A stretch of DNA of 64,000 nt from an uncultured Actinomycetes bacterium (GCA_903838295.1 CAILXX010000004.1:248001-312000); one strand, 5' to 3'. Shown: positions 1 through 64,000, counted from the first letter of the stretch. Numbers and translations are program-made. Notes: generated by a model not told the origin, from the sequence alone.

Positions 1-2
1 AG

Positions 3-506
3 TTATATCTACGCGGAATCGCTTTAGAACACACAATTATTCAGGTGAGGTCAATTGCACGAACCTTGTACGACTTACGACTACATGGCGGAATATCGAA
101 CCGTCTTTCGGAAAGTTTGGGGTCAATGCTTTCGACGGTCAGTTATGCGTTATCTGTAAGTGCAGAAGATTTTAGATTTGATCCATATGCAATGGCCAAA
201 GATCCGCTGACATCAGAGATTCGACTCTCTGCCGATGCCCTAACCACTCAAGTGTTGCAAGAATCCGACCATTTTGAGCAAGGACAGCTAGCACGTTTGA
301 TGGCTGCGATTTCTGGCGTCGTGATTATTGCTGATTCCCTTGATCAGATTTCACCAAGTATTCGCAAAGTACCCACGCCCGAAGGACCAAGCAGTCAACA
401 AATTCTTTCAGTTTCAGCCCTTGAGCAAGCTCGAACTTGGCAAAATCGCTTATATCGCCTCATCCCAAGCAGGCTTCGTGGATATTTGGAGCGGATCTTC
501 AATTAA
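3..506 (+). CDS. C-terminal part of an unidentified protein, cut by the left edge
   Basis: The reading frame is open from the first bases of the window to TAA at 504-506. The GTG at 45 is therefore probably an internal codon, and the true start lies outside the window. About 167 residues are visible. They are mostly helical in character, with a moderately hydrophobic stretch around ISGVVIIADSLDQI and a basic end (SRLRGYLERIFN). I do not recognise the family. A C-terminal cytosolic part of a FUSC-like (aromatic acid exporter) membrane protein is possible, but that rests only on general composition. The next gene starts about 100 bases later with its own ribosome binding site, so the two need not share a transcript. 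Confidence 0.7.
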   Translation, partial: LYLRGIALEHTIIQVRSIARTLYDLRLHGGISNRLSESLGSMLSTVSYALSVSAEDFRFDPYAMAKDPLTSEIRLSADALTTQVLQESDHFEQGQLARLMAAISGVVIIADSLDQISPSIRKVPTPEGPSSQQILSVSALEQARTWQNRLYRLIPSRLRGYLERIFN

Positions 507-602
507 TCGTTAGTTCACCGACTATTTACTTTGTGGATGCTCATTCACCATGGGAGCCCACTTAGATTTCCTTGTTCTTACTACCTAGGGATAGGAAATT
601 TC

Positions 603-1661
603 ATGAATTTTGCTACTATCAAAAAGAGTCTTGCGATTGGGGCATCACTAGTTTTTGCCTCTGTGGGACTCAGTGCACAAGCTGCGCATGCTGCGGTGAT
701 CACGATCAACCTTTACGAAGCCATTGGTTATGCTCCAGATGAGATCAAAGCATTCAATGCATCGCAATCCATGTACCAGGTCGTGGATGTCGGTGGATCT
801 ACCGGTCCATTGCTTGCCAAAGTTGCAGCCGAAGGCACAAATCCACAATGGGGTCTCTTCTGGGCAGATGGAGATACCTGGGCTGCTGCAGCTGATACAG
901 CTGGCAATTTAGCTCCACTCAATTTCAAGCCAACATACTCTTCTCTCGGTAAGCGCCTTGCACCGAAGAACAATGCCTATGCAATTACCGGTTCTACAGT
1001 GATGGTTGCCGGCTTGTACAACGCGGCGAAGATGACAAACCCACCAGTGCCATTACAGGCCATGCTGCGTTCTGGTTATAAAGGTCAGATTGGAATGAAC
1101 GATCCGAATATTTCTGGTCCAACATATCCATTTATCGCAGGCTTGATGAACCAGCTTGGATCAGAGGATGCCGGTAAGAACTATCTCCTCGCCTTGAAGA
1201 AGAACGGTCTTGTCATTAACGATAAGAATGGGCCAACAATCCATGCACTTGAAATCGGCCAGATCAATATGGGATTGGTTCAAAATACTGCAGCCATTGC
1301 AGAAGTAATTAAATTCACTGCTGCCCCAGTTGCTGGATTTAAGCCAACAATCGTGTATCCAGGTCGTCCAACTTTGATGCCAAGTTCATTGGCTATTGAT
1401 GCCAAGCGTCCTGCGGCAGAAATCGCTGGTGCACAGGCATTTATTAAATATGTCTTGTCACCTGCCGGCCAATCTATCTTGGCTTCTACAGATGCTACGA
1501 AGAACTCAGATGTTCTTTGCTATCCATCAATTGTCGGTACTACTCCAAATAAGTACGTGCCTGCAATGCCTAAGGCATACCAGATCATCGACCCTTACAA
1601 GTGGGGCCCACTTCAGAGTGAAGTTGATGCTTGGTTTACTGCCAATATCCGCACTAAATAA
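603..1661 (+). CDS. ABC transporter substrate-binding protein, iron(III)/family 1-like
   Basis: Secreted binding protein of 352 residues. A Sec signal peptide is clear: two lysines (7-8), a hydrophobic core to about residue 24, then an AQAAHA cleavage region. There is no lipobox cysteine, so the anchor is unclear. ATG 603 is preferred over the ATG at 531 because it places the signal peptide at the N-terminus and follows a purine-rich AGGGATAGGAAA stretch. The family resembles Fe3+-type SBPs (FbpA/SfuA) and the downstream permease and ATPase match that class. I do not see the adjacent Tyr-Tyr pair that binds ferric iron in FbpA, so the substrate is uncertain. The minus-strand gene at 6821-7879 is a paralogue of the same length, and both share the segment GQIGMNDPN and then SGPTYPFIAGLMNQ. 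Confidence 0.9.
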   Translation: MNFATIKKSLAIGASLVFASVGLSAQAAHAAVITINLYEAIGYAPDEIKAFNASQSMYQVVDVGGSTGPLLAKVAAEGTNPQWGLFWADGDTWAAAADTAGNLAPLNFKPTYSSLGKRLAPKNNAYAITGSTVMVAGLYNAAKMTNPPVPLQAMLRSGYKGQIGMNDPNISGPTYPFIAGLMNQLGSEDAGKNYLLALKKNGLVINDKNGPTIHALEIGQINMGLVQNTAAIAEVIKFTAAPVAGFKPTIVYPGRPTLMPSSLAIDAKRPAAEIAGAQAFIKYVLSPAGQSILASTDATKNSDVLCYPSIVGTTPNKYVPAMPKAYQIIDPYKWGPLQSEVDAWFTANIRTK

Positions 1662-1685
1662 GAACACTTACTAAACAGCTACCTA

Positions 1686-3464
1686 ATGGCACTCGACAGC
1701 GGGCTCTTAGCCCGACGTCGGGTGCCATTTTCCTCTGAACGATCCCAGCTTCGACGCAAATTTGGTCGAATCCGAATTACTCCTATGGCTCTGTTCTGGA
1801 CACTGATTATTTTGATTCTTGCGATTCCTATACTTCTATTCCTTTCGGTCGCATTTAGTCCACGATTGATGTCACAAGGACACCAATGGTTCACCCTGGC
1901 AAGTTTCAAACCTGTTTTCTCGGGCTCTTATGGAATAGCCCTACTTCACTCTCTACTCTTGGGGATTGTTGCCTCTCTTGGCGCCATGGTGATTGCGCTA
2001 TCGATGGCATGGTTAGTACTGCGCACGGATACTCCAGCTCGAATAATTTGGAATAGTACAATCTTTGCACTCTTTTTAGCGCCATCGTATTTGATTGCTC
2101 TTGGTTGGCAACGTCTCTTTGAACAACGTGGTGTTCTGGAAATCATGGGTTTCTATGTAGAACCAATTAGGAATTTGCTTTATGGACCTGTTGGTATTTG
2201 CATGGTTTTAATGGTCAAGGGGTTGCCATTTGCCTACTTGGTCATTGCAAATGCGATGCGTGGCCTTGGTGAAGAATTTGAACAAGCAGTTCGAGTCCAT
2301 GGTGGTTCACGGGTCGAAGCTTTTAAAGTGATGGCAAATTTGCTAACCCCATCCATATTTTCTGCCATGGCAATAGTCTTTGCGGAAGCAATTAGTGATT
2401 TTGGAGTCGCATCGACTCTGTCTAGCGTAGGTCACTTTTCAGTGGCTACGTATCAGCTTTATCAAGGTATTAACTCGATTCCAGTTAATTTTCCGGTCTC
2501 TGCGGCTACAAGTATTACCTTGCTCTCATTGGTCCTCTTGGCAATTTTTGCACAAAATCGTGCACTTCGCGGACGGAGCTTTAGAACCTTGAGCGGGCGT
2601 ACGCGCCCGGCAACAATCACAAAACTTTCTTTCTTTGGCAAGTTTTCAACAAGCACCTATATCATCGTTCTTCTATTGATGGTTTTGGGGATACCGATTT
2701 TTGGGGCGGTTTCCGCGTCGATGTTGCAAGGCCTGGGTAGCTTGCTGAGTCATTACAGTATTAATTTCAGTAACTATTCTCGAGTTTTGCACTCGCGCTT
2801 CTTGCGAAACCCATTGATTTATTCAACTCAGATGTCACTCATTACAGCTACTTTGGCTGTTGGTTTAGCAGCAATAGCGTCAAAGGTCCTGACATCTATT
2901 AAGCCGTCCAAATCCAAAAAATTTGTTGATTTTTTCTTGCTAGCTGCGGTAGCTTTGCCTGGCATTGTCTTTGCGATTGGATACATTTTCACGTATAACC
3001 TTCGATTTATAAATGATCTTGGATTGCATATTTATGGCACTTCCTTCTTATTGGCTCTTGCGTATTCCGCAAACGCTCTGCCATCCACCTCTCGATCTTT
3101 GGTTGGCAATATGGGTCAGATTCAGGAATCTATGATGGACGCGGCTCGAGTTCATGGCAGTAAACCAGCACGTGCTTGGATTGATGTGACTATGCCATTG
3201 ATTGCTCGGCCGCTTTTAATTGCCTGGCTTCTGACTTTTTCCGGAACACTGCTAGAACTTCCAGTATCAGAACTTTTGTATCCGCCCGGCAGCCCGCCGG
3301 TTGCGGTTGGTATAGAACTATCACTCGCAGGGTTTGATTATGGCGGTGGCACCGCGATCGAAGTCCTCTCGATTTTGTGGGCCTTGGTAGTTGTGGGAAT
3401 TGCATTTTTTCTGTTTAACCGTTTTGCACCACCCGGATGGAAGAGATTGGGGAAGTTAAAGTGA
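1686..3464 (+). CDS. ABC transporter permease, two fused permease domains (FbpB-like)
   Basis: Inner-membrane channel with two BPD_transp_1 domains in one chain, as in ferric-ion FbpB/SfuB permeases (592 residues from ATG 1686). Hydrophobic segments fill about residues 35-300 and 320-585. Each half carries an EAA-type coupling loop: EEFEQAVRVHGGS in the first half and ESMMDAARVHGSKPARAW in the second. The start is uncertain: ATG 1686 sits in the arm of a terminator-like hairpin, and GTG 1722 and ATG 1785 are in frame downstream. The shortest form would still contain the first membrane helix (MALFWTLIILIL). It overlaps the ATPase gene and works with it and the binding protein. Confidence 0.9.
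   Translation: MALDSGLLARRRVPFSSERSQLRRKFGRIRITPMALFWTLIILILAIPILLFLSVAFSPRLMSQGHQWFTLASFKPVFSGSYGIALLHSLLLGIVASLGAMVIALSMAWLVLRTDTPARIIWNSTIFALFLAPSYLIALGWQRLFEQRGVLEIMGFYVEPIRNLLYGPVGICMVLMVKGLPFAYLVIANAMRGLGEEFEQAVRVHGGSRVEAFKVMANLLTPSIFSAMAIVFAEAISDFGVASTLSSVGHFSVATYQLYQGINSIPVNFPVSAATSITLLSLVLLAIFAQNRALRGRSFRTLSGRTRPATITKLSFFGKFSTSTYIIVLLLMVLGIPIFGAVSASMLQGLGSLLSHYSINFSNYSRVLHSRFLRNPLIYSTQMSLITATLAVGLAAIASKVLTSIKPSKSKKFVDFFLLAAVALPGIVFAIGYIFTYNLRFINDLGLHIYGTSFLLALAYSANALPSTSRSLVGNMGQIQESMMDAARVHGSKPARAWIDVTMPLIARPLLIAWLLTFSGTLLELPVSELLYPPGSPPVAVGIELSLAGFDYGGGTAIEVLSILWALVVVGIAFFLFNRFAPPGWKRLGKLK
1687..1731 (+). terminator. Long hairpin with T-run between binding protein and permease
   Basis: The arms 1687-1697 and 1717-1727 pair over 11 bp with a single G-T wobble. 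They enclose a second stem (1700-1705 with 1709-1714, loop CTT). TTTT follows at 1728-1731. This is the shape of an intrinsic terminator and would let the binding protein be made in excess over the membrane parts. It also covers the apparent ATG (1686) of the permease, so it may hide that start. Confidence 0.65.
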
Positions 3465-4585
3465 GCTTAGTTAATGCGTATCGCGTGGTGATCAAAGGAG
3501 CCGTAAAACGGTATGGCAGCCTAGCTGCACTAAATGACTTTGATCTAACCATCGAACCCGGAACCTTCACGGTACTGCTTGGTCCATCAGGATCGGGGAA
3601 GTCAACTTTGATTCGATCGATCGCCGGAATAGAACGATTAGATTCTGGCACTATTCATTTTGGTGATCGAGAAATTGCCGGAGAAGGTTTCCACATGGCT
3701 CCAGAAAAGCGAGATCTTGCTATGGTGTTTCAAGATTACGCGCTCTGGCCTCATATGACTTCGTACGAAAATATAGGATATGCACTGAAGCGCCGTAATT
3801 TAGATTCGACGGAGTCGGACCGTCGAATCAATGAAGCGCTAGATCGAGTTGGCCTCTCGACTAAAGGAAGCAATTATCCGTTCCAACTTTCTGGTGGAGA
3901 GCAACAGCGTGTTGCATTAGCGCGTGCGATTGTAGGTCGCCCCTCATTGCTGTTGTTTGATGAACCGCTATCTAATCTTGATGCAGATCTTCGTGAAAGA
4001 TTGCGCGTAGAAATCGCAACTTTGACTCGAGAAATTGGAGCAACTGCTTGTTACATTACCCATGATCAGTCCGAAGCGTTTGCCTTGGCTGACACTATTG
4101 GCGTACTTCAATCAGGCACATTGCAGCAAATTGGAAAGCCAGAAGAAATTTATCGAAATCCAGCTAATCGTTTTGTCACGGCATTTACTGGCGTATCAGG
4201 AAGTTTCCTTGGGACCGTTGAATCGGCAACTGCTGGTAAAGCGATTGTAGTTTTGGGACAATATCGAATCGAATGTCGCACATCTAATTCTTTGAAGGTG
4301 GGGGATCTGGCAGAAGTTTTGATTCGCCCAAGTGCAACTAGTTTCACTCAGTCCGGCTCGAATACTTTGCCGGCCATAGTTTTAGATGTTGCCTATCGTG
4401 GCCGCGGATACGAGCATGTGGTGGAGTGCGATTTTGGAGTTATTTCCAGCGTGTTCTCACCTCAATCTGTGGCTCGAGGTTCTAGGGTTGAAATATATGT
4501 TGACCCAGAAGGTTGCATCGCCTTTCCGACAGATAAGGCTTTTTCACCGGGTGCGGTTACACAAAGTTTGATAGGTATTAAGTAA
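3461..4585 (+). CDS. ABC transporter ATP-binding protein (FbpC/PotA-like)
   Basis: Cytoplasmic ATPase that drives the fused permease. From GTG 3461 it has 374 residues: Walker A GPSGSGKST at about 41-49, signature LSGGEQQRVALARAI, Walker B LLLFDEPLSNLD, H-loop ITHDQSEA, then a C-terminal TOBE-like region of about 130 residues. That is the usual layout for Fe3+, sulfate and polyamine importers. GTG 3461 is chosen because it overlaps the permease stop (GTGA) and has GGGGAAG just upstream. ATG 3437 is in frame and would add eight residues. The transport role is firm; the substrate is not. Confidence 0.93.
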   Translation: MSLVNAYRVVIKGAVKRYGSLAALNDFDLTIEPGTFTVLLGPSGSGKSTLIRSIAGIERLDSGTIHFGDREIAGEGFHMAPEKRDLAMVFQDYALWPHMTSYENIGYALKRRNLDSTESDRRINEALDRVGLSTKGSNYPFQLSGGEQQRVALARAIVGRPSLLLFDEPLSNLDADLRERLRVEIATLTREIGATACYITHDQSEAFALADTIGVLQSGTLQQIGKPEEIYRNPANRFVTAFTGVSGSFLGTVESATAGKAIVVLGQYRIECRTSNSLKVGDLAEVLIRPSATSFTQSGSNTLPAIVLDVAYRGRGYEHVVECDFGVISSVFSPQSVARGSRVEIYVDPEGCIAFPTDKAFSPGAVTQSLIGIK

Positions 4586-4613
4586 AATTCACATAATCTA
4601 GTAAGGGGCAAAA

Positions 4614-5630
4614 ATGTCAGGTACTTCAGTTGCATTGTTCTTATCGGTCTTCTTGGCCTGTTCGGTCGAAGCCGTAGAAGCCGTAACGATCGTGTTGGCT
4701 GCTGGGACCGCACGTGACTGGAAGTCGGCTATTCGTGGTGTTATTGCTGGCCTTGTAACTCTTGGGGCAATCATTGCTGTATTTGGCCCTGCGATTTCTC
4801 AACTTCCAATATCATTCTTGCGAATTGCCGTTGGTGGTTTGCTTCTAGTTTTTGGCCTCACCTGGCTTCGCAAGGCTATTTTGCGCTCTAGTGGATACAA
4901 AGCACTCCATGATGAAGAGAAGATTTTTCAAGAGGAAATTGCTGCTGCGAGATTAGCTGCTAAAGAAACTCGACATGGAGTCGCTGACTGGTATGCGTTC
5001 ACGCTTTCCTACAAGGGCGTGTTGCTCGAAGGCTTGGAAGTTGCATTTATCGTTCTAACTTTTGGAACCATTGATCACAAAGTGACGTTGGCGTCGATCG
5101 CGGCATTAACTGCTGTTCTTATTGTCACTGCGGCAGGCTTTGCCTTACGTGCACCATTGGCTCGCGTTCCTGAGAACACCTTGAAATTCGGAGTTGGAAT
5201 TATGTTGACCGCCTTTGGAATCTTTTGGGGAGTAGAAGGTTCTGCTGGTGCCAATAAGAAGTGGCCCGGAGATAATTGGGCGGTTCTTGGACTCATCGTC
5301 TTTGTAGCAGTTGTGGCTCGAATATTGGTTGAAGTTCTCAAATCAACACGAAGCAAGCCACGTGTGGCCGTGCCTAGCAAGAATTCCACAGTTAAACCAG
5401 AAAAAGTTGCGCCGGTCAGAAGCAAGGGAGCTGCCGCAGTAGTTGCCTTTGGTGAATTCTGGATTGACTTTATTGTGGGCGATGATTGGCGCATTGCTGC
5501 TGGAATCGTTATCTCCTTCATATTAACCGCTACTATAAAAGTTTCTGCATTTACTTTTGTGACAGTCCCAGTATTTGTTGCGGCATTCCTTGCGTACAGT
5601 TTGTCTCGAGTAGTAAGAGCCCTTAAGTAA
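4614..5630 (+). CDS. FTR1-like predicted membrane protein (COG4280 type)
   Basis: Integral membrane protein of 338 residues with about seven or eight hydrophobic segments. Two short acidic motifs lie in membrane segments: EAVE at 19-22 and EGLE at 139-142. The second closely resembles the REGLE iron-binding motif of the FTR1/EfeU iron permeases, and the repeat recalls their duplicated fold. Overall it looks more like the uncharacterised COG4280 group than true FTR1. A basic cytoplasmic stretch (about 245-275) splits the last two helices from the rest. It starts 28 bases after the ABC ATPase with AAGGGGC upstream, so it is probably co-transcribed. Metal-ion permease is the best guess; this is inference. 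Confidence 0.75.
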   Translation: MSGTSVALFLSVFLACSVEAVEAVTIVLAAGTARDWKSAIRGVIAGLVTLGAIIAVFGPAISQLPISFLRIAVGGLLLVFGLTWLRKAILRSSGYKALHDEEKIFQEEIAAARLAAKETRHGVADWYAFTLSYKGVLLEGLEVAFIVLTFGTIDHKVTLASIAALTAVLIVTAAGFALRAPLARVPENTLKFGVGIMLTAFGIFWGVEGSAGANKKWPGDNWAVLGLIVFVAVVARILVEVLKSTRSKPRVAVPSKNSTVKPEKVAPVRSKGAAAVVAFGEFWIDFIVGDDWRIAAGIVISFILTATIKVSAFTFVTVPVFVAAFLAYSLSRVVRALK

Positions 5631-5698
5631 TTACTAATAGTTGGCGCATAATCTGTGCCCAGGGCTTAAGGGCCTACGCCTACGGGTTTACGGCAATT

Positions 5699-6817
5699 TT
5701 GTTGGGGCATCTGCTAGCTCGTAGAGGTACATCTGCTTTGGGTGTGGGTCTACTTCTGACAGCCATCGTGCTGGGCTCGGCACTCTCATCGCTCGTGTTG
5801 ATACGCTTCGGTGATCAATTTGGACGTAGAAGGTGTTATCAAACAATCTACTTGATGTTGGCTATTGCTGGATTCGTTATTGCAATTCAGCCAAACTTAT
5901 GGACTATTGCCTTGGTGGGCTTGACCGGAGTTTTAAGTACGGATGCGAATGACAATGGACCTGCGACAACCCTTGAGCAAGCAATGTTGGCTGAACGTGC
6001 TCATTCCACAAACTTTCCAAAATTGTTTGGAAAATATAATGGGGTAGCGGCCATCTTCGGTTCACTTGGCGCACTTTCTCAAGGTTGGTTCTCACATTTT
6101 AGCTCCTTTAATACCTCTTTTGTGGGCTATCTAGTAATGGTTCCCGTTGGTCTAGTGGGTTTTTGGATTGCTTCTGGACTGAATCAAGAGGTAGAACGTC
6201 AACGGGGCCCGAAGAGAAACGGACTTAAAAATTCTCCTGTGCGTAACAGGATTGTTCAACTGTCTGCACTATTTTCATTAGATGCCGCAGCGGGTGGCCT
6301 AACCACATCCGCGTGGCTTTCTTTTTACCTCACACAGAGATACCACGCTTCAGCTACAGACCTTGGTTATCTATTTTTCGCCTTTGCACTATTGCAATCT
6401 TTCTCGATGTTTCTTGCACCATATGTTGCCGAACTCATTGGCTTGGTTATGACAATGGTCTGTACCCATTTATTGAGCAATGCAGCTCTGATTATCGCTG
6501 CATTTTGTGGTAACTTTAAAATTGCAATTGCCTTTTTACTTATTCGCGCGTCACTATCTCAAATGGATATCCCAACCCGACAAGCGCTGATTATGGCCGT
6601 AGTACCCGCGGAGGATCGAATGGCAGCGTCCGCGGTCACCAATGCGGCTAGATATACGGTCAGACCTCTGTCTCCGAGTATCGCCGCATTCTCGATGCAT
6701 ATAGCGATGGCCACCCCCATGGTCCTTGCTGGATCCATGAAAGTGGCCTACGACGTTGCTATCTTGCTATGGGCAAAACGATGTGGTTACCTCACTCGTT
6801 TTATTAAGAGTTATTAA
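5699..6817 (+). CDS. MFS transporter, N-terminus uncertain
   Basis: Major facilitator family carrier. It has the loop-2 motif GDQFGRRR after the second visible helix and about eleven hydrophobic segments in 372 residues from TTG 5699. The C-terminal motif RQALIMAVVPAEDRMAASAV, with a second arginine-rich loop, fits a drug or metabolite exporter subgroup. The frame stays open back to 5627 and that extra stretch (LRAYAYGFTAILLGH) reads like the missing first helix. I find no ATG, GTG or TTG upstream in frame to start it. Either a rare start (ATC or ATT) is used, or the 5' end is damaged. The substrate is unknown. It converges on the second binding protein gene with a 3-base gap. Confidence 0.8.
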   Translation: MLGHLLARRGTSALGVGLLLTAIVLGSALSSLVLIRFGDQFGRRRCYQTIYLMLAIAGFVIAIQPNLWTIALVGLTGVLSTDANDNGPATTLEQAMLAERAHSTNFPKLFGKYNGVAAIFGSLGALSQGWFSHFSSFNTSFVGYLVMVPVGLVGFWIASGLNQEVERQRGPKRNGLKNSPVRNRIVQLSALFSLDAAAGGLTTSAWLSFYLTQRYHASATDLGYLFFAFALLQSFSMFLAPYVAELIGLVMTMVCTHLLSNAALIIAAFCGNFKIAIAFLLIRASLSQMDIPTRQALIMAVVPAEDRMAASAVTNAARYTVRPLSPSIAAFSMHIAMATPMVLAGSMKVAYDVAILLWAKRCGYLTRFIKSY

Positions 6818-6820
6818 TCC

Positions 6821-7879
6821 TTAAGCCCGGATCTTCTTTGTGAACCAAGAATTGATAGCGCCTTCTTGTGGACCCCAAACATATGGATCTATTGATTGGT
6901 AAGAAGTTGGTAATGAACCAGCGCCAGCAAGTGAATTAACGCCTGGGATTATTGACCAGTAAAGAGAATCACCTTGTGGGTCACCAGTCTGCATAATTGC
7001 TTGGCCGGCTGGTGATAGTACGAAGTCGATGAACTTTTTAGCTTCAGCCTGTTCCGCCACTGGGGCACCCTTGTCGATCCCGATGACGCTAGGAAGCAGG
7101 GTCGATTTTGAAAGATAAAGAACTTTCGGAGTAAACCCAGCAACTGGCTTTGAAGCCAACTTCAGAATTTCTCCTTGTGCAGCGGAAGATTGAATCAAGC
7201 CCATGTTGATTACGCCAGTTTCGAGGGCATGCAAGGTATCTCCATTTGTATTGTTAACAACCAGTCCATTTGCCTTGAGTGAGCTTAGGAACTTCTCGCC
7301 AGCGGGCACGCCACCAAATTGATTCATTAAGCCAGCGATAAATGGATAGGTAGGACCAGATTGGTTGGGGTCATTCATTCCAATTTGACCCTTGTACATT
7401 GGGTTAAGTAGGTCGTTATAACTTTTTGGGAGAGTTGTTACCTTGGCCGAGTTGTAAATCAGTGCAGCCATTGTTGTCAATCCTGTTGGGATATATGAAT
7501 GGTCGGTAGGTACAACGGATTTACCGGCGGCAGTGAATTTTGCCTTAGGCGTGTAAGGAAGTAATTGGCCTTGCTTGTCTAGCGCTGCAAATGCAGTGTT
7601 TCCATCTACCCAGAGAAGGCCAAACTGAGGATTGCTTTTTTCAGCAGATACTTTTGCTAGGAGTGGGCCAGTGCTGTCATCGTGTAGGACCACTTTGATT
7701 CCAGTCGCCTTTGTAAATGCATCAGCCGCGACTTGGTCGTAACCTTCTGCCGCATAAAGAATGAGCGGAACATTTGAAGAAGCTGCCTGAGCCGATGTAC
7801 CAGCAAAGATGCCAATAACAGAGCCCAAGATCGCAACGCCAGAAATGGCGGCAATCAGTGGTGATGAACGAGGTTTCAT
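6821..7879 (-). CDS. ABC transporter substrate-binding protein, paralogue of 603-1661
   Basis: Second secreted binding protein, 352 residues like its paralogue. Its signal peptide has basic residues at 2 and 4, a hydrophobic core and a TSAQAAS cleavage region near residue 30. The central block GQIGMNDPNQSGPTYPFIAG is almost the same as in the first copy, and the sequences can be aligned end to end (WVDGNT/WADGDT, YVWGPQEG/YKWGPLQS). It has no permease of its own here, so it may feed the same ABC channel with another ligand or affinity. The Tyr-Tyr iron ligand pair is absent here too. The minus strand reads GAAAGGGAAAAT before the start. Two palindromes lie just upstream. Confidence 0.9.
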   Translation of the reverse strand: MKPRSSPLIAAISGVAILGSVIGIFAGTSAQAASSNVPLILYAAEGYDQVAADAFTKATGIKVVLHDDSTGPLLAKVSAEKSNPQFGLLWVDGNTAFAALDKQGQLLPYTPKAKFTAAGKSVVPTDHSYIPTGLTTMAALIYNSAKVTTLPKSYNDLLNPMYKGQIGMNDPNQSGPTYPFIAGLMNQFGGVPAGEKFLSSLKANGLVVNNTNGDTLHALETGVINMGLIQSSAAQGEILKLASKPVAGFTPKVLYLSKSTLLPSVIGIDKGAPVAEQAEAKKFIDFVLSPAGQAIMQTGDPQGDSLYWSIIPGVNSLAGAGSLPTSYQSIDPYVWGPQEGAINSWFTKKIRA

Positions 7880-7885
7880 ATTTTC

Positions 7886-7919
7886 CCTTTCGAAAGGATT
7901 TTCGCGTGATTCACGTGAA
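7886..7919 (-). promoter_or_regulatory. Two adjacent palindromes upstream of the second binding protein
   Basis: CCTTTCGAAAGG (7886-7897) is a perfect 12-bp palindrome that overlaps the ribosome binding site. The 19-base imperfect palindrome at 7901-7919 has arms TTCGCGTGA and TCACGTGAA around one base. Both lie in the 40 bases before the ATG of the 6821-7879 gene, which is where an operator or a translational hairpin would sit. I cannot match either to a known regulator. Confidence 0.35.
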
Positions 7920-7994
7920 GGTATCTAATCGAGAGAGTGCGAACGGAGGTAGGAAAGGAAGTGAATGGACTCTAGTCGCTGGATGAATGGACGG

Positions 7995-8918
7995 TTACGG
8001 GGAGGTGAGAACTGTTGGCGTCTGCGTAGCAGTGAGCGTTTCTATGGGTGGTTCAGGCGAAGGAGTCACAGTAGGGACAGCACTCCATTTCAGCCATTTA
8101 GTTACTATTGGAATTTCATTGGCTACAAATGTATAACTATGTCCACCAGAAGCACTACTCAAGGTGTAGCTGGCATTTACACCCTTAAGTTTTTTCGCCC
8201 AAGCTACTGATTGTCCTCTAATCAACGGCGTGTAGTCTTGATGAGATTCCCCAAGGAACCATCGAAACTGATTGGCGACCACGGCAAAATTTGCGGGACT
8301 TTGATAAGCGATTTTTGCAATTTGTGATGATTTATTTCCAAAGACATTGGTGTCATCATCGACGACAAAATATCCAGCTAAGCTGATTATTTGTCCATAA
8401 AGATTAGGATGATGCATCCCAATTGAGGCTGCGCCGTAGCCTCCCATAGAAAATCCGAGGATAGCCCTGTTATCTTTGCTGCGAATACTCCCCGCTTCAA
8501 CTTTATCGATCACGTTGGTGGTCAGCCAAGTTTCAATTTTTGCGCGACCATCGTATGAATCAGCCCATTCTGAGTCAGGATGTGAAATCGAATTGCCATC
8601 TGGGAATACTGCGATAAACGGCGCCGAACCCCCTGCAAACGCCTTAGTCAATTGGGGAATGACTGCCGACATTAATCCACTGGGAGACCCGGGCCAGCCG
8701 TGTAACATATAAACAACGGGTAAGACCGTAATTTGATCTACGGGTACTGCTGGTGTCCACACGTAAACCGTGCGAATCGGGAAGTCTCTTTCGGGGCTGG
8801 GAATTTTTAGTTTAACAAGCGTGGAATTGGGAATGGTTGCCTGGGAATTGTTGATGAGCAAGCCAGTAGCTAGATTTAGGCTGAGGGCGAGTACGAGTAC
8901 CAACCGCCTTGGAATCAT
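7995..8918 (-). CDS. Secreted alpha/beta-hydrolase esterase (esterase D / antigen 85-like)
   Basis: Exported esterase of 307 residues. It begins with a signal peptide (MIPRRLVLVLALSLNLATG) followed by the hydrolase fold of the Esterase_D/PF00756 family. The nucleophile elbow GFSMGGYGA and the oxyanion region MLHGWPG are visible, and GGHSYTF near the C-terminus supplies a likely catalytic histidine. A proline/threonine-rich tail of about 30 residues ends the protein and may be a wall linker. The family includes S-formylglutathione hydrolase, enterochelin esterase and mycolyltransferases; nothing here picks one. The start overlaps the stop of trhO (ATGA), which suggests co-transcription with it. 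Confidence 0.85.
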   Translation of the reverse strand: MIPRRLVLVLALSLNLATGLLINNSQATIPNSTLVKLKIPSPERDFPIRTVYVWTPAVPVDQITVLPVVYMLHGWPGSPSGLMSAVIPQLTKAFAGGSAPFIAVFPDGNSISHPDSEWADSYDGRAKIETWLTTNVIDKVEAGSIRSKDNRAILGFSMGGYGAASIGMHHPNLYGQIISLAGYFVVDDDTNVFGNKSSQIAKIAYQSPANFAVVANQFRWFLGESHQDYTPLIRGQSVAWAKKLKGVNASYTLSSASGGHSYTFVANEIPIVTKWLKWSAVPTVTPSPEPPIETLTATQTPTVLTSP

Positions 8919-9820
8919 CCAATCATCTCAGAATCATTATGACTATTGTCATGCGTACAAGCTTTATTTGCATCGCTTTTTGCACACGTATGGCAAAGCA
9001 GGATAAGGCTATGACAAGAAATCTTTCCACAATTATAAAATTGCTTAGTAGCATCGCCGCATTTTTCACATTCGCCGAGTACGGGAGTGTGGTCTGAAAA
9101 ATCTAGTGTCATACGATTGTCGAAGGTATACAACGAACCTTGCCAAAGCGCATCGTCGCCATATTTTTGGGCATATTTAACAATTCCGCCGTCGATCTGA
9201 TAGACCTCCGTGAATCCATGGTTGACCATGACTGTAGAAAGAATTTCGCATCGGATCCCGCCTGTGCAGTACGTGACAATCGGTTTGTCCTTGAGATGAT
9301 CGTATTTTCCAGATTCGATTTCCTCAACAAAGTCACGTGTATGTAGCACATCTGGCACAATCGCATTTTTGAAGCGACCTATTTTGGCCTCAAAAGAATT
9401 CCGCCCATCAAAGAAGTAGACGTCATCTCCGCGTTCTTCAACTAATTTATTGACCGCATATGGCTTTAAATGAGTTCCACCATTAACCACGCCTCGCTCA
9501 TCAACTTGCAAATCGAAGTTCAGATGAAAATCAACAAGTTCATCTTTCACCTTGATTTTTAAGGCAGGGAATTCATTGCCAGTTCCTTCAGACCACTTAA
9601 ATTCTATTCGCTTAAACCCAGCATATTTCTTGGTGGCGCTGACGTATTTCTTAAGGTCGGACATATTGCCGCCCAATGTTCCGTTGATGCCGTGCTTAGA
9701 AATTAGAACTCGTCCCTTTAAATTTAAATCGCCAGCAAGCTTCTGTTGCCAAAGCCGAATAGCTTCAGGGTCTTGCAGCGGCGTGAAGCCGTAATACAAG
9801 ATAACCTTCTGCAGTTCCAT
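8915..9820 (-). CDS. trhO: tRNA uridine(34) hydroxylase, rhodanese family (TrhO/YceA)
   Basis: Oxygen-dependent hydroxylase that makes 5-hydroxyuridine at the wobble position of certain tRNAs. The 301-residue chain has the family order: an N-terminal acylphosphatase-like domain (about 1-105), then a rhodanese domain with the active loop CTGGIRCE (Cys185, Cys191). A cysteine-rich C-terminal segment (CEKCG, then CGKISCH and LCHTC) probably binds a metal and is common in this family. It was long annotated as a rhodanese-related sulfurtransferase. It starts the minus-strand pair with the esterase gene, which overlaps it by four bases. Confidence 0.93.
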   Translation of the reverse strand: MELQKVILYYGFTPLQDPEAIRLWQQKLAGDLNLKGRVLISKHGINGTLGGNMSDLKKYVSATKKYAGFKRIEFKWSEGTGNEFPALKIKVKDELVDFHLNFDLQVDERGVVNGGTHLKPYAVNKLVEERGDDVYFFDGRNSFEAKIGRFKNAIVPDVLHTRDFVEEIESGKYDHLKDKPIVTYCTGGIRCEILSTVMVNHGFTEVYQIDGGIVKYAQKYGDDALWQGSLYTFDNRMTLDFSDHTPVLGECEKCGDATKQFYNCGKISCHSLILLCHTCAKSDANKACTHDNSHNDSEMIG

Positions 9821-9905
9821 GTGCAGATTCTACTCGGGTGTTTGGGCGTCTGAGTTGGGGCTAAGAATCAACAGGAATTAAGTAGTTCAACACTAGAATT
9901 AGAGC

Positions 9906-10313
9906 ATGGCCCGCACAACGCGTGAAAAATTCTGGGAGCGTATTTGGGCCTCCACGGTCGTTCTTTATACTTTCTGTGCGACATTTGTTGTTTACAAAGA
10001 GCTGAGCAAGTACGGGGTTAATTGGGTCTGGTACCTCGTTATTGATGTACCTACATCGTGGCTATATGGAATTACCAGCGCCCGGTTGGTAATGGCCGTG
10101 GTTAGGAGGCGATGGGGCCAGATTCAAAAATGGGGGTGGCTGGCAGCTGCCAATTTCGCAATTCCACAGCTCTATATTTTGATAACAGCTCGCAAGGCCC
10201 CCCACAACGTCTACCTAATTATCTATTCTGTTATTGCAGTACTAGTGATATTTGCCCTTGGTGGAATCGCAAGCCAGGTGAGTAATGCCCGTAAGAATTT
10301 GAAGACGATATGA
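9906..10313 (+). CDS. Small membrane protein of unknown function
   Basis: 135 residues with about four hydrophobic segments (near 15-30, 40-60, 78-95 and 103-122) and basic loops, so probably an inner-membrane protein. I do not recognise a family. It begins with ATG, ends eight bases before the next gene and is divergent from trhO. It could share a transcript with the downstream aminotransferase, but nothing in the sequence ties their functions together. Confidence 0.75.
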   Translation: MARTTREKFWERIWASTVVLYTFCATFVVYKELSKYGVNWVWYLVIDVPTSWLYGITSARLVMAVVRRRWGQIQKWGWLAAANFAIPQLYILITARKAPHNVYLIIYSVIAVLVIFALGGIASQVSNARKNLKTI

Positions 10314-10320
10314 TAATTAT

Positions 10321-11463
10321 ATGAAAGTTGAAGGAGTTCCACTAGACATTTTACAGACGCGCACAAGTGAAAAATGGAGTCGTTATCCTCACGATATTTT
10401 GCCTATGCCGGTTGCAGAGATGGATTTTGAGCTTGCCCAACCAATTCGCGACTTATTAGTCGGCATGGTTCTCAATTCCGACACCGGTTATATGGGAAAT
10501 GTTGATTCCCTAGGTCAGAATTTCGCGAAGTTTGCTTCTCACTATTGGAGTTGGAACGTAGAGCCGGAACAGTTATTTATCTGTACCGACGTCGGAGTCG
10601 GCATGGTTGAATTTGGCAGGACTTTCTTGAAGCCAGGTGAAAAAGTATTGGTACATTCACCGGTGTACATGAATATGTATAACTGGATCAACGAATTAAA
10701 ATGCGAGAAAGTGGATGTCCCGCTTTTGCAAGATGGTATGGATTACACAATAGATTTAGATGGAATCGAAGAAGCCTATAAAAGTGGCATAAAAGCTCAT
10801 TTCCTCTGTCATCCTCACAATCCGGTTGGTATGGTTTTTACCCAACCACAACTAGCTCAAATCGCAGAACTCGCAAAGCAATATGGCGTCGTTATCATGA
10901 GTGACGAAATTCATGGACCATTGGTTTTCGCAGATCAGCCTTTTGTCCCTTGGCTTGCAGTTAGCGAGACTGCTCGTGAAGTAGGAGTTGTTGTTACATC
11001 TGCGAGCAAGACATGGAATTTAGCTGGACTTAAGTGCGCCTTTATTATTACGCAATCGGAGCGTATGAGTGAGTTGGCTAAGTCGATGCCACCGTCAGTT
11101 AAGTTCCGTGCCTCCTTGTTCGGAGCTCATGCCGCCGCCAAGGCCTTTGAATGTACCGAATGGTATGAAGCGATGCTCACTACTTTGGACCGCAACCGCA
11201 AGTTTCTAAAAGTGCAATTAGCGGAAAATCTTCCCAAAGCTAGATACCGAATTCCGGATAGCACGTTTTTGTCGTGGATTGATTTAAGTGCTTATGAGTT
11301 GGGACCGAATCCTGCAGAAGCCCTATTGGAACGGGGGAAGTTAGTGGTGACCCCTGGACATTTATTCGGCCCCACTCATGATCAGTTTATCCGTCTCAAT
11401 TTTGCCACCAGCGAAGAGATTATTGCTGAAGGTGTACATCGCATCGTAAAAAGTTTAAATTAG
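10321..11463 (+). CDS. PLP-dependent C-S lyase / aminotransferase (PatB/MalY type)
   Basis: Fold-type I pyridoxal-phosphate enzyme of 380 residues, close to the cystathionine beta-lyase/PatB group that splits cysteine conjugates and cystathionine into a thiol, pyruvate and ammonia. Visible marks are the N-terminal WSRYPHDILPMPVAEMDF, typical of MalY/PatB, the cofactor region SDEIHGPLVF and the Schiff-base lysine in TSASKTWNLAGLK (about Lys230). RLNFATS near the end holds the substrate-carboxylate arginine. Methionine synthesis or sulfur scavenging is likely. An ordinary aminotransferase activity cannot be excluded from sequence alone. Confidence 0.88.
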   Translation: MKVEGVPLDILQTRTSEKWSRYPHDILPMPVAEMDFELAQPIRDLLVGMVLNSDTGYMGNVDSLGQNFAKFASHYWSWNVEPEQLFICTDVGVGMVEFGRTFLKPGEKVLVHSPVYMNMYNWINELKCEKVDVPLLQDGMDYTIDLDGIEEAYKSGIKAHFLCHPHNPVGMVFTQPQLAQIAELAKQYGVVIMSDEIHGPLVFADQPFVPWLAVSETAREVGVVVTSASKTWNLAGLKCAFIITQSERMSELAKSMPPSVKFRASLFGAHAAAKAFECTEWYEAMLTTLDRNRKFLKVQLAENLPKARYRIPDSTFLSWIDLSAYELGPNPAEALLERGKLVVTPGHLFGPTHDQFIRLNFATSEEIIAEGVHRIVKSLN

Positions 11464-11578
11464 GAGCTAAATCCTTCGCCGGCCATGCGGGTATTTGCGT
11501 GGACAGGGAGACGTACTAGACCACAACTATTGCAGGACTATTGCAGACATTTATGCTGTTAACTGCTTCAATATCCTC

Positions 11579-12937
11579 ATGACTCAACCGATAGCAGATC
11601 CAAGCCGCGGCAAGGAAGTATTTGACCTAGATCGCGCCCATGTATTCCATTCCTGGTCGGCACAAGCACAGATATCACCACTGCCAGTGGCTGGTGGTGA
11701 AGGCAGCTATTTTTGGGATTTTGATGGAAAGAAATATCTCGACTTTTCTTGTCAATTGGTCTTTACCAATATTGGATTCCAGCACCCAAAAGTAGTTAAA
11801 GCGATTCAAGATCAAGCTGGACTGCTGACTACGGTCGCACCACAACACGCAAATGAAGCACGTAGCGAAGCAGCGAAGAGAATTACGGATCGAGCAGGTG
11901 CGCACCTTAATAAAGTTTTCTTCACAAATGGTGGAGCCGATGCAGTAGAGAACGCAATTCGCATGGCGCGACTGCACACAGGTCGCAACAAGATTCTCTC
12001 CTTCTACCGTAGCTATCACGGCAACACCGCAGCCGCCATCGCGTCAACGGGGGATCCCCGCCGTTGGCCAAATGAATACGCGACTGGTCACATTCATTTC
12101 TTTGGTCCCTATCAATACCGTTCTGCATTTTGGGCAAAGGATGAAGCCGAAGAATGCAAGCGTGCTTTGGAGCACCTAGAGCAAGTAATAATTTTCGAAG
12201 GTTCGGCAACAATTGCTGCGATTTTGATCGAGTCGGTAGTCGGCACTGCTGGAGTACTGGTGCCACCTAACGGATATCTTGAAGGCGTTCGCGCGCTCTG
12301 CGATAAATATGGAATTAAATGGATCGCGGATGAAGTCATGTCAGGCTTCGGTCGGACCGGTAAATGGTTCGCTTACCAAAATTGGTCTGCCGAGCCTGAT
12401 CTAATTGTCTTCGCAAAAGGAGTGAACAGTGGTTATGTGCCTCTAGGCGGGGTGATCATCAGTGATGAAATTGCAGCGACTTTTAGCGAGCGGGCATTCC
12501 CTGGCGGTCTTACCTATAGTGGACATCCACTCGCCACGGCGGCTGCGGTTGCGACCATTGACGTGATGACCGAAGAGAAGATTGTCGAAAATGCTGCGGC
12601 TATTGGCCAAAATGTTATTAAGCCACTGCTTCAGGAATTAATGGCAAAACACAAGGTCATTGGCGAAGTGAGAGGCTTGGGAGTCTTCTGGGCGATGGAC
12701 TTGGTTAAGGACCGTGCAACTCATGAACCTCTCGCACCTTATGGTGCCAGTAGTCCAGCCATGAACGAACTCGTCGCTGCTTGCAAGAAATTAGGTCTCA
12801 TGCCATTTAATAATTACAACCGGATGCATATTTGCCCACCATGTAACGTAAGTGAAGCCGAAGTTCGCGAAGGCTTTGCAATCTTGGACCAAGCCCTTAC
12901 ATCAATTGCACATCACTACACAGGAGCCGACAAGTGA
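11579..12937 (+). CDS. Class III aminotransferase, probably beta-alanine/omega-amino acid type
   Basis: PLP enzyme of 452 residues from ATG 11579. The open frame reaches back to GTG 11495, but that extension does not look like the family. It begins with DRAHVFHSWSAQ, a form found in actinobacterial enzymes encoded next to mmsA. The cofactor site has the class III pattern: WIADEVMSGFGRTGKW, then FAKGVNSGYVPLGG with Lys280 as the Schiff base. The next gene overlaps by four bases and encodes a CoA-acylating semialdehyde dehydrogenase. The pair would turn beta-alanine plus pyruvate into malonate semialdehyde and then acetyl-CoA. A related amino donor such as beta-aminoisobutyrate or taurine is possible. 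Confidence 0.88.
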   Translation: MTQPIADPSRGKEVFDLDRAHVFHSWSAQAQISPLPVAGGEGSYFWDFDGKKYLDFSCQLVFTNIGFQHPKVVKAIQDQAGLLTTVAPQHANEARSEAAKRITDRAGAHLNKVFFTNGGADAVENAIRMARLHTGRNKILSFYRSYHGNTAAAIASTGDPRRWPNEYATGHIHFFGPYQYRSAFWAKDEAEECKRALEHLEQVIIFEGSATIAAILIESVVGTAGVLVPPNGYLEGVRALCDKYGIKWIADEVMSGFGRTGKWFAYQNWSAEPDLIVFAKGVNSGYVPLGGVIISDEIAATFSERAFPGGLTYSGHPLATAAAVATIDVMTEEKIVENAAAIGQNVIKPLLQELMAKHKVIGEVRGLGVFWAMDLVKDRATHEPLAPYGASSPAMNELVAACKKLGLMPFNNYNRMHICPPCNVSEAEVREGFAILDQALTSIAHHYTGADK

Positions 12938-14424
12938 GTAAAAAGATTAGTCATTACATAAACGGTAAAATTCATGATGGCTCATTCGATAGATCTGGTG
13001 AAATATTCAATCCAGCAACTGGAGAAATCACGGGGTTGGTTGATTTCGCAACGCCAGCATTAGTTGATGAAACAGTTAAGGCGGCAACCATAGCGGCGCA
13101 AGCATGGGGAAAAACTTCCCTCACTAAGCGCGTACAGACGCTCTTTGCATTCCGCGAAATTCTCAATGCTCGGAAAGAAGAATTAGCTGCCGTTATTACT
13201 TCAGAACATGGCAAAGTGCTGAGCGATGCGCTTGGCGAAGTCACTCGTGGGCTAGAAGTAGCTGAATTTGCTTGCGGTATTCCTCACCTTCTCAAAGGTG
13301 GCTATTCTGAAGGCGTTTCGACAGGTATCGATGTCTACTCGATTCGCCAGCCTTTAGGCGTAGTCGGAATCATCTCGCCATTCAATTTCCCAGCGATGGT
13401 TCCCATGTGGTTCTTCCCGGTCGCAATTGCTACTGGCAATGCCGTGATCCTCAAACCTTCAGAGAAGGATCCATCGGCTGCCATGATGATTGCGCAGATG
13501 TGGGAGCAAGCAGGTTTACCAGCAGGCGTGTTCAATGTTCTCCATGGTGACAAAGTTGCAGTGGATGCAATGTTGCAACATCCTGGAATCAAATCGATCT
13601 CCTTCGTTGGCTCGACTCCAATCGCACAATACATTTATGAGACGGGAACTAAACATGGCAAGCGTATCCAGGCGCTTGGCGGTGCCAAGAACCACATGCT
13701 GGTCCTACCTGATGCTGATTTAGATTTAGCTGCTGATGCGGCAGTGAATGCTGGTTTTGGCTCTGCTGGCGAACGTTGCATGGCAATTTCTGTGCTTGTC
13801 GCGGTTGAGCCCGTTGCTGACAAGATTATTGAAAAGATCAAAGATCGAATGATCAAACTTAGTACCGGCGATGGAACCAAAGGTACAGATATGGGCCCAT
13901 TGGTTACGCGCGTGCATCGCGACAAAGTCGCTGGCTATGTAGAAGCCGGCGTCAAAGAAGGTGCAACACTGGTTGTCGATGGTCGAAACCCAACCGTCAA
14001 CGGCGCCGCAAATGGTTTTTGGCTTGGACCTACCTTGTTCGACAACGTGACTGCAAATATGTCGATTTATACCGACGAGATCTTTGGGCCAGTACTCAGC
14101 GTTGTGCGCGTAAAGTCATATGAAGAGGGCGTGAAGCTAATTAACGAGCATATCTACGGCAACGGAACCGCTATCTTCACAAATGATGGTGGCGCAGCTC
14201 GTCGATTCCAAAATGAAATCCAAGTCGGAATGATCGGCATCAACGTCCCAATCCCAGTTCCTGCTGCCTACTACTCCTTTGGTGGATGGAAGTCCTCCTT
14301 GTTCGGCGATACTCACGCGCATGGAACCGAAGGGGTCCATTTCTTCACCCGTGGGAAAGTAGTGACCAGTAGATGGCTAGATCCGAGTCATGGCGGAATC
14401 AATTTAGGATTCCCTCAGAATTAG
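12934..14424 (+). CDS. mmsA: CoA-acylating methylmalonate-semialdehyde dehydrogenase
   Basis: Oxidises malonate or methylmalonate semialdehyde with NAD+ and CoA to acetyl- or propionyl-CoA plus CO2. The 496 residues carry the MmsA marks: SPFNFPAMVPMWFFPVAI in the cofactor domain and the catalytic Cys282 in GSAGERCMAIS. As in other MmsA proteins, the usual general-base glutamate is replaced (ALGGAKNHMLVLPDADLD). GTG 12934 overlaps the aminotransferase stop, so both come from one transcript. The substrate may come from beta-alanine, pyrimidine or valine breakdown; the neighbour favours beta-alanine. Confidence 0.93.
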   Translation: MSKKISHYINGKIHDGSFDRSGEIFNPATGEITGLVDFATPALVDETVKAATIAAQAWGKTSLTKRVQTLFAFREILNARKEELAAVITSEHGKVLSDALGEVTRGLEVAEFACGIPHLLKGGYSEGVSTGIDVYSIRQPLGVVGIISPFNFPAMVPMWFFPVAIATGNAVILKPSEKDPSAAMMIAQMWEQAGLPAGVFNVLHGDKVAVDAMLQHPGIKSISFVGSTPIAQYIYETGTKHGKRIQALGGAKNHMLVLPDADLDLAADAAVNAGFGSAGERCMAISVLVAVEPVADKIIEKIKDRMIKLSTGDGTKGTDMGPLVTRVHRDKVAGYVEAGVKEGATLVVDGRNPTVNGAANGFWLGPTLFDNVTANMSIYTDEIFGPVLSVVRVKSYEEGVKLINEHIYGNGTAIFTNDGGAARRFQNEIQVGMIGINVPIPVPAAYYSFGGWKSSLFGDTHAHGTEGVHFFTRGKVVTSRWLDPSHGGINLGFPQN

Positions 14425-14437
14425 CTTCTCGGGATTT

Positions 14438-14453
14438 TGAGTGCTAGCACTCA
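14438..14453. promoter_or_regulatory. 16-bp perfect palindrome upstream of the acetate transporter
   Basis: TGAGTGCTAGCACTCA is its own reverse complement, with no loop bases, which suits a dimeric DNA-binding protein better than an RNA terminator. It lies 14 bases after mmsA and about 134 before satP. The halves equal those of the CIRCE element but in fused, inside-out order, so HrcA is unlikely. The regulator is unknown. Confidence 0.4.
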
Positions 14454-14539
14454 GTATCTACGCTCAATAGACCAAAAAATTATCGGGTTGATAGATAGCG
14501 CCTTCACGGCCTTTGGCCTCACCCAGGCGGATACTTTAT

Positions 14540-14566
14540 GTGGGATCGTCAACGGTGACGTTCCAC
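14540..14566 (+). other. Leader hairpin just before the satP ribosome binding site
   Basis: GTGGGA and TTCCAC at the base, and CGTC and GACG above a one-base bulge, form a ten-pair stem with an AACGGT loop. It ends 20 bases before the satP ATG and just upstream of AAGGGGAAG. It could modulate translation or mRNA stability. I do not recognise a riboswitch class in the 160-base leader. Confidence 0.35.
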
Positions 14567-14586
14567 TCAAGTAAGGGGAAGTTCAT

Positions 14587-15132
14587 ATGGCCGATTCAAA
14601 AATCGCTGATCCGCTCCCACTGGGACTGGCAGCTTTTGGTATCACATTGATCATGCTCAGTAGTTTGAATGCAGGACTATGGCACGGTGCTGGTGGCGGC
14701 GCTCTCATAGGCACCTCGATATTTCTAGGCGGAATAACACTATTTTTCGTTGGACTGCTTGAGTTCTTCCGTGGCAATACATTCACGGCCACTGTCTTCA
14801 CAGCATTTGGCGCTTTCTGGTCTTCTGCTTGGTATTGGCTTACCAACCCAGCCGTTCAGGCAAAGGGCTCCTTGGGAGTCTTTATCGGATGCTTCGCTAT
14901 CGCATCAATCGTGATGTGGGTTGTCGCGATGCGACTTGGTATCCACTTCAATCTTCTCTTTTTCTTGCTTATGGTGACCTTATTTGCCGAGGCATATGGC
15001 AATTGGGGTGGCGGTCATTCCGGCGCCGTGAAATTAGGCGGATGGACTGGCATCGTCACTTCGGTGATCGCAATTTATATTGCGGCAAAAATGCTTATCA
15101 ACGAGGCGTACGGTAAGGCGGTTCTTCCCTAA
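14587..15132 (+). CDS. satP: Acetate/succinate transporter, GPR1/FUN34/SatP (AceTr) family
   Basis: Inner-membrane channel-like carrier for acetate and succinate, 181 residues with six hydrophobic segments. The family signature near the N-terminus is present as ADPLPLGLAAFGITL (usually NPxPLGL). Glycine-rich helices and the late FAEAYGNWGGG segment also fit. The position after a gene pair that yields acetyl-CoA suggests a role in two-carbon metabolism, though a long leader separates them and regulation may differ. A strong two-way terminator follows. Confidence 0.9.
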   Translation: MADSKIADPLPLGLAAFGITLIMLSSLNAGLWHGAGGGALIGTSIFLGGITLFFVGLLEFFRGNTFTATVFTAFGAFWSSAWYWLTNPAVQAKGSLGVFIGCFAIASIVMWVVAMRLGIHFNLLFFLLMVTLFAEAYGNWGGGHSGAVKLGGWTGIVTSVIAIYIAAKMLINEAYGKAVLP

Positions 15133-15170
15133 TAATGGCTAGTAATGGCCAGTAACTGCAGGAAATTGCT

Positions 15171-15220
15171 TCAATGACAAAACCCCCGACCTAATAACTG
15201 GTCGGGGGTTTTGTCATTGA
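15171..15220. terminator. Bidirectional terminator between satP and lexA
   Basis: Perfect 21-bp inverted repeat (15171-15191 and 15200-15220) around the 8-base loop TAATAACT. The GC core (CCCCCGACC/GGTCGGGGG) is flanked by AAAA on the left and TTTT on the right, so it can stop transcripts from both converging genes. Confidence 0.95.
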
Positions 15221-15222
15221 AA

Positions 15223-15879
15223 CTAGCGAACAGATCGAAGTACCGCAGTCACCTTGCCCAAGATTTCTGCTCCATCGGCAGGAATTGGGGAGTAATTGTC
15301 ATTAGCTGGGAGCAGCCAATAATGTCCATCCTTTTTGGAGAAAGTTTTTACGGTCGCTTCGCCATCGATCATGGCGGCAACGATCTCGCCTTTTTCGGCG
15401 TTCTTCTGCGAGCGAATTACGACAAAGTCGCCATCGCAGATAGCTAAGTCGATCATCGAATCGCCAACGACTTTGAGCAGGAAGAGATCTCCTTGGCCAA
15501 CTAATGACTCTGGAAGAGGGAAGACCTCTTCCACTTGTTGCTCGGCGAGGATCGGCCCGCCGGCAGCGATACGCCCCACAAGGGGAATATTGACTGTCTT
15601 ATCTGGCTTGATGGAATCCTGATCGTTGGGATCGGTCACTTCGAAAGCACGACCTTTGGAAGCATCCTTACGAATGAAACCTTTTTCTACGAGGGCTTCT
15701 ATCTGATATTTGACGGAAGCTGGCGAAGCGAGGCCGGCTGCCAGGCCGATCTCTCGCATCGAAGGGGGGTAACCGTTGCTCTCGATTGCGCTCTTAATGA
15801 CGCTCAGGATTAGTTGCTGGCGCGTAGTCAGTCCATTGTCATCCGCTGGACCGTCGGGAAGTTCACTGATTTTGCTCAT
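15223..15879 (-). CDS. lexA: LexA, SOS-response repressor
   Basis: Repressor that cleaves itself when RecA filaments form. The 218 residues show a winged helix DNA-binding domain (about 17-82, with YPPSMREIGLAAGL as the helix-turn-helix), a linker, the cleavage site in GRIAAGGPI (Ala106-Gly107), and the catalytic Ser141 (VGDSM) and Lys178 (EATVK). The length suits actinobacterial LexA. It is transcribed away from a LysM gene; a LexA-type operator about 31 bases before its ATG indicates autoregulation. Confidence 0.97.
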   Translation of the reverse strand: MSKISELPDGPADDNGLTTRQQLILSVIKSAIESNGYPPSMREIGLAAGLASPASVKYQIEALVEKGFIRKDASKGRAFEVTDPNDQDSIKPDKTVNIPLVGRIAAGGPILAEQQVEEVFPLPESLVGQGDLFLLKVVGDSMIDLAICDGDFVVIRSQKNAEKGEIVAAMIDGEATVKTFSKKDGHYWLLPANDNYSPIPADGAEILGKVTAVLRSVR

Positions 15880-15910
15880 GGGTTAAGGGTAGAGCAGTTT
15901 TCGCAAAAAG

Positions 15911-15926
15911 TCGAACAAGTGTTCGA
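15911..15926. promoter_or_regulatory. LexA operator (SOS box) for lexA
   Basis: TCGAACAAGTGTTCGA has two perfect 7-base arms around two central bases and matches the Gram-positive/actinobacterial SOS box (GAAC-N4-GTTC). It lies about 31 bases upstream of the lexA start, where LexA would block its own promoter. Confidence 0.9.
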
Positions 15927-15933
15927 AATTTTC

Positions 15934-15962
15934 TTGCCAATGTCGGTGGGGGCATGTATTGT
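15934..15962 (+). promoter_or_regulatory. Probable sigma-70-type promoter of the LysM gene
   Basis: TTGCCA (15934-15939) and TATTGT (15957-15962) are separated by 17 bases, close to the consensus. The predicted transcript start near 15969 falls next to the second LexA operator, which would make repression direct. Confidence 0.5.
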
Positions 15963-15969
15963 TTCTCTT

Positions 15970-15985
15970 AGAACAGGTGTTCGAA
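15970..15985. promoter_or_regulatory. Second LexA operator, for the LysM gene
   Basis: The core GAACAGGTGTTC (15971-15982) is a GAAC-N4-GTTC box, with TCGAA extending the right arm. It lies about 46 bases before the LysM ATG and just downstream of the proposed promoter. Two boxes in one divergent region suggest each gene has its own operator. Confidence 0.8.
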
Positions 15986-16028
15986 TCCCCTCGGCCACCG
16001 TTTAAAGTAAATATAAAGGAGCTTCCCC

Positions 16029-16337
16029 ATGGCTACTAAATTAACCGCTAGAGGTCGTAACGTGGTTCGTGCCTCAGCTGGAATTTCGTTATTGATAGTG
16101 ATCGGCGCTGGTTTTAGCGCTGTCGGTAATGCTTCTGAGAAAGTCATCCCATCCACGCCTTCTTCGAGCGGATATGTTCGCGTAGTCGTAGAAGCTGGCG
16201 AGACCCTCTGGTCGGTTGCTTCAATGGTGGCTGGCAATGGATCAATAACCGATGTCGAACAGAAGATCGTCGATGCCAATAATCTACAAGGTCCAGATCT
16301 AAGCGCTGGGATGCGCTTGTGGGTCCCGACAAAATAA
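16029..16337 (+). CDS. LysM-domain membrane protein, probable SOS-induced division inhibitor (ChiZ/DivS-like)
   Basis: 102 residues: a basic start, one membrane helix at about 15-33, a short Ser/Pro linker and a LysM domain (about 50-100, from YVRVVVEAGETLW to MRLWVP). LysM binds the glycan of peptidoglycan on the outside. The gene lies divergent from lexA with a LexA box in front, as does mycobacterial Rv2719c (ChiZ) and corynebacterial divS, which slow division during DNA damage. The match is by layout and architecture. The start has AAAGGAGC upstream. Confidence 0.85.
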   Translation: MATKLTARGRNVVRASAGISLLIVIGAGFSAVGNASEKVIPSTPSSSGYVRVVVEAGETLWSVASMVAGNGSITDVEQKIVDANNLQGPDLSAGMRLWVPTK

Positions 16338-16440
16338 TCGCTTCTGAAGAGAGTCAGCCCCTCGAAAACTATTGATTCACCTACTCCAGAGGCGTACCGT
16401 CCAACTCAAGCGGAAGCCGTTCCGCACCTAGGGAGCGAAA

Positions 16441-17964
16441 ATGACTGATTACATTGCACCAGGTTTACCTGGTAGCAAAGCTGTATTTAAGAGTCGCTAC
16501 GATCATTGGATCGGTGGCAAATATGTAGCACCGTCATCTGGTCAGTACTTTGAAAACGTAACACCAGTAACTGGCAAGGTATTTTGTGAAATCGCTCGCG
16601 GCAATGCCGCTGATATTGATTTGGCACTTGATGCCGCACATAAGGCTGCTCCAGCATGGGGGAAGACATCCTCGACAGCCCGCGCGATTATTTTGAACAA
16701 GATCGCGGATCGCATGGAAGCTAATTTAGAAGCCCTTGCTGTCGCCGAAACATGGGATAACGGCAAACCTATTCGTGAAACCATTAACGCAGACTTACCT
16801 TTGGCAATTGATCATTTCCGTTACTTTGCGGGAGCTATTCGCGCACAAGAGGGTTCGTTGGGTGAGATCGATGATGACACAATTGCATATCACTTCCACG
16901 AGCCACTAGGTGTAGTTGGTCAGATAATTCCTTGGAACTTCCCAATTTTGATGGCTGTCTGGAAACTTGCGCCGGCGCTCGCTGCAGGAAACTGCGTGGT
17001 TTTGAAGCCCGCTGAACAAACTCCTGCCTCCATTTTGTTCTTGATGGATCTCATCCATGATCTACTGCCAGATGGAGTCTTGAATATCGTCAATGGATTT
17101 GGCGTAGAGGCCGGAAAGCCACTCGCATCTTCTCCTCGTATTGCCAAGATCGCATTCACTGGTGAAACAACGACTGGTCGTTTGATCATGCAATATGCAT
17201 CTGAGAACATCATTCCGGTTACCTTGGAACTCGGTGGAAAGAGCCCTAACGTTTTCTTTGCAGATGTTGCAGCCGAAAATGATGCTTTCTACGACAAAGC
17301 ACTCGAAGGTTTTACCTTGTTTGCGTTAAACCAAGGTGAAGTCTGTACCTGTCCATCCCGCGGACTTGTCGATTCCAAAATTTATGACAAGTTCATGGCT
17401 GACGTCACAGCTCGCACCAAGGCAATTAAACAAGGCCATCCACTTGATCTTTCAACAATGATTGGTGCTCAAGCATCAAATGATCAACTTGAAAAGATTC
17501 TTTCTTACCTAGAAATCGGCAAGAAGGAAGGCGCAAAAATTCTTACTGGCGGCACACAAGCCGACTTAGGCGGAGAGTTGTCTGGTGGTTATTACGTAAC
17601 CCCAACAATCTTCGAAGGCAATAACAAGATGCGCATCTTCCAAGAAGAGATCTTTGGACCGGTAGTTTCCGTCACTCCGTTCAGTGGTTTTGACAATGCC
17701 ATGGAGATCGCAAATGACACTCTGTACGGACTTGGTGCTGGAGTTTGGACTCGTGACATGAACACGGCATACCGTGCTGGTCGCGAGATTAAAGCTGGCC
17801 GGGTCTGGACCAACTGCTATCACGCATACCCTGCTGGAGCTGCGTTTGGTGGTTACAAGGCTTCTGGTATCGGTCGAGAGAATCACAAGATGATGCTCGA
17901 TCATTACCAACAAACTAAGAATCTTCTCGTTTCATACAGCCCCAACAAGCTGGGATTCTTTTAA
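16441..17964 (+). CDS. NAD-dependent aldehyde dehydrogenase, acetaldehyde type (ExaC/AcoD-like)
   Basis: Cytoplasmic enzyme that oxidises acetaldehyde and similar aldehydes to the acid. The 507 residues match the ExaC/AldB group: start with [12 protein letters not shown], cofactor segment [19 protein letters not shown], general-base Glu in [12 protein letters not shown], and catalytic Cys302 in [11 protein letters not shown]. The next gene encodes DUF779, a constant partner of this group. In related actinobacteria lexA-LysM-nrdR are adjacent, so this pair looks inserted between LysM and nrdR. AGGGAGCG precedes the ATG. Confidence 0.93.
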
Positions 17965-18003
17965 GATTCTGTTTAACCGATAACGTTACAAAGGAAGTGA
18001 GTT

Positions 18004-18405
18004 GTGGAGACCCCGTCGCGAGTTGAAGTCACCGAAGAAGCAGCAGTTTTGCTGCGTAAACTTCGTGGAAGTCACGGACCGCTGATGTTTCATCAATCAG
18101 GCGGTTGTTGCGACGGGTCTTCTCCAATGTGCTACCCGGCTGGTGAATTTAAAGTTGGTGGCCAAGATGTTTTATTGCAGGAATTAATAGTTGCAGGAAT
18201 TAGCGAACCCATCGGATTTTGGATGTCGGCCTCTCAATTCGAATATTGGAAACACACGCACTTAACCGTTGATGTTGTTAACGGCCGGGGCGGAGGCTTC
18301 TCGATTGAAAGCCCCGAAGGTAAACGATTCTTGATTCGCTCGCGTCTATTCACGGACCAGGAATGGGCGATTTTAGAGAACGCTCCAATAGCGACCGGAG
18401 CCTGA
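18004..18405 (+). CDS. DUF779 protein, partner of the aldehyde dehydrogenase
   Basis: 133-residue protein of the DUF779 family. It has the conserved cysteine block HQSGGCCDGSSPMCYP (about residues 31-46), likely to bind a metal or thiol adduct. Family members lie next to ExaC-type aldehyde dehydrogenases and their biochemical role is unknown. GTG 18004 is chosen because AAAGGAAG stands just before it. The 39-base gap after the dehydrogenase suggests a single transcript. Confidence 0.9.
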   Translation: METPSRVEVTEEAAVLLRKLRGSHGPLMFHQSGGCCDGSSPMCYPAGEFKVGGQDVLLQELIVAGISEPIGFWMSASQFEYWKHTHLTVDVVNGRGGGFSIESPEGKRFLIRSRLFTDQEWAILENAPIATGA

Positions 18406-18613
18406 GCAGGACTTTTAAGGCAATTCTCGGAATTCATCAAGACACGCCGATAGACCTCCTCAGAACCCTAAAGTGTGGGTGTACGGTTGGCACAACATCT
18501 AGGGGTCAACTGCGATTTAAGTTCCATAAGTTGTGGTTTTCCACTAATGTCAGCCCTTCACGGTAGAAATGCCGTTATAACCACAAACTGAACTACATGA
18601 GGAGCAATACCCA

Positions 18614-19138
18614 ATGATCTGCCCATTCTGTCGCCACGATGACTCTCGAGTCGTCGATTCTCGGCCAGCAGAAGAAGGCACACTTATCCGCCGCCGCCGC
18701 GAATGTACGGAGTGTGGTCGTCGTTTTACGACCTCTGAGACATCGGTCTTATTGATCATCAAGCGTTCAGGTGCAACAGAGCCATTTAGCCGCGAAAAAG
18801 TCATCAATGGCGTCCGCAAGGCATGCCAGGGCCGTCCGGTGGATGCCGATGATTTAGCTCTTTTGGCCCAGCGAGTAGAGGAAGCACTTCGAGCAGATGG
18901 CCAAGCAGAAGTAGAAGCTCAAGAAGTCGGAATGGCAATCCTCGCGCCACTCCGAGAACTCGACGAGGTCGCCTACCTGAGATATGCCTCTGTATACCGT
19001 AACTTCGCTTCCTTAGAAGATTTCGAAGGTGAGATCGCACTTCTCCGCGCGGCACCTTCAAGCCAGACCATGAAATACCCAACCGCCCCAGTTGGTGCAA
19101 CAAAAAACGACGCAGCACTTACATCAGCATCTAAATAA
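18614..19138 (+). CDS. nrdR: NrdR, repressor of ribonucleotide reductase genes
   Basis: Senses ATP/dATP and represses ribonucleotide reductase operons. The 174 residues hold the zinc ribbon (Cys3, Cys6, Cys31, Cys34: CPFC and CTEC) followed by an ATP-cone domain (about 49-139, with [19 protein letters not shown]). It is 12 bases ahead of nrdJ, its natural target. The 208-base upstream region contains half-sites resembling NrdR boxes (CACAACAT near 18491 and AGTTGTGG near 18529) but no clean pair, so I do not mark an operator. The tail after residue 145 is variable and probably disordered. Confidence 0.96.
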
Positions 19139-19150
19139 GGAGAACTACGC

Positions 19151-21982
19151 ATGTCAATTGTCGACCGCCCATCTAAGGCTTCCGAATCTACAAAGAAGTC
19201 TTTGGGTAAGGGTTTAACTATCGAACGCATCTATACAACGGCAGGCGTTCATCCCTACGACGAAGTGACATGGGAGCGCCGCGATGTTGTCCAGACCAAC
19301 TGGAAATCCGGCGAAGTGATCTTCGAACAAAAAGGCGTTGAGTATGCAGACTTCTGGTCAGTCAATGCATCCACCATCGTTACAACAAAGTACTTTCGCG
19401 GGGCTGTGGGATACGAAAACCGAGAGTGGTCTCTTAAGCAGGTCATCGATCGCGTCGTATTGACCTACACCAAAGCCGGTAAAGAATTTGGATACTTTGC
19501 AACTGATGCTGATGCAGAAGTCTTTGAACACGAACTTACCTGGATGCTTTTGCACCAAGTTTTCTCATTTAACTCACCAGTCTGGTTCAACGTTGGAACT
19601 AATGCACCTCAACAAGTAAGTGCATGTTTTATTTTGTCTGTTGATGACACCATGGATTCCATTCTCAACTGGTACCGCGAAGAGGGAATGATTTTCAAGG
19701 GCGGATCTGGTGCTGGACTAAACTTGTCTCGCATCCGTTCGTCAAAGGAATTGCTCAAATCCGGCGGAACCGCATCGGGCCCTGTCTCATTTATGCGCGG
19801 CGCGGATGCATCTGCAGGAACTATCAAGTCAGGCGGTGCTACACGTCGCGCGGCCAAGATGGTCGTGCTTGATGTTGATCATCCAGATATCGAAGAATTC
19901 ATCGAAACCAAGGTCCGTGAAGAGGACAAGATCCGTGCACTTCGGGATGCTGGATTCGATATGGATCTTGGTGGCAAGGACATCATTTCGGTTCAATATC
20001 AGAACGCAAACAACTCGGTTCGAGTATCAGATAAGTTCATGCGGGCATACGAGAACAACGAAGATTTTGGTTTAGTCGGTCGCGCATCAGGTGAAGTTAT
20101 CGAAACCGTCGAAGCTCGTAAGTTGTTCCGTAAGATGGCAGAAGCCGCATGGGCTTGCGCCGATCCAGGAATTCAATATGACGACACCATCAATGAATGG
20201 CATACAAACCCAGAGACAGGTCGCATTAATGCGTCTAACCCTTGCTCTGAATATATGTCGCTAGATAACTCTTCATGTAACTTGGCATCGCTTAATTTGC
20301 TCAAGTTCTTGCAGGGGAATGGCTCCTTTGATGCTAAGACATTTGTGAAGGCAACAGAGTTGATCATCACTGCGATGGATATTTCTATCTGCTTCGCTGA
20401 TTTCCCAACAGAGCCAATTGGAGTAACAACTCGCGATTACCGTCAACTAGGAATCGGCTATGCAAATCTTGGTGCGCTTTTGATGGCATCTGGTCTTGCC
20501 TATGATTCAGATGGTGGCCGTCAGCTTGCTGGTGCAATTACATCTTTGATGACTGGTACTTCCTACCGTCGTTCAGCAGAACTTGCAGGGATAGTTGGAC
20601 CTTATGCCGGTTTTGCCCGCAACGCAGCGGCTCACACCCGCGTTATGCAGAAGCACACCAATGCATCAGCATCTGCTCGCTCTGTCACAACTCTAGATTC
20701 AGATGTCTGGGCCGTTGCAAATTCAGAGTGGACAAAGTGCCTTGAGATTGGTGCAAAGAATGGCTGGCGCAACGCGCAGGCATCGGTTCTTGCCCCAACC
20801 GGAACTATCGGCTTGATGATGGATTGCGATACAACAGGTATCGAGCCAGACCTTGCTCTAGTTAAGTTTAAGAAGCTTGTTGGCGGTGGCTCAATGCAGA
20901 TCGTCAATCAGACAATTCCAATGGCTCTTCGTAAGCTTGGCTATGCAGAAGAGACTGTAGAAGCAATCGTTGAATACATTTCAGCAAACGGAAATGTTAT
21001 TGATGCTCCTGGCCTAAAGACCGAGCACTATGACATCTTTGATTGCGCGATGGGTATCCGCTCGATCAGCGCTATGGGCCACGTCCATATGATGGCTGCC
21101 TGTCAGCCATTCTTGTCTGGTGCTATCTCTAAGACAGTTAACCTGCCTTCTGACGCGACCGTAGAAGAGATCGAAGAGGTTTACTACGAAGGATGGAAGC
21201 TTGGACTTAAGGCTCTCGCCGTCTATCGCGATAACTGCAAGGTCGGACAACCATTATCAGATGGCAAGGGCGAAAATAAGGGTACAGATTCCAACATCTC
21301 TGCGAGCCCAGTACATCCAGAACGGAAGCGTCTACCAAAGTCACGTCCATCAATCACAACTAGCTTCGCTGTCGGTGGTGCTGAGGGTTACATGACTGCT
21401 GGTGCATATGCAGATGGTGCTCTTGGCGAAGTCTTCTTAAAGCTCGGCAAGCAAGGTTCAACTCTTGCTGGCGTAATGGACGCATTCTCCATCGCGGTAT
21501 CGATCGGTCTTCAATACGGAGTACCACTAGAGACCTTCGTTGAGAAATTCACCAATTTACGTTTCGAACCTGCAGGCATGACAGATGATGCTGATATTCG
21601 TATCGCACAATCGATGATGGATTACATCTTCCGTCGCTTGGCGCTCGATTATTTGCCATTCGAGACTCGTTCAGCGATGGGCTTGTACACATCATCAGAG
21701 CGCGCACGCGCCTTGGAATCTGGTGATTACACACCAGATACTCCTGTAGCAGTTGCTCCTCAAGCAGCAGTTGCTCCAGTAAGTAAGCCAACAACTGTGA
21801 AGATCGAAGCAAAACCTGCAGATAGTGGACTTAGTGGAGTTGGATCCTCGATGGAGCTCTTCGAAAAGATGAGCGGACAATCCTCTGATGCACCACTCTG
21901 CATGACCTGTGGTGTCAAAATGCGTATGGCTGGTTCTTGCTTCGTCTGTGAAGGTTGTGGCAATACCTCTGGTTGTTCATGA
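19151..21982 (+). CDS. nrdJ: Ribonucleotide reductase, class II, adenosylcobalamin-dependent
   Basis: Reduces ribonucleotides to deoxyribonucleotides using adenosylcobalamin to make the thiyl radical, so no oxygen or small subunit is needed. The 943 residues show the class II core: FNSPVWFNVG, GGSGAGLNLSRIRSS, the active-site strand NPCSEYMSLDNSSCNLASLN with the thiyl cysteine, and LAPTGTIGLMMDCDTTGIEPD. A cysteine-rich tail (CMTCGVKM then CFVCEGCG) fits the redox-shuttle end of the family. No other reductase gene is visible in the window, and no B12 riboswitch precedes it. It is co-directional with nrdR, 12 bases apart. Confidence 0.97.
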   Translation: MSIVDRPSKASESTKKSLGKGLTIERIYTTAGVHPYDEVTWERRDVVQTNWKSGEVIFEQKGVEYADFWSVNASTIVTTKYFRGAVGYENREWSLKQVIDRVVLTYTKAGKEFGYFATDADAEVFEHELTWMLLHQVFSFNSPVWFNVGTNAPQQVSACFILSVDDTMDSILNWYREEGMIFKGGSGAGLNLSRIRSSKELLKSGGTASGPVSFMRGADASAGTIKSGGATRRAAKMVVLDVDHPDIEEFIETKVREEDKIRALRDAGFDMDLGGKDIISVQYQNANNSVRVSDKFMRAYENNEDFGLVGRASGEVIETVEARKLFRKMAEAAWACADPGIQYDDTINEWHTNPETGRINASNPCSEYMSLDNSSCNLASLNLLKFLQGNGSFDAKTFVKATELIITAMDISICFADFPTEPIGVTTRDYRQLGIGYANLGALLMASGLAYDSDGGRQLAGAITSLMTGTSYRRSAELAGIVGPYAGFARNAAAHTRVMQKHTNASASARSVTTLDSDVWAVANSEWTKCLEIGAKNGWRNAQASVLAPTGTIGLMMDCDTTGIEPDLALVKFKKLVGGGSMQIVNQTIPMALRKLGYAEETVEAIVEYISANGNVIDAPGLKTEHYDIFDCAMGIRSISAMGHVHMMAACQPFLSGAISKTVNLPSDATVEEIEEVYYEGWKLGLKALAVYRDNCKVGQPLSDGKGENKGTDSNISASPVHPERKRLPKSRPSITTSFAVGGAEGYMTAGAYADGALGEVFLKLGKQGSTLAGVMDAFSIAVSIGLQYGVPLETFVEKFTNLRFEPAGMTDDADIRIAQSMMDYIFRRLALDYLPFETRSAMGLYTSSERARALESGDYTPDTPVAVAPQAAVAPVSKPTTVKIEAKPADSGLSGVGSSMELFEKMSGQSSDAPLCMTCGVKMRMAGSCFVCEGCGNTSGCS

Positions 21983-21993
21983 TCTAAAAAGTA

Positions 21994-23313
21994 CTAATTT
22001 TTCCTTAGTGCTTTTCGGATTAATTCCAACGCTGTCTTAACTCGCGCTTCATAACCGCGAGTTGTTGGATGGTAATACTCGGTACCCACAAGCGAGTCAG
22101 GTAAATACTGTTGTTCCGCTACGCCTGAAGATAAATCGTGTGGGTAGATGTATGAGTGTGATTCTCTTTCAGCGCTCTCTTTCCGGTCCCGGAGAGCGCC
22201 TGAATGCTCGTCTCGCATATGTGGCGGCACCGGTCCACCCTTGGATGCCCGCAGGTCGTTAATGGCGGCTTCAATCGCAAGGTATGCAGCATTCGATTTC
22301 GGTGCGCACGCCAGGTAGGTCACGGCTTCGGCAAGAATGATTCTTGCTTCTGGCATTCCCACAAGTGCAACAGCTTGGGCGGCAGCCACCGCCACTGTTA
22401 GCGCGCTTGGATCTGCCAGGCCGACATCTTCACTCGCGCTGATCATTACTCGTCGTGCAATGAATCGTGGATCCTCTCCTGCTTCTAACATTCGTGCCAA
22501 ATAGTGCAATGCTGCATCGACATCAGAGCCTCTAATGCTTTTAATAAATGCACTTGCAACGTCATAATGATTATCGCCACCACGGTCATAATTTTCGATT
22601 ACTCGATCAACTGCATGACTTAAAACATCTGGAGTGATATCACCGCTGGAAGCTCCGGCTGCCGCTTCAAGATATGTAAGCGCGCGACGCGCATCACCGG
22701 CCGCTAGTCGGACTAAAGAGTCAGATGCTTCTGGCGTAATGGTGAATTCATTATTAAGGCCACGTGCGTCGCTAATAGCTCGATTGATCAGGGTGGCGAT
22801 GTCAGCGTCAGATATACGACGCAACGTTAAAACGATCGATCGTGAAAGCAGGGGAGAAATGATTGAGAATGATGGGTTTTCGGTAGTTGCAGCTACTAGC
22901 GTGACCCACCTGTGCTCTACTCCGGGAAGCAGCGCATCCTGCTGAGCTTTAGAAAAGCGATGGACTTCGTCTATAAAAAGGACGGTCTCCCGTCCTTCCT
23001 TGGCCATACGGTCTTCTGCTTCACTCAAGACTTCTCGGACTTGGGCAACTCCAGAACTTACGGCAGAGAGTTCGACAAAAATGCGTGATTCAGAGCGCGC
23101 AATCATTTTGGCGAGAGTTGTTTTTCCGCTTCCCGGAGGTCCGTAGAGCAGCACGCTGGTGATGTGTTTCTCTTCACCAGTTATTAACCGTGCCAGGGGA
23201 GAACCAGATTGAAGTAAATGTTGCTGACCAAGAAGTTCTTGGATATTGGCAGGACGGAGTCGGACAGCCAATGGCGCTGACAAATCACCTGCGCTAGTTA
23301 TGTCCATTTTCAT
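21994..23313 (-). CDS. rarA: Replication-associated recombination protein A (RarA/MgsA)
   Basis: AAA+ ATPase acting at stalled replication forks, of the MgsA/WHIP type. The 439 residues start with a family-typical stretch (PLAVRLRPANIQELLGQQHLL) and carry Walker A GPPGSGKT (58-65), Walker B FIDEVHRF (about 113-120), a sensor region (VAATTENPSFSI) and the C-terminal MgsA tetramer domain ending in YIYPHDL and RGYEARV. It converges on nrdJ with only 11 bases between them and no visible terminator. Confidence 0.95.
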   Translation of the reverse strand: MKMDITSAGDLSAPLAVRLRPANIQELLGQQHLLQSGSPLARLITGEEKHITSVLLYGPPGSGKTTLAKMIARSESRIFVELSAVSSGVAQVREVLSEAEDRMAKEGRETVLFIDEVHRFSKAQQDALLPGVEHRWVTLVAATTENPSFSIISPLLSRSIVLTLRRISDADIATLINRAISDARGLNNEFTITPEASDSLVRLAAGDARRALTYLEAAAGASSGDITPDVLSHAVDRVIENYDRGGDNHYDVASAFIKSIRGSDVDAALHYLARMLEAGEDPRFIARRVMISASEDVGLADPSALTVAVAAAQAVALVGMPEARIILAEAVTYLACAPKSNAAYLAIEAAINDLRASKGGPVPPHMRDEHSGALRDRKESAERESHSYIYPHDLSSGVAEQQYLPDSLVGTEYYHPTTRGYEARVKTALELIRKALRKN

Positions 23314-23414
23314 CCCGCCTCGTAAACCATAACTCTACTGGCCTATCCGTGCTTTAATCATAAGTATCTTGTGGAAAGCAAAGGAATGCGAGCAGCAACC
23401 GATAGGGTCGCCAC

Positions 23415-25439
23415 ATGGGCGCGAAGAAGAACCAACAGATGAAATTGGTTGGCGAAGCCTTGGATGCTGCTGTTAAAGCCATTGGTGGCGAACCTCGCGA
23501 AGGCCAGATTCAGATGGCTGAAGCGGTGGCCAACGCCTTGACGGATAGGCACCATCTTTTGGTGCAGGCGGGTACGGGTACCGGAAAATCTTTGGCATAT
23601 CTCGTGCCAGCGTTAGTTCATGGCAAGAAAGTACTTGTTGCAACAGCGACTCTTGCATTGCAACGGCAGCTCGTCGAACGCGATTTACCAAAGATTAAAC
23701 CGGCGTTAGAAAAAGTACTAAAACGTGAGTTGTCCTTTGCTGTTTATAAAGGTGTGGGTAATTACTTATGTCTGCAGAAGATGAATGGCGCAGAGCAAGA
23801 TCCAGATGGTGATGTATTAATGGAGATAGGAACATTAGAGAAGGATCAAAAACGGCTAAAAGCATGGGCTGTTAGTCCTGGTGCATCCGGGGATAGGGAT
23901 GATGCCCCGGATGTCGACCGTCGCGTTTGGCAAGCAAATTCGGTCTCTGGCCGTGAATGCATTGGCAAAGATGATTGTGCTTTTGGGAGTCAATGCTTTG
24001 CGATTGCCGCAAAGGCAAAGGCGCAGACTGCCGATGTGGTTGTCACTAACCACACGCTCCTGGCCATCGAAATTGTGGATTCGCATCAGATATTGCCCGA
24101 ACGTGACGCGGTGATCTTGGATGAGGCGCACGAATTTATGGACCGTACGACCCAGGCTGTTACCCAAGAACTAACAGCTGCTGGGGTCGAGCGTGCTGCA
24201 AAGATGGCCGCGAAACATTTACCAGGTAAGGCATCAATAGCCTTTGGCAAGGCTGCAGATGAATTTGCCGAGGCGCTCGCAGATTTTGCATCGGATGTTA
24301 GAAACGATTCGACAAAGGCTGGCAGACTTCCAGAACTTCCTAAACAATTAGAATCTCCAATCCGCAAAGTAAAGGAGTCCTCGGCCGCGGTAATTGCGCT
24401 CATAAACGCGGATTCGGAAGTAATTGATCCAGATTCGATGGCACAGCGGGCGCGAGTAAAAGGTGCCACGAACGAGGTGCAGACAATCGCAAGCAAGATG
24501 TTGCGACCTGGCTCTCATCAAGTAATGTGGTTCGAACCAATCTTTTCGACACTTTATATGGCACCACTTGAAGTGTCCGATGTGTTACGAAGGAATTTAT
24601 TGACGGAATCACCAGTTATCGCTACATCTGCAACACTGACTATCGGCAAATCCTTCGATGCAATCGCCAAATCCATTGGTTTTGTCGTTGGACAGGATAT
24701 CGCTGAAGATGAAGACGAAGGTAAAGGCGCTATAGATCCAGCTAATGTGCAGATGTTAGATGTTGGATCACCCTTTGATTTTGCGTCACAAGGAATGTTG
24801 TATCTGCCTCGTCACCTAGCAGAACCAGGAAGAGACGGACCGGCGAAGGATGCCCTGACTGAACTTGGCGAACTTATCGAAGCCGCTGGTGGTCGTACAT
24901 TGGCTCTCTTCTCTTCTTGGCGTGGAGTAGAGATGGCCGACGAGCACTTGCGCCGAGTATTAGCTGACCTAAAGTTGCCGGTTATTACTCAACGTCGTGG
25001 TGATTCAGTGGGACCGCTTGTTGAAAAATTTGCAAAGGATCCACGATCGATACTGCTGGGCACTATTTCTTTGTGGCAAGGAATCGATGTACCTGGACCC
25101 TCGTGCACCTTGGTAGCGATCGATCGAATTCCATTTCCACGTCCTGACGAACCAGTCATGAGTGCGCGCTCTGCGGAAGCAGATGAAGCAGGTGGAAGTG
25201 GTTTTATGCAGGTTTCCTTACCCCGGGCAGCATTATTATTGGCACAGGGTACGGGACGTTTAATTAGATCCATTGATGATCGTGGCGTAGTCGCAATTCT
25301 TGATTCTCGGATTGTGACAAAACGTTATGGATCTATCCTCTTGAATTCGATGCCGCCATTTTATCGGACAAGTGATGGGGTAGTGGTTAAAGAATCTTTA
25401 AAGCGCTTAGATAAACAGTTCACTGAGCAAGGTGTGTAA
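23415..25439 (+). CDS. DinG/XPD-like ATP-dependent DNA helicase
   Basis: Superfamily 2 helicase of 674 residues, probably 5'-3'. Walker A QAGTGTGKSL lies at about 51-60, the DEAH box is in VILDEAHE, and a late motif (QGTGRLIRSIDDRGVVAILD) closes the helicase core. Four cysteines between motifs Ia and II (CLQKMNG, then SGRECIGKDDCAFGSQC) fit the iron-sulfur cluster of this family. Repair of replication-linked structures is the likely role. It has no LexA box nearby, unlike E. coli dinG. Its last 33 bases overlap the convergent Nudix gene. Confidence 0.92.
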   Translation: MGAKKNQQMKLVGEALDAAVKAIGGEPREGQIQMAEAVANALTDRHHLLVQAGTGTGKSLAYLVPALVHGKKVLVATATLALQRQLVERDLPKIKPALEKVLKRELSFAVYKGVGNYLCLQKMNGAEQDPDGDVLMEIGTLEKDQKRLKAWAVSPGASGDRDDAPDVDRRVWQANSVSGRECIGKDDCAFGSQCFAIAAKAKAQTADVVVTNHTLLAIEIVDSHQILPERDAVILDEAHEFMDRTTQAVTQELTAAGVERAAKMAAKHLPGKASIAFGKAADEFAEALADFASDVRNDSTKAGRLPELPKQLESPIRKVKESSAAVIALINADSEVIDPDSMAQRARVKGATNEVQTIASKMLRPGSHQVMWFEPIFSTLYMAPLEVSDVLRRNLLTESPVIATSATLTIGKSFDAIAKSIGFVVGQDIAEDEDEGKGAIDPANVQMLDVGSPFDFASQGMLYLPRHLAEPGRDGPAKDALTELGELIEAAGGRTLALFSSWRGVEMADEHLRRVLADLKLPVITQRRGDSVGPLVEKFAKDPRSILLGTISLWQGIDVPGPSCTLVAIDRIPFPRPDEPVMSARSAEADEAGGSGFMQVSLPRAALLLAQGTGRLIRSIDDRGVVAILDSRIVTKRYGSILLNSMPPFYRTSDGVVVKESLKRLDKQFTEQGV

Positions 25440-25868
25440 TTCTGGCCAACTGCGCGCAAATGATGGGTGCAGGTTCTTTTTTACTACATCGATAAAGGGA
25501 ATCCACTCAATTTGCTGAGATTCATCGTTCATCTCGTGAGCGATTAGATCCGCTGAAGCCTTCGAAATAATTGTGTCATAACGCCATGGCCCATGATCAT
25601 CCGTAAAGGTATGAACCGGATCAAGTAAATCTGTATCTATCCCTATCTCTTCGTGTGCCTCTCGCTTGGCAGCCTGTATTACAGATTCATGAGAATCGCG
25701 GGCACCGCCAGGAATTCCCCATGTATCGCCGTTGTGTACCCACGGTGCACGATGCTGAAGCAATATTGTTCCGTCTCGGACCAACAATAAACCCGCGGCG
25801 CCGTTGAGACCCCAGTGCTTACTTCCACATGTGCATTCGAGCCAACCATCGCCATCCTTATGTGCCAT
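25407..25868 (-). CDS. Nudix hydrolase
   Basis: 153 residues with a full Nudix box at about 54-77 (GGARDSHESV then REAHEEIGI), so it hydrolyses a nucleoside diphosphate linked to another group with Mg2+. A short N-terminal stretch with CTCGSKHWG precedes the domain. The substrate cannot be told from sequence; a house-cleaning pyrophosphatase is plausible next to DNA-metabolism genes. The 3' end overlaps the helicase gene on the other strand. Confidence 0.92.
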   Translation of the reverse strand: MAHKDGDGWLECTCGSKHWGLNGAAGLLLVRDGTILLQHRAPWVHNGDTWGIPGGARDSHESVIQAAKREAHEEIGIDTDLLDPVHTFTDDHGPWRYDTIISKASADLIAHEMNDESQQIEWIPFIDVVKKNLHPSFARSWPELHTLLSELFI

Positions 25869-25964
25869 ACCCGTAGCGTGGCACTACTTTCCACACTTTT
25901 AAACTATCCACAGATGTGATGTCGAGGGAGTTTTATACAGGGGATCGAGTTCTAATGTCACCAT

Positions 25965-26666
25965 ATGTTCTTAATGGTCGGACTCTTAATGGCGGTCAAC
26001 TGTGCGACCGGTCCATGTCTGCAGGTTTATACCGATCCACTTACAAACCAATTGATCATTACCGCTAATCAGCACGCACCGGGAACGATTGTTGCCCCTA
26101 AGCCACGACCCAAACGCATATACGTTCCTAGACCTAAACCGAAGCCGACCACGTGGATTCCGTACAAGCCAAGACCAACAATTCACAGTACCTATCGAGC
26201 CCCGGTTAAGAAAAAGCCGTCAACGGTCACAAAAGTGGCTAGTGCGGCGATCTCTCTCTCCGATCAGATCACCAAGCTTTTGCCGGGTAGTCAGTTGCTT
26301 TACCAACCCACAAATAATCCTGTCTCTGGCATCCCAATATATTTTTGGAGCGATTCCAATCCTGTTTTCCAAGTCGTGACAGCCATCTTGGGAATTGGTG
26401 TTTCTGTCGCATTGCAACCAACTTTTGTCTGGGATTTTGGTGATGGTGCAACTTTTACAACCAGTAACGCTGGCGGGCCATTTCCAAATGCAACTGTTAC
26501 TCATATCTATAAAACACCGGGGAACTATTCTGTTCGACTTACAATTTCTTGGGCAGGTAGCTGGGCTGCGCAAGGACAAGTACTGCCAGTACTGGGCGGC
26601 GCCATCGTGCAGACAGTGACAACCACCATTTTGGTCGCTCCTGGGCCAACGAATTACACACACTAA
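25965..26666 (+). CDS. PKD-domain protein with a proline/lysine-rich stalk, probably extracellular
   Basis: 233 residues. After a short hydrophobic start comes a Pro/Lys/Arg-rich region (about 45-85, with KPRPKRIYVPRPKPKP), then a PKD-like beta-sandwich (about 120-220) marked by WDFGDG (156-161) and HIYKTPGNYSVRLTISW. PKD domains occur on cell surfaces and mediate binding. An in-frame TAA at 25953 prevents a longer N-terminus, so the export signal is short and has no basic residues, which is unusual. The role is unknown. It is co-directional with the DUF4192 gene 63 bases on. Confidence 0.75.
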   Translation: MFLMVGLLMAVNCATGPCLQVYTDPLTNQLIITANQHAPGTIVAPKPRPKRIYVPRPKPKPTTWIPYKPRPTIHSTYRAPVKKKPSTVTKVASAAISLSDQITKLLPGSQLLYQPTNNPVSGIPIYFWSDSNPVFQVVTAILGIGVSVALQPTFVWDFGDGATFTTSNAGGPFPNATVTHIYKTPGNYSVRLTISWAGSWAAQGQVLPVLGGAIVQTVTTTILVAPGPTNYTH

Positions 26667-26729
26667 AGTTATGCACATTTCTCTGACAGCAGTCATCATT
26701 GTGACACTACTTCGCGCGATCTTTAAGCC

Positions 26730-27749
26730 ATGACAACTCATACCGCAACTCAATTAACATCACCGCACGACCTCCTAGCCGCAGTACCTTTTATGGTTGG
26801 GTACCATCCCGCCAATTCATTGGTAGTAATCGCGCTACGCGATGGACAAGTATCAATGGCGATGCGAGTGGACTTCCCTTCTCTCGACATCGCTTCGGAT
26901 ATAGCCATAACAGTGGCTTCACATTTGACCAGGGAGGGCGCCGAATCTGTGATTGTTGTGGGATATCTTCCTGATACAAATGTAGAGATTGATCCACTTC
27001 TCTTTGTTCGGCAAGGAATCGAATCACGTGGAATTTCAATCAAGGAGTCGATAGTTGTCAAGGCTGGTCGTTTTAGATCAACAATGTGCATCGATCTCAA
27101 TTGCTGCCCCCTTGAAGGCACATTGGTTCCACCGTTAAGTGATTCTCGGATCACGGCAGAGCGCGTTGCTTCGGGCAAGCCATTGCCGTATTTAGATTTA
27201 GATCAGATGCGTGCGTCAATCGCATCGACTTTGCCGGATAAAGATTTAACGAGGGCTCTTAAAAAAATATTCGAAATTGATTATGACGTGGATTGTGTGC
27301 TCGATCTACAACGTGAAGGAGCGCATGCTGTAGATAAATTAATTACTGAATTTGAGAAGAGTGGAATCAGCAAGGACTATCAGTTGATCGCGCTAGTTCT
27401 GACCCGTCTCTTGGACCTACAAGTAAGGGACTATGCCATGGGCATGACGACTGTTGAAAATAGCAAGATGATCTGGGATATGTGGCGTTGGTTATTGCGA
27501 ATCGCTCCCCGTGGGTATGTTGCACCAGTCGCTACCGTCTTTGCTGCCTCTTCATACGAACAGGGCGAAGGAGCACTTGCCCAGCGAGCCCTTGATCGCG
27601 CTTTTGAGGATGATCCTAAATATCAGATGGCAAAACTTTTGCGCCGAACTTTTACAGCGGGCTGGCCACCATCAGCTTTTACTGAGATGAGGGCAGATCT
27701 GCATCCAAAGATTTGTGCGGCACTTTTTACCACTCCGGCATCCGAGTAG
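26730..27749 (+). CDS. DUF4192-domain protein
   Basis: 339-residue protein of the actinobacterial DUF4192 family. The typical opening is present: SPHDLLAAVPFMVGYHPANS, followed by VVIALRDG and a region with valine-rich strands (ESVIVVGYLPD). The C-terminal third looks helical and repeat-like. The function is unknown in this family. It appears cytoplasmic, with no signal or membrane helix. A 188-base leader region for leuA follows. Confidence 0.88.
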   Translation: MTTHTATQLTSPHDLLAAVPFMVGYHPANSLVVIALRDGQVSMAMRVDFPSLDIASDIAITVASHLTREGAESVIVVGYLPDTNVEIDPLLFVRQGIESRGISIKESIVVKAGRFRSTMCIDLNCCPLEGTLVPPLSDSRITAERVASGKPLPYLDLDQMRASIASTLPDKDLTRALKKIFEIDYDVDCVLDLQREGAHAVDKLITEFEKSGISKDYQLIALVLTRLLDLQVRDYAMGMTTVENSKMIWDMWRWLLRIAPRGYVAPVATVFAASSYEQGEGALAQRALDRAFEDDPKYQMAKLLRRTFTAGWPPSAFTEMRADLHPKICAALFTTPASE

Positions 27750-27816
27750 AAGTCACTCCAACTCGTGCTGATTCGGGCTTGTTGCCGCTGATCACAGCCT
27801 CTAGTAACCTAGGGAC

Positions 27817-27864
27817 ATGAATTCACGCAGCCTCCTCCTTCGCTGCCGCGGCGGGGCCAACTAA
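27817..27864 (+). CDS. leuA leader peptide (leucine attenuator)
   Basis: A 15-codon frame reads MNSRSLLLRCRGGAN and ends at TAA 27862-27864. Three consecutive leucine codons (CTC CTC CTT) sit at positions 6-8. AGGGAC precedes the ATG. A short peptide rich in the pathway's product, followed by competing hairpins and then leuA, is the pattern of ribosome-mediated attenuation. Leucyl-tRNA shortage would stall the ribosome at the leucine run and favour expression of leuA. Confidence 0.85.
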   Translation: MNSRSLLLRCRGGAN

Positions 27865-27910
27865 CCGGTCCCCCTGTCGCGGGGTTTGGTGTTGCCGGTT
27901 AACCACCAAA
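27853..27910 (+). promoter_or_regulatory. Attenuator region with competing hairpins before leuA
   Basis: Three stems share bases. GGGGCC (27853-27858) can pair with GGTCCCC (27867-27873); CCCC (27871-27874) with GGGG (27881-27884); and TTTGGTG (27885-27891) with CACCAAA (27904-27910). The first overlaps the end of the leader frame, so a translating ribosome decides which forms. No long T-run follows the last stem, so control could also be by other means. The leuA ribosome binding site AAGGAG is downstream. Confidence 0.65.
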
Positions 27911-27935
27911 AATCCGCGAAATAAATAAGGAGTAA

Positions 27936-29663
<1,728 letters not shown>

Positions 29664-29682
29664 TCGGCGATACCGTGGGGCG

Positions 29683-30426
29683 GTGTCCGTCTATCGTGAT
29701 CAAGCAATCGTGTTGCGTACCCAAAAATTGGGTGAAGCAGATCGGATTATTACGCTCTTCACGCGTGAACACGGTCGAATAAAGGCTGTCGCAAAAGGTG
29801 TGCGTCGAACCAAATCCAGGTGGGGTGCGCGCTTGGAGCCCGGATCACATGTCGACCTTCAACTGTATTCTGGACGAACATTCGATACCGTCACGCAAGC
29901 AGTCAGTATCGAAAACTTTGGTGATGCGCTCTCCTTGGATTATCAACGCTGGACCGTTGCCTGTGCAATTTTGGAAGCTGCAGAACGCTTCGTTTCGCAA
30001 GAGCACGAACCAGCACTGCAACAATACCTATTGGTAGTTGGTGCACTTAAGGCTCTGGCACATGAAACGTATGACCCTTCATTAATATTGGATGCTTATT
30101 TATTGAGGTCCCTTGCGGTTGCCGGATATGCACCATCTTTAACCAATTGTTCCCGTTGCGACGCACCCGGTCCCCATAAGTTCTTTTCGTTGGTCGGAGG
30201 CGGAAGTGTCTGCGCAGCGTGTAAACCAAGTGCGGCTCCGACGCCGCATCCAGAAACTTTGGAGCTTATGCAGGCGCTATTGAGCGGGGATTGGGCGCCA
30301 GCCACAGTTTCCGAGCCAAGATATCGGCGTGAAGCTTCAGGGTTGATTGCGGCATATTTGCAGTGGCATCTCGAGCGAGGATTGCGTAGTTTGCCATTAG
30401 TTGAGCGAAATGCTGAGAGAATTTGA
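29683..30426 (+). CDS. recO: DNA repair protein RecO
   Basis: Helps load RecA at gaps in the RecFOR pathway. The 247 residues show an N-terminal OB fold ([20 protein letters not shown]), a helical middle and a four-cysteine zinc site (CSRC then CAAC, about 166-191). GTG 29683 is the start that gives the family N-terminus; it is 20 bases after leuA. The uppS gene follows at once, an order common in actinobacteria. Confidence 0.94.
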
Positions 30427-30428
30427 TC

Positions 30429-31154
30429 GTGAGCATCCCTAAACCGCCAAAGGTTTCTGACGTCCCACACCATGTTGCAATTGTTATGGATGGAAATGGG
30501 CGTTGGGCTAAGAAGCGAGGGCTACCTCGTACCGCTGGGCATGAAGCAGGAGAGAAGGCGCTACTTGACGTTGTGCACGGTGCGATTCAAATTGGCGTTA
30601 AAGAGCTGAGTGCGTATGCATTTTCTACAGAGAATTGGCGACGTAGTCCAGATGAAGTGAAATTTCTGATGGGGTTTAACCGCGATGTTTTGCGACGCCG
30701 GCGCGATGAAATGAATGATCTGGGAGTCCGTATTAGGTGGGTTGGCAAGACGGGTCGACTCTGGAAATCGGTTATTTCAGAGCTACAAGAGGCTGAAGAG
30801 TTAACCAAGAAGAACAAGATTTTAACTCTGAATATGTGCGTAAATTATGGGGGACGACCAGAGATTGTTGATGCTATCCAAAGAATTTCGGCAGACGTGG
30901 CAAAGAGAAAGCTGAAGGTTGAAGCAATAACCGAAAAGACCGTGGCTAAATATTTATACAATCCACAGATGAGTGATGTCGACCTATTCTTGCGGACATC
31001 GGGCGAGCAGCGAACATCCAATTTTCTGCCCTGGCAATCGGTGTATGCAGAAATGGTTTTTATGGATGTACTCTGGCCTGATGTAGATCGCACAACTTTA
31101 TGGGAAGCAGTTAAAATTTATTCAGAACGGGAGCGAAGATTTGGCAAAGCCTAA
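30429..31154 (+). CDS. uppS: Polyprenyl (undecaprenyl/decaprenyl) diphosphate synthase
   Basis: cis-Prenyltransferase that builds the lipid carrier for cell-wall synthesis. About 241 residues with the catalytic block [20 protein letters not shown] (catalytic Asp of MDGNGRW), [13 protein letters not shown] and the C-terminal [19 protein letters not shown] 30429 has GAGAG at a better distance than TTG 30423, which overlaps the recO stop. The product chain length cannot be read from the sequence. It ends within the next gene's first codons. Confidence 0.94.
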
Positions 31155-32217
31155 GGACCAATCTCGACGAGATTTTTTTAAATTTGCAGCAGGTGCGCTC
31201 GTCATTGGTGGAGGTGTGTTCTTCGCCGGAACCCTTGGTCATACCCGGATCATAAAACAGATCCAAAAGGTTGCTCAAAAATTGCCTAAGGTATTTAAGC
31301 GGCTTCCACCGCTCCCAGTTGATCCTGCCGTGAAAATCAATGGTTTGTCACCACTGATTTCGCCAAATAAATCTTTTTTTCAAATTGATACAGGTGGCGG
31401 AGCACCAATAATTGACCCAGATACATGGACGCTCAAAATAGATGGCATGGTAAAAAATCCAATTACTGTGACGTACAAGGACCTTTTATCCCGTCCACTT
31501 TTTGAACTAGACAACACTCTCTCATGTGTTTCCAATCCTGTTGGCGGATTGTTGGTTGGTAATGCCAGGTGGATTGGCGTCCGTTTGGATGATCTAATTC
31601 GGGAAGCAATGCCTACAGCTCGCGCTGATCAGGTACTTGCTTCATCAGATGATGGGTTTGGCGCCGGCTTTCCGCTCTCTGTTTTGGATGGTCGAGATGC
31701 AATGATTGCTATCGGCATGAATGGTGAAGTACTTCCGGGCAAGCATGGCTATCCAGCGCGCTTAATAGTTCCCGGTTTGTATGGTTATGTTTCTGCAACG
31801 AAGTGGGTAACGCATATTGAATTAACCCGATTTGATATCAAGCAGGGATATTGGATTTCACAAGGTTGGTCGGCGTTAGCACCAATTAAAATGGAATCCA
31901 GGATAGATGTGCCTCAACAAGGAAGTCAGATTGCTGGCGGAAAAACCACTATAGCAGGGGTTGCATGGGCACCCGATGACGGTGTATCTGCGGTGGAAGT
32001 GCAGGTAGATAACGGCGAATGGGTGACGGCTTCGCTGGGTCCAGAATTAGCTGCAACGAGCTGGCGCCAATGGTGGCTTGAAACGGACTTCAACTCCGGA
32101 AATCATGGAGTGACCGTGAGGGCAAGAAATTCGCGAGGCGAAGTTCAAACGCAGACACCGGCAGATGTGCTTCCAAATGGTGCTCAAGGCTGGCACTCTG
32201 TCAATTTTAGTGTCTAG
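31141..32217 (+). CDS. Tat-exported molybdopterin oxidoreductase, sulfite oxidase-like
   Basis: Periplasm-side or membrane-tethered molybdoenzyme of the oxidoreductase-molybdopterin (sulfite oxidase/SorA) fold, 358 residues. A twin-arginine motif [12 protein letters not shown] (about 8-19) and hydrophobic stretch mark Tat export after cofactor folding. Cys129 in [11 protein letters not shown] is the likely molybdenum ligand, and a C-terminal dimer domain (about 255-358) has the Ig-like pattern [16 protein letters not shown] 31141 overlaps uppS by 14 bases. The substrate is unknown and no cytochrome partner is adjacent. Confidence 0.9.
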
Positions 32218-32243
32218 TACTTTTCTTACATTAGAATGAAGTT

Positions 32244-32975
32244 ATGCATAAGGCATTATTGCTAGCAGCTCTAACATCGGTAGCAACTGCCCTGGGTGGA
32301 TTCTTAGCTGTAAAAATAAAAGATCGCACGCATATAATTTTGGGGTTAGCCGCGGGACTGATGCTAGGTTTAGTTTTCTTTGATTTAGTCCCATCGGTTT
32401 TCAATCAAAATATTACAAAATTTGGTGGCGTAAAATCCGTTGGCTTAGCGATAGTTCTCGGCTTCTTGATTCTTCATTTTTCTGAGCGTTGGTTTGCGAC
32501 GCACGAACCCGAAGACTCACATCATGATGACCACCATCATCACCATGCTGGCTGGTGGGCCGGGCTGGCAATGGTTGGGCATGTCTTCTTCGACGGACTG
32601 GGCGTAGGAGCAGCATTTAAGATTAGCAACTCACTTGGAATCGCCGTGTTCGCAGCGATTATGGTGCATGCCTTTAGCGATGGTCTAAATACAGTTGCCT
32701 TTTTAATTAGAGAAGAGAAGTGGACCAAAAAAGCTCGGTTACTACTAGCCGTAGATGGGATCGCCCGCATCAGCGGAGCTGCCGTAGGTTCCTATGTAGC
32801 TTTTGGGAATAATATGATCGCACTGTATCTGGCCCTTTTTGCTGGCTTTGTTATCTACATCGCGACTTCACACATCTTGCCCGAAGCACATTCGCGACAT
32901 CCATCGAGGTGGACACTTGGAGCAACAATCGTGGGCGTGCTTATCATGTGGCTGGTTGTGGCAAGCGGGGCATAA
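32244..32975 (+). CDS. ZIP-family metal transporter
   Basis: Inner-membrane carrier for zinc or a similar divalent metal, 243 residues with about eight hydrophobic segments. A histidine-rich cytoplasmic loop (DSHHDDHHHHHAGWW, about 91-105) and paired metal-site helices (GHVFFDGLGVGAAF and VHAFSDGLNTVAFLI) match ZIP proteins. Direction is usually inward for ZIP. No metal-dependent operator is visible in the 26 bases upstream. The gene lies between the molybdoenzyme and glyQS. Confidence 0.9.
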   Translation: MHKALLLAALTSVATALGGFLAVKIKDRTHIILGLAAGLMLGLVFFDLVPSVFNQNITKFGGVKSVGLAIVLGFLILHFSERWFATHEPEDSHHDDHHHHHAGWWAGLAMVGHVFFDGLGVGAAFKISNSLGIAVFAAIMVHAFSDGLNTVAFLIREEKWTKKARLLLAVDGIARISGAAVGSYVAFGNNMIALYLALFAGFVIYIATSHILPEAHSRHPSRWTLGATIVGVLIMWLVVASGA

Positions 32976-33056
32976 GCGCATCACCAGCAGGGTAAACTTT
33001 GATCTCTTGCGACCCGCAAGGAAAGCCGACAGCCAGCCGGACCTAAGGAGAAAAAG

Positions 33057-34436
33057 ATGGCCGCAGATCGTTTAGAAACAATAGTTAGTCTCGCCAAACG
33101 CAGGGGCTTTGTCTACCCAAGTTCAGAAATTTATGGCGGATTGCGCGCGGCATGGGATTACGGCCCGCTAGGCGTCGAACTTAAGAACAATGTAAAGCGT
33201 CAGTGGTGGAAATCAATGGTGCAAGGTCGTGAAGATGTTGTCGGCCTGGACTCATCTGTCATCTTGGCGCCAGAGGTTTGGCAAGCTTCAGGCCATATCG
33301 AAACTTTCTCAGATCCGCTTACAGAATGCACTTCGTGCCATAAGCGATATCGTGCTGATCATCTCGAGGAGGCATTTGAGGCTAAGCACAATCGCAAGCC
33401 ATCGTCGATGGAAGAGATCGGTTGCCCCAATTGTGGAAATAAGGGCCAATTCACTGTTCCGCGCCAGTTCTCTGGCTTGCTGAAGACTTTTCTTGGTGCC
33501 GTTGAAGATGAATCCGGTCTTGCATATTTGCGCCCAGAGACAGCCCAAGGAATCTTTATTAATTTTGAGAATGTCGCGACGACATCTCGCAAGAAGCCGC
33601 CATTTGGAATTGGGCAGATTGGAAAATCTTTTCGTAACGAAATCACGCCAGGTAATTTCATTTTCCGCACACGTGAATTTGAGCAGATGGAAATGGAATA
33701 CTTTGTCATTCCAGGTACTGATGAAGAATGGCACCAATATTGGATCGACACCCGCCTATCTTGGTATACAGATTTGGGAATCAATCCAGATCGCCTTCGC
33801 CTCTTTGAGCACCCTAAAGAGAAGTTGTCACATTATTCAAAGCGCACGGTGGATATCGAATACAAATTTGAATTTAACGGAACTGAGTGGGGAGAACTAG
33901 AAGGTATTGCTTCCCGTACCGATTTCGACCTCAAGGCTCACAGCGCTGCATCTGGAAAAGATCTATCGTGGTTTGATCAAGAGAAGAACGAACGGTGGAC
34001 GCCATTTGTTATAGAACCCGCAGCCGGCGTTGATCGTTGCACTCTGACATTCATGATGGATGCTTTCACGGAAGATGAAGCACCTAATTCCAAGGGCGAG
34101 ATGGAGAAGCGTGCGGTAATGAAGCTTGATTATCGACTTTCTCCCATCAAGGTAGCAGTCTTGCCGCTATCTCGTAATGCTGATCTTTCACCAAAAGCCC
34201 GGGACCTAGCAGCCGAACTTCGAAAGAATTGGTCTGTCGATTTTGATGATGCAGGTGCCATTGGCCGTCGTTATCGTCGTCAAGACGAAGTTGGAACTCC
34301 TTATTGCATCACCATTGACTTCGAAACACTTGATGACAACGCGGTTACGATTCGTGAACGCGATTCAATGGCGCAAGAGCGTATTGGAATTGACCAAGTT
34401 CAGGCGTGGTTAGCACCACGTTTACTTGGCGCATAG
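33057..34436 (+). CDS. glyQS: Glycyl-tRNA synthetase, dimeric class II type
   Basis: Charges tRNA-Gly. The 459 residues are the single-chain alpha2 form typical of actinobacteria. Visible parts are the start [21 protein letters not shown], a zinc-type insert (CTSC and CPNC), motif 2 region [21 protein letters not shown], motif 3 in the glycine-rich [14 protein letters not shown] and a C-terminal anticodon-binding domain. AAGGAG lies just before ATG 33057. The 81-base gap upstream shows a small CTTGCG/CGCAAG hairpin but no T-box. Confidence 0.97.
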
Positions 34437-34447
34437 GAATTTAATTT

Positions 34448-35614
34448 ATGATCACTAAGGCCGCTCCACTGCGACTGCCCATTGCTAATGGACAGTTTGC
34501 GAACAATGAAGTGGTCTTAGAGACTCCAGTCGTCTTGGCCCCCATGGCAGGAATTACAAATTCTGCTTTTAGAACGCTTTGTCGCGAACAAGGTGCTGGA
34601 CTCTTTGTTTCAGAGATGGTGACGGCGCGTGCGCTCATTGAGCGCCATCCAGAAACGATGCGATTGATCACGCCCGGTAAAGGTGAGACACCACGCTCTG
34701 TTCAGTTGTATGCAGTAGACCCAATCGTTGTAGGCCAAGCTATTGCTCTCTTGGCATCTGAAAATCTCGCCGACCATATTGACCTCAACTTCGGTTGTCC
34801 GGTTCCCAAAGTAACCAGAAGAGGGGGAGGAGCAGCGCTTCCTTTTAAGCGCAAACTCTTTAGCGCGATCGTGGCATCTGCAGTGAAGGCTGCAACGCCA
34901 TATGGAATCCCTGTAACCGTAAAGATGCGAATCGGAATCGATGCAGAACATCACACATATTTAGAAGCTGCAAAATCTGCTGCTGATCAAGGAGTTGCGT
35001 GGGTCGCCCTTCATGCACGTACTGCAGGGCAAATGTATGAAGGTAAAGCTGACTGGTCTAGAATTGCCCAACTCGTTGAATATATGGCACCTACTGGTGT
35101 TCCTGTCTTAGGAAATGGTGATATTTGGTCAGGGTCTGACGGTGTTCGGATGGTTGAAGAGACCGGTTGTGCTGGAGTTGTCGTAGGTCGTGGCTGTCTT
35201 GGACGACCCTGGCTCTTTGCAGAATTAGCCGCTGCATTCAATGGTGAACCTAATCCAGATCTTCCAGATCTTTTTCATGTGCGATCCGTTATGTATCGCC
35301 ATGGTGAGTTGTTAGTCGACTTCTTCGAGAGTGAAGGCCGGGCTATGCGTGATTTACGTAAGCATATGGCCTGGTATCTCAAAGGGTTTTCTGTTCCCCG
35401 GGAATTGCGCGCAAATTTTGGAATGGTTTCTTCTCTGAGCGAGCTTCAACATTTGCTAAATCAGCTTGAAAATCAGCCGTATCCAACGGAGATCGCCGAG
35501 GCTCCACGCGGTCGGCGTAGCCACGGACGAGCAGTACATCTACCTGACGGCTGGCTCCATGATCCCGACGAGTTTGCATCTATCACTATTGATGATGCTG
35601 TTTCTGGTGGTTGA
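34448..35614 (+). CDS. dusB: tRNA-dihydrouridine synthase (DusB type)
   Basis: FMN enzyme that reduces uridines in the D-loop of tRNA. The 388 residues begin the TIM barrel with LAPMAGITNSAFR and hold the catalytic cysteine in DLNFGCPVPKVTRRGGGAAL. The FMN phosphate site is GRGCLGRPW, and a helical tRNA-binding domain forms the last 100 residues. It is 12 bases after glyQS, and its stop overlaps the next start (TTGA), so the three genes are probably co-transcribed. Confidence 0.95.
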   Translation: MITKAAPLRLPIANGQFANNEVVLETPVVLAPMAGITNSAFRTLCREQGAGLFVSEMVTARALIERHPETMRLITPGKGETPRSVQLYAVDPIVVGQAIALLASENLADHIDLNFGCPVPKVTRRGGGAALPFKRKLFSAIVASAVKAATPYGIPVTVKMRIGIDAEHHTYLEAAKSAADQGVAWVALHARTAGQMYEGKADWSRIAQLVEYMAPTGVPVLGNGDIWSGSDGVRMVEETGCAGVVVGRGCLGRPWLFAELAAAFNGEPNPDLPDLFHVRSVMYRHGELLVDFFESEGRAMRDLRKHMAWYLKGFSVPRELRANFGMVSSLSELQHLLNQLENQPYPTEIAEAPRGRRSHGRAVHLPDGWLHDPDEFASITIDDAVSGG

Positions 35615-36243
35615 TATTGTTTTTATTTAGAATAGTTCGACGAATCATAGTTGCGATTGTGTTAGCAGTAATTGTGGTTCCGTTATATATCGCAAGCCAA
35701 ATTTGGTGGACCGCGCATCATCCATCGGTAAAAATAAGTGATGCAATAGTTGTTTTAGGTGCAGCACAAGACAATGGAATTCCTACTCCGATCTTGCAGG
35801 AACGAGTGACCCAAGCACGTCTTGCATTTGAATCTGGCCTGGCGCCACTCATTATTACTATTGGCGCGGGACAGAAAGGTGATCGATTTACTGAAGCACA
35901 AGCCAGCCACAATGAATTGGTAAAGGAGCAAATCCCTAAGAGAGCCCTAGCTACTATCGGAATCGGAACGGATACGTTGTCTAGCACGATTGCTTATACG
36001 ACGTGGATGAAGCTCAAGGGGTTGAAATCTGTGATCATCTCCACGGATCCTTATCACTGTTATCGGGCTGAAACTGAAGCAAGAGACCTTGGCATTAGTG
36101 CCACCTGCGCCCAGGCGCAAAATGGTCCTGGGAGTCTTAAGGAGACTGGTTTTCGGTACATCATTCGAGAAACTGGAGCTTATTTAGCCTACGAGACCGT
36201 TGGTCGCTTTGGAATTCACTTGAGCGACCAAATTAAGAAATAG
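35611..36243 (+). CDS. YdcF/SanA/ElyC-family membrane protein
   Basis: 210 residues: one N-terminal membrane helix (about 8-30) and a DUF218 domain with the typical opening DAIVVLGAAQDNG, GAGQKGDRFTEA and a late IISTDPYHCYRAETEAR. Relatives affect envelope integrity and vancomycin sensitivity, but the reaction is unknown. TTG 35611 overlaps dusB; TTG 35617 is an in-frame alternative. The domain is probably on the outer face of the membrane. Confidence 0.88.
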   Translation: MILFLFRIVRRIIVAIVLAVIVVPLYIASQIWWTAHHPSVKISDAIVVLGAAQDNGIPTPILQERVTQARLAFESGLAPLIITIGAGQKGDRFTEAQASHNELVKEQIPKRALATIGIGTDTLSSTIAYTTWMKLKGLKSVIISTDPYHCYRAETEARDLGISATCAQAQNGPGSLKETGFRYIIRETGAYLAYETVGRFGIHLSDQIKK

Positions 36244-36255
36244 GCTTAGGGTCTT

Positions 36256-37500
36256 ATGGTTTTACGACAAGCACACGAATCGTCAGGGTACTCGAACTCT
36301 GATCGCGACCGCTTTTTAAGCGAACCCGCAAAACGATTAGGGCGCACCGAATTTGCGCGAGATCGTGCCAGGATTATTCATTCATTCGCTCTTCGCCGCC
36401 TCGCCGCAAAAACCCAAGTGGCCGTCCCATGGCTAACGGATTTCCCACGAACCAGGCTTTCGCATTCGTTGGAATGCGCACAGGTCGGAAGAGAGCTCGG
36501 TGCTGCTTTGGGGGCCGATCCTGATTTGATGGAAGGTGCGTGCCTAGCTCACGACATCGGTCATCCACCGTTTGGTCATAACGGAGAAGATGCACTTAAT
36601 GCGGTTTCGGAGTCATGTGGTGGTTTCGAAGGTAATGCACAATCTTTTAGACTATTAGTCCGCCTTGAAGCTAAAACAGTGGACCAAGCTGGAAATTCTG
36701 TTGGACTTAATTTGACTCGAGCATCACTAGATGCTGCTACTAAATACCCTTGGCCGCGCGCCATCAACTCGCGCAAATTCGGTGTATACGACGATGACCT
36801 AAAAATATTTAATTGGGTTCGATTAGGTGCTCCAGAAGGAATGAAATCTATGGAAGCCCAGATCATGGATTGGTCTGATGATGTTGCTTATAGCGTTCAT
36901 GATCTTGAAGATTCACTTGTTACTGGTCAAGTAAAGTTAGAACACTTGGCTGAGGACTTACCAGCCATTTTTGAAGTTGCAAAAAATTCTGCTATGGAAG
37001 ATATGACAGAAGTGGAAGCTCACCAAGCGCTTAAAGATTTACAGTCACTTTCTTGCTGGCCGACAAATTACGACGGCTCTCACCGCCACTTAGCAAGGCT
37101 GAAAGACTTGGCCTCGCAATTAGTCGGAAGATTTGCCCTGGCTGCAGAAAAAGCAACTCGAGAAGAGTTTGGCGATGGAGACCTGACTCGATATTGCGCA
37201 AGTTTGATAGTGCCACGTGAGCAAAGAATTGAAGTTGCTATTCTTAAATCAATCGCGACTTTTTATGTGATAAATGCGAGTTCGTCGGTTGAGCGCTATG
37301 CCGATCAGCAGATAGTGATCAAAGAGCTAGTGGAAATGGTTTTAGCCGGAGCTCCAGCGACCTTGGAGTCATTCTTCCAAGAGGATTGGCGACAGGCTAC
37401 GAACGATTCCCAGAAATTACGCGTAGTAATAGACCAGGTTGCTTCACTCACCGATCCTGGGGCTTACACGCTACATACCAAACTCAATTCATTAAGATAA
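36256..37500 (+). CDS. dgt: dGTPase / HD-domain triphosphohydrolase
   Basis: Splits dGTP or other dNTPs to the nucleoside and triphosphate. The 414 residues show the family metal site: RLSHSLECAQVGREL, then the HD motif LAHDIGHPPFGHNGEDAL and a later DWSDDVAYSVHDLED. In many actinobacteria dgt precedes dnaG, as here with four bases between them. Substrate preference among dNTPs is not evident. Confidence 0.93.
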   Translation: MVLRQAHESSGYSNSDRDRFLSEPAKRLGRTEFARDRARIIHSFALRRLAAKTQVAVPWLTDFPRTRLSHSLECAQVGRELGAALGADPDLMEGACLAHDIGHPPFGHNGEDALNAVSESCGGFEGNAQSFRLLVRLEAKTVDQAGNSVGLNLTRASLDAATKYPWPRAINSRKFGVYDDDLKIFNWVRLGAPEGMKSMEAQIMDWSDDVAYSVHDLEDSLVTGQVKLEHLAEDLPAIFEVAKNSAMEDMTEVEAHQALKDLQSLSCWPTNYDGSHRHLARLKDLASQLVGRFALAAEKATREEFGDGDLTRYCASLIVPREQRIEVAILKSIATFYVINASSSVERYADQQIVIKELVEMVLAGAPATLESFFQEDWRQATNDSQKLRVVIDQVASLTDPGAYTLHTKLNSLR

Positions 37501-37504
37501 CCCC

Positions 37505-39331
37505 ATGGCCGGGCGCATAAGAGATGAAGATGTAGCGTATGTACGAGAACACAGCCCTATTGATGATGTCATTGGAGACTTTGTTCAGCTAAAGGGCGCC
37601 GGTGGGGGACAGAAAAAAGGACTGTGCCCATTTCACGATGAGAAGAGTCCATCGTTCCATGTCACTCCCAGTAAAGGATATTTTCACTGCTTCGGATGTG
37701 GAGTTGGTGGGGATGCAATAAATTTCTTAATGAAACTTGAGCACCTGACTTTTACTGAGACCGTAGAGCGTCTTGCCGAACGTATTGGCTACCAACTTCA
37801 TTATGACTCAACCGGGCCATCACAAAATTCTGGAATCAATCGATCACGATTGGTTGCCGCCAATACCGCGGCTGCTCATTTTTACCAGGAGCAGCTCAAC
37901 CTTTCTGGACCTGCACAGGTTGGTCGTGAATTTTTGACTGGTAGAGGATTTGATAAGGCGGCCGCTGAAACATTTGCTATCGGTTATGCACCCGATGAAT
38001 GGGATGCGTTGTACAAATACATGAGTGGTATTGGGTATAAAGATGACGAGCTCAACCTGGCTGGTCTAACAAAAGAAGGATCTCGCGGTGGGCTAATTGA
38101 TCGATATCGAAATCGATTGGTCTGGCCCATTAAGGATATTTCAGGAGATATTGTGGGGTTTGGGGCACGCAAATTAGCGGGGGATGATAAAGATCAAGGC
38201 CCTAAATATCTCAATACATCCGAGACTCCCATTTACAAGAAATCCCAGATTTTGTATGGCTTAGATATGGCGAAGAAAGAGATAGCTAAAAAACGCCAAG
38301 TGGTTATTGTAGAAGGCTATACAGATGTGATGGCGGCGCATCTTGCGGGAATTACAACGGCGGTTGCAACATGCGGAACTGCATTTGGAGATGACCACAT
38401 TCGAATTATTCGTCGCTTATTGATGGATGATGATGCTTTTCGTGGTGAAGTAATCTTTACCTTTGATGGGGATGCCGCTGGGCAGAAGGCAGCTTTGAGG
38501 GCCTTTGATGATGATCAGAAATTTGTTGCCCAGACTTTTGTTGCCGTCGAACCTTCCGGAATGGATCCGTGCGAACTTCGCCAGTCTGGTGGAGATGCAG
38601 CTGTCCGTGATTTGATTGCTCGTCGAGTCCCGCTCTTTGAATTTGCGATGCGAAGTGTGATCAAAAATTATGATGTGAGTTCTGCTGAAGGTCGAGTTTC
38701 TGCGCTCAATCAAGTGGCTCCGCTTGTCGGAAAGATCCGTGACGCTTCACTGCGCCCTGAATATATTCGCCTGGTCGCCGGCTGGCTGGGCATGGAAGTC
38801 GATACGGTGACTGCGGCAGTGAAGCGGGTAGCTGGAAAGAGCAATACACCTCTTCCAGATAAACCAGCGCTGGCGGTCAACCTAAAAGATCCATTATTAA
38901 TGCTGGAGCGCGAGGTATTAAAAGTAAAACTACAGGTCGCCGAACTTGCCCCGCAGTGGAATGAGATAGAAGAGAACGCATTTTCGTATGCTCCTTACGC
39001 AGCCTTAAGATCCCAGATTGATGCTCTCCCTGAAATGGATATACCCACCTTGCTGGAGAGAACTGAAGATGAAGATATCCGCGCCTTGATCACCGAATTG
39101 ACGGTCGAGCCGATCCGCACAGATGGCGAGATTTCTGAGCACTACGTGGCCAGCGTTATTGCCCGGTTACGTGAAGTCGCCCTGAGCAGAGCCATTGCCG
39201 AAATAAAATCGACATTGCAGCGACTCAATCCAGTTGAAGAAGAAGCAAGGTATAACGAGATTTTTGGGAATTTGGTCGCGATGGAGGCGAAGAAGCGGGC
39301 CCAGAAAGATTTGGCGTTGGGCGAGATTTAG
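37505..39331 (+). CDS. dnaG: DNA primase
   Basis: Makes RNA primers at the replication fork. The 608 residues contain the CHC2 zinc finger (Cys41, His44, Cys62, Cys65: CPFH and CFGC), the primase core with a Toprim motif (VVIVEGYTDVMAA, then EVIFTFDGDAAG) and a C-terminal helicase-binding region of about 200 residues, weakly conserved as usual. It follows dgt closely and precedes tRNA-Asn. Confidence 0.97.
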   Translation: MAGRIRDEDVAYVREHSPIDDVIGDFVQLKGAGGGQKKGLCPFHDEKSPSFHVTPSKGYFHCFGCGVGGDAINFLMKLEHLTFTETVERLAERIGYQLHYDSTGPSQNSGINRSRLVAANTAAAHFYQEQLNLSGPAQVGREFLTGRGFDKAAAETFAIGYAPDEWDALYKYMSGIGYKDDELNLAGLTKEGSRGGLIDRYRNRLVWPIKDISGDIVGFGARKLAGDDKDQGPKYLNTSETPIYKKSQILYGLDMAKKEIAKKRQVVIVEGYTDVMAAHLAGITTAVATCGTAFGDDHIRIIRRLLMDDDAFRGEVIFTFDGDAAGQKAALRAFDDDQKFVAQTFVAVEPSGMDPCELRQSGGDAAVRDLIARRVPLFEFAMRSVIKNYDVSSAEGRVSALNQVAPLVGKIRDASLRPEYIRLVAGWLGMEVDTVTAAVKRVAGKSNTPLPDKPALAVNLKDPLLMLEREVLKVKLQVAELAPQWNEIEENAFSYAPYAALRSQIDALPEMDIPTLLERTEDEDIRALITELTVEPIRTDGEISEHYVASVIARLREVALSRAIAEIKSTLQRLNPVEEEARYNEIFGNLVAMEAKKRAQKDLALGEI

Positions 39332-39382
39332 CGGTCTGCAAAGATCTTGCTAGGATTCGTGATCTGGCCTAACCGCCAGTAG

Positions 39383-39458
39383 TCCCTGATAGCTCAATTG
39401 GCAGAGCAGCCGGCTGTTAACCGGCAGGTTCTTGGTTCGAGTCCAAGTCAGGGAGCCA
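39383..39458 (+). tRNA. tRNA-Asn (GTT)
   Basis: A full cloverleaf: acceptor stem TCCCTGA with TCAGGGA, D-arm with AGCTCAATTGGCAGAGC, anticodon stem around CTGTTAA (anticodon GTT), T-arm CTTGG-TTCGAGT-CCAAG, discriminator G at 39455, and CCA encoded at 39456-39458. It is 51 bases after dnaG. Confidence 0.97.
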
Positions 39459-39504
39459 GGTTATTCAGAGGTGAACTCTCAGGTTGAATCAGTAAAGTGT
39501 CCGC

Positions 39505-40386
39505 ATGGCTCTTACTTCCATTGCTGCTTCTTGGCGCTCGCAAAATATGGCAACTCGACTTCTTCGCCTTTGGCTAGGTGGCACCTGGTTTTATGGGGGT
39601 TGGCAGAAGGCTTCGGATAACACTTTCTTAAATAAGGCCTCTACAAATTACATCGGTGCGCAATTGGCAGGTCTCGCACAACATTCACCTCTCAAGTTCG
39701 CCTTGCGTCACATGGTGGAGCATGCCTCACTTATCGGTGTCTCTGTGATGCTCAGCGAGTTCGCGATCGGGATTGCAGTACTTACTGGAATTGCGCTTCA
39801 GTTAGCGATTGTTGGCGGAGCGCTTGTCTCACTTATCTTATGGCTCTCGGTTACTTGGACGGTCTATCCATACTTCTTGGGGAGCGATTCCGCATATCTA
39901 GTCATGTGGATCGCACTTTTGTTTTTGGTTCGCCAACAAAATGTTGGGCGAGGTAAGAAGTCTGGTGTGATTCCTGACCTAACGGATCGCCGTGAATTTG
40001 TTCGCATAGTTGGCGTCGGGACCACTGCAATAATTGCTGCGCTCGCTGGCAGTCGATTTCAGAAGCCGGCACCTAAATCAAAGGCGGGCGCAATCCTTGT
40101 AAAACTTGCCTCCTTCCCAGTTGGATCAAATATGCAATTTACCGCCCCCGATGGAAATCCCGCATTCCTTTTCCGAACGAATGCTGGTGTTTTTGCTTAT
40201 TCCGCGATCTGCACACACCAAGGATGCACGCTTGGATACTCAGTCCTTGAACATACCCTTAACTGCCCATGTCATGGTGGCAAGTATGATCCTGCCAACG
40301 GAGGTAAAGTAATTGCTGGACCACCGCCAACTCCACTACCCAAATACAGGGTCGCCATCAAAGGCGATTCGATTGTGACGGTTTAA
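39505..40386 (+). CDS. DoxX/DoxD-like membrane domain fused to a Rieske [2Fe-2S] domain
   Basis: 293 residues in two parts. Residues about 15-145 form a four-helix DoxX/DoxD-like membrane domain (start LLRLWLGGTWFYGGWQKA). An internal twin-arginine motif (DRREFVRIVG, 161-170) and a further helix follow, then a Rieske domain with CTHQGC (236-241) and CPCHGG (254-259), each giving a Cys and a His cluster ligand. The Rieske part should face outward after Tat export. DoxD relates to the small subunit of thiosulfate:quinone oxidoreductase, so electron transfer with quinone is likely. ATG 39505 is probable; ATG 39547 is an alternative. Confidence 0.9.
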   Translation: MALTSIAASWRSQNMATRLLRLWLGGTWFYGGWQKASDNTFLNKASTNYIGAQLAGLAQHSPLKFALRHMVEHASLIGVSVMLSEFAIGIAVLTGIALQLAIVGGALVSLILWLSVTWTVYPYFLGSDSAYLVMWIALLFLVRQQNVGRGKKSGVIPDLTDRREFVRIVGVGTTAIIAALAGSRFQKPAPKSKAGAILVKLASFPVGSNMQFTAPDGNPAFLFRTNAGVFAYSAICTHQGCTLGYSVLEHTLNCPCHGGKYDPANGGKVIAGPPPTPLPKYRVAIKGDSIVTV

Positions 40387-40389
40387 ATT

Positions 40390-40629
40390 ATGGCTATCTT
40401 TAAATTACAGATTGCTCTTCCGGATCGACCTGGATCTCTTGGCGCAGTTGCATCTGCCATTGGTTTTGCTGGCGGTGATATTCGTTCGTTAGTCACGATC
40501 CGAAGTGAGAGCGGCCAGGGTATAGACGACATCACCGTCGCGATTCCTGGATCGGACCCCACTGATCTATTAGAAGTCCTTAATGCAATCGGTGGAGTTG
40601 AAGTGCGCTCTATCGAACCTGCGATTTAG
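40390..40629 (+). CDS. Small ACT-domain protein
   Basis: A single ACT domain (79 residues; PDRPGSLGAVASAIGFAGGDI is its typical first strand and helix, split here only by wording). ACT domains bind amino acids and regulate enzymes. Free-standing ones act as sensors or partner subunits, and the partner here is unknown. It starts three bases after the Rieske gene and overlaps the convergent galE by 20 bases. Confidence 0.85.
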   Translation: MAIFKLQIALPDRPGSLGAVASAIGFAGGDIRSLVTIRSESGQGIDDITVAIPGSDPTDLLEVLNAIGGVEVRSIEPAI

Positions 40630-41557
40630 CCGTATCAGAGATCATCGCCTCTAAGTTTCTTTCTGGTTGCCAGTTGAGTATTGACTTAGCCTTTTTGATG
40701 GAAGCGACGAGCGTTGCTGGATCACCTTCGCGGCGTGGACTTTCAACGGCCGGGACCGTGCGACCCAATACTTTTTCGGCAGCGCTTATAACTTCTCGAA
40801 CCGAATAGCCAGAACCGCTACCCAGATTAATAATTTGGTGTTGGTGTGGCGTTAGGTTTTTGAGAGCCAAGATATGGGCTTCGATCAAGTCCACCACATG
40901 TACATAATCTCTGATGCAGGTTCCATCTTTTGTTTCCCAATCAGTACCAAAAATCTTTAGTGGATTCTCCACCGAAGATTTGAGAACATTAGGAATTAAA
41001 TGAGTTTCTGGGTCATGTCTTTCTGATAACCAACCGTTGCTGCCTTGATGAGATCCGGCAACATTGAAGTAACGCAAACTAATCGCGCTTATTCCAGAGG
41101 CGGCAATCAGATTATCAACCGATAGCTTTGAAGCACCATAGGGATTTGTGGGCGTCGCTACAGATTCTTCTGTGATCGGATTATCAAGTGGCTGCCCATA
41201 CGTTGCAGCTGATGAAGAGAAAACTAATCGGTCGATACCATGGATCTTCATCGCATCAAGCAAATTTTGAGAACCATCGATATTCACGTGGCGGTATAAA
41301 TCTGGCTTCTCAACCGATTCACCCACTAAAGATTTACCAGCGAAGTGGATGACGGCCTGGCAACCCGCTGCTGCACTACGTAGTGCATCCGGATCCAGAA
41401 GTGATCCAATCGCCAAAGTAGCGCGAGCATCAACTGAATCAGAATGTCCAGTAGAAAGGTCATCAAAAACTACAACTTCATAGCCGCGGTCGCACAAAAT
41501 GGCTGTTGCAGTCGACCCTATATAGCCAGCGCCACCAGTGACCAAGATCCTTGTCAT
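40610..41557 (-). CDS. galE: UDP-glucose 4-epimerase
   Basis: Interconverts UDP-glucose and UDP-galactose for cell-wall sugars. The 315 residues form an extended SDR: NAD motif VTGGAGYIGS at the N-terminus, FSSSAATYGQ with the catalytic serine/threonine region, and the catalytic NPYGASK motif. The substrate half has the galE-like GTCIRDYVHVVDL. Other UDP-sugar epimerases of the same fold remain possible. Its 3' end overlaps the ACT gene on the other strand. Confidence 0.92.
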   Translation of the reverse strand: MTRILVTGGAGYIGSTATAILCDRGYEVVVFDDLSTGHSDSVDARATLAIGSLLDPDALRSAAAGCQAVIHFAGKSLVGESVEKPDLYRHVNIDGSQNLLDAMKIHGIDRLVFSSSAATYGQPLDNPITEESVATPTNPYGASKLSVDNLIAASGISAISLRYFNVAGSHQGSNGWLSERHDPETHLIPNVLKSSVENPLKIFGTDWETKDGTCIRDYVHVVDLIEAHILALKNLTPHQHQIINLGSGSGYSVREVISAAEKVLGRTVPAVESPRREGDPATLVASIKKAKSILNWQPERNLEAMISDTAKSQVR

Positions 41558-41634
41558 ATGAGTAAGTCTAGCGTCCCTGTGTATCGCCGCCGTTCGTGGT
41601 TAGGAATAATTAATTCTCTTGTTAAAGTAGTTAC

Positions 41635-42279
41635 ATGATTATTGATGTCTGGGCCGATGTTGTTTGTCCATGGTGTTATATAGGTAAGCGGCGTCTGGAG
41701 AGAGCAATCTTGAACTGCGATTTTCGGGATCACATTACCGTTCGGCACAGGGCGTTTCAGTTACAACCTGATGCCACCGGAATTGTTCCTACTAACGAGT
41801 TATTGGCTAGTAAATATGGTGCATCGCTAGATCAGGTCAAAGAGATGCAGGCCAATGTGTGCGCCGTTGCTGATGGCGAAGGACTTTGCTACGACTTGGA
41901 CGGCACATTATCTGGAAATACCTTTGATGCTCATCGTTTGCTCTTGTGGTCAGCTACCCAAGGTAAACAAGACGAACTGCTAGAAACTCTATTCGCAAAT
42001 TACTTTGAGAAATCACTACCCGTATTTGAGCATGCCGATTTGGTTTCTGCAGCAGTATCAATAGGAATTGATGCAGATAAAGCAGATGATTTACTTCTCT
42101 CTGATCAATTTGCTGATGATGTGCTTGCTGACCGCAACCTGGCAACACAACTTGGCGCCACAGGAGTCCCATTCTTTGTTTTTGATATGAAATTTGGAAT
42201 TTCTGGTGCACAGCCGTTAGAAGCCTTCACTCAAACGCTCTCTCAAGCGTGGGCAGAGGAGAGCAACACACTTAGATAA
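41635..42279 (+). CDS. DsbA-family thiol oxidoreductase (FrnE-like)
   Basis: 214 residues with a thioredoxin-like fold and helical insert. The active site is CPWC (Cys11-Cys14) in WADVVCPWCYIGKRRL, and the cis-proline strand is ATGVPFFVFD, as in FrnE. No signal peptide is present, so it acts in the cytoplasm, where FrnE relatives take part in oxidative-stress responses or polyketide work. The substrate is unknown. It is divergent from galE across 77 bases that show no clear operator. Confidence 0.9.
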   Translation: MIIDVWADVVCPWCYIGKRRLERAILNCDFRDHITVRHRAFQLQPDATGIVPTNELLASKYGASLDQVKEMQANVCAVADGEGLCYDLDGTLSGNTFDAHRLLLWSATQGKQDELLETLFANYFEKSLPVFEHADLVSAAVSIGIDADKADDLLLSDQFADDVLADRNLATQLGATGVPFFVFDMKFGISGAQPLEAFTQTLSQAWAEESNTLR

Positions 42280-42336
42280 GGGTCGGCTCTCACCTAATTT
42301 ACTTACCTTCTCTGGCGCACGAGGTACTCTAGATGT

Positions 42337-43575
42337 ATGACAACGGAGTCTCCTTTAAGTACGGCCCGCTCCCAATTACGCGGAGCCATTGATCAACTAG
42401 GTTTGCCAGAGAATGCGTGGCATACGCTTTCTACACCCAGACGAATATTGCAGGTAGCGGTCCCTCTTCGCCGGGATAATGGCGATATCGAAATGTATAA
42501 CGGTTATCGCGTCCAGTATTCAACTACTCGCGGACCATCGAAAGGTGGCGTTCGATACCACCCAGATGTAGACCTGGACGAGACAATTGCGTTGGCGATG
42601 TTAATGACCTGGAAATGCGCACTAACTAATTTGCCCTATGGTGGAGCAAAAGGTGGCATTGCGGTAGACCCTGCGACTCTGTCGGATCGCGAGAACGAAC
42701 GTTTGACACGACGTTATACATCAGAGATTTTGCCAATTATTGGCCCAGAAAGAGATATTCCGGCACCAGATGTTGGTACCGATGAACGCAACATGGCATG
42801 GATGATGGATACCTATTCGGTTAATGCCGGATTTTCAGTTCCAGGTGTCGTGACCGGAAAACCAATCGTTCTGGGTGGTTCACTTGGCAGGACATCTGCT
42901 ACTGGTGATGGGGTGGCCATTGCAACTCGCGAAGCTTTACGGGTGCGGGGGATAAATATTGAAGGAGCAACGGTAGCAATTCAAGGTTTTGGAAAAGTTG
43001 GTTATTGGGCCGCGGTTGCACTCGAGAATATGGGAATGAAAGTTGTTGCAATCTCTGACGTGAATGGTGGAGTTAAGGGGTTTCCTTCGGTTGCAAAATT
43101 GTGGGAGCATTTTCAGTTACATCAGAATTTGGACTTTCCCGGTGCGGATCGATTAACGAACGAAGAGTTACTGCATCTAGATGTTGATGTGTTGATACCT
43201 GCCGCCTTAGCAGATTCGATTTCAGAGAAAACAGGGCTTGGTATTAAAGCAAAGATCGTTGTCGAAGGCGCTAATGGTCCAACGACTCCGAGCGGAGATG
43301 CAATTTTGCGTGACAAAGGTATCTTGGTAGTTCCAGACATCTTGGCTAACTCTGGCGGTGTAATTGTTTCATATTTCGAATGGGTCCAAGATAAGCAGAA
43401 CTATTTCTGGAGCGCAGAAGAAGTCAAAGGTAATTTATCGTCGATCATGATGAAGGCTTTTAAAGAGGTTGAAGAAACAGCTGCAAAGAAGTTGGTCACA
43501 TGGCGCGAATCTGCCCTCATGATCGGAGTGGGAAGGGTTGCTGAGGCTCATCGGCTGCGTGGCCTTTATCCATGA
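42337..43575 (+). CDS. gdhA: Glutamate dehydrogenase (Glu/Leu/Phe/Val family)
   Basis: Links 2-oxoglutarate and glutamate, joining carbon and nitrogen flow. The 412 residues carry the substrate block GPSKGGVRYHPDVDLDE and the catalytic lysine region LPYGGAKGGIAVDP. The Rossmann motif IQGFGKVGYWAA and a closing segment typical of the RocG-like, smaller hexameric form complete the enzyme. NAD is the likely cofactor; direction depends on the cell. The next gene starts 14 bases later. Confidence 0.94.
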   Translation: MTTESPLSTARSQLRGAIDQLGLPENAWHTLSTPRRILQVAVPLRRDNGDIEMYNGYRVQYSTTRGPSKGGVRYHPDVDLDETIALAMLMTWKCALTNLPYGGAKGGIAVDPATLSDRENERLTRRYTSEILPIIGPERDIPAPDVGTDERNMAWMMDTYSVNAGFSVPGVVTGKPIVLGGSLGRTSATGDGVAIATREALRVRGINIEGATVAIQGFGKVGYWAAVALENMGMKVVAISDVNGGVKGFPSVAKLWEHFQLHQNLDFPGADRLTNEELLHLDVDVLIPAALADSISEKTGLGIKAKIVVEGANGPTTPSGDAILRDKGILVVPDILANSGGVIVSYFEWVQDKQNYFWSAEEVKGNLSSIMMKAFKEVEETAAKKLVTWRESALMIGVGRVAEAHRLRGLYP

Positions 43576-43589
43576 TGTAGTTTTCTCTA

Positions 43590-44843
43590 ATGAAGCGACG
43601 GATTCACCCGGCCTGGATCGCCGCACTCGTAACTTTCTTCACGCTGGTCGCGACATCAGGATTTAGGGCTGCGCCTTCAGTATTAATTGTCCCGTTGCAG
43701 TCGGCATTTGGTTGGAGTCGTTCCTCTATTAGTTCTGCCGTCTCGATCAATGTACTTGTTTATGGTTTGACCGCTCCGTTTGCGGCAGCGCTTATGGAGC
43801 GATTTGGAATTCGTCGTGTTGTGATGATTGCGCTAACCGTGGTTGGTACTGGTGCATGGTGCACTCAGTACATCACTCACCCGTGGCACCTCGTAATTTT
43901 GTGGGGATTAATCGTTGGCGGTGGTACGGGATCTATGGCCTTGGTCTTTGCGGCATCTGTAGCGAACCGTTGGTTTATTAAGCGCAGAGGCCTTGTGGTG
44001 GGAATCTTGACCGCATCTAGTGCAGCGGGAAATCTAATTTTCTTGCCAGGTCTCTCCAGATTAGTCTCTCATTACGGTTGGGAATCCGTTTCTATCACGG
44101 TAGCACTTGGCGCATACCTCATGGTTCCAATGATCTTTCTCTTTCTCAAAGAGAGCCCACTCCATGCTGCTGTTAAGCCATATGGCGCACCAGAAGATTA
44201 TGAATACCCTGAAAAAATCAAGAGAAATGCCGGCAAGGAAGCAATCGACACTTTGCGTGAAGCTAGCCATATTAAGGATTTCTGGTTGCTCTGCGGTTCA
44301 TTTTTTGTCTGTGGTTTGTCCACGAGTGGATTGATTGGCACGCACTTTATCCCGGCAGCCACGGACCACGGAATGGCTATGAATACCGCTGCTGGCTTAC
44401 TGGCACTGGTAGGTATTTTTGATGTGATTGGAACTATGGCATCTGGTTGGCTGACAGATCGAGTAGATCCGGTTAAGTTGCTATTTTTTTATTACTTCTT
44501 GCGCGGGCTTTCGCTCTTTCTTCTCCCATCGATTCTTTTTAGGAGCGTCCATCCTTCGACACTAGTCTTCGTGATTTTCTATGGGCTCGATTGGGTTGCT
44601 ACGGTTCCTCCGACCGTCATTCTTTGCCGTCGCGTCTTGGGCGCTGCGCAAGGTTCGGTTGTCTACGGATGGGTATTTGCATTCCATCAGATAGGTGGTT
44701 CGATCGCAGCTTTAGGTGCCGCGATCATTCATGACAAATTAGGTAACTATGCCGCAGCTTTTTATGGCGCTGCAGTGCTGTGCCTGGTTGCTTCATATGC
44801 CGTGCTACAAATGACAAAGCAGGATGCCACCGTCAGCATATAA
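43590..44843 (+). CDS. MFS transporter, monocarboxylate-like (OFA type)
   Basis: 417-residue carrier with about twelve hydrophobic segments. The N-half starts AWIAALVTFFTLVATSGFRAAP and has the loop motif ERFGIRRVV. The C-half repeats it as DRVDPVKLL. The pattern fits MFS proteins near the oxalate/formate and monocarboxylate group (FGWSRSSISSAVSINVL). The substrate is unknown. It sits between gdhA and the purine phosphorylase gene, which leaves an organic acid or nucleoside equally open. Confidence 0.88.
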   Translation: MKRRIHPAWIAALVTFFTLVATSGFRAAPSVLIVPLQSAFGWSRSSISSAVSINVLVYGLTAPFAAALMERFGIRRVVMIALTVVGTGAWCTQYITHPWHLVILWGLIVGGGTGSMALVFAASVANRWFIKRRGLVVGILTASSAAGNLIFLPGLSRLVSHYGWESVSITVALGAYLMVPMIFLFLKESPLHAAVKPYGAPEDYEYPEKIKRNAGKEAIDTLREASHIKDFWLLCGSFFVCGLSTSGLIGTHFIPAATDHGMAMNTAAGLLALVGIFDVIGTMASGWLTDRVDPVKLLFFYYFLRGLSLFLLPSILFRSVHPSTLVFVIFYGLDWVATVPPTVILCRRVLGAAQGSVVYGWVFAFHQIGGSIAALGAAIIHDKLGNYAAAFYGAAVLCLVASYAVLQMTKQDATVSI

Positions 44844-44871
44844 AGACCGTATAAAGCGATAAGTTTCTCCT

Positions 44872-45690
44872 ATGAGCGACCTATATTCTGATCCTGTTGG
44901 CATGGCCGTCACCGCAGCTGCCGAGCTTGCCCGCTTAACTGGCAAAGAGAAACATGACGTGGCCCTTGTGATGGGCTCTGGATGGATATCGGCCGCTGAT
45001 GCGCTGGGAACACCAACTCATGAATTTTCGATTACTGATCTACCAGGCTTTCCTGCGCCAACAGTCGCCGGGCATGGCGGGAAAGTCCGTTCATATGATC
45101 TGCAAGGCATCAACGGAACTATTCGAGCACTAGTCTTTTTGGGACGTACTCATTTATATGAAGGCAAAGGAGTGGAACCGGTTGTGCATGGCGTCAGAAC
45201 CGCGGTTAAAGCCGGTTGCAAGGCGGTAGTTCTTACTAATGCATGCGGTGGGATAAATAGGGATTACATAGTTGGTCAACCAGTACTGATTCGCGATCAT
45301 CTTTCACTAACCGGTATCAGCCCTCTGATCGGCGCAGATTTTGTGGATCTGACCGATCTTTACAGCAAAAGAATTCGTGCCTTATTAAAATCCGAGGACC
45401 CCTCGCTGGCAGAGGGTGTTTATGCTCATTGGCGTGGACCGTCATATGAAACACCTGCAGAAATTTCGATGATGCGCATTATGGGGGCAGACCTGGTCGG
45501 AATGTCCACGGTGCCCGAAGCAGTAGCCGCTCACGCATTAGGTGCCGAAGTCGTTGGAATCTCTTTGGTGACAAATGCCGCTGCGGGAGTCACGGGCGAG
45601 AAGTTAAGTCATGAAGAAGTTATGGCTGCTGGAAAAGCTGCTGCGGGTAAGATGGGCGAACTTTTAAGTAAAGTGCTGCATAAAATATGA
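44872..45690 (+). CDS. punA: Purine-nucleoside phosphorylase
   Basis: Splits purine (deoxy)nucleosides with phosphate into base and (deoxy)ribose-1-phosphate. The 272 residues are of the trimeric type: VALVMGSGW, GHGGKVRSYDLQG, FLGRTHLYEGKG (phosphate and base sites), TNACGGINRDY and the substrate-loop GADLVGMSTVPEAVAA. It opens the plus-strand nucleoside island, and its stop overlaps the next start by four bases, as in the mycobacterial punA-pmmB pair. Confidence 0.95.
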   Translation: MSDLYSDPVGMAVTAAAELARLTGKEKHDVALVMGSGWISAADALGTPTHEFSITDLPGFPAPTVAGHGGKVRSYDLQGINGTIRALVFLGRTHLYEGKGVEPVVHGVRTAVKAGCKAVVLTNACGGINRDYIVGQPVLIRDHLSLTGISPLIGADFVDLTDLYSKRIRALLKSEDPSLAEGVYAHWRGPSYETPAEISMMRIMGADLVGMSTVPEAVAAHALGAEVVGISLVTNAAAGVTGEKLSHEEVMAAGKAAAGKMGELLSKVLHKI

Positions 45691-47324
45691 TCGAGAGCTC
45701 TCTTCGTAGAGAAGTCGAAGATTGGATCAGGTTAGATCCAGATCCACTGACTGCCGCAGAATTGCAAATGTGGCTAGATACAGAAGATGAAGCATCTATA
45801 CATTCAGCTTTCGCTGGATTTCTTCAATTTGGAACCGCTGGATTACGTGGACCGATTGGCGCCGGTCCATCACGTATGAATCGTGCAGTTGTGAGTCGAG
45901 CGGCGGCAGGCATAGCGGCATATATGAAGGAACGAGGGCTTTCTTCAGTCGTTATTGGTCGAGATGCGAGGCACGGATCAGAAGAATTTACGGATGAGAG
46001 TGCCCAGATTTTTGCAGGAGCCGGATTTGAAGTTTATGTATTACCAAGACCGCTTCCAACACCAGTTCTGGCTTATGCCGTCCGTGACTTAGCAGTCGAT
46101 TGCGGTGTCATGGTTACAGCGAGTCACAACCCCCGGCAGGACAATGGCTACAAGGTTTATCTAGGTGGCGTGGTGGATGGAATCAATTACAACGGTTCGC
46201 AAATCGTGTCACCCGCTGATGAGCAGATTGCAGCACTCATTGATTCCATGAACCACGCGCTGCCTCGCGGCAATTTTTGGACCACTCTTAATGAAGATGT
46301 GGTCGATAGATATATTGCTCGCACCGCTTTGATTGCGGGAGTTCGACAGGATGTTAAGGCGATCTATACCGCCATGCATGGAGTTGGAACCCAGACGGTG
46401 CGGGCGGTATTCGAGAGCGCAAAATTTTCGCCACCGATCTTGGTTACCGCACAAACCGAACCGGACCCAGATTTTCCTACTGTTACATTTCCAAATCCGG
46501 AAGAGCCTGGTGCCATTGACATGGCCTTAGATCTTGCTAGACAAGAAGGCGCAGATCTGGTTATCGCGAATGATCCAGATGCAGACCGTTGCGCTGCCGC
46601 GATTTTAGACAATGATGATTGGCGGATGTTGACGGGTGATGAACTTGGGGCGCTCTTTGGCGAATATCTGGCTACGACAATGCCTGATAGATTTATAAAT
46701 AAATCCTTTGCAAATTCAATTGTATCTTCTTCTATTTTGAGAAAAATCGCAGGCAATCATGGCATTGAATTTCATGAAACGCTCACAGGTTTTAAATGGC
46801 TAGCCAAGATTGAAAACTTAGGGTTTGGGTATGAAGAAGCAATTGGGTATGCGGTTGATCCCGAGACAGTAAACGATAAGGATGGAATTTCAGCCGCCAT
46901 CATGCTTGCAAGAATTGCAGGGGAGTTGAAAGCTCAAGGATCGAGCATTTCCCATTACCTCTCTCAAATAAATGAGAAGTATGGTTTCCATAAGACGGTT
47001 CAGATATCGATAAGAGTTGCCGATCTGACTTCGATATCTCGAACTTTGGATGATATCCGTAAGGAAATACCCAGTGATATTGCGGGATTAGTTGTTCACG
47101 GTTTTGATGATCTGATGAAGCCAAGCGGGGGACTTCCACCGACAAACGGCTTGAGATTTTTCTTGGATAACCATGTCCGCGTGATTATTAGGCCAAGTGG
47201 GACAGAGCCAAAGGTTAAGTGCTACATTGAAGTCGTGTGCAAAAATGGATCGGAATCTGAGCGCCAGCAGGCCGATGAGCTGGTTTCACGCCTGATGCCA
47301 GCGTTGACTGGATTCTTTCAATGA
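45687..47324 (+). CDS. pmmB: Phosphohexo-/phosphopentomutase (PmmB-type)
   Basis: Alpha-D-phosphohexomutase fold, 545 residues. Catalytic phosphoserine is Ser146 in VTASHNPRQDNGYKVY, the Mg2+ loop is NDPDADRC, the sugar loop region is GYAVDPETVNDKDG and the phosphate-binding tail is RPSGTEPKVK. Between punA and deoC, the likely job is converting (deoxy)ribose-1-phosphate to the 5-phosphate, since no deoB is present here. Glucose or mannose activity is equally in the family's range. It overlaps both neighbours by four bases, which suggests tight co-translation. Confidence 0.93.
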   Translation: MIESSLRREVEDWIRLDPDPLTAAELQMWLDTEDEASIHSAFAGFLQFGTAGLRGPIGAGPSRMNRAVVSRAAAGIAAYMKERGLSSVVIGRDARHGSEEFTDESAQIFAGAGFEVYVLPRPLPTPVLAYAVRDLAVDCGVMVTASHNPRQDNGYKVYLGGVVDGINYNGSQIVSPADEQIAALIDSMNHALPRGNFWTTLNEDVVDRYIARTALIAGVRQDVKAIYTAMHGVGTQTVRAVFESAKFSPPILVTAQTEPDPDFPTVTFPNPEEPGAIDMALDLARQEGADLVIANDPDADRCAAAILDNDDWRMLTGDELGALFGEYLATTMPDRFINKSFANSIVSSSILRKIAGNHGIEFHETLTGFKWLAKIENLGFGYEEAIGYAVDPETVNDKDGISAAIMLARIAGELKAQGSSISHYLSQINEKYGFHKTVQISIRVADLTSISRTLDDIRKEIPSDIAGLVVHGFDDLMKPSGGLPPTNGLRFFLDNHVRVIIRPSGTEPKVKCYIEVVCKNGSESERQQADELVSRLMPALTGFFQ

Positions 47325-48256
47325 TCATTGACGGCACAGAAAGTTCGCTTCGTGCATATTTAAAGACACTTCCACCGGTTGATGAGGTGGGTGCACACGC
47401 ACGTGCCGCCATGCTGGCAACGCGAAGCATCAAAACGACAAGTAAGTCATGGGCGATCGATATGGCAATCAGTATGGTGGATCTGACAACGCTCGAAGGC
47501 GCAGATACTCCAGGCAAAATCGGAACACTCTGTGCAAAGGCAGTGCGTCCTGATGCTATGGACGCAACGGTTCCTTCAGTTGGGGCTGTCTGTGTCTATA
47601 ACGATATGGTAAAAATTGCTCGAACAAAGTTGGATGCTATAGGAGGTACATCAATCCCGGTAGCAGCTGTTGCGACCGCATTCCCGTCAGGTCGGGCTTC
47701 TTTTGCCGTCAAAGCGCAGGATACAAAAGATGCAATCGACGCGGGCGCAGCCGAAATTGATATGGTGATTGACCGGGGTGCTTTTTTATCTGGACGCTAT
47801 GGTGAAGTATTTGAGGAGATTTCTCAGATAAGGGAGATCTGTGGGGATAAGGCTCATCTCAAAGTGATTCTGGAGACTGGCGAGCTAGTCACGCTAGACA
47901 ATGTTCGCAAAGCTTCTTATTTGGCAATGTTGGCTGGCGCAGACTTCATTAAAACCAGTACTGGAAAGATTAGTCCGGCTGCAACATCACCAGTAGTACT
48001 GGTGATGTTGGAAGCTGTCAGGGATTATTACTCACTGACCAAGACTCGCATCGGCGTAAAGCCTGCCGGTGGAATTCGTAATACCAAAGATGCAATTAAG
48101 CAGTTAGTACTTGTCAACGAGGTTGCGGGACCAAAATGGCTGACACCTAAGTTATTTAGAATTGGAGCAAGTGCTCTGCTTAATGATTTACTCTTACAAA
48201 GAATGAAGATGCGAGATGGCTTTTATGCAGGTCCTTCGTATGTCACGCTAGATTGA
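47321..48256 (+). CDS. deoC: Deoxyribose-phosphate aldolase
   Basis: Splits deoxyribose-5-phosphate into acetaldehyde and glyceraldehyde-3-phosphate. The 311 residues are the longer form seen in animals and some bacteria. The Schiff-base lysine lies in GADFIKTSTGKIS, and other marks are EIDMVIDRGAFLSG, LKVILETGEL and the second lysine in IGVKPAGGIRNTKDA. It continues the punA-pmmB transcript with a four-base overlap and precedes two aldehyde dehydrogenase genes, fitting removal of acetaldehyde. A 29-base palindrome lies within the gene. Confidence 0.95.
   Translation: MIIDGTESSLRAYLKTLPPVDEVGAHARAAMLATRSIKTTSKSWAIDMAISMVDLTTLEGADTPGKIGTLCAKAVRPDAMDATVPSVGAVCVYNDMVKIARTKLDAIGGTSIPVAAVATAFPSGRASFAVKAQDTKDAIDAGAAEIDMVIDRGAFLSGRYGEVFEEISQIREICGDKAHLKVILETGELVTLDNVRKASYLAMLAGADFIKTSTGKISPAATSPVVLVMLEAVRDYYSLTKTRIGVKPAGGIRNTKDAIKQLVLVNEVAGPKWLTPKLFRIGASALLNDLLLQRMKMRDGFYAGPSYVTLD
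47982..48010. repeat. 29-base palindrome inside deoC
   Basis: Two perfect 14-base arms (47982-47995 and 47997-48010) flank one central G. In mRNA it would form a very stable hairpin within coding sequence shortly after the Schiff-base lysine codon region. It encodes AATSPVVLVML. Chance is unlikely for arms this long, but its role is unknown. Confidence 0.6.
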
Positions 48257-48271
48257 TGAGATAGAGAGAAA

Positions 48272-49714
48272 ATGAACCCATTTGAGTATGCGCCAGCGCT
48301 AGAGTCAACATCGATCGTCACGATAAAGGACAGGTATGGTCTCTTCATCAATGGGAAATTCGTAGCACCTAAATCTGGAAAATATTTTCCAACTATCAAC
48401 CCATCTACTGAGAAGAAGTTATCAGAGATAGCCCTTGCCAGTACCGAGGATGTTGACCTCGCTGTAAAAGCGGCGCGAGTTGCTTATGTAAAAGTATGGA
48501 GCAAAATGCCTGCCGCAGAACGTGGCAAATATTTATTTCGCATTGCACGAATTTTGCAGGAGCGTTCACGAGAATTTGCCGTTTTGGAGACGCTGGATAA
48601 TGGTAAACCGATTAGAGAATCCAGGGATACCGATATTCCTCTGGCGGCTGCGCATTTCTTTTATCACGCGGGATGGGCCGATAAATTACAATATTCTGGA
48701 AATGGTTCTGGGCCAAAACCGTATGGGGTTGTGGGACAGATAATTCCTTGGAATTTCCCGATGCTCATGTTGGCCTGGAAGATTGCACCAGCATTAGCTA
48801 CTGGCAACACTGTCGTTTTAAAGCCGGCAGAAACAACTTCTTTGACTGCACTGTTGTTCGCAGAGATTTGTCAGCAGGCTGGATTACCCAATGGCGTTAT
48901 AAATATCATCACAGGTGAAGGCGCAACTGGTGCTGCATTAGTAAATCACCCCGGCATCGACAAGGTAGCGTTTACCGGATCTACCGAAGTTGGAAAATTG
49001 ATCGCAACATCTATCGCTGGAAGTAAAAAAGCTGCCACCCTAGAACTAGGTGGGAAAGCGGCCAATATAATTTATGATGATGCCGCAATTGATGAAGCTG
49101 TAGAGGGAATCGTCAATGGAATATTTTTCAATCAGGGACATGTGTGTTGCGCGGGATCTAGACTATTAGTGCAAGAGAGTATTCAAGATGAGGTTTTAAC
49201 CAAACTTAAAGAGCGGATGGCTTTGATCCGTCTGGGTAATCCTTTGGATAAAAACACCGATATCGGAGCCATCAATAGCGCTGCGCAACTTGCTAAGATT
49301 AAAGAACTATCCGCCGCAGGAGATGCAGAAGGGGCTGAAAGATGGAGCCCTGCATGCAATATTCCTGCAGACGGTTACTGGTTCCCGCCAACCATCTTTA
49401 CTGGGGTATCTCAGACGCATCGCATCGCACGTGAAGAGATCTTTGGGCCAGTGTTATCGATACTCACTTTTCGTACTCCGCAAGAAGCAGTCGAGAAAGC
49501 TAATAACACCCCTTATGGATTATCTGCTGGAATTTGGACAGAGAAAGGGTCGAAGATTCTTTGGACCGCTTCGAAATTACGTGCCGGAGTCATTTGGGCA
49601 AATACATTTAATAAATTCGACCCGGCGAGCCCTTTTGGGGGCTACAAGGAATCTGGCTGGGGTCGCGAGGGTGGCAAACATGGCTTGTCGGCTTACCTGA
49701 AAGCGAGTAACTAA
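48272..49714 (+). CDS. Aldehyde dehydrogenase, first (catalytic) half of an ALDH16-like pair
   Basis: Full-length NAD aldehyde dehydrogenase, 480 residues. It has the cofactor segment [19 protein letters not shown], the general-base glutamate in LELGGKAANII and catalytic Cys292 in NQGHVCCAGSR. It ends at SAYLKASN without the long linker found in fused ALDH16. It lies 15 bases after deoC and two bases before a second, shorter dehydrogenase-like gene. Oxidation of the acetaldehyde released by DeoC is a natural role; the exact substrate is unproven. Confidence 0.93.
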   Translation: MNPFEYAPALESTSIVTIKDRYGLFINGKFVAPKSGKYFPTINPSTEKKLSEIALASTEDVDLAVKAARVAYVKVWSKMPAAERGKYLFRIARILQERSREFAVLETLDNGKPIRESRDTDIPLAAAHFFYHAGWADKLQYSGNGSGPKPYGVVGQIIPWNFPMLMLAWKIAPALATGNTVVLKPAETTSLTALLFAEICQQAGLPNGVINIITGEGATGAALVNHPGIDKVAFTGSTEVGKLIATSIAGSKKAATLELGGKAANIIYDDAAIDEAVEGIVNGIFFNQGHVCCAGSRLLVQESIQDEVLTKLKERMALIRLGNPLDKNTDIGAINSAAQLAKIKELSAAGDAEGAERWSPACNIPADGYWFPPTIFTGVSQTHRIAREEIFGPVLSILTFRTPQEAVEKANNTPYGLSAGIWTEKGSKILWTASKLRAGVIWANTFNKFDPASPFGGYKESGWGREGGKHGLSAYLKASN

Positions 49715-49716
49715 AT

Positions 49717-50559
49717 ATGGAACGCATCTATGTTTTAAAAACTTATAAGCTATTTATTGGTGGAGCTTTTCCGCGCAGTGAATCAGGTCGGGTCTATGCG
49801 GTCAAGGATTTTAAGGGCAAACATTTAGCTAATACATGCCAAGCTTCTCGAAAAGATTTGCGAGATGCCGTTGTGTCAGCACGATCAGCTTTCCCGGGCT
49901 GGTCCGGTGCAACGGCCTATAACCGTGGCCAGATCCTGTATCGAATGGCAGAAATTCTAGAGGGTCGAACCGATCAATTTATTGCTGAAATCTCAGCCCT
50001 AGAGGGAGCCAACCCCAAAGCTGCGGCATTACAGGTGGAAGAGAGTATCGATCTCTTGATTTGGTACGCAGGTTGGAGTGACAAGATTTCTGCCCTTGAT
50101 GGTTCAACTAATTCGGTTTCCGGACCGTTCTACAACTTCACGATTCCAGAACCGATCGGAGTCGTTGCGGTATTTGCGGCGGCCAAGCCTTCACTTCTAA
50201 ATCTAGTTGGTGCTATGGCATCTGTTATTACTTCTGGTAACACTGCGGTAATGGTCGCATCAGAGAAATTCCCTTTACCTGCAATAAGTTTTGCTGAATG
50301 CATGGCAACGAGTGATTTGCCTGCTGGTGTGGTTAATATTTTGACTGGGGTTAGTTCAGAACTAGCTCCGTGGGCTGCTTCTCACATGGATATCGATGCG
50401 ATAGATGCCGCTGGCTTATCTCCAAAGGTTCTCAAAGAAGCTCAAATAGCTGGTGTCGGAAATCTGAAACGGATCAAGACTCCACCAAATATTAAATCAC
50501 CCAAGCGGATTCTTGACTTTATGGAGAGCAAAACAGTCTGGCACCCAATCGGGATTTAG
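49717..50559 (+). CDS. Short aldehyde dehydrogenase-like protein without the catalytic domain (ALDH16 C-half)
   Basis: 280 residues that resemble only the cofactor-binding part of an aldehyde dehydrogenase. It has LFIGGAFPRSESGR, the AFPGWSGATAYNRGQILYRM helix and PIGVVAVFAAAKPSLLNLVG in place of the usual Pro-Trp-Asn segment. No active-site cysteine block is present. Together with the gene before it, the length is about 760, close to ALDH16 proteins, whose second domain is also non-catalytic. It is therefore probably a structural partner, not a broken gene: the frame is intact and the end is well formed. It converges on add. Confidence 0.85.
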   Translation: MERIYVLKTYKLFIGGAFPRSESGRVYAVKDFKGKHLANTCQASRKDLRDAVVSARSAFPGWSGATAYNRGQILYRMAEILEGRTDQFIAEISALEGANPKAAALQVEESIDLLIWYAGWSDKISALDGSTNSVSGPFYNFTIPEPIGVVAVFAAAKPSLLNLVGAMASVITSGNTAVMVASEKFPLPAISFAECMATSDLPAGVVNILTGVSSELAPWAASHMDIDAIDAAGLSPKVLKEAQIAGVGNLKRIKTPPNIKSPKRILDFMESKTVWHPIGI

Positions 50560-50561
50560 TT

Positions 50562-51656
50562 CTATTCTGCGCTGATTTTTAAGTAGGCCGGCTTGACTAT
50601 TTTTTCGATGATTTCTAATCGTTCTTCAAATGGAATGAAGGCGCTCTTGAGCGCGTTGACGGTGAGGCGTTGTAAATCCAAGAATGACCAATCGAAAGCT
50701 TCAGTGACTTTCTGCATCTCATTGGACATAGAAGTACGGCTCATCAAACGATTATCGGTATTGATCGTGACGCGGAAGCGAAGTTTTTCTAGAATTCCAA
50801 TCGGGTGTGATGCATAATCTTTTGCAGCTCCAGTCTGAAGATTGGAAGTAGGGCAGAGTTCTAACGGAATTCTCCGGTCACGGACATAGGATGCCAGGGG
50901 TCCTAGCTTTGCTGTACCACCAGTGAAATCAATGTCATCGATTATCCGAACGCCATGACCCAATCGTTCGGCGCCGCAGATCTGAATCGCTTGCCAGATT
51001 GATGCCGGTCCATAGGCTTCCCCAGCATGAATTGTGAAGTGAGCATTCTCGGCGCGTAAATAATCGAATGCCGAGAGATAATTTTTTGCTGGATATCCAT
51101 CTTCTGGGCCAGCTATATCAAAACCAACTACGTGCTTGTCGCGGAACTGAACGACTTTGCGAGCAACTTCATCTGACAAATCGTTCTGACGAAGCGCACA
51201 AAGAATTTGTTCTACCCTAATGAAATGTCCTTCGGCCTTAGCGTCAGTCATTCCTAACCGGTAACCTTCTGTTGTTGCTTCGATAACCTGGTCCAGGGTC
51301 ATTCCGTTACGTGTGAAGAGTTCTGGAGCGCCTCGGATTTCGGCATAGACGACGCCATCGCGTGCTAAATCCAGCGCCGCTTCCCTTGCTATCCGAATCG
51401 TCGCCTCTCGGGTCTGCATCACGGCAATCGTGTGGTCAAAAGTTTCAAGGTATCTTTCGAGAGATCCCGAACTGCAAGCTTCGAAATACCAGCGACCAAG
51501 CGCCTCTGCTTCGTAAAAAGGAAGTTTTGTATAGCCAATTTCATGCGCAAGATCGATAATGGTTTGAGGGCGCAGTCCACCATCTAGATGGTCGTGCAAT
51601 AAAGCCTTCGGGACGCGCTTGATTTGGTCCGGGGTTGGTTTCTTATCAAGTGTCAT
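50562..51656 (-). CDS. add: Adenosine deaminase
   Basis: Converts (deoxy)adenosine to (deoxy)inosine, which PunA can then split. The 364 residues carry the zinc histidines in LLHDHLDGGLRP (His21, His23), the IHAGEAYG segment with catalytic His and Glu, GHGVRI, and the late INTDNRLMSRT with the zinc aspartate. It is the last gene of the minus-strand cdd-deoA-add run, 11 bases after deoA. Two bases separate it from the plus-strand dehydrogenase gene. Confidence 0.95.
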   Translation of the reverse strand: MTLDKKPTPDQIKRVPKALLHDHLDGGLRPQTIIDLAHEIGYTKLPFYEAEALGRWYFEACSSGSLERYLETFDHTIAVMQTREATIRIAREAALDLARDGVVYAEIRGAPELFTRNGMTLDQVIEATTEGYRLGMTDAKAEGHFIRVEQILCALRQNDLSDEVARKVVQFRDKHVVGFDIAGPEDGYPAKNYLSAFDYLRAENAHFTIHAGEAYGPASIWQAIQICGAERLGHGVRIIDDIDFTGGTAKLGPLASYVRDRRIPLELCPTSNLQTGAAKDYASHPIGILEKLRFRVTINTDNRLMSRTSMSNEMQKVTEAFDWSFLDLQRLTVNALKSAFIPFEERLEIIEKIVKPAYLKISAE

Positions 51657-51666
51657 ACAGGAGAGT

Positions 51667-52962
51667 TTAGCCTGTTATCTTTTCTATGATTAATGGCAAC
51701 CGCTCAACCTTTTTACCGGTACTCGAAATTCGAACAGCACCTTGTAAGACTTCCATCGCCCGTTCAAATCGTTCTGGTTCATCGGTATGTAAAGTAAATA
51801 ATGGTTGACCTGCTTTAATAATCTCACCGGGTTTTGCATGAATTTCGATGCCCGCACCGGCTTGCACGGCTTCACCTTGACGTGATCGGCCAGCACCAAG
51901 TCGCCATACGGATAGCCCAACGGATAGAGCGTTCATTTCTAGGATCTCGCCAGATTCAGGCGCGGGGAATATATGTTGTTCTTTAGCGACCGGAAGTTTT
52001 GCATCTGGATCACCACCTTGTGCTTTAATCATTCGGCGCCAGACATCCATTGCTGCACCATTTTTGAGTGCATCTTCGGGGTCTAGAGATGATTTGATTC
52101 CCGCAGCGTCCAACATCTCTCGCGCCATGATCAAGGTGAGTTCGACAATATCTGCGGGCCCGCCACCAGCTAATACCTCTACCGATTCACGAACTTCTAG
52201 CGCATTCCCAGCTGTCAAGCCCAACGGAACATCCATGGCAGTTACTAGCGCACGGGTTTTGACGCCAGCACGCTCGCCGAGTGCGACCATTACTTGGGCC
52301 AATTCACGAGCCTTTGCAGGGTCGGACATAAATGCACCACTGCCTGTCTTTACATCCAAGATAAGCGCACTAGTTCCTTCGGCAATTTTCTTGCTCATGA
52401 TGCTTGAGGCAATCAAGGGAATGGCAGGAACGGTTCCCGTGACATCTCGGAGCGCATAAAGCTTTTTATCGGCAGGAGCTAGACCAGCACCAGCCGCGCA
52501 AATGACAGCGCCGCAATCCTGAAGTACATGCAACATCTCATCATTGGATAATGATGCGCGCCAGCCAGGAATTGATTCTAATTTATCTAGTGTGCCACCT
52601 GTGTGACCAAGGCCTCGTCCAGATAATTGCGGCACGGCGCCACCACATGCTGCCACAAGCGGAGCAAGTGGGAGAGTTATTTTGTCACCGACGCCACCGG
52701 TGGAATGTTTATCAGCAGTGGGTCGAGTAAGTGCAGACCAGTTCATGCGTTCGCCACTATTAATCATCGCATCAGTCCAACGAGAAATTTCCCGCATAGA
52801 CATTCCATTCAATAAAATCGCCATCAACAATGATGACATTTGTTCGTCTGCAACAACCCCGCGGGTATATGCGTCTACGACCCAATCGATCTGAGGAGCA
52901 CTGAGTTCGCCGCGATCACGCTTTGTGCTGATGATCTCAACAACTGCAAATGCTTCAGCCAT
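51667..52962 (-). CDS. deoA: Thymidine phosphorylase
   Basis: Splits thymidine or deoxyuridine to base and deoxyribose-1-phosphate. The 431 residues begin with a helical domain and the phosphate site DKHSTGGVGDKITLPLAP. SGRGLGHTGGTLDKLESIPG and SSIMSKKIAEG follow, and a C-terminal domain of pyrimidine phosphorylases ends the protein. Uridine could also be used, as in the broader pyrimidine-nucleoside phosphorylase group. Its start overlaps the cdd stop. Confidence 0.95.
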   Translation of the reverse strand: MAEAFAVVEIISTKRDRGELSAPQIDWVVDAYTRGVVADEQMSSLLMAILLNGMSMREISRWTDAMINSGERMNWSALTRPTADKHSTGGVGDKITLPLAPLVAACGGAVPQLSGRGLGHTGGTLDKLESIPGWRASLSNDEMLHVLQDCGAVICAAGAGLAPADKKLYALRDVTGTVPAIPLIASSIMSKKIAEGTSALILDVKTGSGAFMSDPAKARELAQVMVALGERAGVKTRALVTAMDVPLGLTAGNALEVRESVEVLAGGGPADIVELTLIMAREMLDAAGIKSSLDPEDALKNGAAMDVWRRMIKAQGGDPDAKLPVAKEQHIFPAPESGEILEMNALSVGLSVWRLGAGRSRQGEAVQAGAGIEIHAKPGEIIKAGQPLFTLHTDEPERFERAMEVLQGAVRISSTGKKVERLPLIIEKITG

Positions 52963-53357
52963 TACTTAAGGTCTTCTGGGCCAAAAGCCCATGGCAATAT
53001 TTCTGACATGGGAAGTGGACCTGCGGGCGTCATAAGCAAGCAATTTGAGCCACCGTGCTCGAAGAGTAATTGGCGACATCGACCACACGGAGCTAGGTAC
53101 TGTCCAGCGCTATCAACGCAGACCACGGCGATTAGGCGGCCCCCACCACTTGAAATCAAATTGGAAACCAAACCACATTCGGCGCATAGGGTCAGCCCAT
53201 AGCTAGCATTTTCGACATTGCACCCGGTGATAATTCTTCCATCATCGACAAGTGCAGCGACCCCAACAGGAAACTTTGAATAAGGCGAATAAGCCAGCGT
53301 CATTATGTGCTTTGCTTGCGCATGTAGCGCTTCCCAGTCAATGTCTGCAGAACTCAA
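52962..53357 (-). CDS. cdd: Cytidine deaminase
   Basis: Converts (deoxy)cytidine to (deoxy)uridine, feeding DeoA. The 131 residues match the small tetrameric form. Zinc ligands Cys58, Cys91 and Cys94 and the catalytic Glu60 are in TLCAECG and PCGRCRQLL, with NVENASYG before them. The gene overlaps deoA by one base and the ABC permease gene by four, so all belong to one minus-strand operon. Confidence 0.96.
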   Translation of the reverse strand: MSSADIDWEALHAQAKHIMTLAYSPYSKFPVGVAALVDDGRIITGCNVENASYGLTLCAECGLVSNLISSGGGRLIAVVCVDSAGQYLAPCGRCRQLLFEHGGSNCLLMTPAGPLPMSEILPWAFGPEDLK

Positions 53358-54625
53358 TGTGATTCTCCTCGGCTATAAAAGACACCATCTGCTGCTGGCG
53401 CACGCACTCGGCCGATCAAACCAGAAACAGCAATAATTGTTGCAATGTAGGGAACCATCAGCATGAATTCAGATGGGACAGATACGCCAATAATCGACAA
53501 GGTTCCTTGTAAGTTATCGGCAAATCCAAAGAGTAGCGCGGCCAAGATTGCACCTTTAGGAGTCCACTTGCCAAATATCAACGCCGCTAGAGCAATGAAA
53601 CCAGAACCCGCAGTCATCTCCTTGCCAAAACTGCCAACAGAGCCAATCGTGAAGTAAGCACCACCAAGGCCTGCGACTAGTCCAGCGATTACAACGTTTC
53701 TAAATCGCAGCTTGTTGACGTCGATACCGACACTGTCAGCTGCTTCAGGATGTTCTCCAACAGAGCGAGTCCTAAGCCCCCATTTTGTTCGGAAGAGCCC
53801 ATAAGAAATAGCTGCGACGATTGCATACATGAGGTACACGATGATCGTCTGATCAAAGAAAATAGGTCCAATGATCGGAATTTTTCCTAGAATCGGAATG
53901 CTTATTTGTGAGAAAGAAGGTGCTTGGTTCCATGTTGATTGGTAGGGGATCAGCAACCGCTTATAAAGAAAGTCTGTCAAACCGTAAACCAGTACGTTGA
54001 GCACGAAGCCAAGGATGACTTGATCAACCCCAAATTTAATGGCAAAAGTTGCCAACAATACAGAAACTGCAGCACCAGCTATTGGCGCGATGATCAGCCC
54101 CAACATTGTCTTGTGCGTAACGCTCGCGACTACAGCTGAAGCAAAGGCACCTGCCAACAATTGTCCTTCAATCGCAATATTGATGACACCAGAGCGTTCG
54201 CAGAGCAAACCAGACATCGAACCGAAAATTAAGGGGACTGCCAGCATTAATCCGCCTTGAAGCAAACCTGTGAGCGGAATAAATTTTCCGGTAGCTGCCC
54301 AGCAAATAAAGGAGAAGAGGATGCTAATTGAGGCGATAGAAATCCCGGCTAAGGATGTTTTATTTAACTTAAAGAAGAGAAACCCAAGTCCGCAGCCCAG
54401 CAGCCCTAAGAGCGCAAAGAAGGTGGAACCAGTGCTTGATTTAACTACTACAGAATGAAGGATGATCCATTCGTGACCCAAAACCAGTCCGTAAGTAGTA
54501 GAAAGAGTTGAATGGTTTCCAAACCCAAATTTTGCTAAAGCCAACAAGTTGAGCGCTCCTAGAATTATTAGAAATCGCAAAGTTCGCTTTCGGGCGACCG
54601 ACATTTTTTTCATTAGCCGTTCCAC
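53354..54625 (-). CDS. Nucleoside ABC transporter permease, second subunit (NupQ/YufQ-like)
   Basis: Inner-membrane subunit of 423 residues in the BPD_transp_2 family, related to RbsC. It has about ten hydrophobic segments, with an N-terminal extension of about 90 residues before the core. Core marks are GSMSGLLCERSGVINIAIEG, GLRTRSVGEHPEAADSVGI and GLGGAYFTIG. It pairs with the permease encoded just upstream, overlapping it by 13 bases. The neighbouring salvage enzymes and the BMP binding protein support nucleosides as substrate. Confidence 0.92.
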   Translation of the reverse strand: MERLMKKMSVARKRTLRFLIILGALNLLALAKFGFGNHSTLSTTYGLVLGHEWIILHSVVVKSSTGSTFFALLGLLGCGLGFLFFKLNKTSLAGISIASISILFSFICWAATGKFIPLTGLLQGGLMLAVPLIFGSMSGLLCERSGVINIAIEGQLLAGAFASAVVASVTHKTMLGLIIAPIAGAAVSVLLATFAIKFGVDQVILGFVLNVLVYGLTDFLYKRLLIPYQSTWNQAPSFSQISIPILGKIPIIGPIFFDQTIIVYLMYAIVAAISYGLFRTKWGLRTRSVGEHPEAADSVGIDVNKLRFRNVVIAGLVAGLGGAYFTIGSVGSFGKEMTAGSGFIALAALIFGKWTPKGAILAALLFGFADNLQGTLSIIGVSVPSEFMLMVPYIATIIAVSGLIGRVRAPAADGVFYSRGESH

Positions 54626-55785
54626 CCTTTCGAAGCGAGGGTTCCTTGAGACTGAAGGTTTTTAATTCGGAAAATAAACCTGACCAAGGCAGGAGATGCA
54701 ATAAATAGCACTATGAGAGCTTGAATGACGAGGACGATATCAAGAGGCGTAGATGTATTTGCTTCCATAGTTCTTCCACCAGTGCGCAGCGCGCCAAAGA
54801 GTAGTGCTGCCATCACAGTCCCACGTGGCTTGGCTCTGCCTAAGAGCGCAACGGTGATCGCATCAAAACCAAAACTACCTGCAATATCTGATGTCAACGC
54901 ATATTGATTTCCCAGAACATGTACCGCACCACCAAGACCAGCTAAAGCGCCGGCGATTGTCATGGTCAACATGGTTGTAACTCCCACAGATATTCCTGCT
55001 GTTTTGGCAGCCGAAGCATTTGCACCAACGGCACGGAATTGAAAACCAATGGTCGTCTTATTAAGTAGCCACCAAACGAAAACGGCCGCAAGAAGTGCGA
55101 TCAAGATTCCCGCGTGTAGGCGCATGGTTGATCCCAATAAATGTGGGAGTTCTGCGCTGGGTTTGATGTTTGGGGCAAGGGGATCGATCCGACGAGGTCT
55201 TAAGAAACTCTTTGTTTTGAGGATCCACAAGATAAAGAAACCTGCAATGTAGTTCATCATGATCGTCACAATTACTTCGTGCGCCCCGGTTCGTGCTTTT
55301 AATAATCCAACGAACCCACCCCATAAACTGGCCAAGACAATTCCTGCCAAAAGTGCAAGCGTTACATGAACTACGGGGGAGAAGGTGTAGTGAAAACCTA
55401 CGTAGGACGCCCCGATGGCTCCGAAGATAAATTGTCCCTGCGCACCGATATTAAAGAGCCCGGATTGGAATGCCAAGCTAACTGAAAGACCCGCCAATAT
55501 AAGGGGGGTAGCGGTCACGATAGTTTCTGAAAGTGGATAAAAACCTTGGAGCAGAGTGTGGCCCTGCGTCAGGTGCGGATCAAAGAAAGCTCCTTGGAAC
55601 AGTGCAATATAAGCGTTCATGAATGTCGAACTAGCGACTTTGATGAATTTGCCAGGTGAACCAATTACTTTTAAGACAGCCGCATCGGAGAAGACGATCA
55701 ACAATCCAGAAATAACAAAGGCCATAATGACCGAGAGAAATGGCAGTAACGCCGTTTCGGCTATTCGGTTGTAAAACTTTTTCAT
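54613..55785 (-). CDS. Nucleoside ABC transporter permease, first subunit (NupP/YufP-like)
   Basis: 390-residue inner-membrane partner of the other permease, same family. It has about nine hydrophobic segments, the sequence LAFQSGLFNIGAQGQFIFGA as the channel entrance motif, and FRAVGANASAAKTAGISVG as the coupling loop. A basic C-terminus ends it. The start overlaps the ATPase stop by four bases. Role and substrate are inferred from family and neighbours. Confidence 0.92.
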   Translation of the reverse strand: MKKFYNRIAETALLPFLSVIMAFVISGLLIVFSDAAVLKVIGSPGKFIKVASSTFMNAYIALFQGAFFDPHLTQGHTLLQGFYPLSETIVTATPLILAGLSVSLAFQSGLFNIGAQGQFIFGAIGASYVGFHYTFSPVVHVTLALLAGIVLASLWGGFVGLLKARTGAHEVIVTIMMNYIAGFFILWILKTKSFLRPRRIDPLAPNIKPSAELPHLLGSTMRLHAGILIALLAAVFVWWLLNKTTIGFQFRAVGANASAAKTAGISVGVTTMLTMTIAGALAGLGGAVHVLGNQYALTSDIAGSFGFDAITVALLGRAKPRGTVMAALLFGALRTGGRTMEANTSTPLDIVLVIQALIVLFIASPALVRFIFRIKNLQSQGTLASKGWNG

Positions 55786-57281
55786 GATTTTACTCCCGCC
55801 ATCAGCAAGCCAATTTGCTCACGTGTGGCAGACGCATCAACAATCGACAAGATTTCGCCCTTGTACATGACTGCGATTCTGTCTGCCAAAGTCATTACCT
55901 CATCAAGCTCGGTACTAAATAAAAGTACAGCTCGACCGGCTTCTCTCTCTTCCAGAATTCTCTTATGAACAAATTCGATTGCGCCAACATCTAGACCGCG
56001 AGTTGGTTGGCACGCAACGACTAATCGCACAGGCCTGGATAGTTCTCGCGCCAGGACTACCTTCTGTTTGTTGCCTCCGGATAATGAAGATACCGGTGCA
56101 TCTATGGATTGAGTTCGGATGTCGAACTCCACAACTTTCTTTTGCGCCTCTTCTTCGACAGCTTTATTAGACATAAAGATGCCCTTGGCAAATGGTTGCT
56201 CATGATGAGTATCTAATATCAGATTCTCTGCAATCGAAAATTTACCAATCAAACCATCTAGTTCACGGGATTCTGGAACGTAGGCGATGCCGGAATGGAG
56301 TGATTTATTCACTGACAAACCAACAATCTCCTGCCCGTCTAGGAGAATCGATCCATGCACATTTTTATGGAGGTTGACCATGGCGTTGGCAAGTTCGGTC
56401 TGACCATTTCCCTGAACCCCAGCGATCGCCAAGATCTCCCCTTTGTGAATTTCAAAATTTATGTTCGATACCAGGGGACGGCCCACTTCATCTGCAATAT
56501 TGAGTTCAGAAACTTTGACAACAACCGCATTGTCATGGTGGATCGTCTTTTTCTCAGTAAGGTTGACGGGGCGTCCTACCATTAAAGAAGCAAGCTCTTC
56601 CTGTGTAGATTTTGGATCGGCTATCGCAACTACTTTCCCTTGTCGTATTACCGTGATTTTATCTGCCACAGCTTTTACTTCGCGTAACTTGTGAGAAATG
56701 AAAATTATCGCGGTGCCACTCGCTCTAAGTTTCTTCATGATTTCAATGAATTCATCGGTCTCTTGCGGAGTAAGTACAGCAGTTGGTTCATCTAAGATTA
56801 ATATCTTTGCGTCGTACATCAGCGCTTTAAGAATTTCTACTCGTTGCTGAACACCAACGGAGAGATTCTCCACAATCGCATCCGGATCAATGTGGAATCC
56901 AAATTCTGAAGCGAGTTTCAGAATTTTTTCACGAGCCGCCGAACTTTCTAAACTTCCTATTTTCGTTGATTGTTCATGGCCCAAAATAATATTTTCTAGA
57001 ACTGAAAAAACTGGTATCAACATGAAATGTTGGTGGACCATCCCTATACCCACCGCTAAAGCATCGGCGGGTTGGTGAATTGTCACGGGGTTCCCATCGA
57101 CCAAGAATTCACCTGAGTCAGGTTGCACGAGTCCATAGACAATATTCATGAGCGTGGACTTGCCTGCGCCATTTTCGCCGAGTATCGCGTGGATTTCGCC
57201 GTCGTCAACCTTGAGGTTGATGTTGTCATTTGCAACGAGAGACCCGAAAGTTTTAGTTACTCCGCGTAACTCAAGAGACAC
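55782..57281 (-). CDS. Nucleoside ABC transporter ATPase with two nucleotide-binding domains
   Basis: About 499 residues from GTG 57281. The longer frame to 57401 starts inside the terminator region and adds an unrelated 40-residue lead, whereas GGAAAGG stands before the GTG. Domain one (SLELRGVTKTFGS) has Walker A GENGAGKST, signature LSVGVQQRVEI and Walker B ILILDEPTAVL. Domain two has the degenerate GVQGNGQTEL and signature LSGGNKQKVVLAREL, as in sugar and nucleoside importers of the RbsA/YufO type. It works with the two permeases. Confidence 0.93.
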   Translation of the reverse strand: MSLELRGVTKTFGSLVANDNINLKVDDGEIHAILGENGAGKSTLMNIVYGLVQPDSGEFLVDGNPVTIHQPADALAVGIGMVHQHFMLIPVFSVLENIILGHEQSTKIGSLESSAAREKILKLASEFGFHIDPDAIVENLSVGVQQRVEILKALMYDAKILILDEPTAVLTPQETDEFIEIMKKLRASGTAIIFISHKLREVKAVADKITVIRQGKVVAIADPKSTQEELASLMVGRPVNLTEKKTIHHDNAVVVKVSELNIADEVGRPLVSNINFEIHKGEILAIAGVQGNGQTELANAMVNLHKNVHGSILLDGQEIVGLSVNKSLHSGIAYVPESRELDGLIGKFSIAENLILDTHHEQPFAKGIFMSNKAVEEEAQKKVVEFDIRTQSIDAPVSSLSGGNKQKVVLARELSRPVRLVVACQPTRGLDVGAIEFVHKRILEEREAGRAVLLFSTELDEVMTLADRIAVMYKGEILSIVDASATREQIGLLMAGVKS

Positions 57282-57330
57282 CGGTAGACCTTTCCATACA
57301 TTGATAATACGCAGTATTGCCAGTAAAAAA

Positions 57331-57362
57331 TACAGGGACCCAGTGTTAATTGGGTCCCTGTA
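57331..57362 (-). terminator. Terminator between the BMP binding protein and the ABC genes
   Basis: Perfect 12-bp stem (57331-57342 with 57351-57362), loop GTGTTAAT. Read on the minus strand it is followed by TTTTTT, so it stops many transcripts just after the binding protein gene. Partial read-through would give more binding protein than membrane parts. Confidence 0.9.
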
Positions 57363-57375
57363 TAAGTTTGATAAC

Positions 57376-58440
57376 TTAGTTAGAGAGAGAAATCTTTCCA
57401 CTTCTTACGCCAGAACCAACGATCTTGGTATCAAGCTGTAGACGAGAAGAGACCTTTGAAGCGAAGTCGTGCAATGGCGCGATTGATACACCATTGTTTG
57501 AGAGGGTTCCAACATAGGCCTTATTGTTGAATCTATTGAGGGCTACATCGAAAATTACCGACTTAATGGCAGCGCCAAGACCCTTTTGTACTGTCGTCAG
57601 AATGACCGAAGAGTATTGAGGGTATGAAGCAACTGCGTCGGTATCTACGCCGACAACAACGGACTTGCCACTCTTGAGTGATTGGCTAAGTGTTGCTGCT
57701 TCTAGGCCACCAGCAACAGGCATGATTACATCTGCACCTTGTTGTTCGAAGTTAGAGGAAATCTGGCCAGCTTTGTTCATGTTGGCAAAGTCACCAACGA
57801 AGGTTCCGCTGGATGGATTCTTAGGATCCCAACCGAGAACCTTGACTGACTTGTGCTTTGCACTGTTGTAGTAAGCAACACCTTTTGCAAAGCCATCCAT
57901 GAAGATGGTAACAGTTGGGTATGGAGCGCCACCGTAAGTAGCAACAATTCCCGACTTGGAATAACCAGCGGCTAGGTATCCAGCTTGGAAAGCAGCCTGA
58001 TCGGTACCAAATGTGAGTCCTTTAACGTTTGCAACTGCGTTACAGACTGAGTAGTCAGCGTTGCAATCCATCGCTGAATCATCAACGACTGCAAATTTGA
58101 CGCCTGGGTTTGCTTTTCCTGCAGCAACGATTGCTGAGCTAATGCTGAAACCAACACCGACGATTAATTGGCACTTGAGGTCAATGAACTTCTTGATGTT
58201 TGGTTGGAAATCTGCACTCGATGTTGAAGGCAAATACTGAACATCAGCAATTGAAGTTGCAGATTGCATTCCAGCCCATGAACCAGCATTGAATGAGTGA
58301 TCATCAATACCACCGGTATCTAGAACCATACAAGCTTTTACCTTGGCAGCTTGCGACATTGGAGCGGATGCGATTCCGATCAGTGATGCAGAGATCACTG
58401 AAAGAATGGCGATCGATTTGAACGTAAATGATTTCTTCAA
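57376..58440 (-). CDS. BMP-family substrate-binding protein, nucleoside type
   Basis: Secreted binding protein, 354 residues. A signal peptide (MKKSFTFKSIAILSVISASL, then a SAPMSQAA cleavage region) is followed by the BMP/PnrA fold: CMVLDTGGIDDHSFNAGSWA and KFAVVDDSAMD. In the ligand domain, TYGGAPYPTVTIFMDGFAKG and GVDTDAV also match. Relatives bind purine or pyrimidine nucleosides. No lipobox cysteine is seen at the cleavage site, unlike most BMP proteins, so anchoring may differ. GGGAGGAA precedes its start. Confidence 0.93.
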   Translation of the reverse strand: MKKSFTFKSIAILSVISASLIGIASAPMSQAAKVKACMVLDTGGIDDHSFNAGSWAGMQSATSIADVQYLPSTSSADFQPNIKKFIDLKCQLIVGVGFSISSAIVAAGKANPGVKFAVVDDSAMDCNADYSVCNAVANVKGLTFGTDQAAFQAGYLAAGYSKSGIVATYGGAPYPTVTIFMDGFAKGVAYYNSAKHKSVKVLGWDPKNPSSGTFVGDFANMNKAGQISSNFEQQGADVIMPVAGGLEAATLSQSLKSGKSVVVGVDTDAVASYPQYSSVILTTVQKGLGAAIKSVIFDVALNRFNNKAYVGTLSNNGVSIAPLHDFASKVSSRLQLDTKIVGSGVRSGKISLSN

Positions 58441-58456
58441 GATTCCTCCCGAGGGT

Positions 58457-58472
58457 CCCTCGCTATTGAGGG
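58457..58472 (-). other. Small hairpin before the bmp gene start
   Basis: CCCTC (58457-58461) can pair with GAGGG at 58468-58472 or with the GAGGG at 58451-58455. The two pairings exclude each other, and one lies beside the ribosome binding site. This is enough for a small translational switch but could be chance. No purine riboswitch is recognisable. Confidence 0.25.
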
Positions 58473-58628
58473 GTTGAGTGCGAATAACTTACTCATTCTT
58501 GCTCCCACTGGCACGCCAATGGCCTTTAAAAATCACATTTAAAATCTCAACCATGCCTTGAGGGTTTCATAGATCACATCTGACTGAGGGCTGGCTCTTG
58601 CAAAAATTGTAGAAGGCAGCCTCCTGAA

Positions 58629-58664
58629 GTCGCAGACTTAGGACTGGGACAAAGTTCCTGCGAC
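58629..58664 (+). other. Leader hairpin before the 58694 gene
   Basis: GTCGCAG (58629-58635) pairs with CTGCGAC (58658-58664), and ACTT with AAGT extends the stem inside with a two-base bulge. The hairpin ends 29 bases before the ATG, ahead of GAAAGGAAG. It may stabilise the mRNA. The rest of the 253-base region between the divergent genes shows no clear operator. Confidence 0.35.
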
Positions 58665-58693
58665 AGCAGCGCTCTTCATCGAAAGGAAGAACA

Positions 58694-59266
58694 ATGAATA
58701 AGAAAGTTACGGTTAATAGAAAGGTTATTGATCAGACTGCAAGCCTGATTGGGCTGCTCTTGGCGGTTGTATTACTCGTGGCAGGTGGATTGCTATCTTG
58801 GGGTTATAACTTTGCCAATGACCAGGTAAAAAGCCAACTTGTCGCACAAAAGATCTTCTTCCCAGCGGCAGGGACTGGTGGATTAACCAGCCTTCCGGCG
58901 GCAGATCAAAATCAAATGGCTAAATATGCAGGCGAACAACTTCTTACCGGCAAGCAAGCCCAGGTTTTTGCGGATCATTACATTGCCGTACATTTAAACA
59001 AAATTGGCGGAGGTCAGACCTATTCGCAAGCCAGCGCTGCATCTCAGGCAGCACCAACTGATACGGCCCTTGCAGGCACAGTACAAACATTGTTCCGCGG
59101 AGAAACCTTACGAGCTACTTTGCTTACCGCATATGCATTCTGGCAGTTAGGTCAAATTGCGATGTACTCCGCTTGGTTCACATATATCGGTGGCATTTTG
59201 TTCCTACTGCTTGCGTTATTGGGCTTTGCTCATGCTCGTAAAGTTGCAGGAGAGTTAGAGGTATAA
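58694..59266 (+). CDS. Membrane protein with a large external helical domain, unknown function
   Basis: 190 residues: a basic start, one helix (about 16-38), an exported region of about 100 residues (EQLLTGKQAQVFADHYIAVH, then GGQTYSQASAA) and two closing helices (about 143-183). The layout resembles widespread actinobacterial membrane proteins that databases sometimes mislabel as LigA ring-opening dioxygenase; I see no dioxygenase residues. It starts the plus-strand side of the cytochrome b region and ends before a terminator. The role is unknown. Confidence 0.8.
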   Translation: MNKKVTVNRKVIDQTASLIGLLLAVVLLVAGGLLSWGYNFANDQVKSQLVAQKIFFPAAGTGGLTSLPAADQNQMAKYAGEQLLTGKQAQVFADHYIAVHLNKIGGGQTYSQASAASQAAPTDTALAGTVQTLFRGETLRATLLTAYAFWQLGQIAMYSAWFTYIGGILFLLLALLGFAHARKVAGELEV

Positions 59267-59289
59267 CGAAAAACTACTGGTTTTGGCAC

Positions 59290-59327
59290 GGGCGGACCCT
59301 CATCACCGCGTCGATAAGGGTCCGCCC
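59290..59327 (+). terminator. Terminator after the 58694 gene
   Basis: GGGCGGACCCT (59290-59300) pairs perfectly with AGGGTCCGCCC (59317-59327) around a 16-base loop; ATTTTTAT follows shortly after at 59334. It also lies just past the end of the convergent 59346 gene and may serve both. Confidence 0.85.
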
Positions 59328-59345
59328 GGCGCCATTTTTATATTA

Positions 59346-59714
59346 TTAATGCTTAAGTGAGGAAGCCAATCCAATATTGATGACGGTGAGCCCCAATAAA
59401 AGCGTCCACGTTCCTCGAGTGATTGTTGGAGCCTTTGCATTCTTGAAGGCAAAGTAAAGGAGAACAATTACTACACCTAATTTGGCGACTACTGTTCCAT
59501 TGTTATAAGCCGGATAGAGGGCGGGGTCGGAATGGTGTTGCGAACTTCGAATTCCCACCATTGCAATTCCTGCAACTAGTGCACCGAGGCCAGCATGTGT
59601 CAAACCTTTAGGAACAACTTTGTTGGCCTTGCCACCTTGCTTTAAAAGCAAGACAACTATCGTCGCAACACAAATCAAATGTAGAACGAGAAAAATGTTT
59701 GCAAGAAGTTTCAT
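59346..59714 (-). CDS. Small four-helix membrane protein, unknown function
   Basis: 122 residues with about four hydrophobic segments (near 5-23, 38-57, 73-90 and 98-117) and a histidine pair in SSQHHSD between the second and third, which could bind heme or metal. It starts MKLLANIFLVLHLICVAT. I do not recognise the family. It follows the LuxR-type gene on the same strand. The 36-base gap between them is filled by an 11-base tandem repeat that adjoins its ribosome binding site. Confidence 0.75.
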   Translation of the reverse strand: MKLLANIFLVLHLICVATIVVLLLKQGGKANKVVPKGLTHAGLGALVAGIAMVGIRSSQHHSDPALYPAYNNGTVVAKLGVVIVLLYFAFKNAKAPTITRGTWTLLLGLTVINIGLASSLKH

Positions 59715-59724
59715 CAGATATCCC

Positions 59725-59756
59725 TTTTTCTATTCTTTTTCTATTCTTTTTTATTC
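59725..59756. repeat. Tandem 11-base repeat upstream of the 59346 gene
   Basis: Two perfect copies of TTTTTCTATTC (59725-59735, 59736-59746) and a degenerate third (59747-59756). On the minus strand this is a purine run next to the ribosome binding site of the 59346 gene and the end of the LuxR-type gene. Copy-number slippage could change spacing or expression. Confidence 0.8.
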
Positions 59757-60068
59757 TGTGTGGCGAGCACACATTTGTTTGCCATCTGGCCCAATGCTCA
59801 TGTGCTGACAGGCAACGTCGAGTGAATCAAATGCCGCGTCTCCAAAATGAGTTCGGTATGCCAATGCTAATAAGACTCGAACATTTGTGTCGCCGTTGGA
59901 TGTTATGCCAAATGCGCGTGCAGATCGCGAAACCGTGTTCTCAATAACCTTTTCGGTATGAGCAGTTTCTACCGCTATCGCTATGTTCGATTTACCTTTG
60001 CACAACAGATCAAGCACCAAGTGTTCGAAGGGTGTTAGGTCCCTTTGCATGATCGTGATATCTACCAT
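59751..60068 (-). CDS. LuxR-type helix-turn-helix protein without sensor domain
   Basis: 105 residues. The N-terminal 65 match a LuxR/GerE DNA-binding domain: LTPFEHLVLDLLCKGKSN, then ENTVSRSARAFGI as the recognition part. No receiver or ligand domain is attached; the remaining 40 residues hold two cysteines and three histidines (CQHMSIGPDGKQMCARH) that could sense a metal or redox state. It is divergent from the cytochrome b genes across 35 bases, so it probably controls them. ATG 60068 is followed by an in-frame ATG at 60050. Confidence 0.8.
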   Translation of the reverse strand: MVDITIMQRDLTPFEHLVLDLLCKGKSNIAIAVETAHTEKVIENTVSRSARAFGITSNGDTNVRVLLALAYRTHFGDAAFDSLDVACQHMSIGPDGKQMCARHTE

Positions 60069-60103
60069 TTTCTAATCACTTTCCACCGCGTCGGCCCATT
60101 GGG

Positions 60104-60385
60104 TTGTACCCCTTTGGTCTTGTCACTTTAGCAGGAGTGCTGGCACTCAGCCATCACTTCGTGGCGCTAGCCCTCAAGAAAAAGATCAAAAATCTCACAT
60201 GGGAGCTATATCTTCTTCACATGGGCATAATTTCGCATTTCATGAATCTGAAGGCCGTTTACATACATGTGGGCTTCTTCCAGATGTCGATAACAAATCT
60301 GATCACGATCCTGTGCATGCTCACAATTTTTGTGGCAGCGCTCGTAATCCCGTTTCCAGGAAACAGAAAGAAGGATAAGAAATGA
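60104..60385 (+). CDS. Small membrane protein encoded with cytochrome b
   Basis: 93 residues, mostly membrane: three hydrophobic segments (about 5-22, 33-50 and 58-84) and a basic tail (NRKKDKK). A histidine pair lies in ALSHHFVAL, and LHMGIISHF has two more, so heme binding is possible. TTG 60104 is the only ordinary start in the right place, without a good ribosome site; the open frame extends further back. It overlaps the cytochrome b start by four bases, which ties it to that complex. I do not recognise the family. Confidence 0.7.
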   Translation: MYPFGLVTLAGVLALSHHFVALALKKKIKNLTWELYLLHMGIISHFMNLKAVYIHVGFFQMSITNLITILCMLTIFVAALVIPFPGNRKKDKK

Positions 60386-61017
60386 GTGCCCAGCACGAAA
60401 AAGAGATGTGGACCGCAAAACTCCGTAAGGCTTGGCAGAAGAACCTTCCAATAGAAAAACTACTGCCAGATACTCAACCAGCGTACGTTGCCTCGTGGAT
60501 CTATCTCTTTGGGGTAGCTACTTTGTCTGCTCTTGGTGTCATTATTTTTTCTGGTCTTATTCTCGCCTTCGAAGGTCCTAGCTGGTACCACCTTTCATCC
60601 CCCGGGCACTTTGTTAATAGCCTTCACTTTTGGAGTGTCCAGTTGTTCTTTGTTTTTATGGTGATTCACCTCTGGGGAAAGTTCTGGATGGCTGCATGGC
60701 GCGGAAATCGAATGCTCACTTGGGTAACTGGCGGTATTGCTTTCGTCGCATCAATTGGGACGGCGTTTACTGGTTACTTAGTACAAACCAACTTTGATTC
60801 CCAGTGGATTTCTTACGAGGCAAAAGATGGATTTAATTCTGTGGGAATTGGCGCATGGTTCAACGTGACTAATCTTGGGCAACAGTTGCTTCTCCACGTC
60901 GCGTTTATGCCGTTAATTCTTGGAGTCATTACCGTAATACATGTGTTGATGGTTCGAGCAAAGGGAGTAGTGCCACCGATCGATGCATTCAATAAGGTTT
61001 TAGAGGAGAAAAAATGA
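60382..61017 (+). CDS. Cytochrome b, b6-type, N-terminal domain only
   Basis: 211 residues with four membrane helices and the two-heme set: His82 and His96 (LHFWSV, IHLWGK) in one helix pair and His172 and His187 (LLHVAF, VIHVLM) in the other. The spacings are 13 and 14 residues between histidines, the second being the b6 form. It lacks the C-terminal cytochrome b/subunit IV helices. In this window no cytochrome c, f or adjacent Rieske gene exists, although a DoxX-Rieske protein lies 20 kb away. Quinol-linked electron transfer is likely; the partner is not known. Confidence 0.93.
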   Translation: MSAQHEKEMWTAKLRKAWQKNLPIEKLLPDTQPAYVASWIYLFGVATLSALGVIIFSGLILAFEGPSWYHLSSPGHFVNSLHFWSVQLFFVFMVIHLWGKFWMAAWRGNRMLTWVTGGIAFVASIGTAFTGYLVQTNFDSQWISYEAKDGFNSVGIGAWFNVTNLGQQLLLHVAFMPLILGVITVIHVLMVRAKGVVPPIDAFNKVLEEKK

Positions 61018-61967
61018 GCACACGGCATGAATTGGAAAGTGCGCCATGGGCTGGCAGGACTCGACGTTATGACATTCTCAAAGAGGGAACTGCCGCACTC
61101 GTAATTATCACTGTGATTGTTGTAGCTCTATCGGCGTTCTTTGGGTCACCCGACGACAAGCAGATCACCTTCAAAGAATGGGCGATAAACGCGCCAGCAG
61201 ATTTTTACGCAACATCGGTTCAAGAGCTTGCTGGTACGAGTGGATCTGCCGGATACGGGGCTCCGTATAACACTGCTTCTTCTGGCGTCAATGTTGGGCC
61301 CTTTCACCTGGCTCAGATAATTGGCGTCAAGCATCCCGTCGACAACGTCAACGATTTTGTCATTACTCCATTAACCACCTTTAATAATTCTCCTGATGTC
61401 GCATCTGGGCTAAAACAATGGCAAGGGGCTGATTCCAAGACCCATCTCGCTTGGGCCACGGCGTATGACTCTGCTTTAGGCAAGGCAAACCAGGATGCAT
61501 CTAAAGTTCCTGCGGGCGACTATGGTCCTGTTCCGCAATTAGCTACTGGATTGTTGACGATGGCTAAGTCAGGTTCACTCGATGGCGTCCTTTTATCCCA
61601 AGGGAATTACTTCCAGAATGACAACACAAAGCAGACATTGTTCCTGGGCGATGGAAATTACTTTAATGACCAGAGCACTGCGGCTCATTTGCAAGGTGAC
61701 ACATGGGGCATGATGAACGAGACTGGTCGCTATCCAGGCCAGGCTTGGTTATGGCTTTATTCGTTCTGGTACCAGATCCCACCATTTAATAATGGTGACA
61801 GCCACCCATTTGGAGCAAACGCTGACGCCTACATCATGGTAATCATGGGGATTTTGAGCCTCAGTTTGGTCTGTATGCCATTAATCCCTGGGATCAAAGC
61901 GCTTCCTCGCAAGATTCCGGTTCATCGCTTAATCTGGCGCAATTACTATGAGGAAGAAAATCTCTAA
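61014..61967 (+). CDS. Cytochrome b partner with a large external domain, unknown family
   Basis: 317 residues. Helix one (about 26-45), an exported domain of about 220 residues with many Asn/Gly/Asp, and a last helix (about 271-292) before a basic cytoplasmic tail (PRKIPVHRLIWRNYYEE). The segment YPGQAWLWLYSFWYQIPPF looks like an amphipathic lumen-side element. No heme c (CxxCH) or iron-sulfur motif is present. It overlaps cytochrome b by four bases, so it is probably its stable partner in place of subunit IV. I do not recognise the domain. Confidence 0.85.
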   Translation: MSTRHELESAPWAGRTRRYDILKEGTAALVIITVIVVALSAFFGSPDDKQITFKEWAINAPADFYATSVQELAGTSGSAGYGAPYNTASSGVNVGPFHLAQIIGVKHPVDNVNDFVITPLTTFNNSPDVASGLKQWQGADSKTHLAWATAYDSALGKANQDASKVPAGDYGPVPQLATGLLTMAKSGSLDGVLLSQGNYFQNDNTKQTLFLGDGNYFNDQSTAAHLQGDTWGMMNETGRYPGQAWLWLYSFWYQIPPFNNGDSHPFGANADAYIMVIMGILSLSLVCMPLIPGIKALPRKIPVHRLIWRNYYEEENL

Positions 61968-61985
61968 CATCTGTAAAGTACTGCC

Positions 61986-62447
61986 ATGACAATTATTGAA
62001 GCTATCAAGAGTTACGAGGAAGCCACCACCACTTTTCTTAAAGCGGTGGATCTGATCACCCCTGCGAATATTGATAAGGCAGATTATGCCGGGTGGACTC
62101 CTCGCCAAATCGTCCACCACATGGCCGATAGTGAATCTCAGTCAGCAGCTAGGCTCCGCCGAATTCTTGCCGAACCAGGCAGTCAAATTTTGGGCTATGA
62201 CGAAAATAAGTGGTCAGATACGCCAGAACTTGGGTATAAAGATCTACCTATCGAAACAAGTTTGGCGGTTTATGTAGCGTCCCGAGCATCTTCACTAGAG
62301 ATCCTTAAGCGTTTGACGGATGATGATCTCAAGAAGTTCGTGATTCACTCAGAGCGTGGAGAATTTTCGATACAGCGTTGGCTCGAAGCATATGGAAAGC
62401 ATCCCGTAGATCATTCCAATCAATTACGTGAGGCGATCGCCGAATAA
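61986..62447 (+). CDS. DinB/YfiT-like four-helix protein
   Basis: 153 residues of the DinB_2 superfamily. The metal-site histidines fit the family: IVHHMADSESQS (His49-His50 region) and KHPVDHSNQL (about 136-145). Relatives are metal-dependent hydrolases or thiol transferases. The substrate is unknown. It lies 19 bases after the cytochrome partner and may be transcribed with it without sharing its function. Confidence 0.85.
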   Translation: MTIIEAIKSYEEATTTFLKAVDLITPANIDKADYAGWTPRQIVHHMADSESQSAARLRRILAEPGSQILGYDENKWSDTPELGYKDLPIETSLAVYVASRASSLEILKRLTDDDLKKFVIHSERGEFSIQRWLEAYGKHPVDHSNQLREAIAE

Positions 62448-62463
62448 ATTTATATTCCACCCA

Positions 62464-63342
62464 ATGAAAAATCGTATTGCTAACCGTTTCCGAGAAATAG
62501 TTTCGGGCTCTAAAGATGGTCGTCCCGACTGGGTGAAGTTCATAGACCTTGGCGAAGGGCCGGGCCTCTTTGGACCCAACAGTGCTGTTTGGCAGGTACA
62601 TGGATCTGTCGCGACACTGGTCGGAGGAATCAGGGCGTTACTTTTGCAAGCTGCTCATCCTGCTGCACTCACCGGGGTAAGTCAGCATTCGAGGTACGAA
62701 TCAGATCCGTTGGGGCGACTAGCGGGTACTTCGCGATGGCTAACTATTACGACGTTCGGCACAGAAGAAGCGATCGCGAAAGAGGCAGCCAGAGTAAACG
62801 GTATGCATTCCAAAGTGCAGGGAGAGTACACAACTAAAGCTGGCGATACTGCCGGCTATCGTGCAAGTGATCCACGGTATTTATTATGGGTCCATTGTGC
62901 GTTTACAGATTCCTTTTTAACAACACATCTTGCATTCAAGTACCCGATCGATCAAGGTGCGGATGCCTATGTTCGGGAGTGGAGTAAAAGCGCAATTGGC
63001 TTGGGTTTAATCAATGCACCGCAATCGGTCGCAGAACTTAAGGCCACGATGGAAGATTTCCTGCAAAAGGATCTTGCAACGAGTGAGCAGACTGCGACTG
63101 TCGTTAAATTTATCTTGAAACCGCCTCTTGGGACCGCAAGTCTTTTGTTTTATAGAGTGCTTGCTCGCGCAGCAATTTATACTTTGACGCCAGAACAACG
63201 CGCAATCTTGGGGTTAAAACCTGTTAGTAAGTTTTGGTTATGGCTCTGTGCACGCTTGCTGCGCATTCTTAGCTTTACCTTGGGCAAGGAATCCCCAAGT
63301 CAAGAAGTTGCAAGAAAACGAATTGCTCGAACTGCAAAGTGA
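62464..63342 (+). CDS. MpaB/latex-clearing-type oxygenase family protein (DUF2236)
   Basis: 292 residues from ATG 62464; GTG 62428 is in frame but lies inside the previous gene. The family blocks are clear: GPNSAVWQVHGSVATLVGGI, LLLQAAHPAALTGVSQHS, SDPLGRLAGTSRWLTITTFG and LLWVHCAFTDSF. The histidines in these blocks are the likely heme or metal ligands. Relatives include rubber oxygenase and fungal MpaB, but most bacterial members have no known substrate. Confidence 0.9.
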   Translation: MKNRIANRFREIVSGSKDGRPDWVKFIDLGEGPGLFGPNSAVWQVHGSVATLVGGIRALLLQAAHPAALTGVSQHSRYESDPLGRLAGTSRWLTITTFGTEEAIAKEAARVNGMHSKVQGEYTTKAGDTAGYRASDPRYLLWVHCAFTDSFLTTHLAFKYPIDQGADAYVREWSKSAIGLGLINAPQSVAELKATMEDFLQKDLATSEQTATVVKFILKPPLGTASLLFYRVLARAAIYTLTPEQRAILGLKPVSKFWLWLCARLLRILSFTLGKESPSQEVARKRIARTAK

Positions 63343-63374
63343 TTGAATCTTCAACTATCTGATATTCTACGGAT

Positions 63375-64000
63375 ATGTCATTGACTCCTGCGCTATATAT
63401 AGGCCATGGTGCTCCGTTGCTTTTAGATGATCCCGTGTGGAGTTCCCAACTATCAGATTGGGGTAAAAGGTTAGATCGACCTAAAGCAATTTTGATTGTG
63501 AGTGCGCATTGGGAATCAGCACCGCTTTCATTGGGTACGACAACAACCGGGACCCCATTAATTTATGACTTTGGTGGTTTTGATCCTAAGTTTTACAATC
63601 TTCAATATCCAGCGCCTGGTGCACCTGAACTGGCAGCTCGAATTAAAGCGTTAATTAACCAACCGGTTACTGATCAACCAAACCGGGGATTAGATCACGG
63701 AGCTTACGTACCATTATTAAAAATGTTTCCAGATGCCGATATTCCGGTTTTGCAGATGTCGATTCCAACCTTTGACCCAGAGCGACTATTCAAGATTGGC
63801 CAGCAATTGGCACCATTGCGTGAGGAAGGCGTGATGATAATTGGCAGCGGTTTCTTGACCCACGGTTTACCTTTTCTTCGCGATTTTAGTATTGATGCAA
63901 CGCCTCCCGGCTGGAGCCTTGAATTTGATATCTGGGCCAAAGAAGTACTGAGTCGCGGCGCAGTTGATGAGTTAATGGATTACAAAGCAAAGGCGCCAGG
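63375..64000 (+). CDS. DODA-type extradiol dioxygenase family protein (cut by the right edge)
   Basis: Starts at ATG 63375 and stays open to the window edge; about 208 residues are visible of an expected 250-270. It begins LTPALYIGHGAPLLL, then ILIVSAHWESAPL, LDHGAYVPLLKMFPDADIPV and GSGFLTHGLPFL, which carry the conserved histidines of the LigB/DODA (YgiD) fold that opens catechol-like rings. The real substrate is unknown. It follows the MpaB-like gene by 32 bases. Confidence 0.9.
   Translation, partial: MSLTPALYIGHGAPLLLDDPVWSSQLSDWGKRLDRPKAILIVSAHWESAPLSLGTTTTGTPLIYDFGGFDPKFYNLQYPAPGAPELAARIKALINQPVTDQPNRGLDHGAYVPLLKMFPDADIPVLQMSIPTFDPERLFKIGQQLAPLREEGVMIIGSGFLTHGLPFLRDFSIDATPPGWSLEFDIWAKEVLSRGAVDELMDYKAKAP

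Follow-up and report, generated by a model that had tools for sequence, protein, structure and literature searches.

In the textbook quinol-oxidising cytochrome b complexes, the two-electron split depends on a Rieske protein. The actinobacterial bcc complex, composed of QcrA, QcrB and QcrC, contains a single-chain QcrB with the motif PDWY, a Rieske protein and a diheme cytochrome c. Another family, represented by the NCBIfam model NF040969 (ExtP), is the b-type cytochrome of selenite/tellurite reduction operons. Searches of the open literature turned up no description of a Rieske-free unit like the one analyzed here. The cytochrome part of this unit is of a known kind, while its Rieske-free b6/subunit IV arrangement and its external domain appear to be new.

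The window, meaning the whole stretch of 64,000 nucleotides that was analyzed, comes from an actinobacterial genome of 1.46 Mb (G000). Contigs related to it derive from uncultured freshwater actinobacteria, one of which is named Nanopelagicaceae. Three plus-strand genes lie in a row at 60221-61967. The first encodes a small membrane protein, the second a cytochrome b, and the third a protein of 317 residues, here called p317. As stated in the preliminary description of the locus, cytochrome b is coupled to the gene on either side, through ATGA overlaps at 60382-60385 (with the small subunit) and 61014-61017 (with p317). It is rather probable that the three products form a Rieske-free, quinone-linked complex of the b6/subunit IV type acting as an accessory, non-bifurcating electron conduit, for which we infer the subunit IV identity, the topology, the quinone sites, the direction of electron flow and the role.

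The middle gene (60382-61017, plus strand) encodes a b6-type diheme cytochrome b of 211 amino acids and four helices. This protein matches Pfam family PF13631 with 41.9 bits, above the cut-off of 27, in addition to cytochrome b6 in the PDB (E=5e-8) and the genome's own QcrB (96.7% in hhalign). Its heme-ligand pairs are located on helices B and D. The first, His82/His96 (codons 60625-60627 and 60667-60669, plus strand), has 13 residues between the ligands, and the second, His172/His187 (codons 60895-60897 and 60940-60942, plus strand), has 14. All four histidines are invariant in 44 homologs of the cytochrome, which together with the PF13631 match confirms the original assignment as a four-helix b6-type cytochrome b with a second spacing of 14. 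Across homologs, cytochrome b is more conserved than p317.

The gene preceding cytochrome b was originally described as encoding a 93-residue, three-helix protein from 60104, a reading that had to be revised. Homologs of this open reading frame (ORF), seen at 97 of 111 loci, match only its final stretch of about 54 residues, which contains one helix, and upstream of this part the homologs show in-frame stops or unrelated sequence. Furthermore, the ATG at 60221 is conserved in homologs, and the part of the 93-residue ORF before it overlaps a palindrome at 60135-60148. For these reasons, the small-subunit gene is taken to be 60221-60385 (plus strand), encoding 54 amino acids with one transmembrane helix. 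The C-terminus of this protein is probably cytoplasmic, and in other lineages the small subunit and cytochrome b form one fused protein, with the small subunit at the N-terminal end.

The palindrome GAGTGCTGGCACTC (60135-60148, no strand), a candidate operator, lies between the cytochrome operon and a divergent LuxR-like gene, and an alignment of this intergenic region from close relatives shows that it is conserved. Allowing at most one mismatch, the genome contains only two GAGTGC-N2-GCACTC palindromes, this one and another at 14439-14452 of the window, which precedes an acetate-transporter-like gene at 14587. The similarity of the two sites suggests a shared regulator. In close relatives, the LuxR-type HTH protein (59751-60068) is encoded divergently from the cytochrome operon. 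Its homologs at 22 loci share a conserved C-terminal CxH...CxxH pattern, and it is possibly a metal or redox sensor. The adjoining genes for the 190-residue, 122-residue and LuxR-like proteins noted at the outset are real conserved ORFs, but they are not constant partners of the cytochrome, being present at 9, 18 and 22 of 111 loci, respectively. An MpaB/latex-clearing-protein-like oxygenase (PF09995; 62428-63342) is kept just downstream in close relatives only.

Since 80 of the loci were fetched by cytochrome b alone, they provide an unbiased test of its association with p317. In all 77 loci with room for it, p317 adjoins cytochrome b; the other three (L079, L080, and L089) end just past the cytochrome gene. 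Gene fusions were counted only if the cytochrome motif was in the same frame of the ORF, and long "fused" ORFs in GC-rich loci (e.g., L103, L075, and L104) were rejected, their N-terminal parts being out-of-frame translation. The small subunit is fused to cytochrome b in Acidimicrobiaceae-type loci, such as L075, L081, L086, L099, and L108, and cytochrome b is fused to p317 in L070, L129, L136, and L152. The L136 fusion is not an assembly artefact, as the genome in question (G228) is a single contig. In L141 and L149, which are 65% identical and come from genomes of different families, all three parts form a single ORF. The small subunit, cytochrome b and p317 are therefore one unit, and the co-conservation across related genomes on which the preliminary description had staked its proposal is observed for all three proteins (77 of 77 loci for p317 and 97 of 111 for the small protein).

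In a distribution search covering the phylum Actinomycetota and one collection scan, the unit was found in 49 of 151 genomes of the order and 20 of 397 genomes in the phylum, spread over several families. Some genomes carry two copies (L199 and L200 in G242; L196 and L201 in G529), and in G529 one copy is a fused triple and the other is unfused. No plasmid copy of the unit was found. In L181 and L202, a narH-like gene is found within a few kb of a triple fusion, and in four loci of one family (L186, L190, L194, and L195) the unit is found beside the heme A synthesis genes ctaA-like and ctaB-like and a ResA-like thioredoxin gene. Although freshwater actinobacteria commonly carry the unit, it is missed by current annotation, in which p317 has no family name.

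Neither p317 alone (61014-61967, plus strand) nor its profile has a usable match in Pfam, NCBIfam or the sequences of the PDB, and Foldseek of p317 alone against PDB structures returned no match; a hit to purple acid phosphatase (E 0.76) was dismissed as chance. The Pfam model PF00032 does not recognize p317 and is absent even from the weak hits of all 51 members of the family. Likewise, hhalign against seven near-identical QcrB sequences gave nothing, and a diverse set of subunit IV sequences was required. Against 30 actinobacterial subunit IV sequences, the profile of the insert-free p317 core aligned with P=1.5e-4 over 91 columns, with helix E, the motif and helix F in register. None of 78 controls, comprising 39 other membrane families in forward and reversed orientation, scored as well (best control 0.025). 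Taken alone, the helix-E-like segment (YDILKE..., 61068-61148, plus strand) still matches its counterpart in subunit IV, helix E (P=1e-4). The helix-F-like C-terminal helix (61815-61889, plus strand; residues 270-286 in the AlphaFold2 model) is in register in the core alignment, and by itself matches subunit IV no better than the controls do.

Where other proteins have the Qo motif (PEWY, PDWY or APWY), p317 carries PGQAWLWL (61734-61757, plus strand). P241, G242, Q243, and W245 of this segment are invariant, such that all 51 homologs contain PGQxW rather than PEWY or a variant of it. GPWY occurs here only in L178 and L180, very distant homologs with about 33% identity over the pair, at the site where actinobacterial subunit IV has APWY. 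In Foldseek, an AlphaFold2 model of a triple fusion (pLDDT 78.8, pTM 0.76) retrieved full-length QcrB as the first hit (E=4e-6), with b6 alone ranking lower (5.7e-3). The superpositions were poor (TM mostly <0.4, rmsd near 20 for full-length cytochrome b) because of the p317 insertion. Taken with the adjacency and the fusions, the core alignment, the GPWY of the distant homologs and the model indicate that p317 is probably a diverged subunit IV, with helices E and F and about 185 extra residues in the outer loop. This makes it doubtful that the locus has no subunit IV, as was first thought. The initial proposal was to fall if the 317-residue protein strongly resembled a known subunit. No such strong match emerged, but a weak and reproducible one to subunit IV did.

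The insertion (61149-61697, plus strand) is predicted by AlphaFold2 to be an all-helical domain of about 185 residues with a confident core, in agreement with the large external domain initially described; it lies between the two helices of the protein. Foldseek found no match to it in the PDB. As read from the sequences, the N- and C-termini of p317 are basic, as is the C-terminus of the small protein, and this charge distribution fits an external insertion. Among the 51 homologs, no His or Cys of the domain is conserved; His225 is present in 30, and His304, present in 49, sits in the cytoplasmic tail. The suggestion that the domain provides an electron acceptor site is thus not supported. 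With no conserved His or Cys and no evident cofactor site, it is probably not itself an electron acceptor. A large external domain with invariant residues and no cofactor ligands could also be expected if the unit were a membrane anchor and electron conduit, in a role like that of NarI or FdnI, for an unlinked periplasmic oxidoreductase docking on this domain. The triple fusion near a narH-like gene is consistent with such a role, but no conserved neighbor encodes a periplasmic oxidoreductase, and we consider this explanation unlikely.

The gene neighborhoods agree with the initial observation that no Rieske, cytochrome c or cytochrome c1 gene is adjacent to the unit. Across the lineages examined, the gene unit encodes no Rieske protein, though one encoded elsewhere may serve it, and no c-type cytochrome is conserved in the neighborhoods examined. 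A search of the rest of the genome for qcrABC revealed a separate canonical cluster on contig 1, with ctaE-like, qcrC, qcrA and qcrB genes in a row and PDWY in QcrB. QcrB is present in 147 of 151 relatives within the order, and each of the 26 p317-bearing genomes tested elsewhere in the phylum encodes a further bc-type cytochrome b, which scores above the QcrB cut-off in 19 of them. Four Rieske domains are encoded in the genome, two of which belong neither to qcrA nor to soluble ferredoxin-like proteins. One is found in the window at 39505-40386, 20 kb from the cytochrome operon, in a single ORF of 293 amino acids with a DoxX-like membrane domain and a C-terminal Rieske domain. The other, on contig 16 (L122:903-1352), is a stand-alone Rieske protein of 150 amino acids with a twin-arginine-like signal, which is common in the order.

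With these two Rieske genes in the genome and a canonical bc complex nearly always present, the unit might form a full bifurcating bc-type complex by borrowing a Rieske protein and a cytochrome c encoded elsewhere, such as those of the canonical bcc or the product of one of the other Rieske genes. However, the presence of the free 150-residue protein does not track the cytochrome unit, leading to its rejection as a partner. In addition, the Qo motif is altered to PGQxW, and the insertion would fill the space of the Rieske head, making such borrowing decidedly improbable. The unit might instead be a non-catalytic factor that helps to assemble, sense or regulate the respiratory chain, with the hemes as redox sensor. 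This would suit its constant presence alongside a canonical bc complex and, in one family, its position close to ctaA, ctaB and a ResA-like gene, but the invariance of the full heme-ligand set and the stronger conservation of cytochrome b than of p317 make it very improbable.

In the Rieske-free, non-bifurcating conduit favored here, the products of 60221-61967 would assemble into one membrane complex containing the one-helix small subunit, the four-helix diheme cytochrome b and the diverged two-helix subunit IV, whose ef (outer) loop would carry the extra residues, with no Rieske protein or c-type cytochrome of its own. Menaquinol or a partner would exchange electrons at an outer pocket, the two hemes b would form the transmembrane electron path, and menaquinone or another partner would react at an inner pocket. 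The helical insertion may cap the outer (Qo-side) pocket, or dock a partner at the position of the Rieske head. As there is no Rieske centre, bifurcation would not be expected. The earlier proposal of a reduced or novel quinol oxidoreductase is supported as far as a novel or reduced complex is concerned, given the co-conservation, the fusions, the lack of adjacent Rieske and c-type genes and the separate bc1, while quinol oxidation is presumed from the family.

The complex would play an accessory part beside the canonical bcc:aa3 chain, perhaps when oxygen is low. Within the order, 31 of the 49 genomes with the unit encode cytochrome bd oxidase, compared with 16 of the 102 without it (Fisher 1e-8), and the association persists when labels are shuffled within genera (31 observed versus 24 expected, p=0.0013) and within genus and genome-size class (p=0.0055), though incompleteness of the metagenome-assembled genomes and habitat can still confound it. 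The link is not obligatory, as the window's own genome lacks cytochrome bd.

The chances are evenly balanced that the unit represents a class of cytochrome b complex not described before, quinone-linked, Rieske-free and non-bifurcating, present in several classes of Actinomycetota and bearing a new external fold over the outer quinone pocket. A conserved scaffold with no Rieske protein and a cofactor-free domain in its place would offer a direct test of the abilities of the cytochrome b core alone, and of the evolution of Rieske/cytochrome b complexes. Many actinobacteria possess a second, stripped-down relative of bc1 beside the normal respiratory bc1.

Among described systems, ExtP is the closest NCBIfam model to the cytochrome b, but the score of 46.4 bits is far below the equivalog cut-off of 290, and no multiheme cytochromes are found near the unit. 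The actinobacterial subunit IV with APWY (PF00032) resembles p317 in helix E and in the order of motif and helix F, a weak match that nevertheless exceeds all controls; unlike p317, it has no insertion, contains one helix more and matches PF00032. With the cytochrome b6f and b6c cores, the unit shares a split four-helix cytochrome b, 14 residues between the helix D ligands, a subunit IV-like protein encoded next and a one-helix small subunit. It differs from them in having no Rieske protein, no cytochrome f or c and no helix G, in a cytochrome b without the Cys for heme c(n), and in the roughly 185 residues inserted in the ef loop and the altered Qo motif. Finally, the actinobacterial bcc differs from the unit in its single-chain QcrB with PDWY and in the Rieske protein and diheme cytochrome c that the unit lacks, yet it provides the best structural neighbors of the fused model, with the same helix order, and the two co-exist in one genome.
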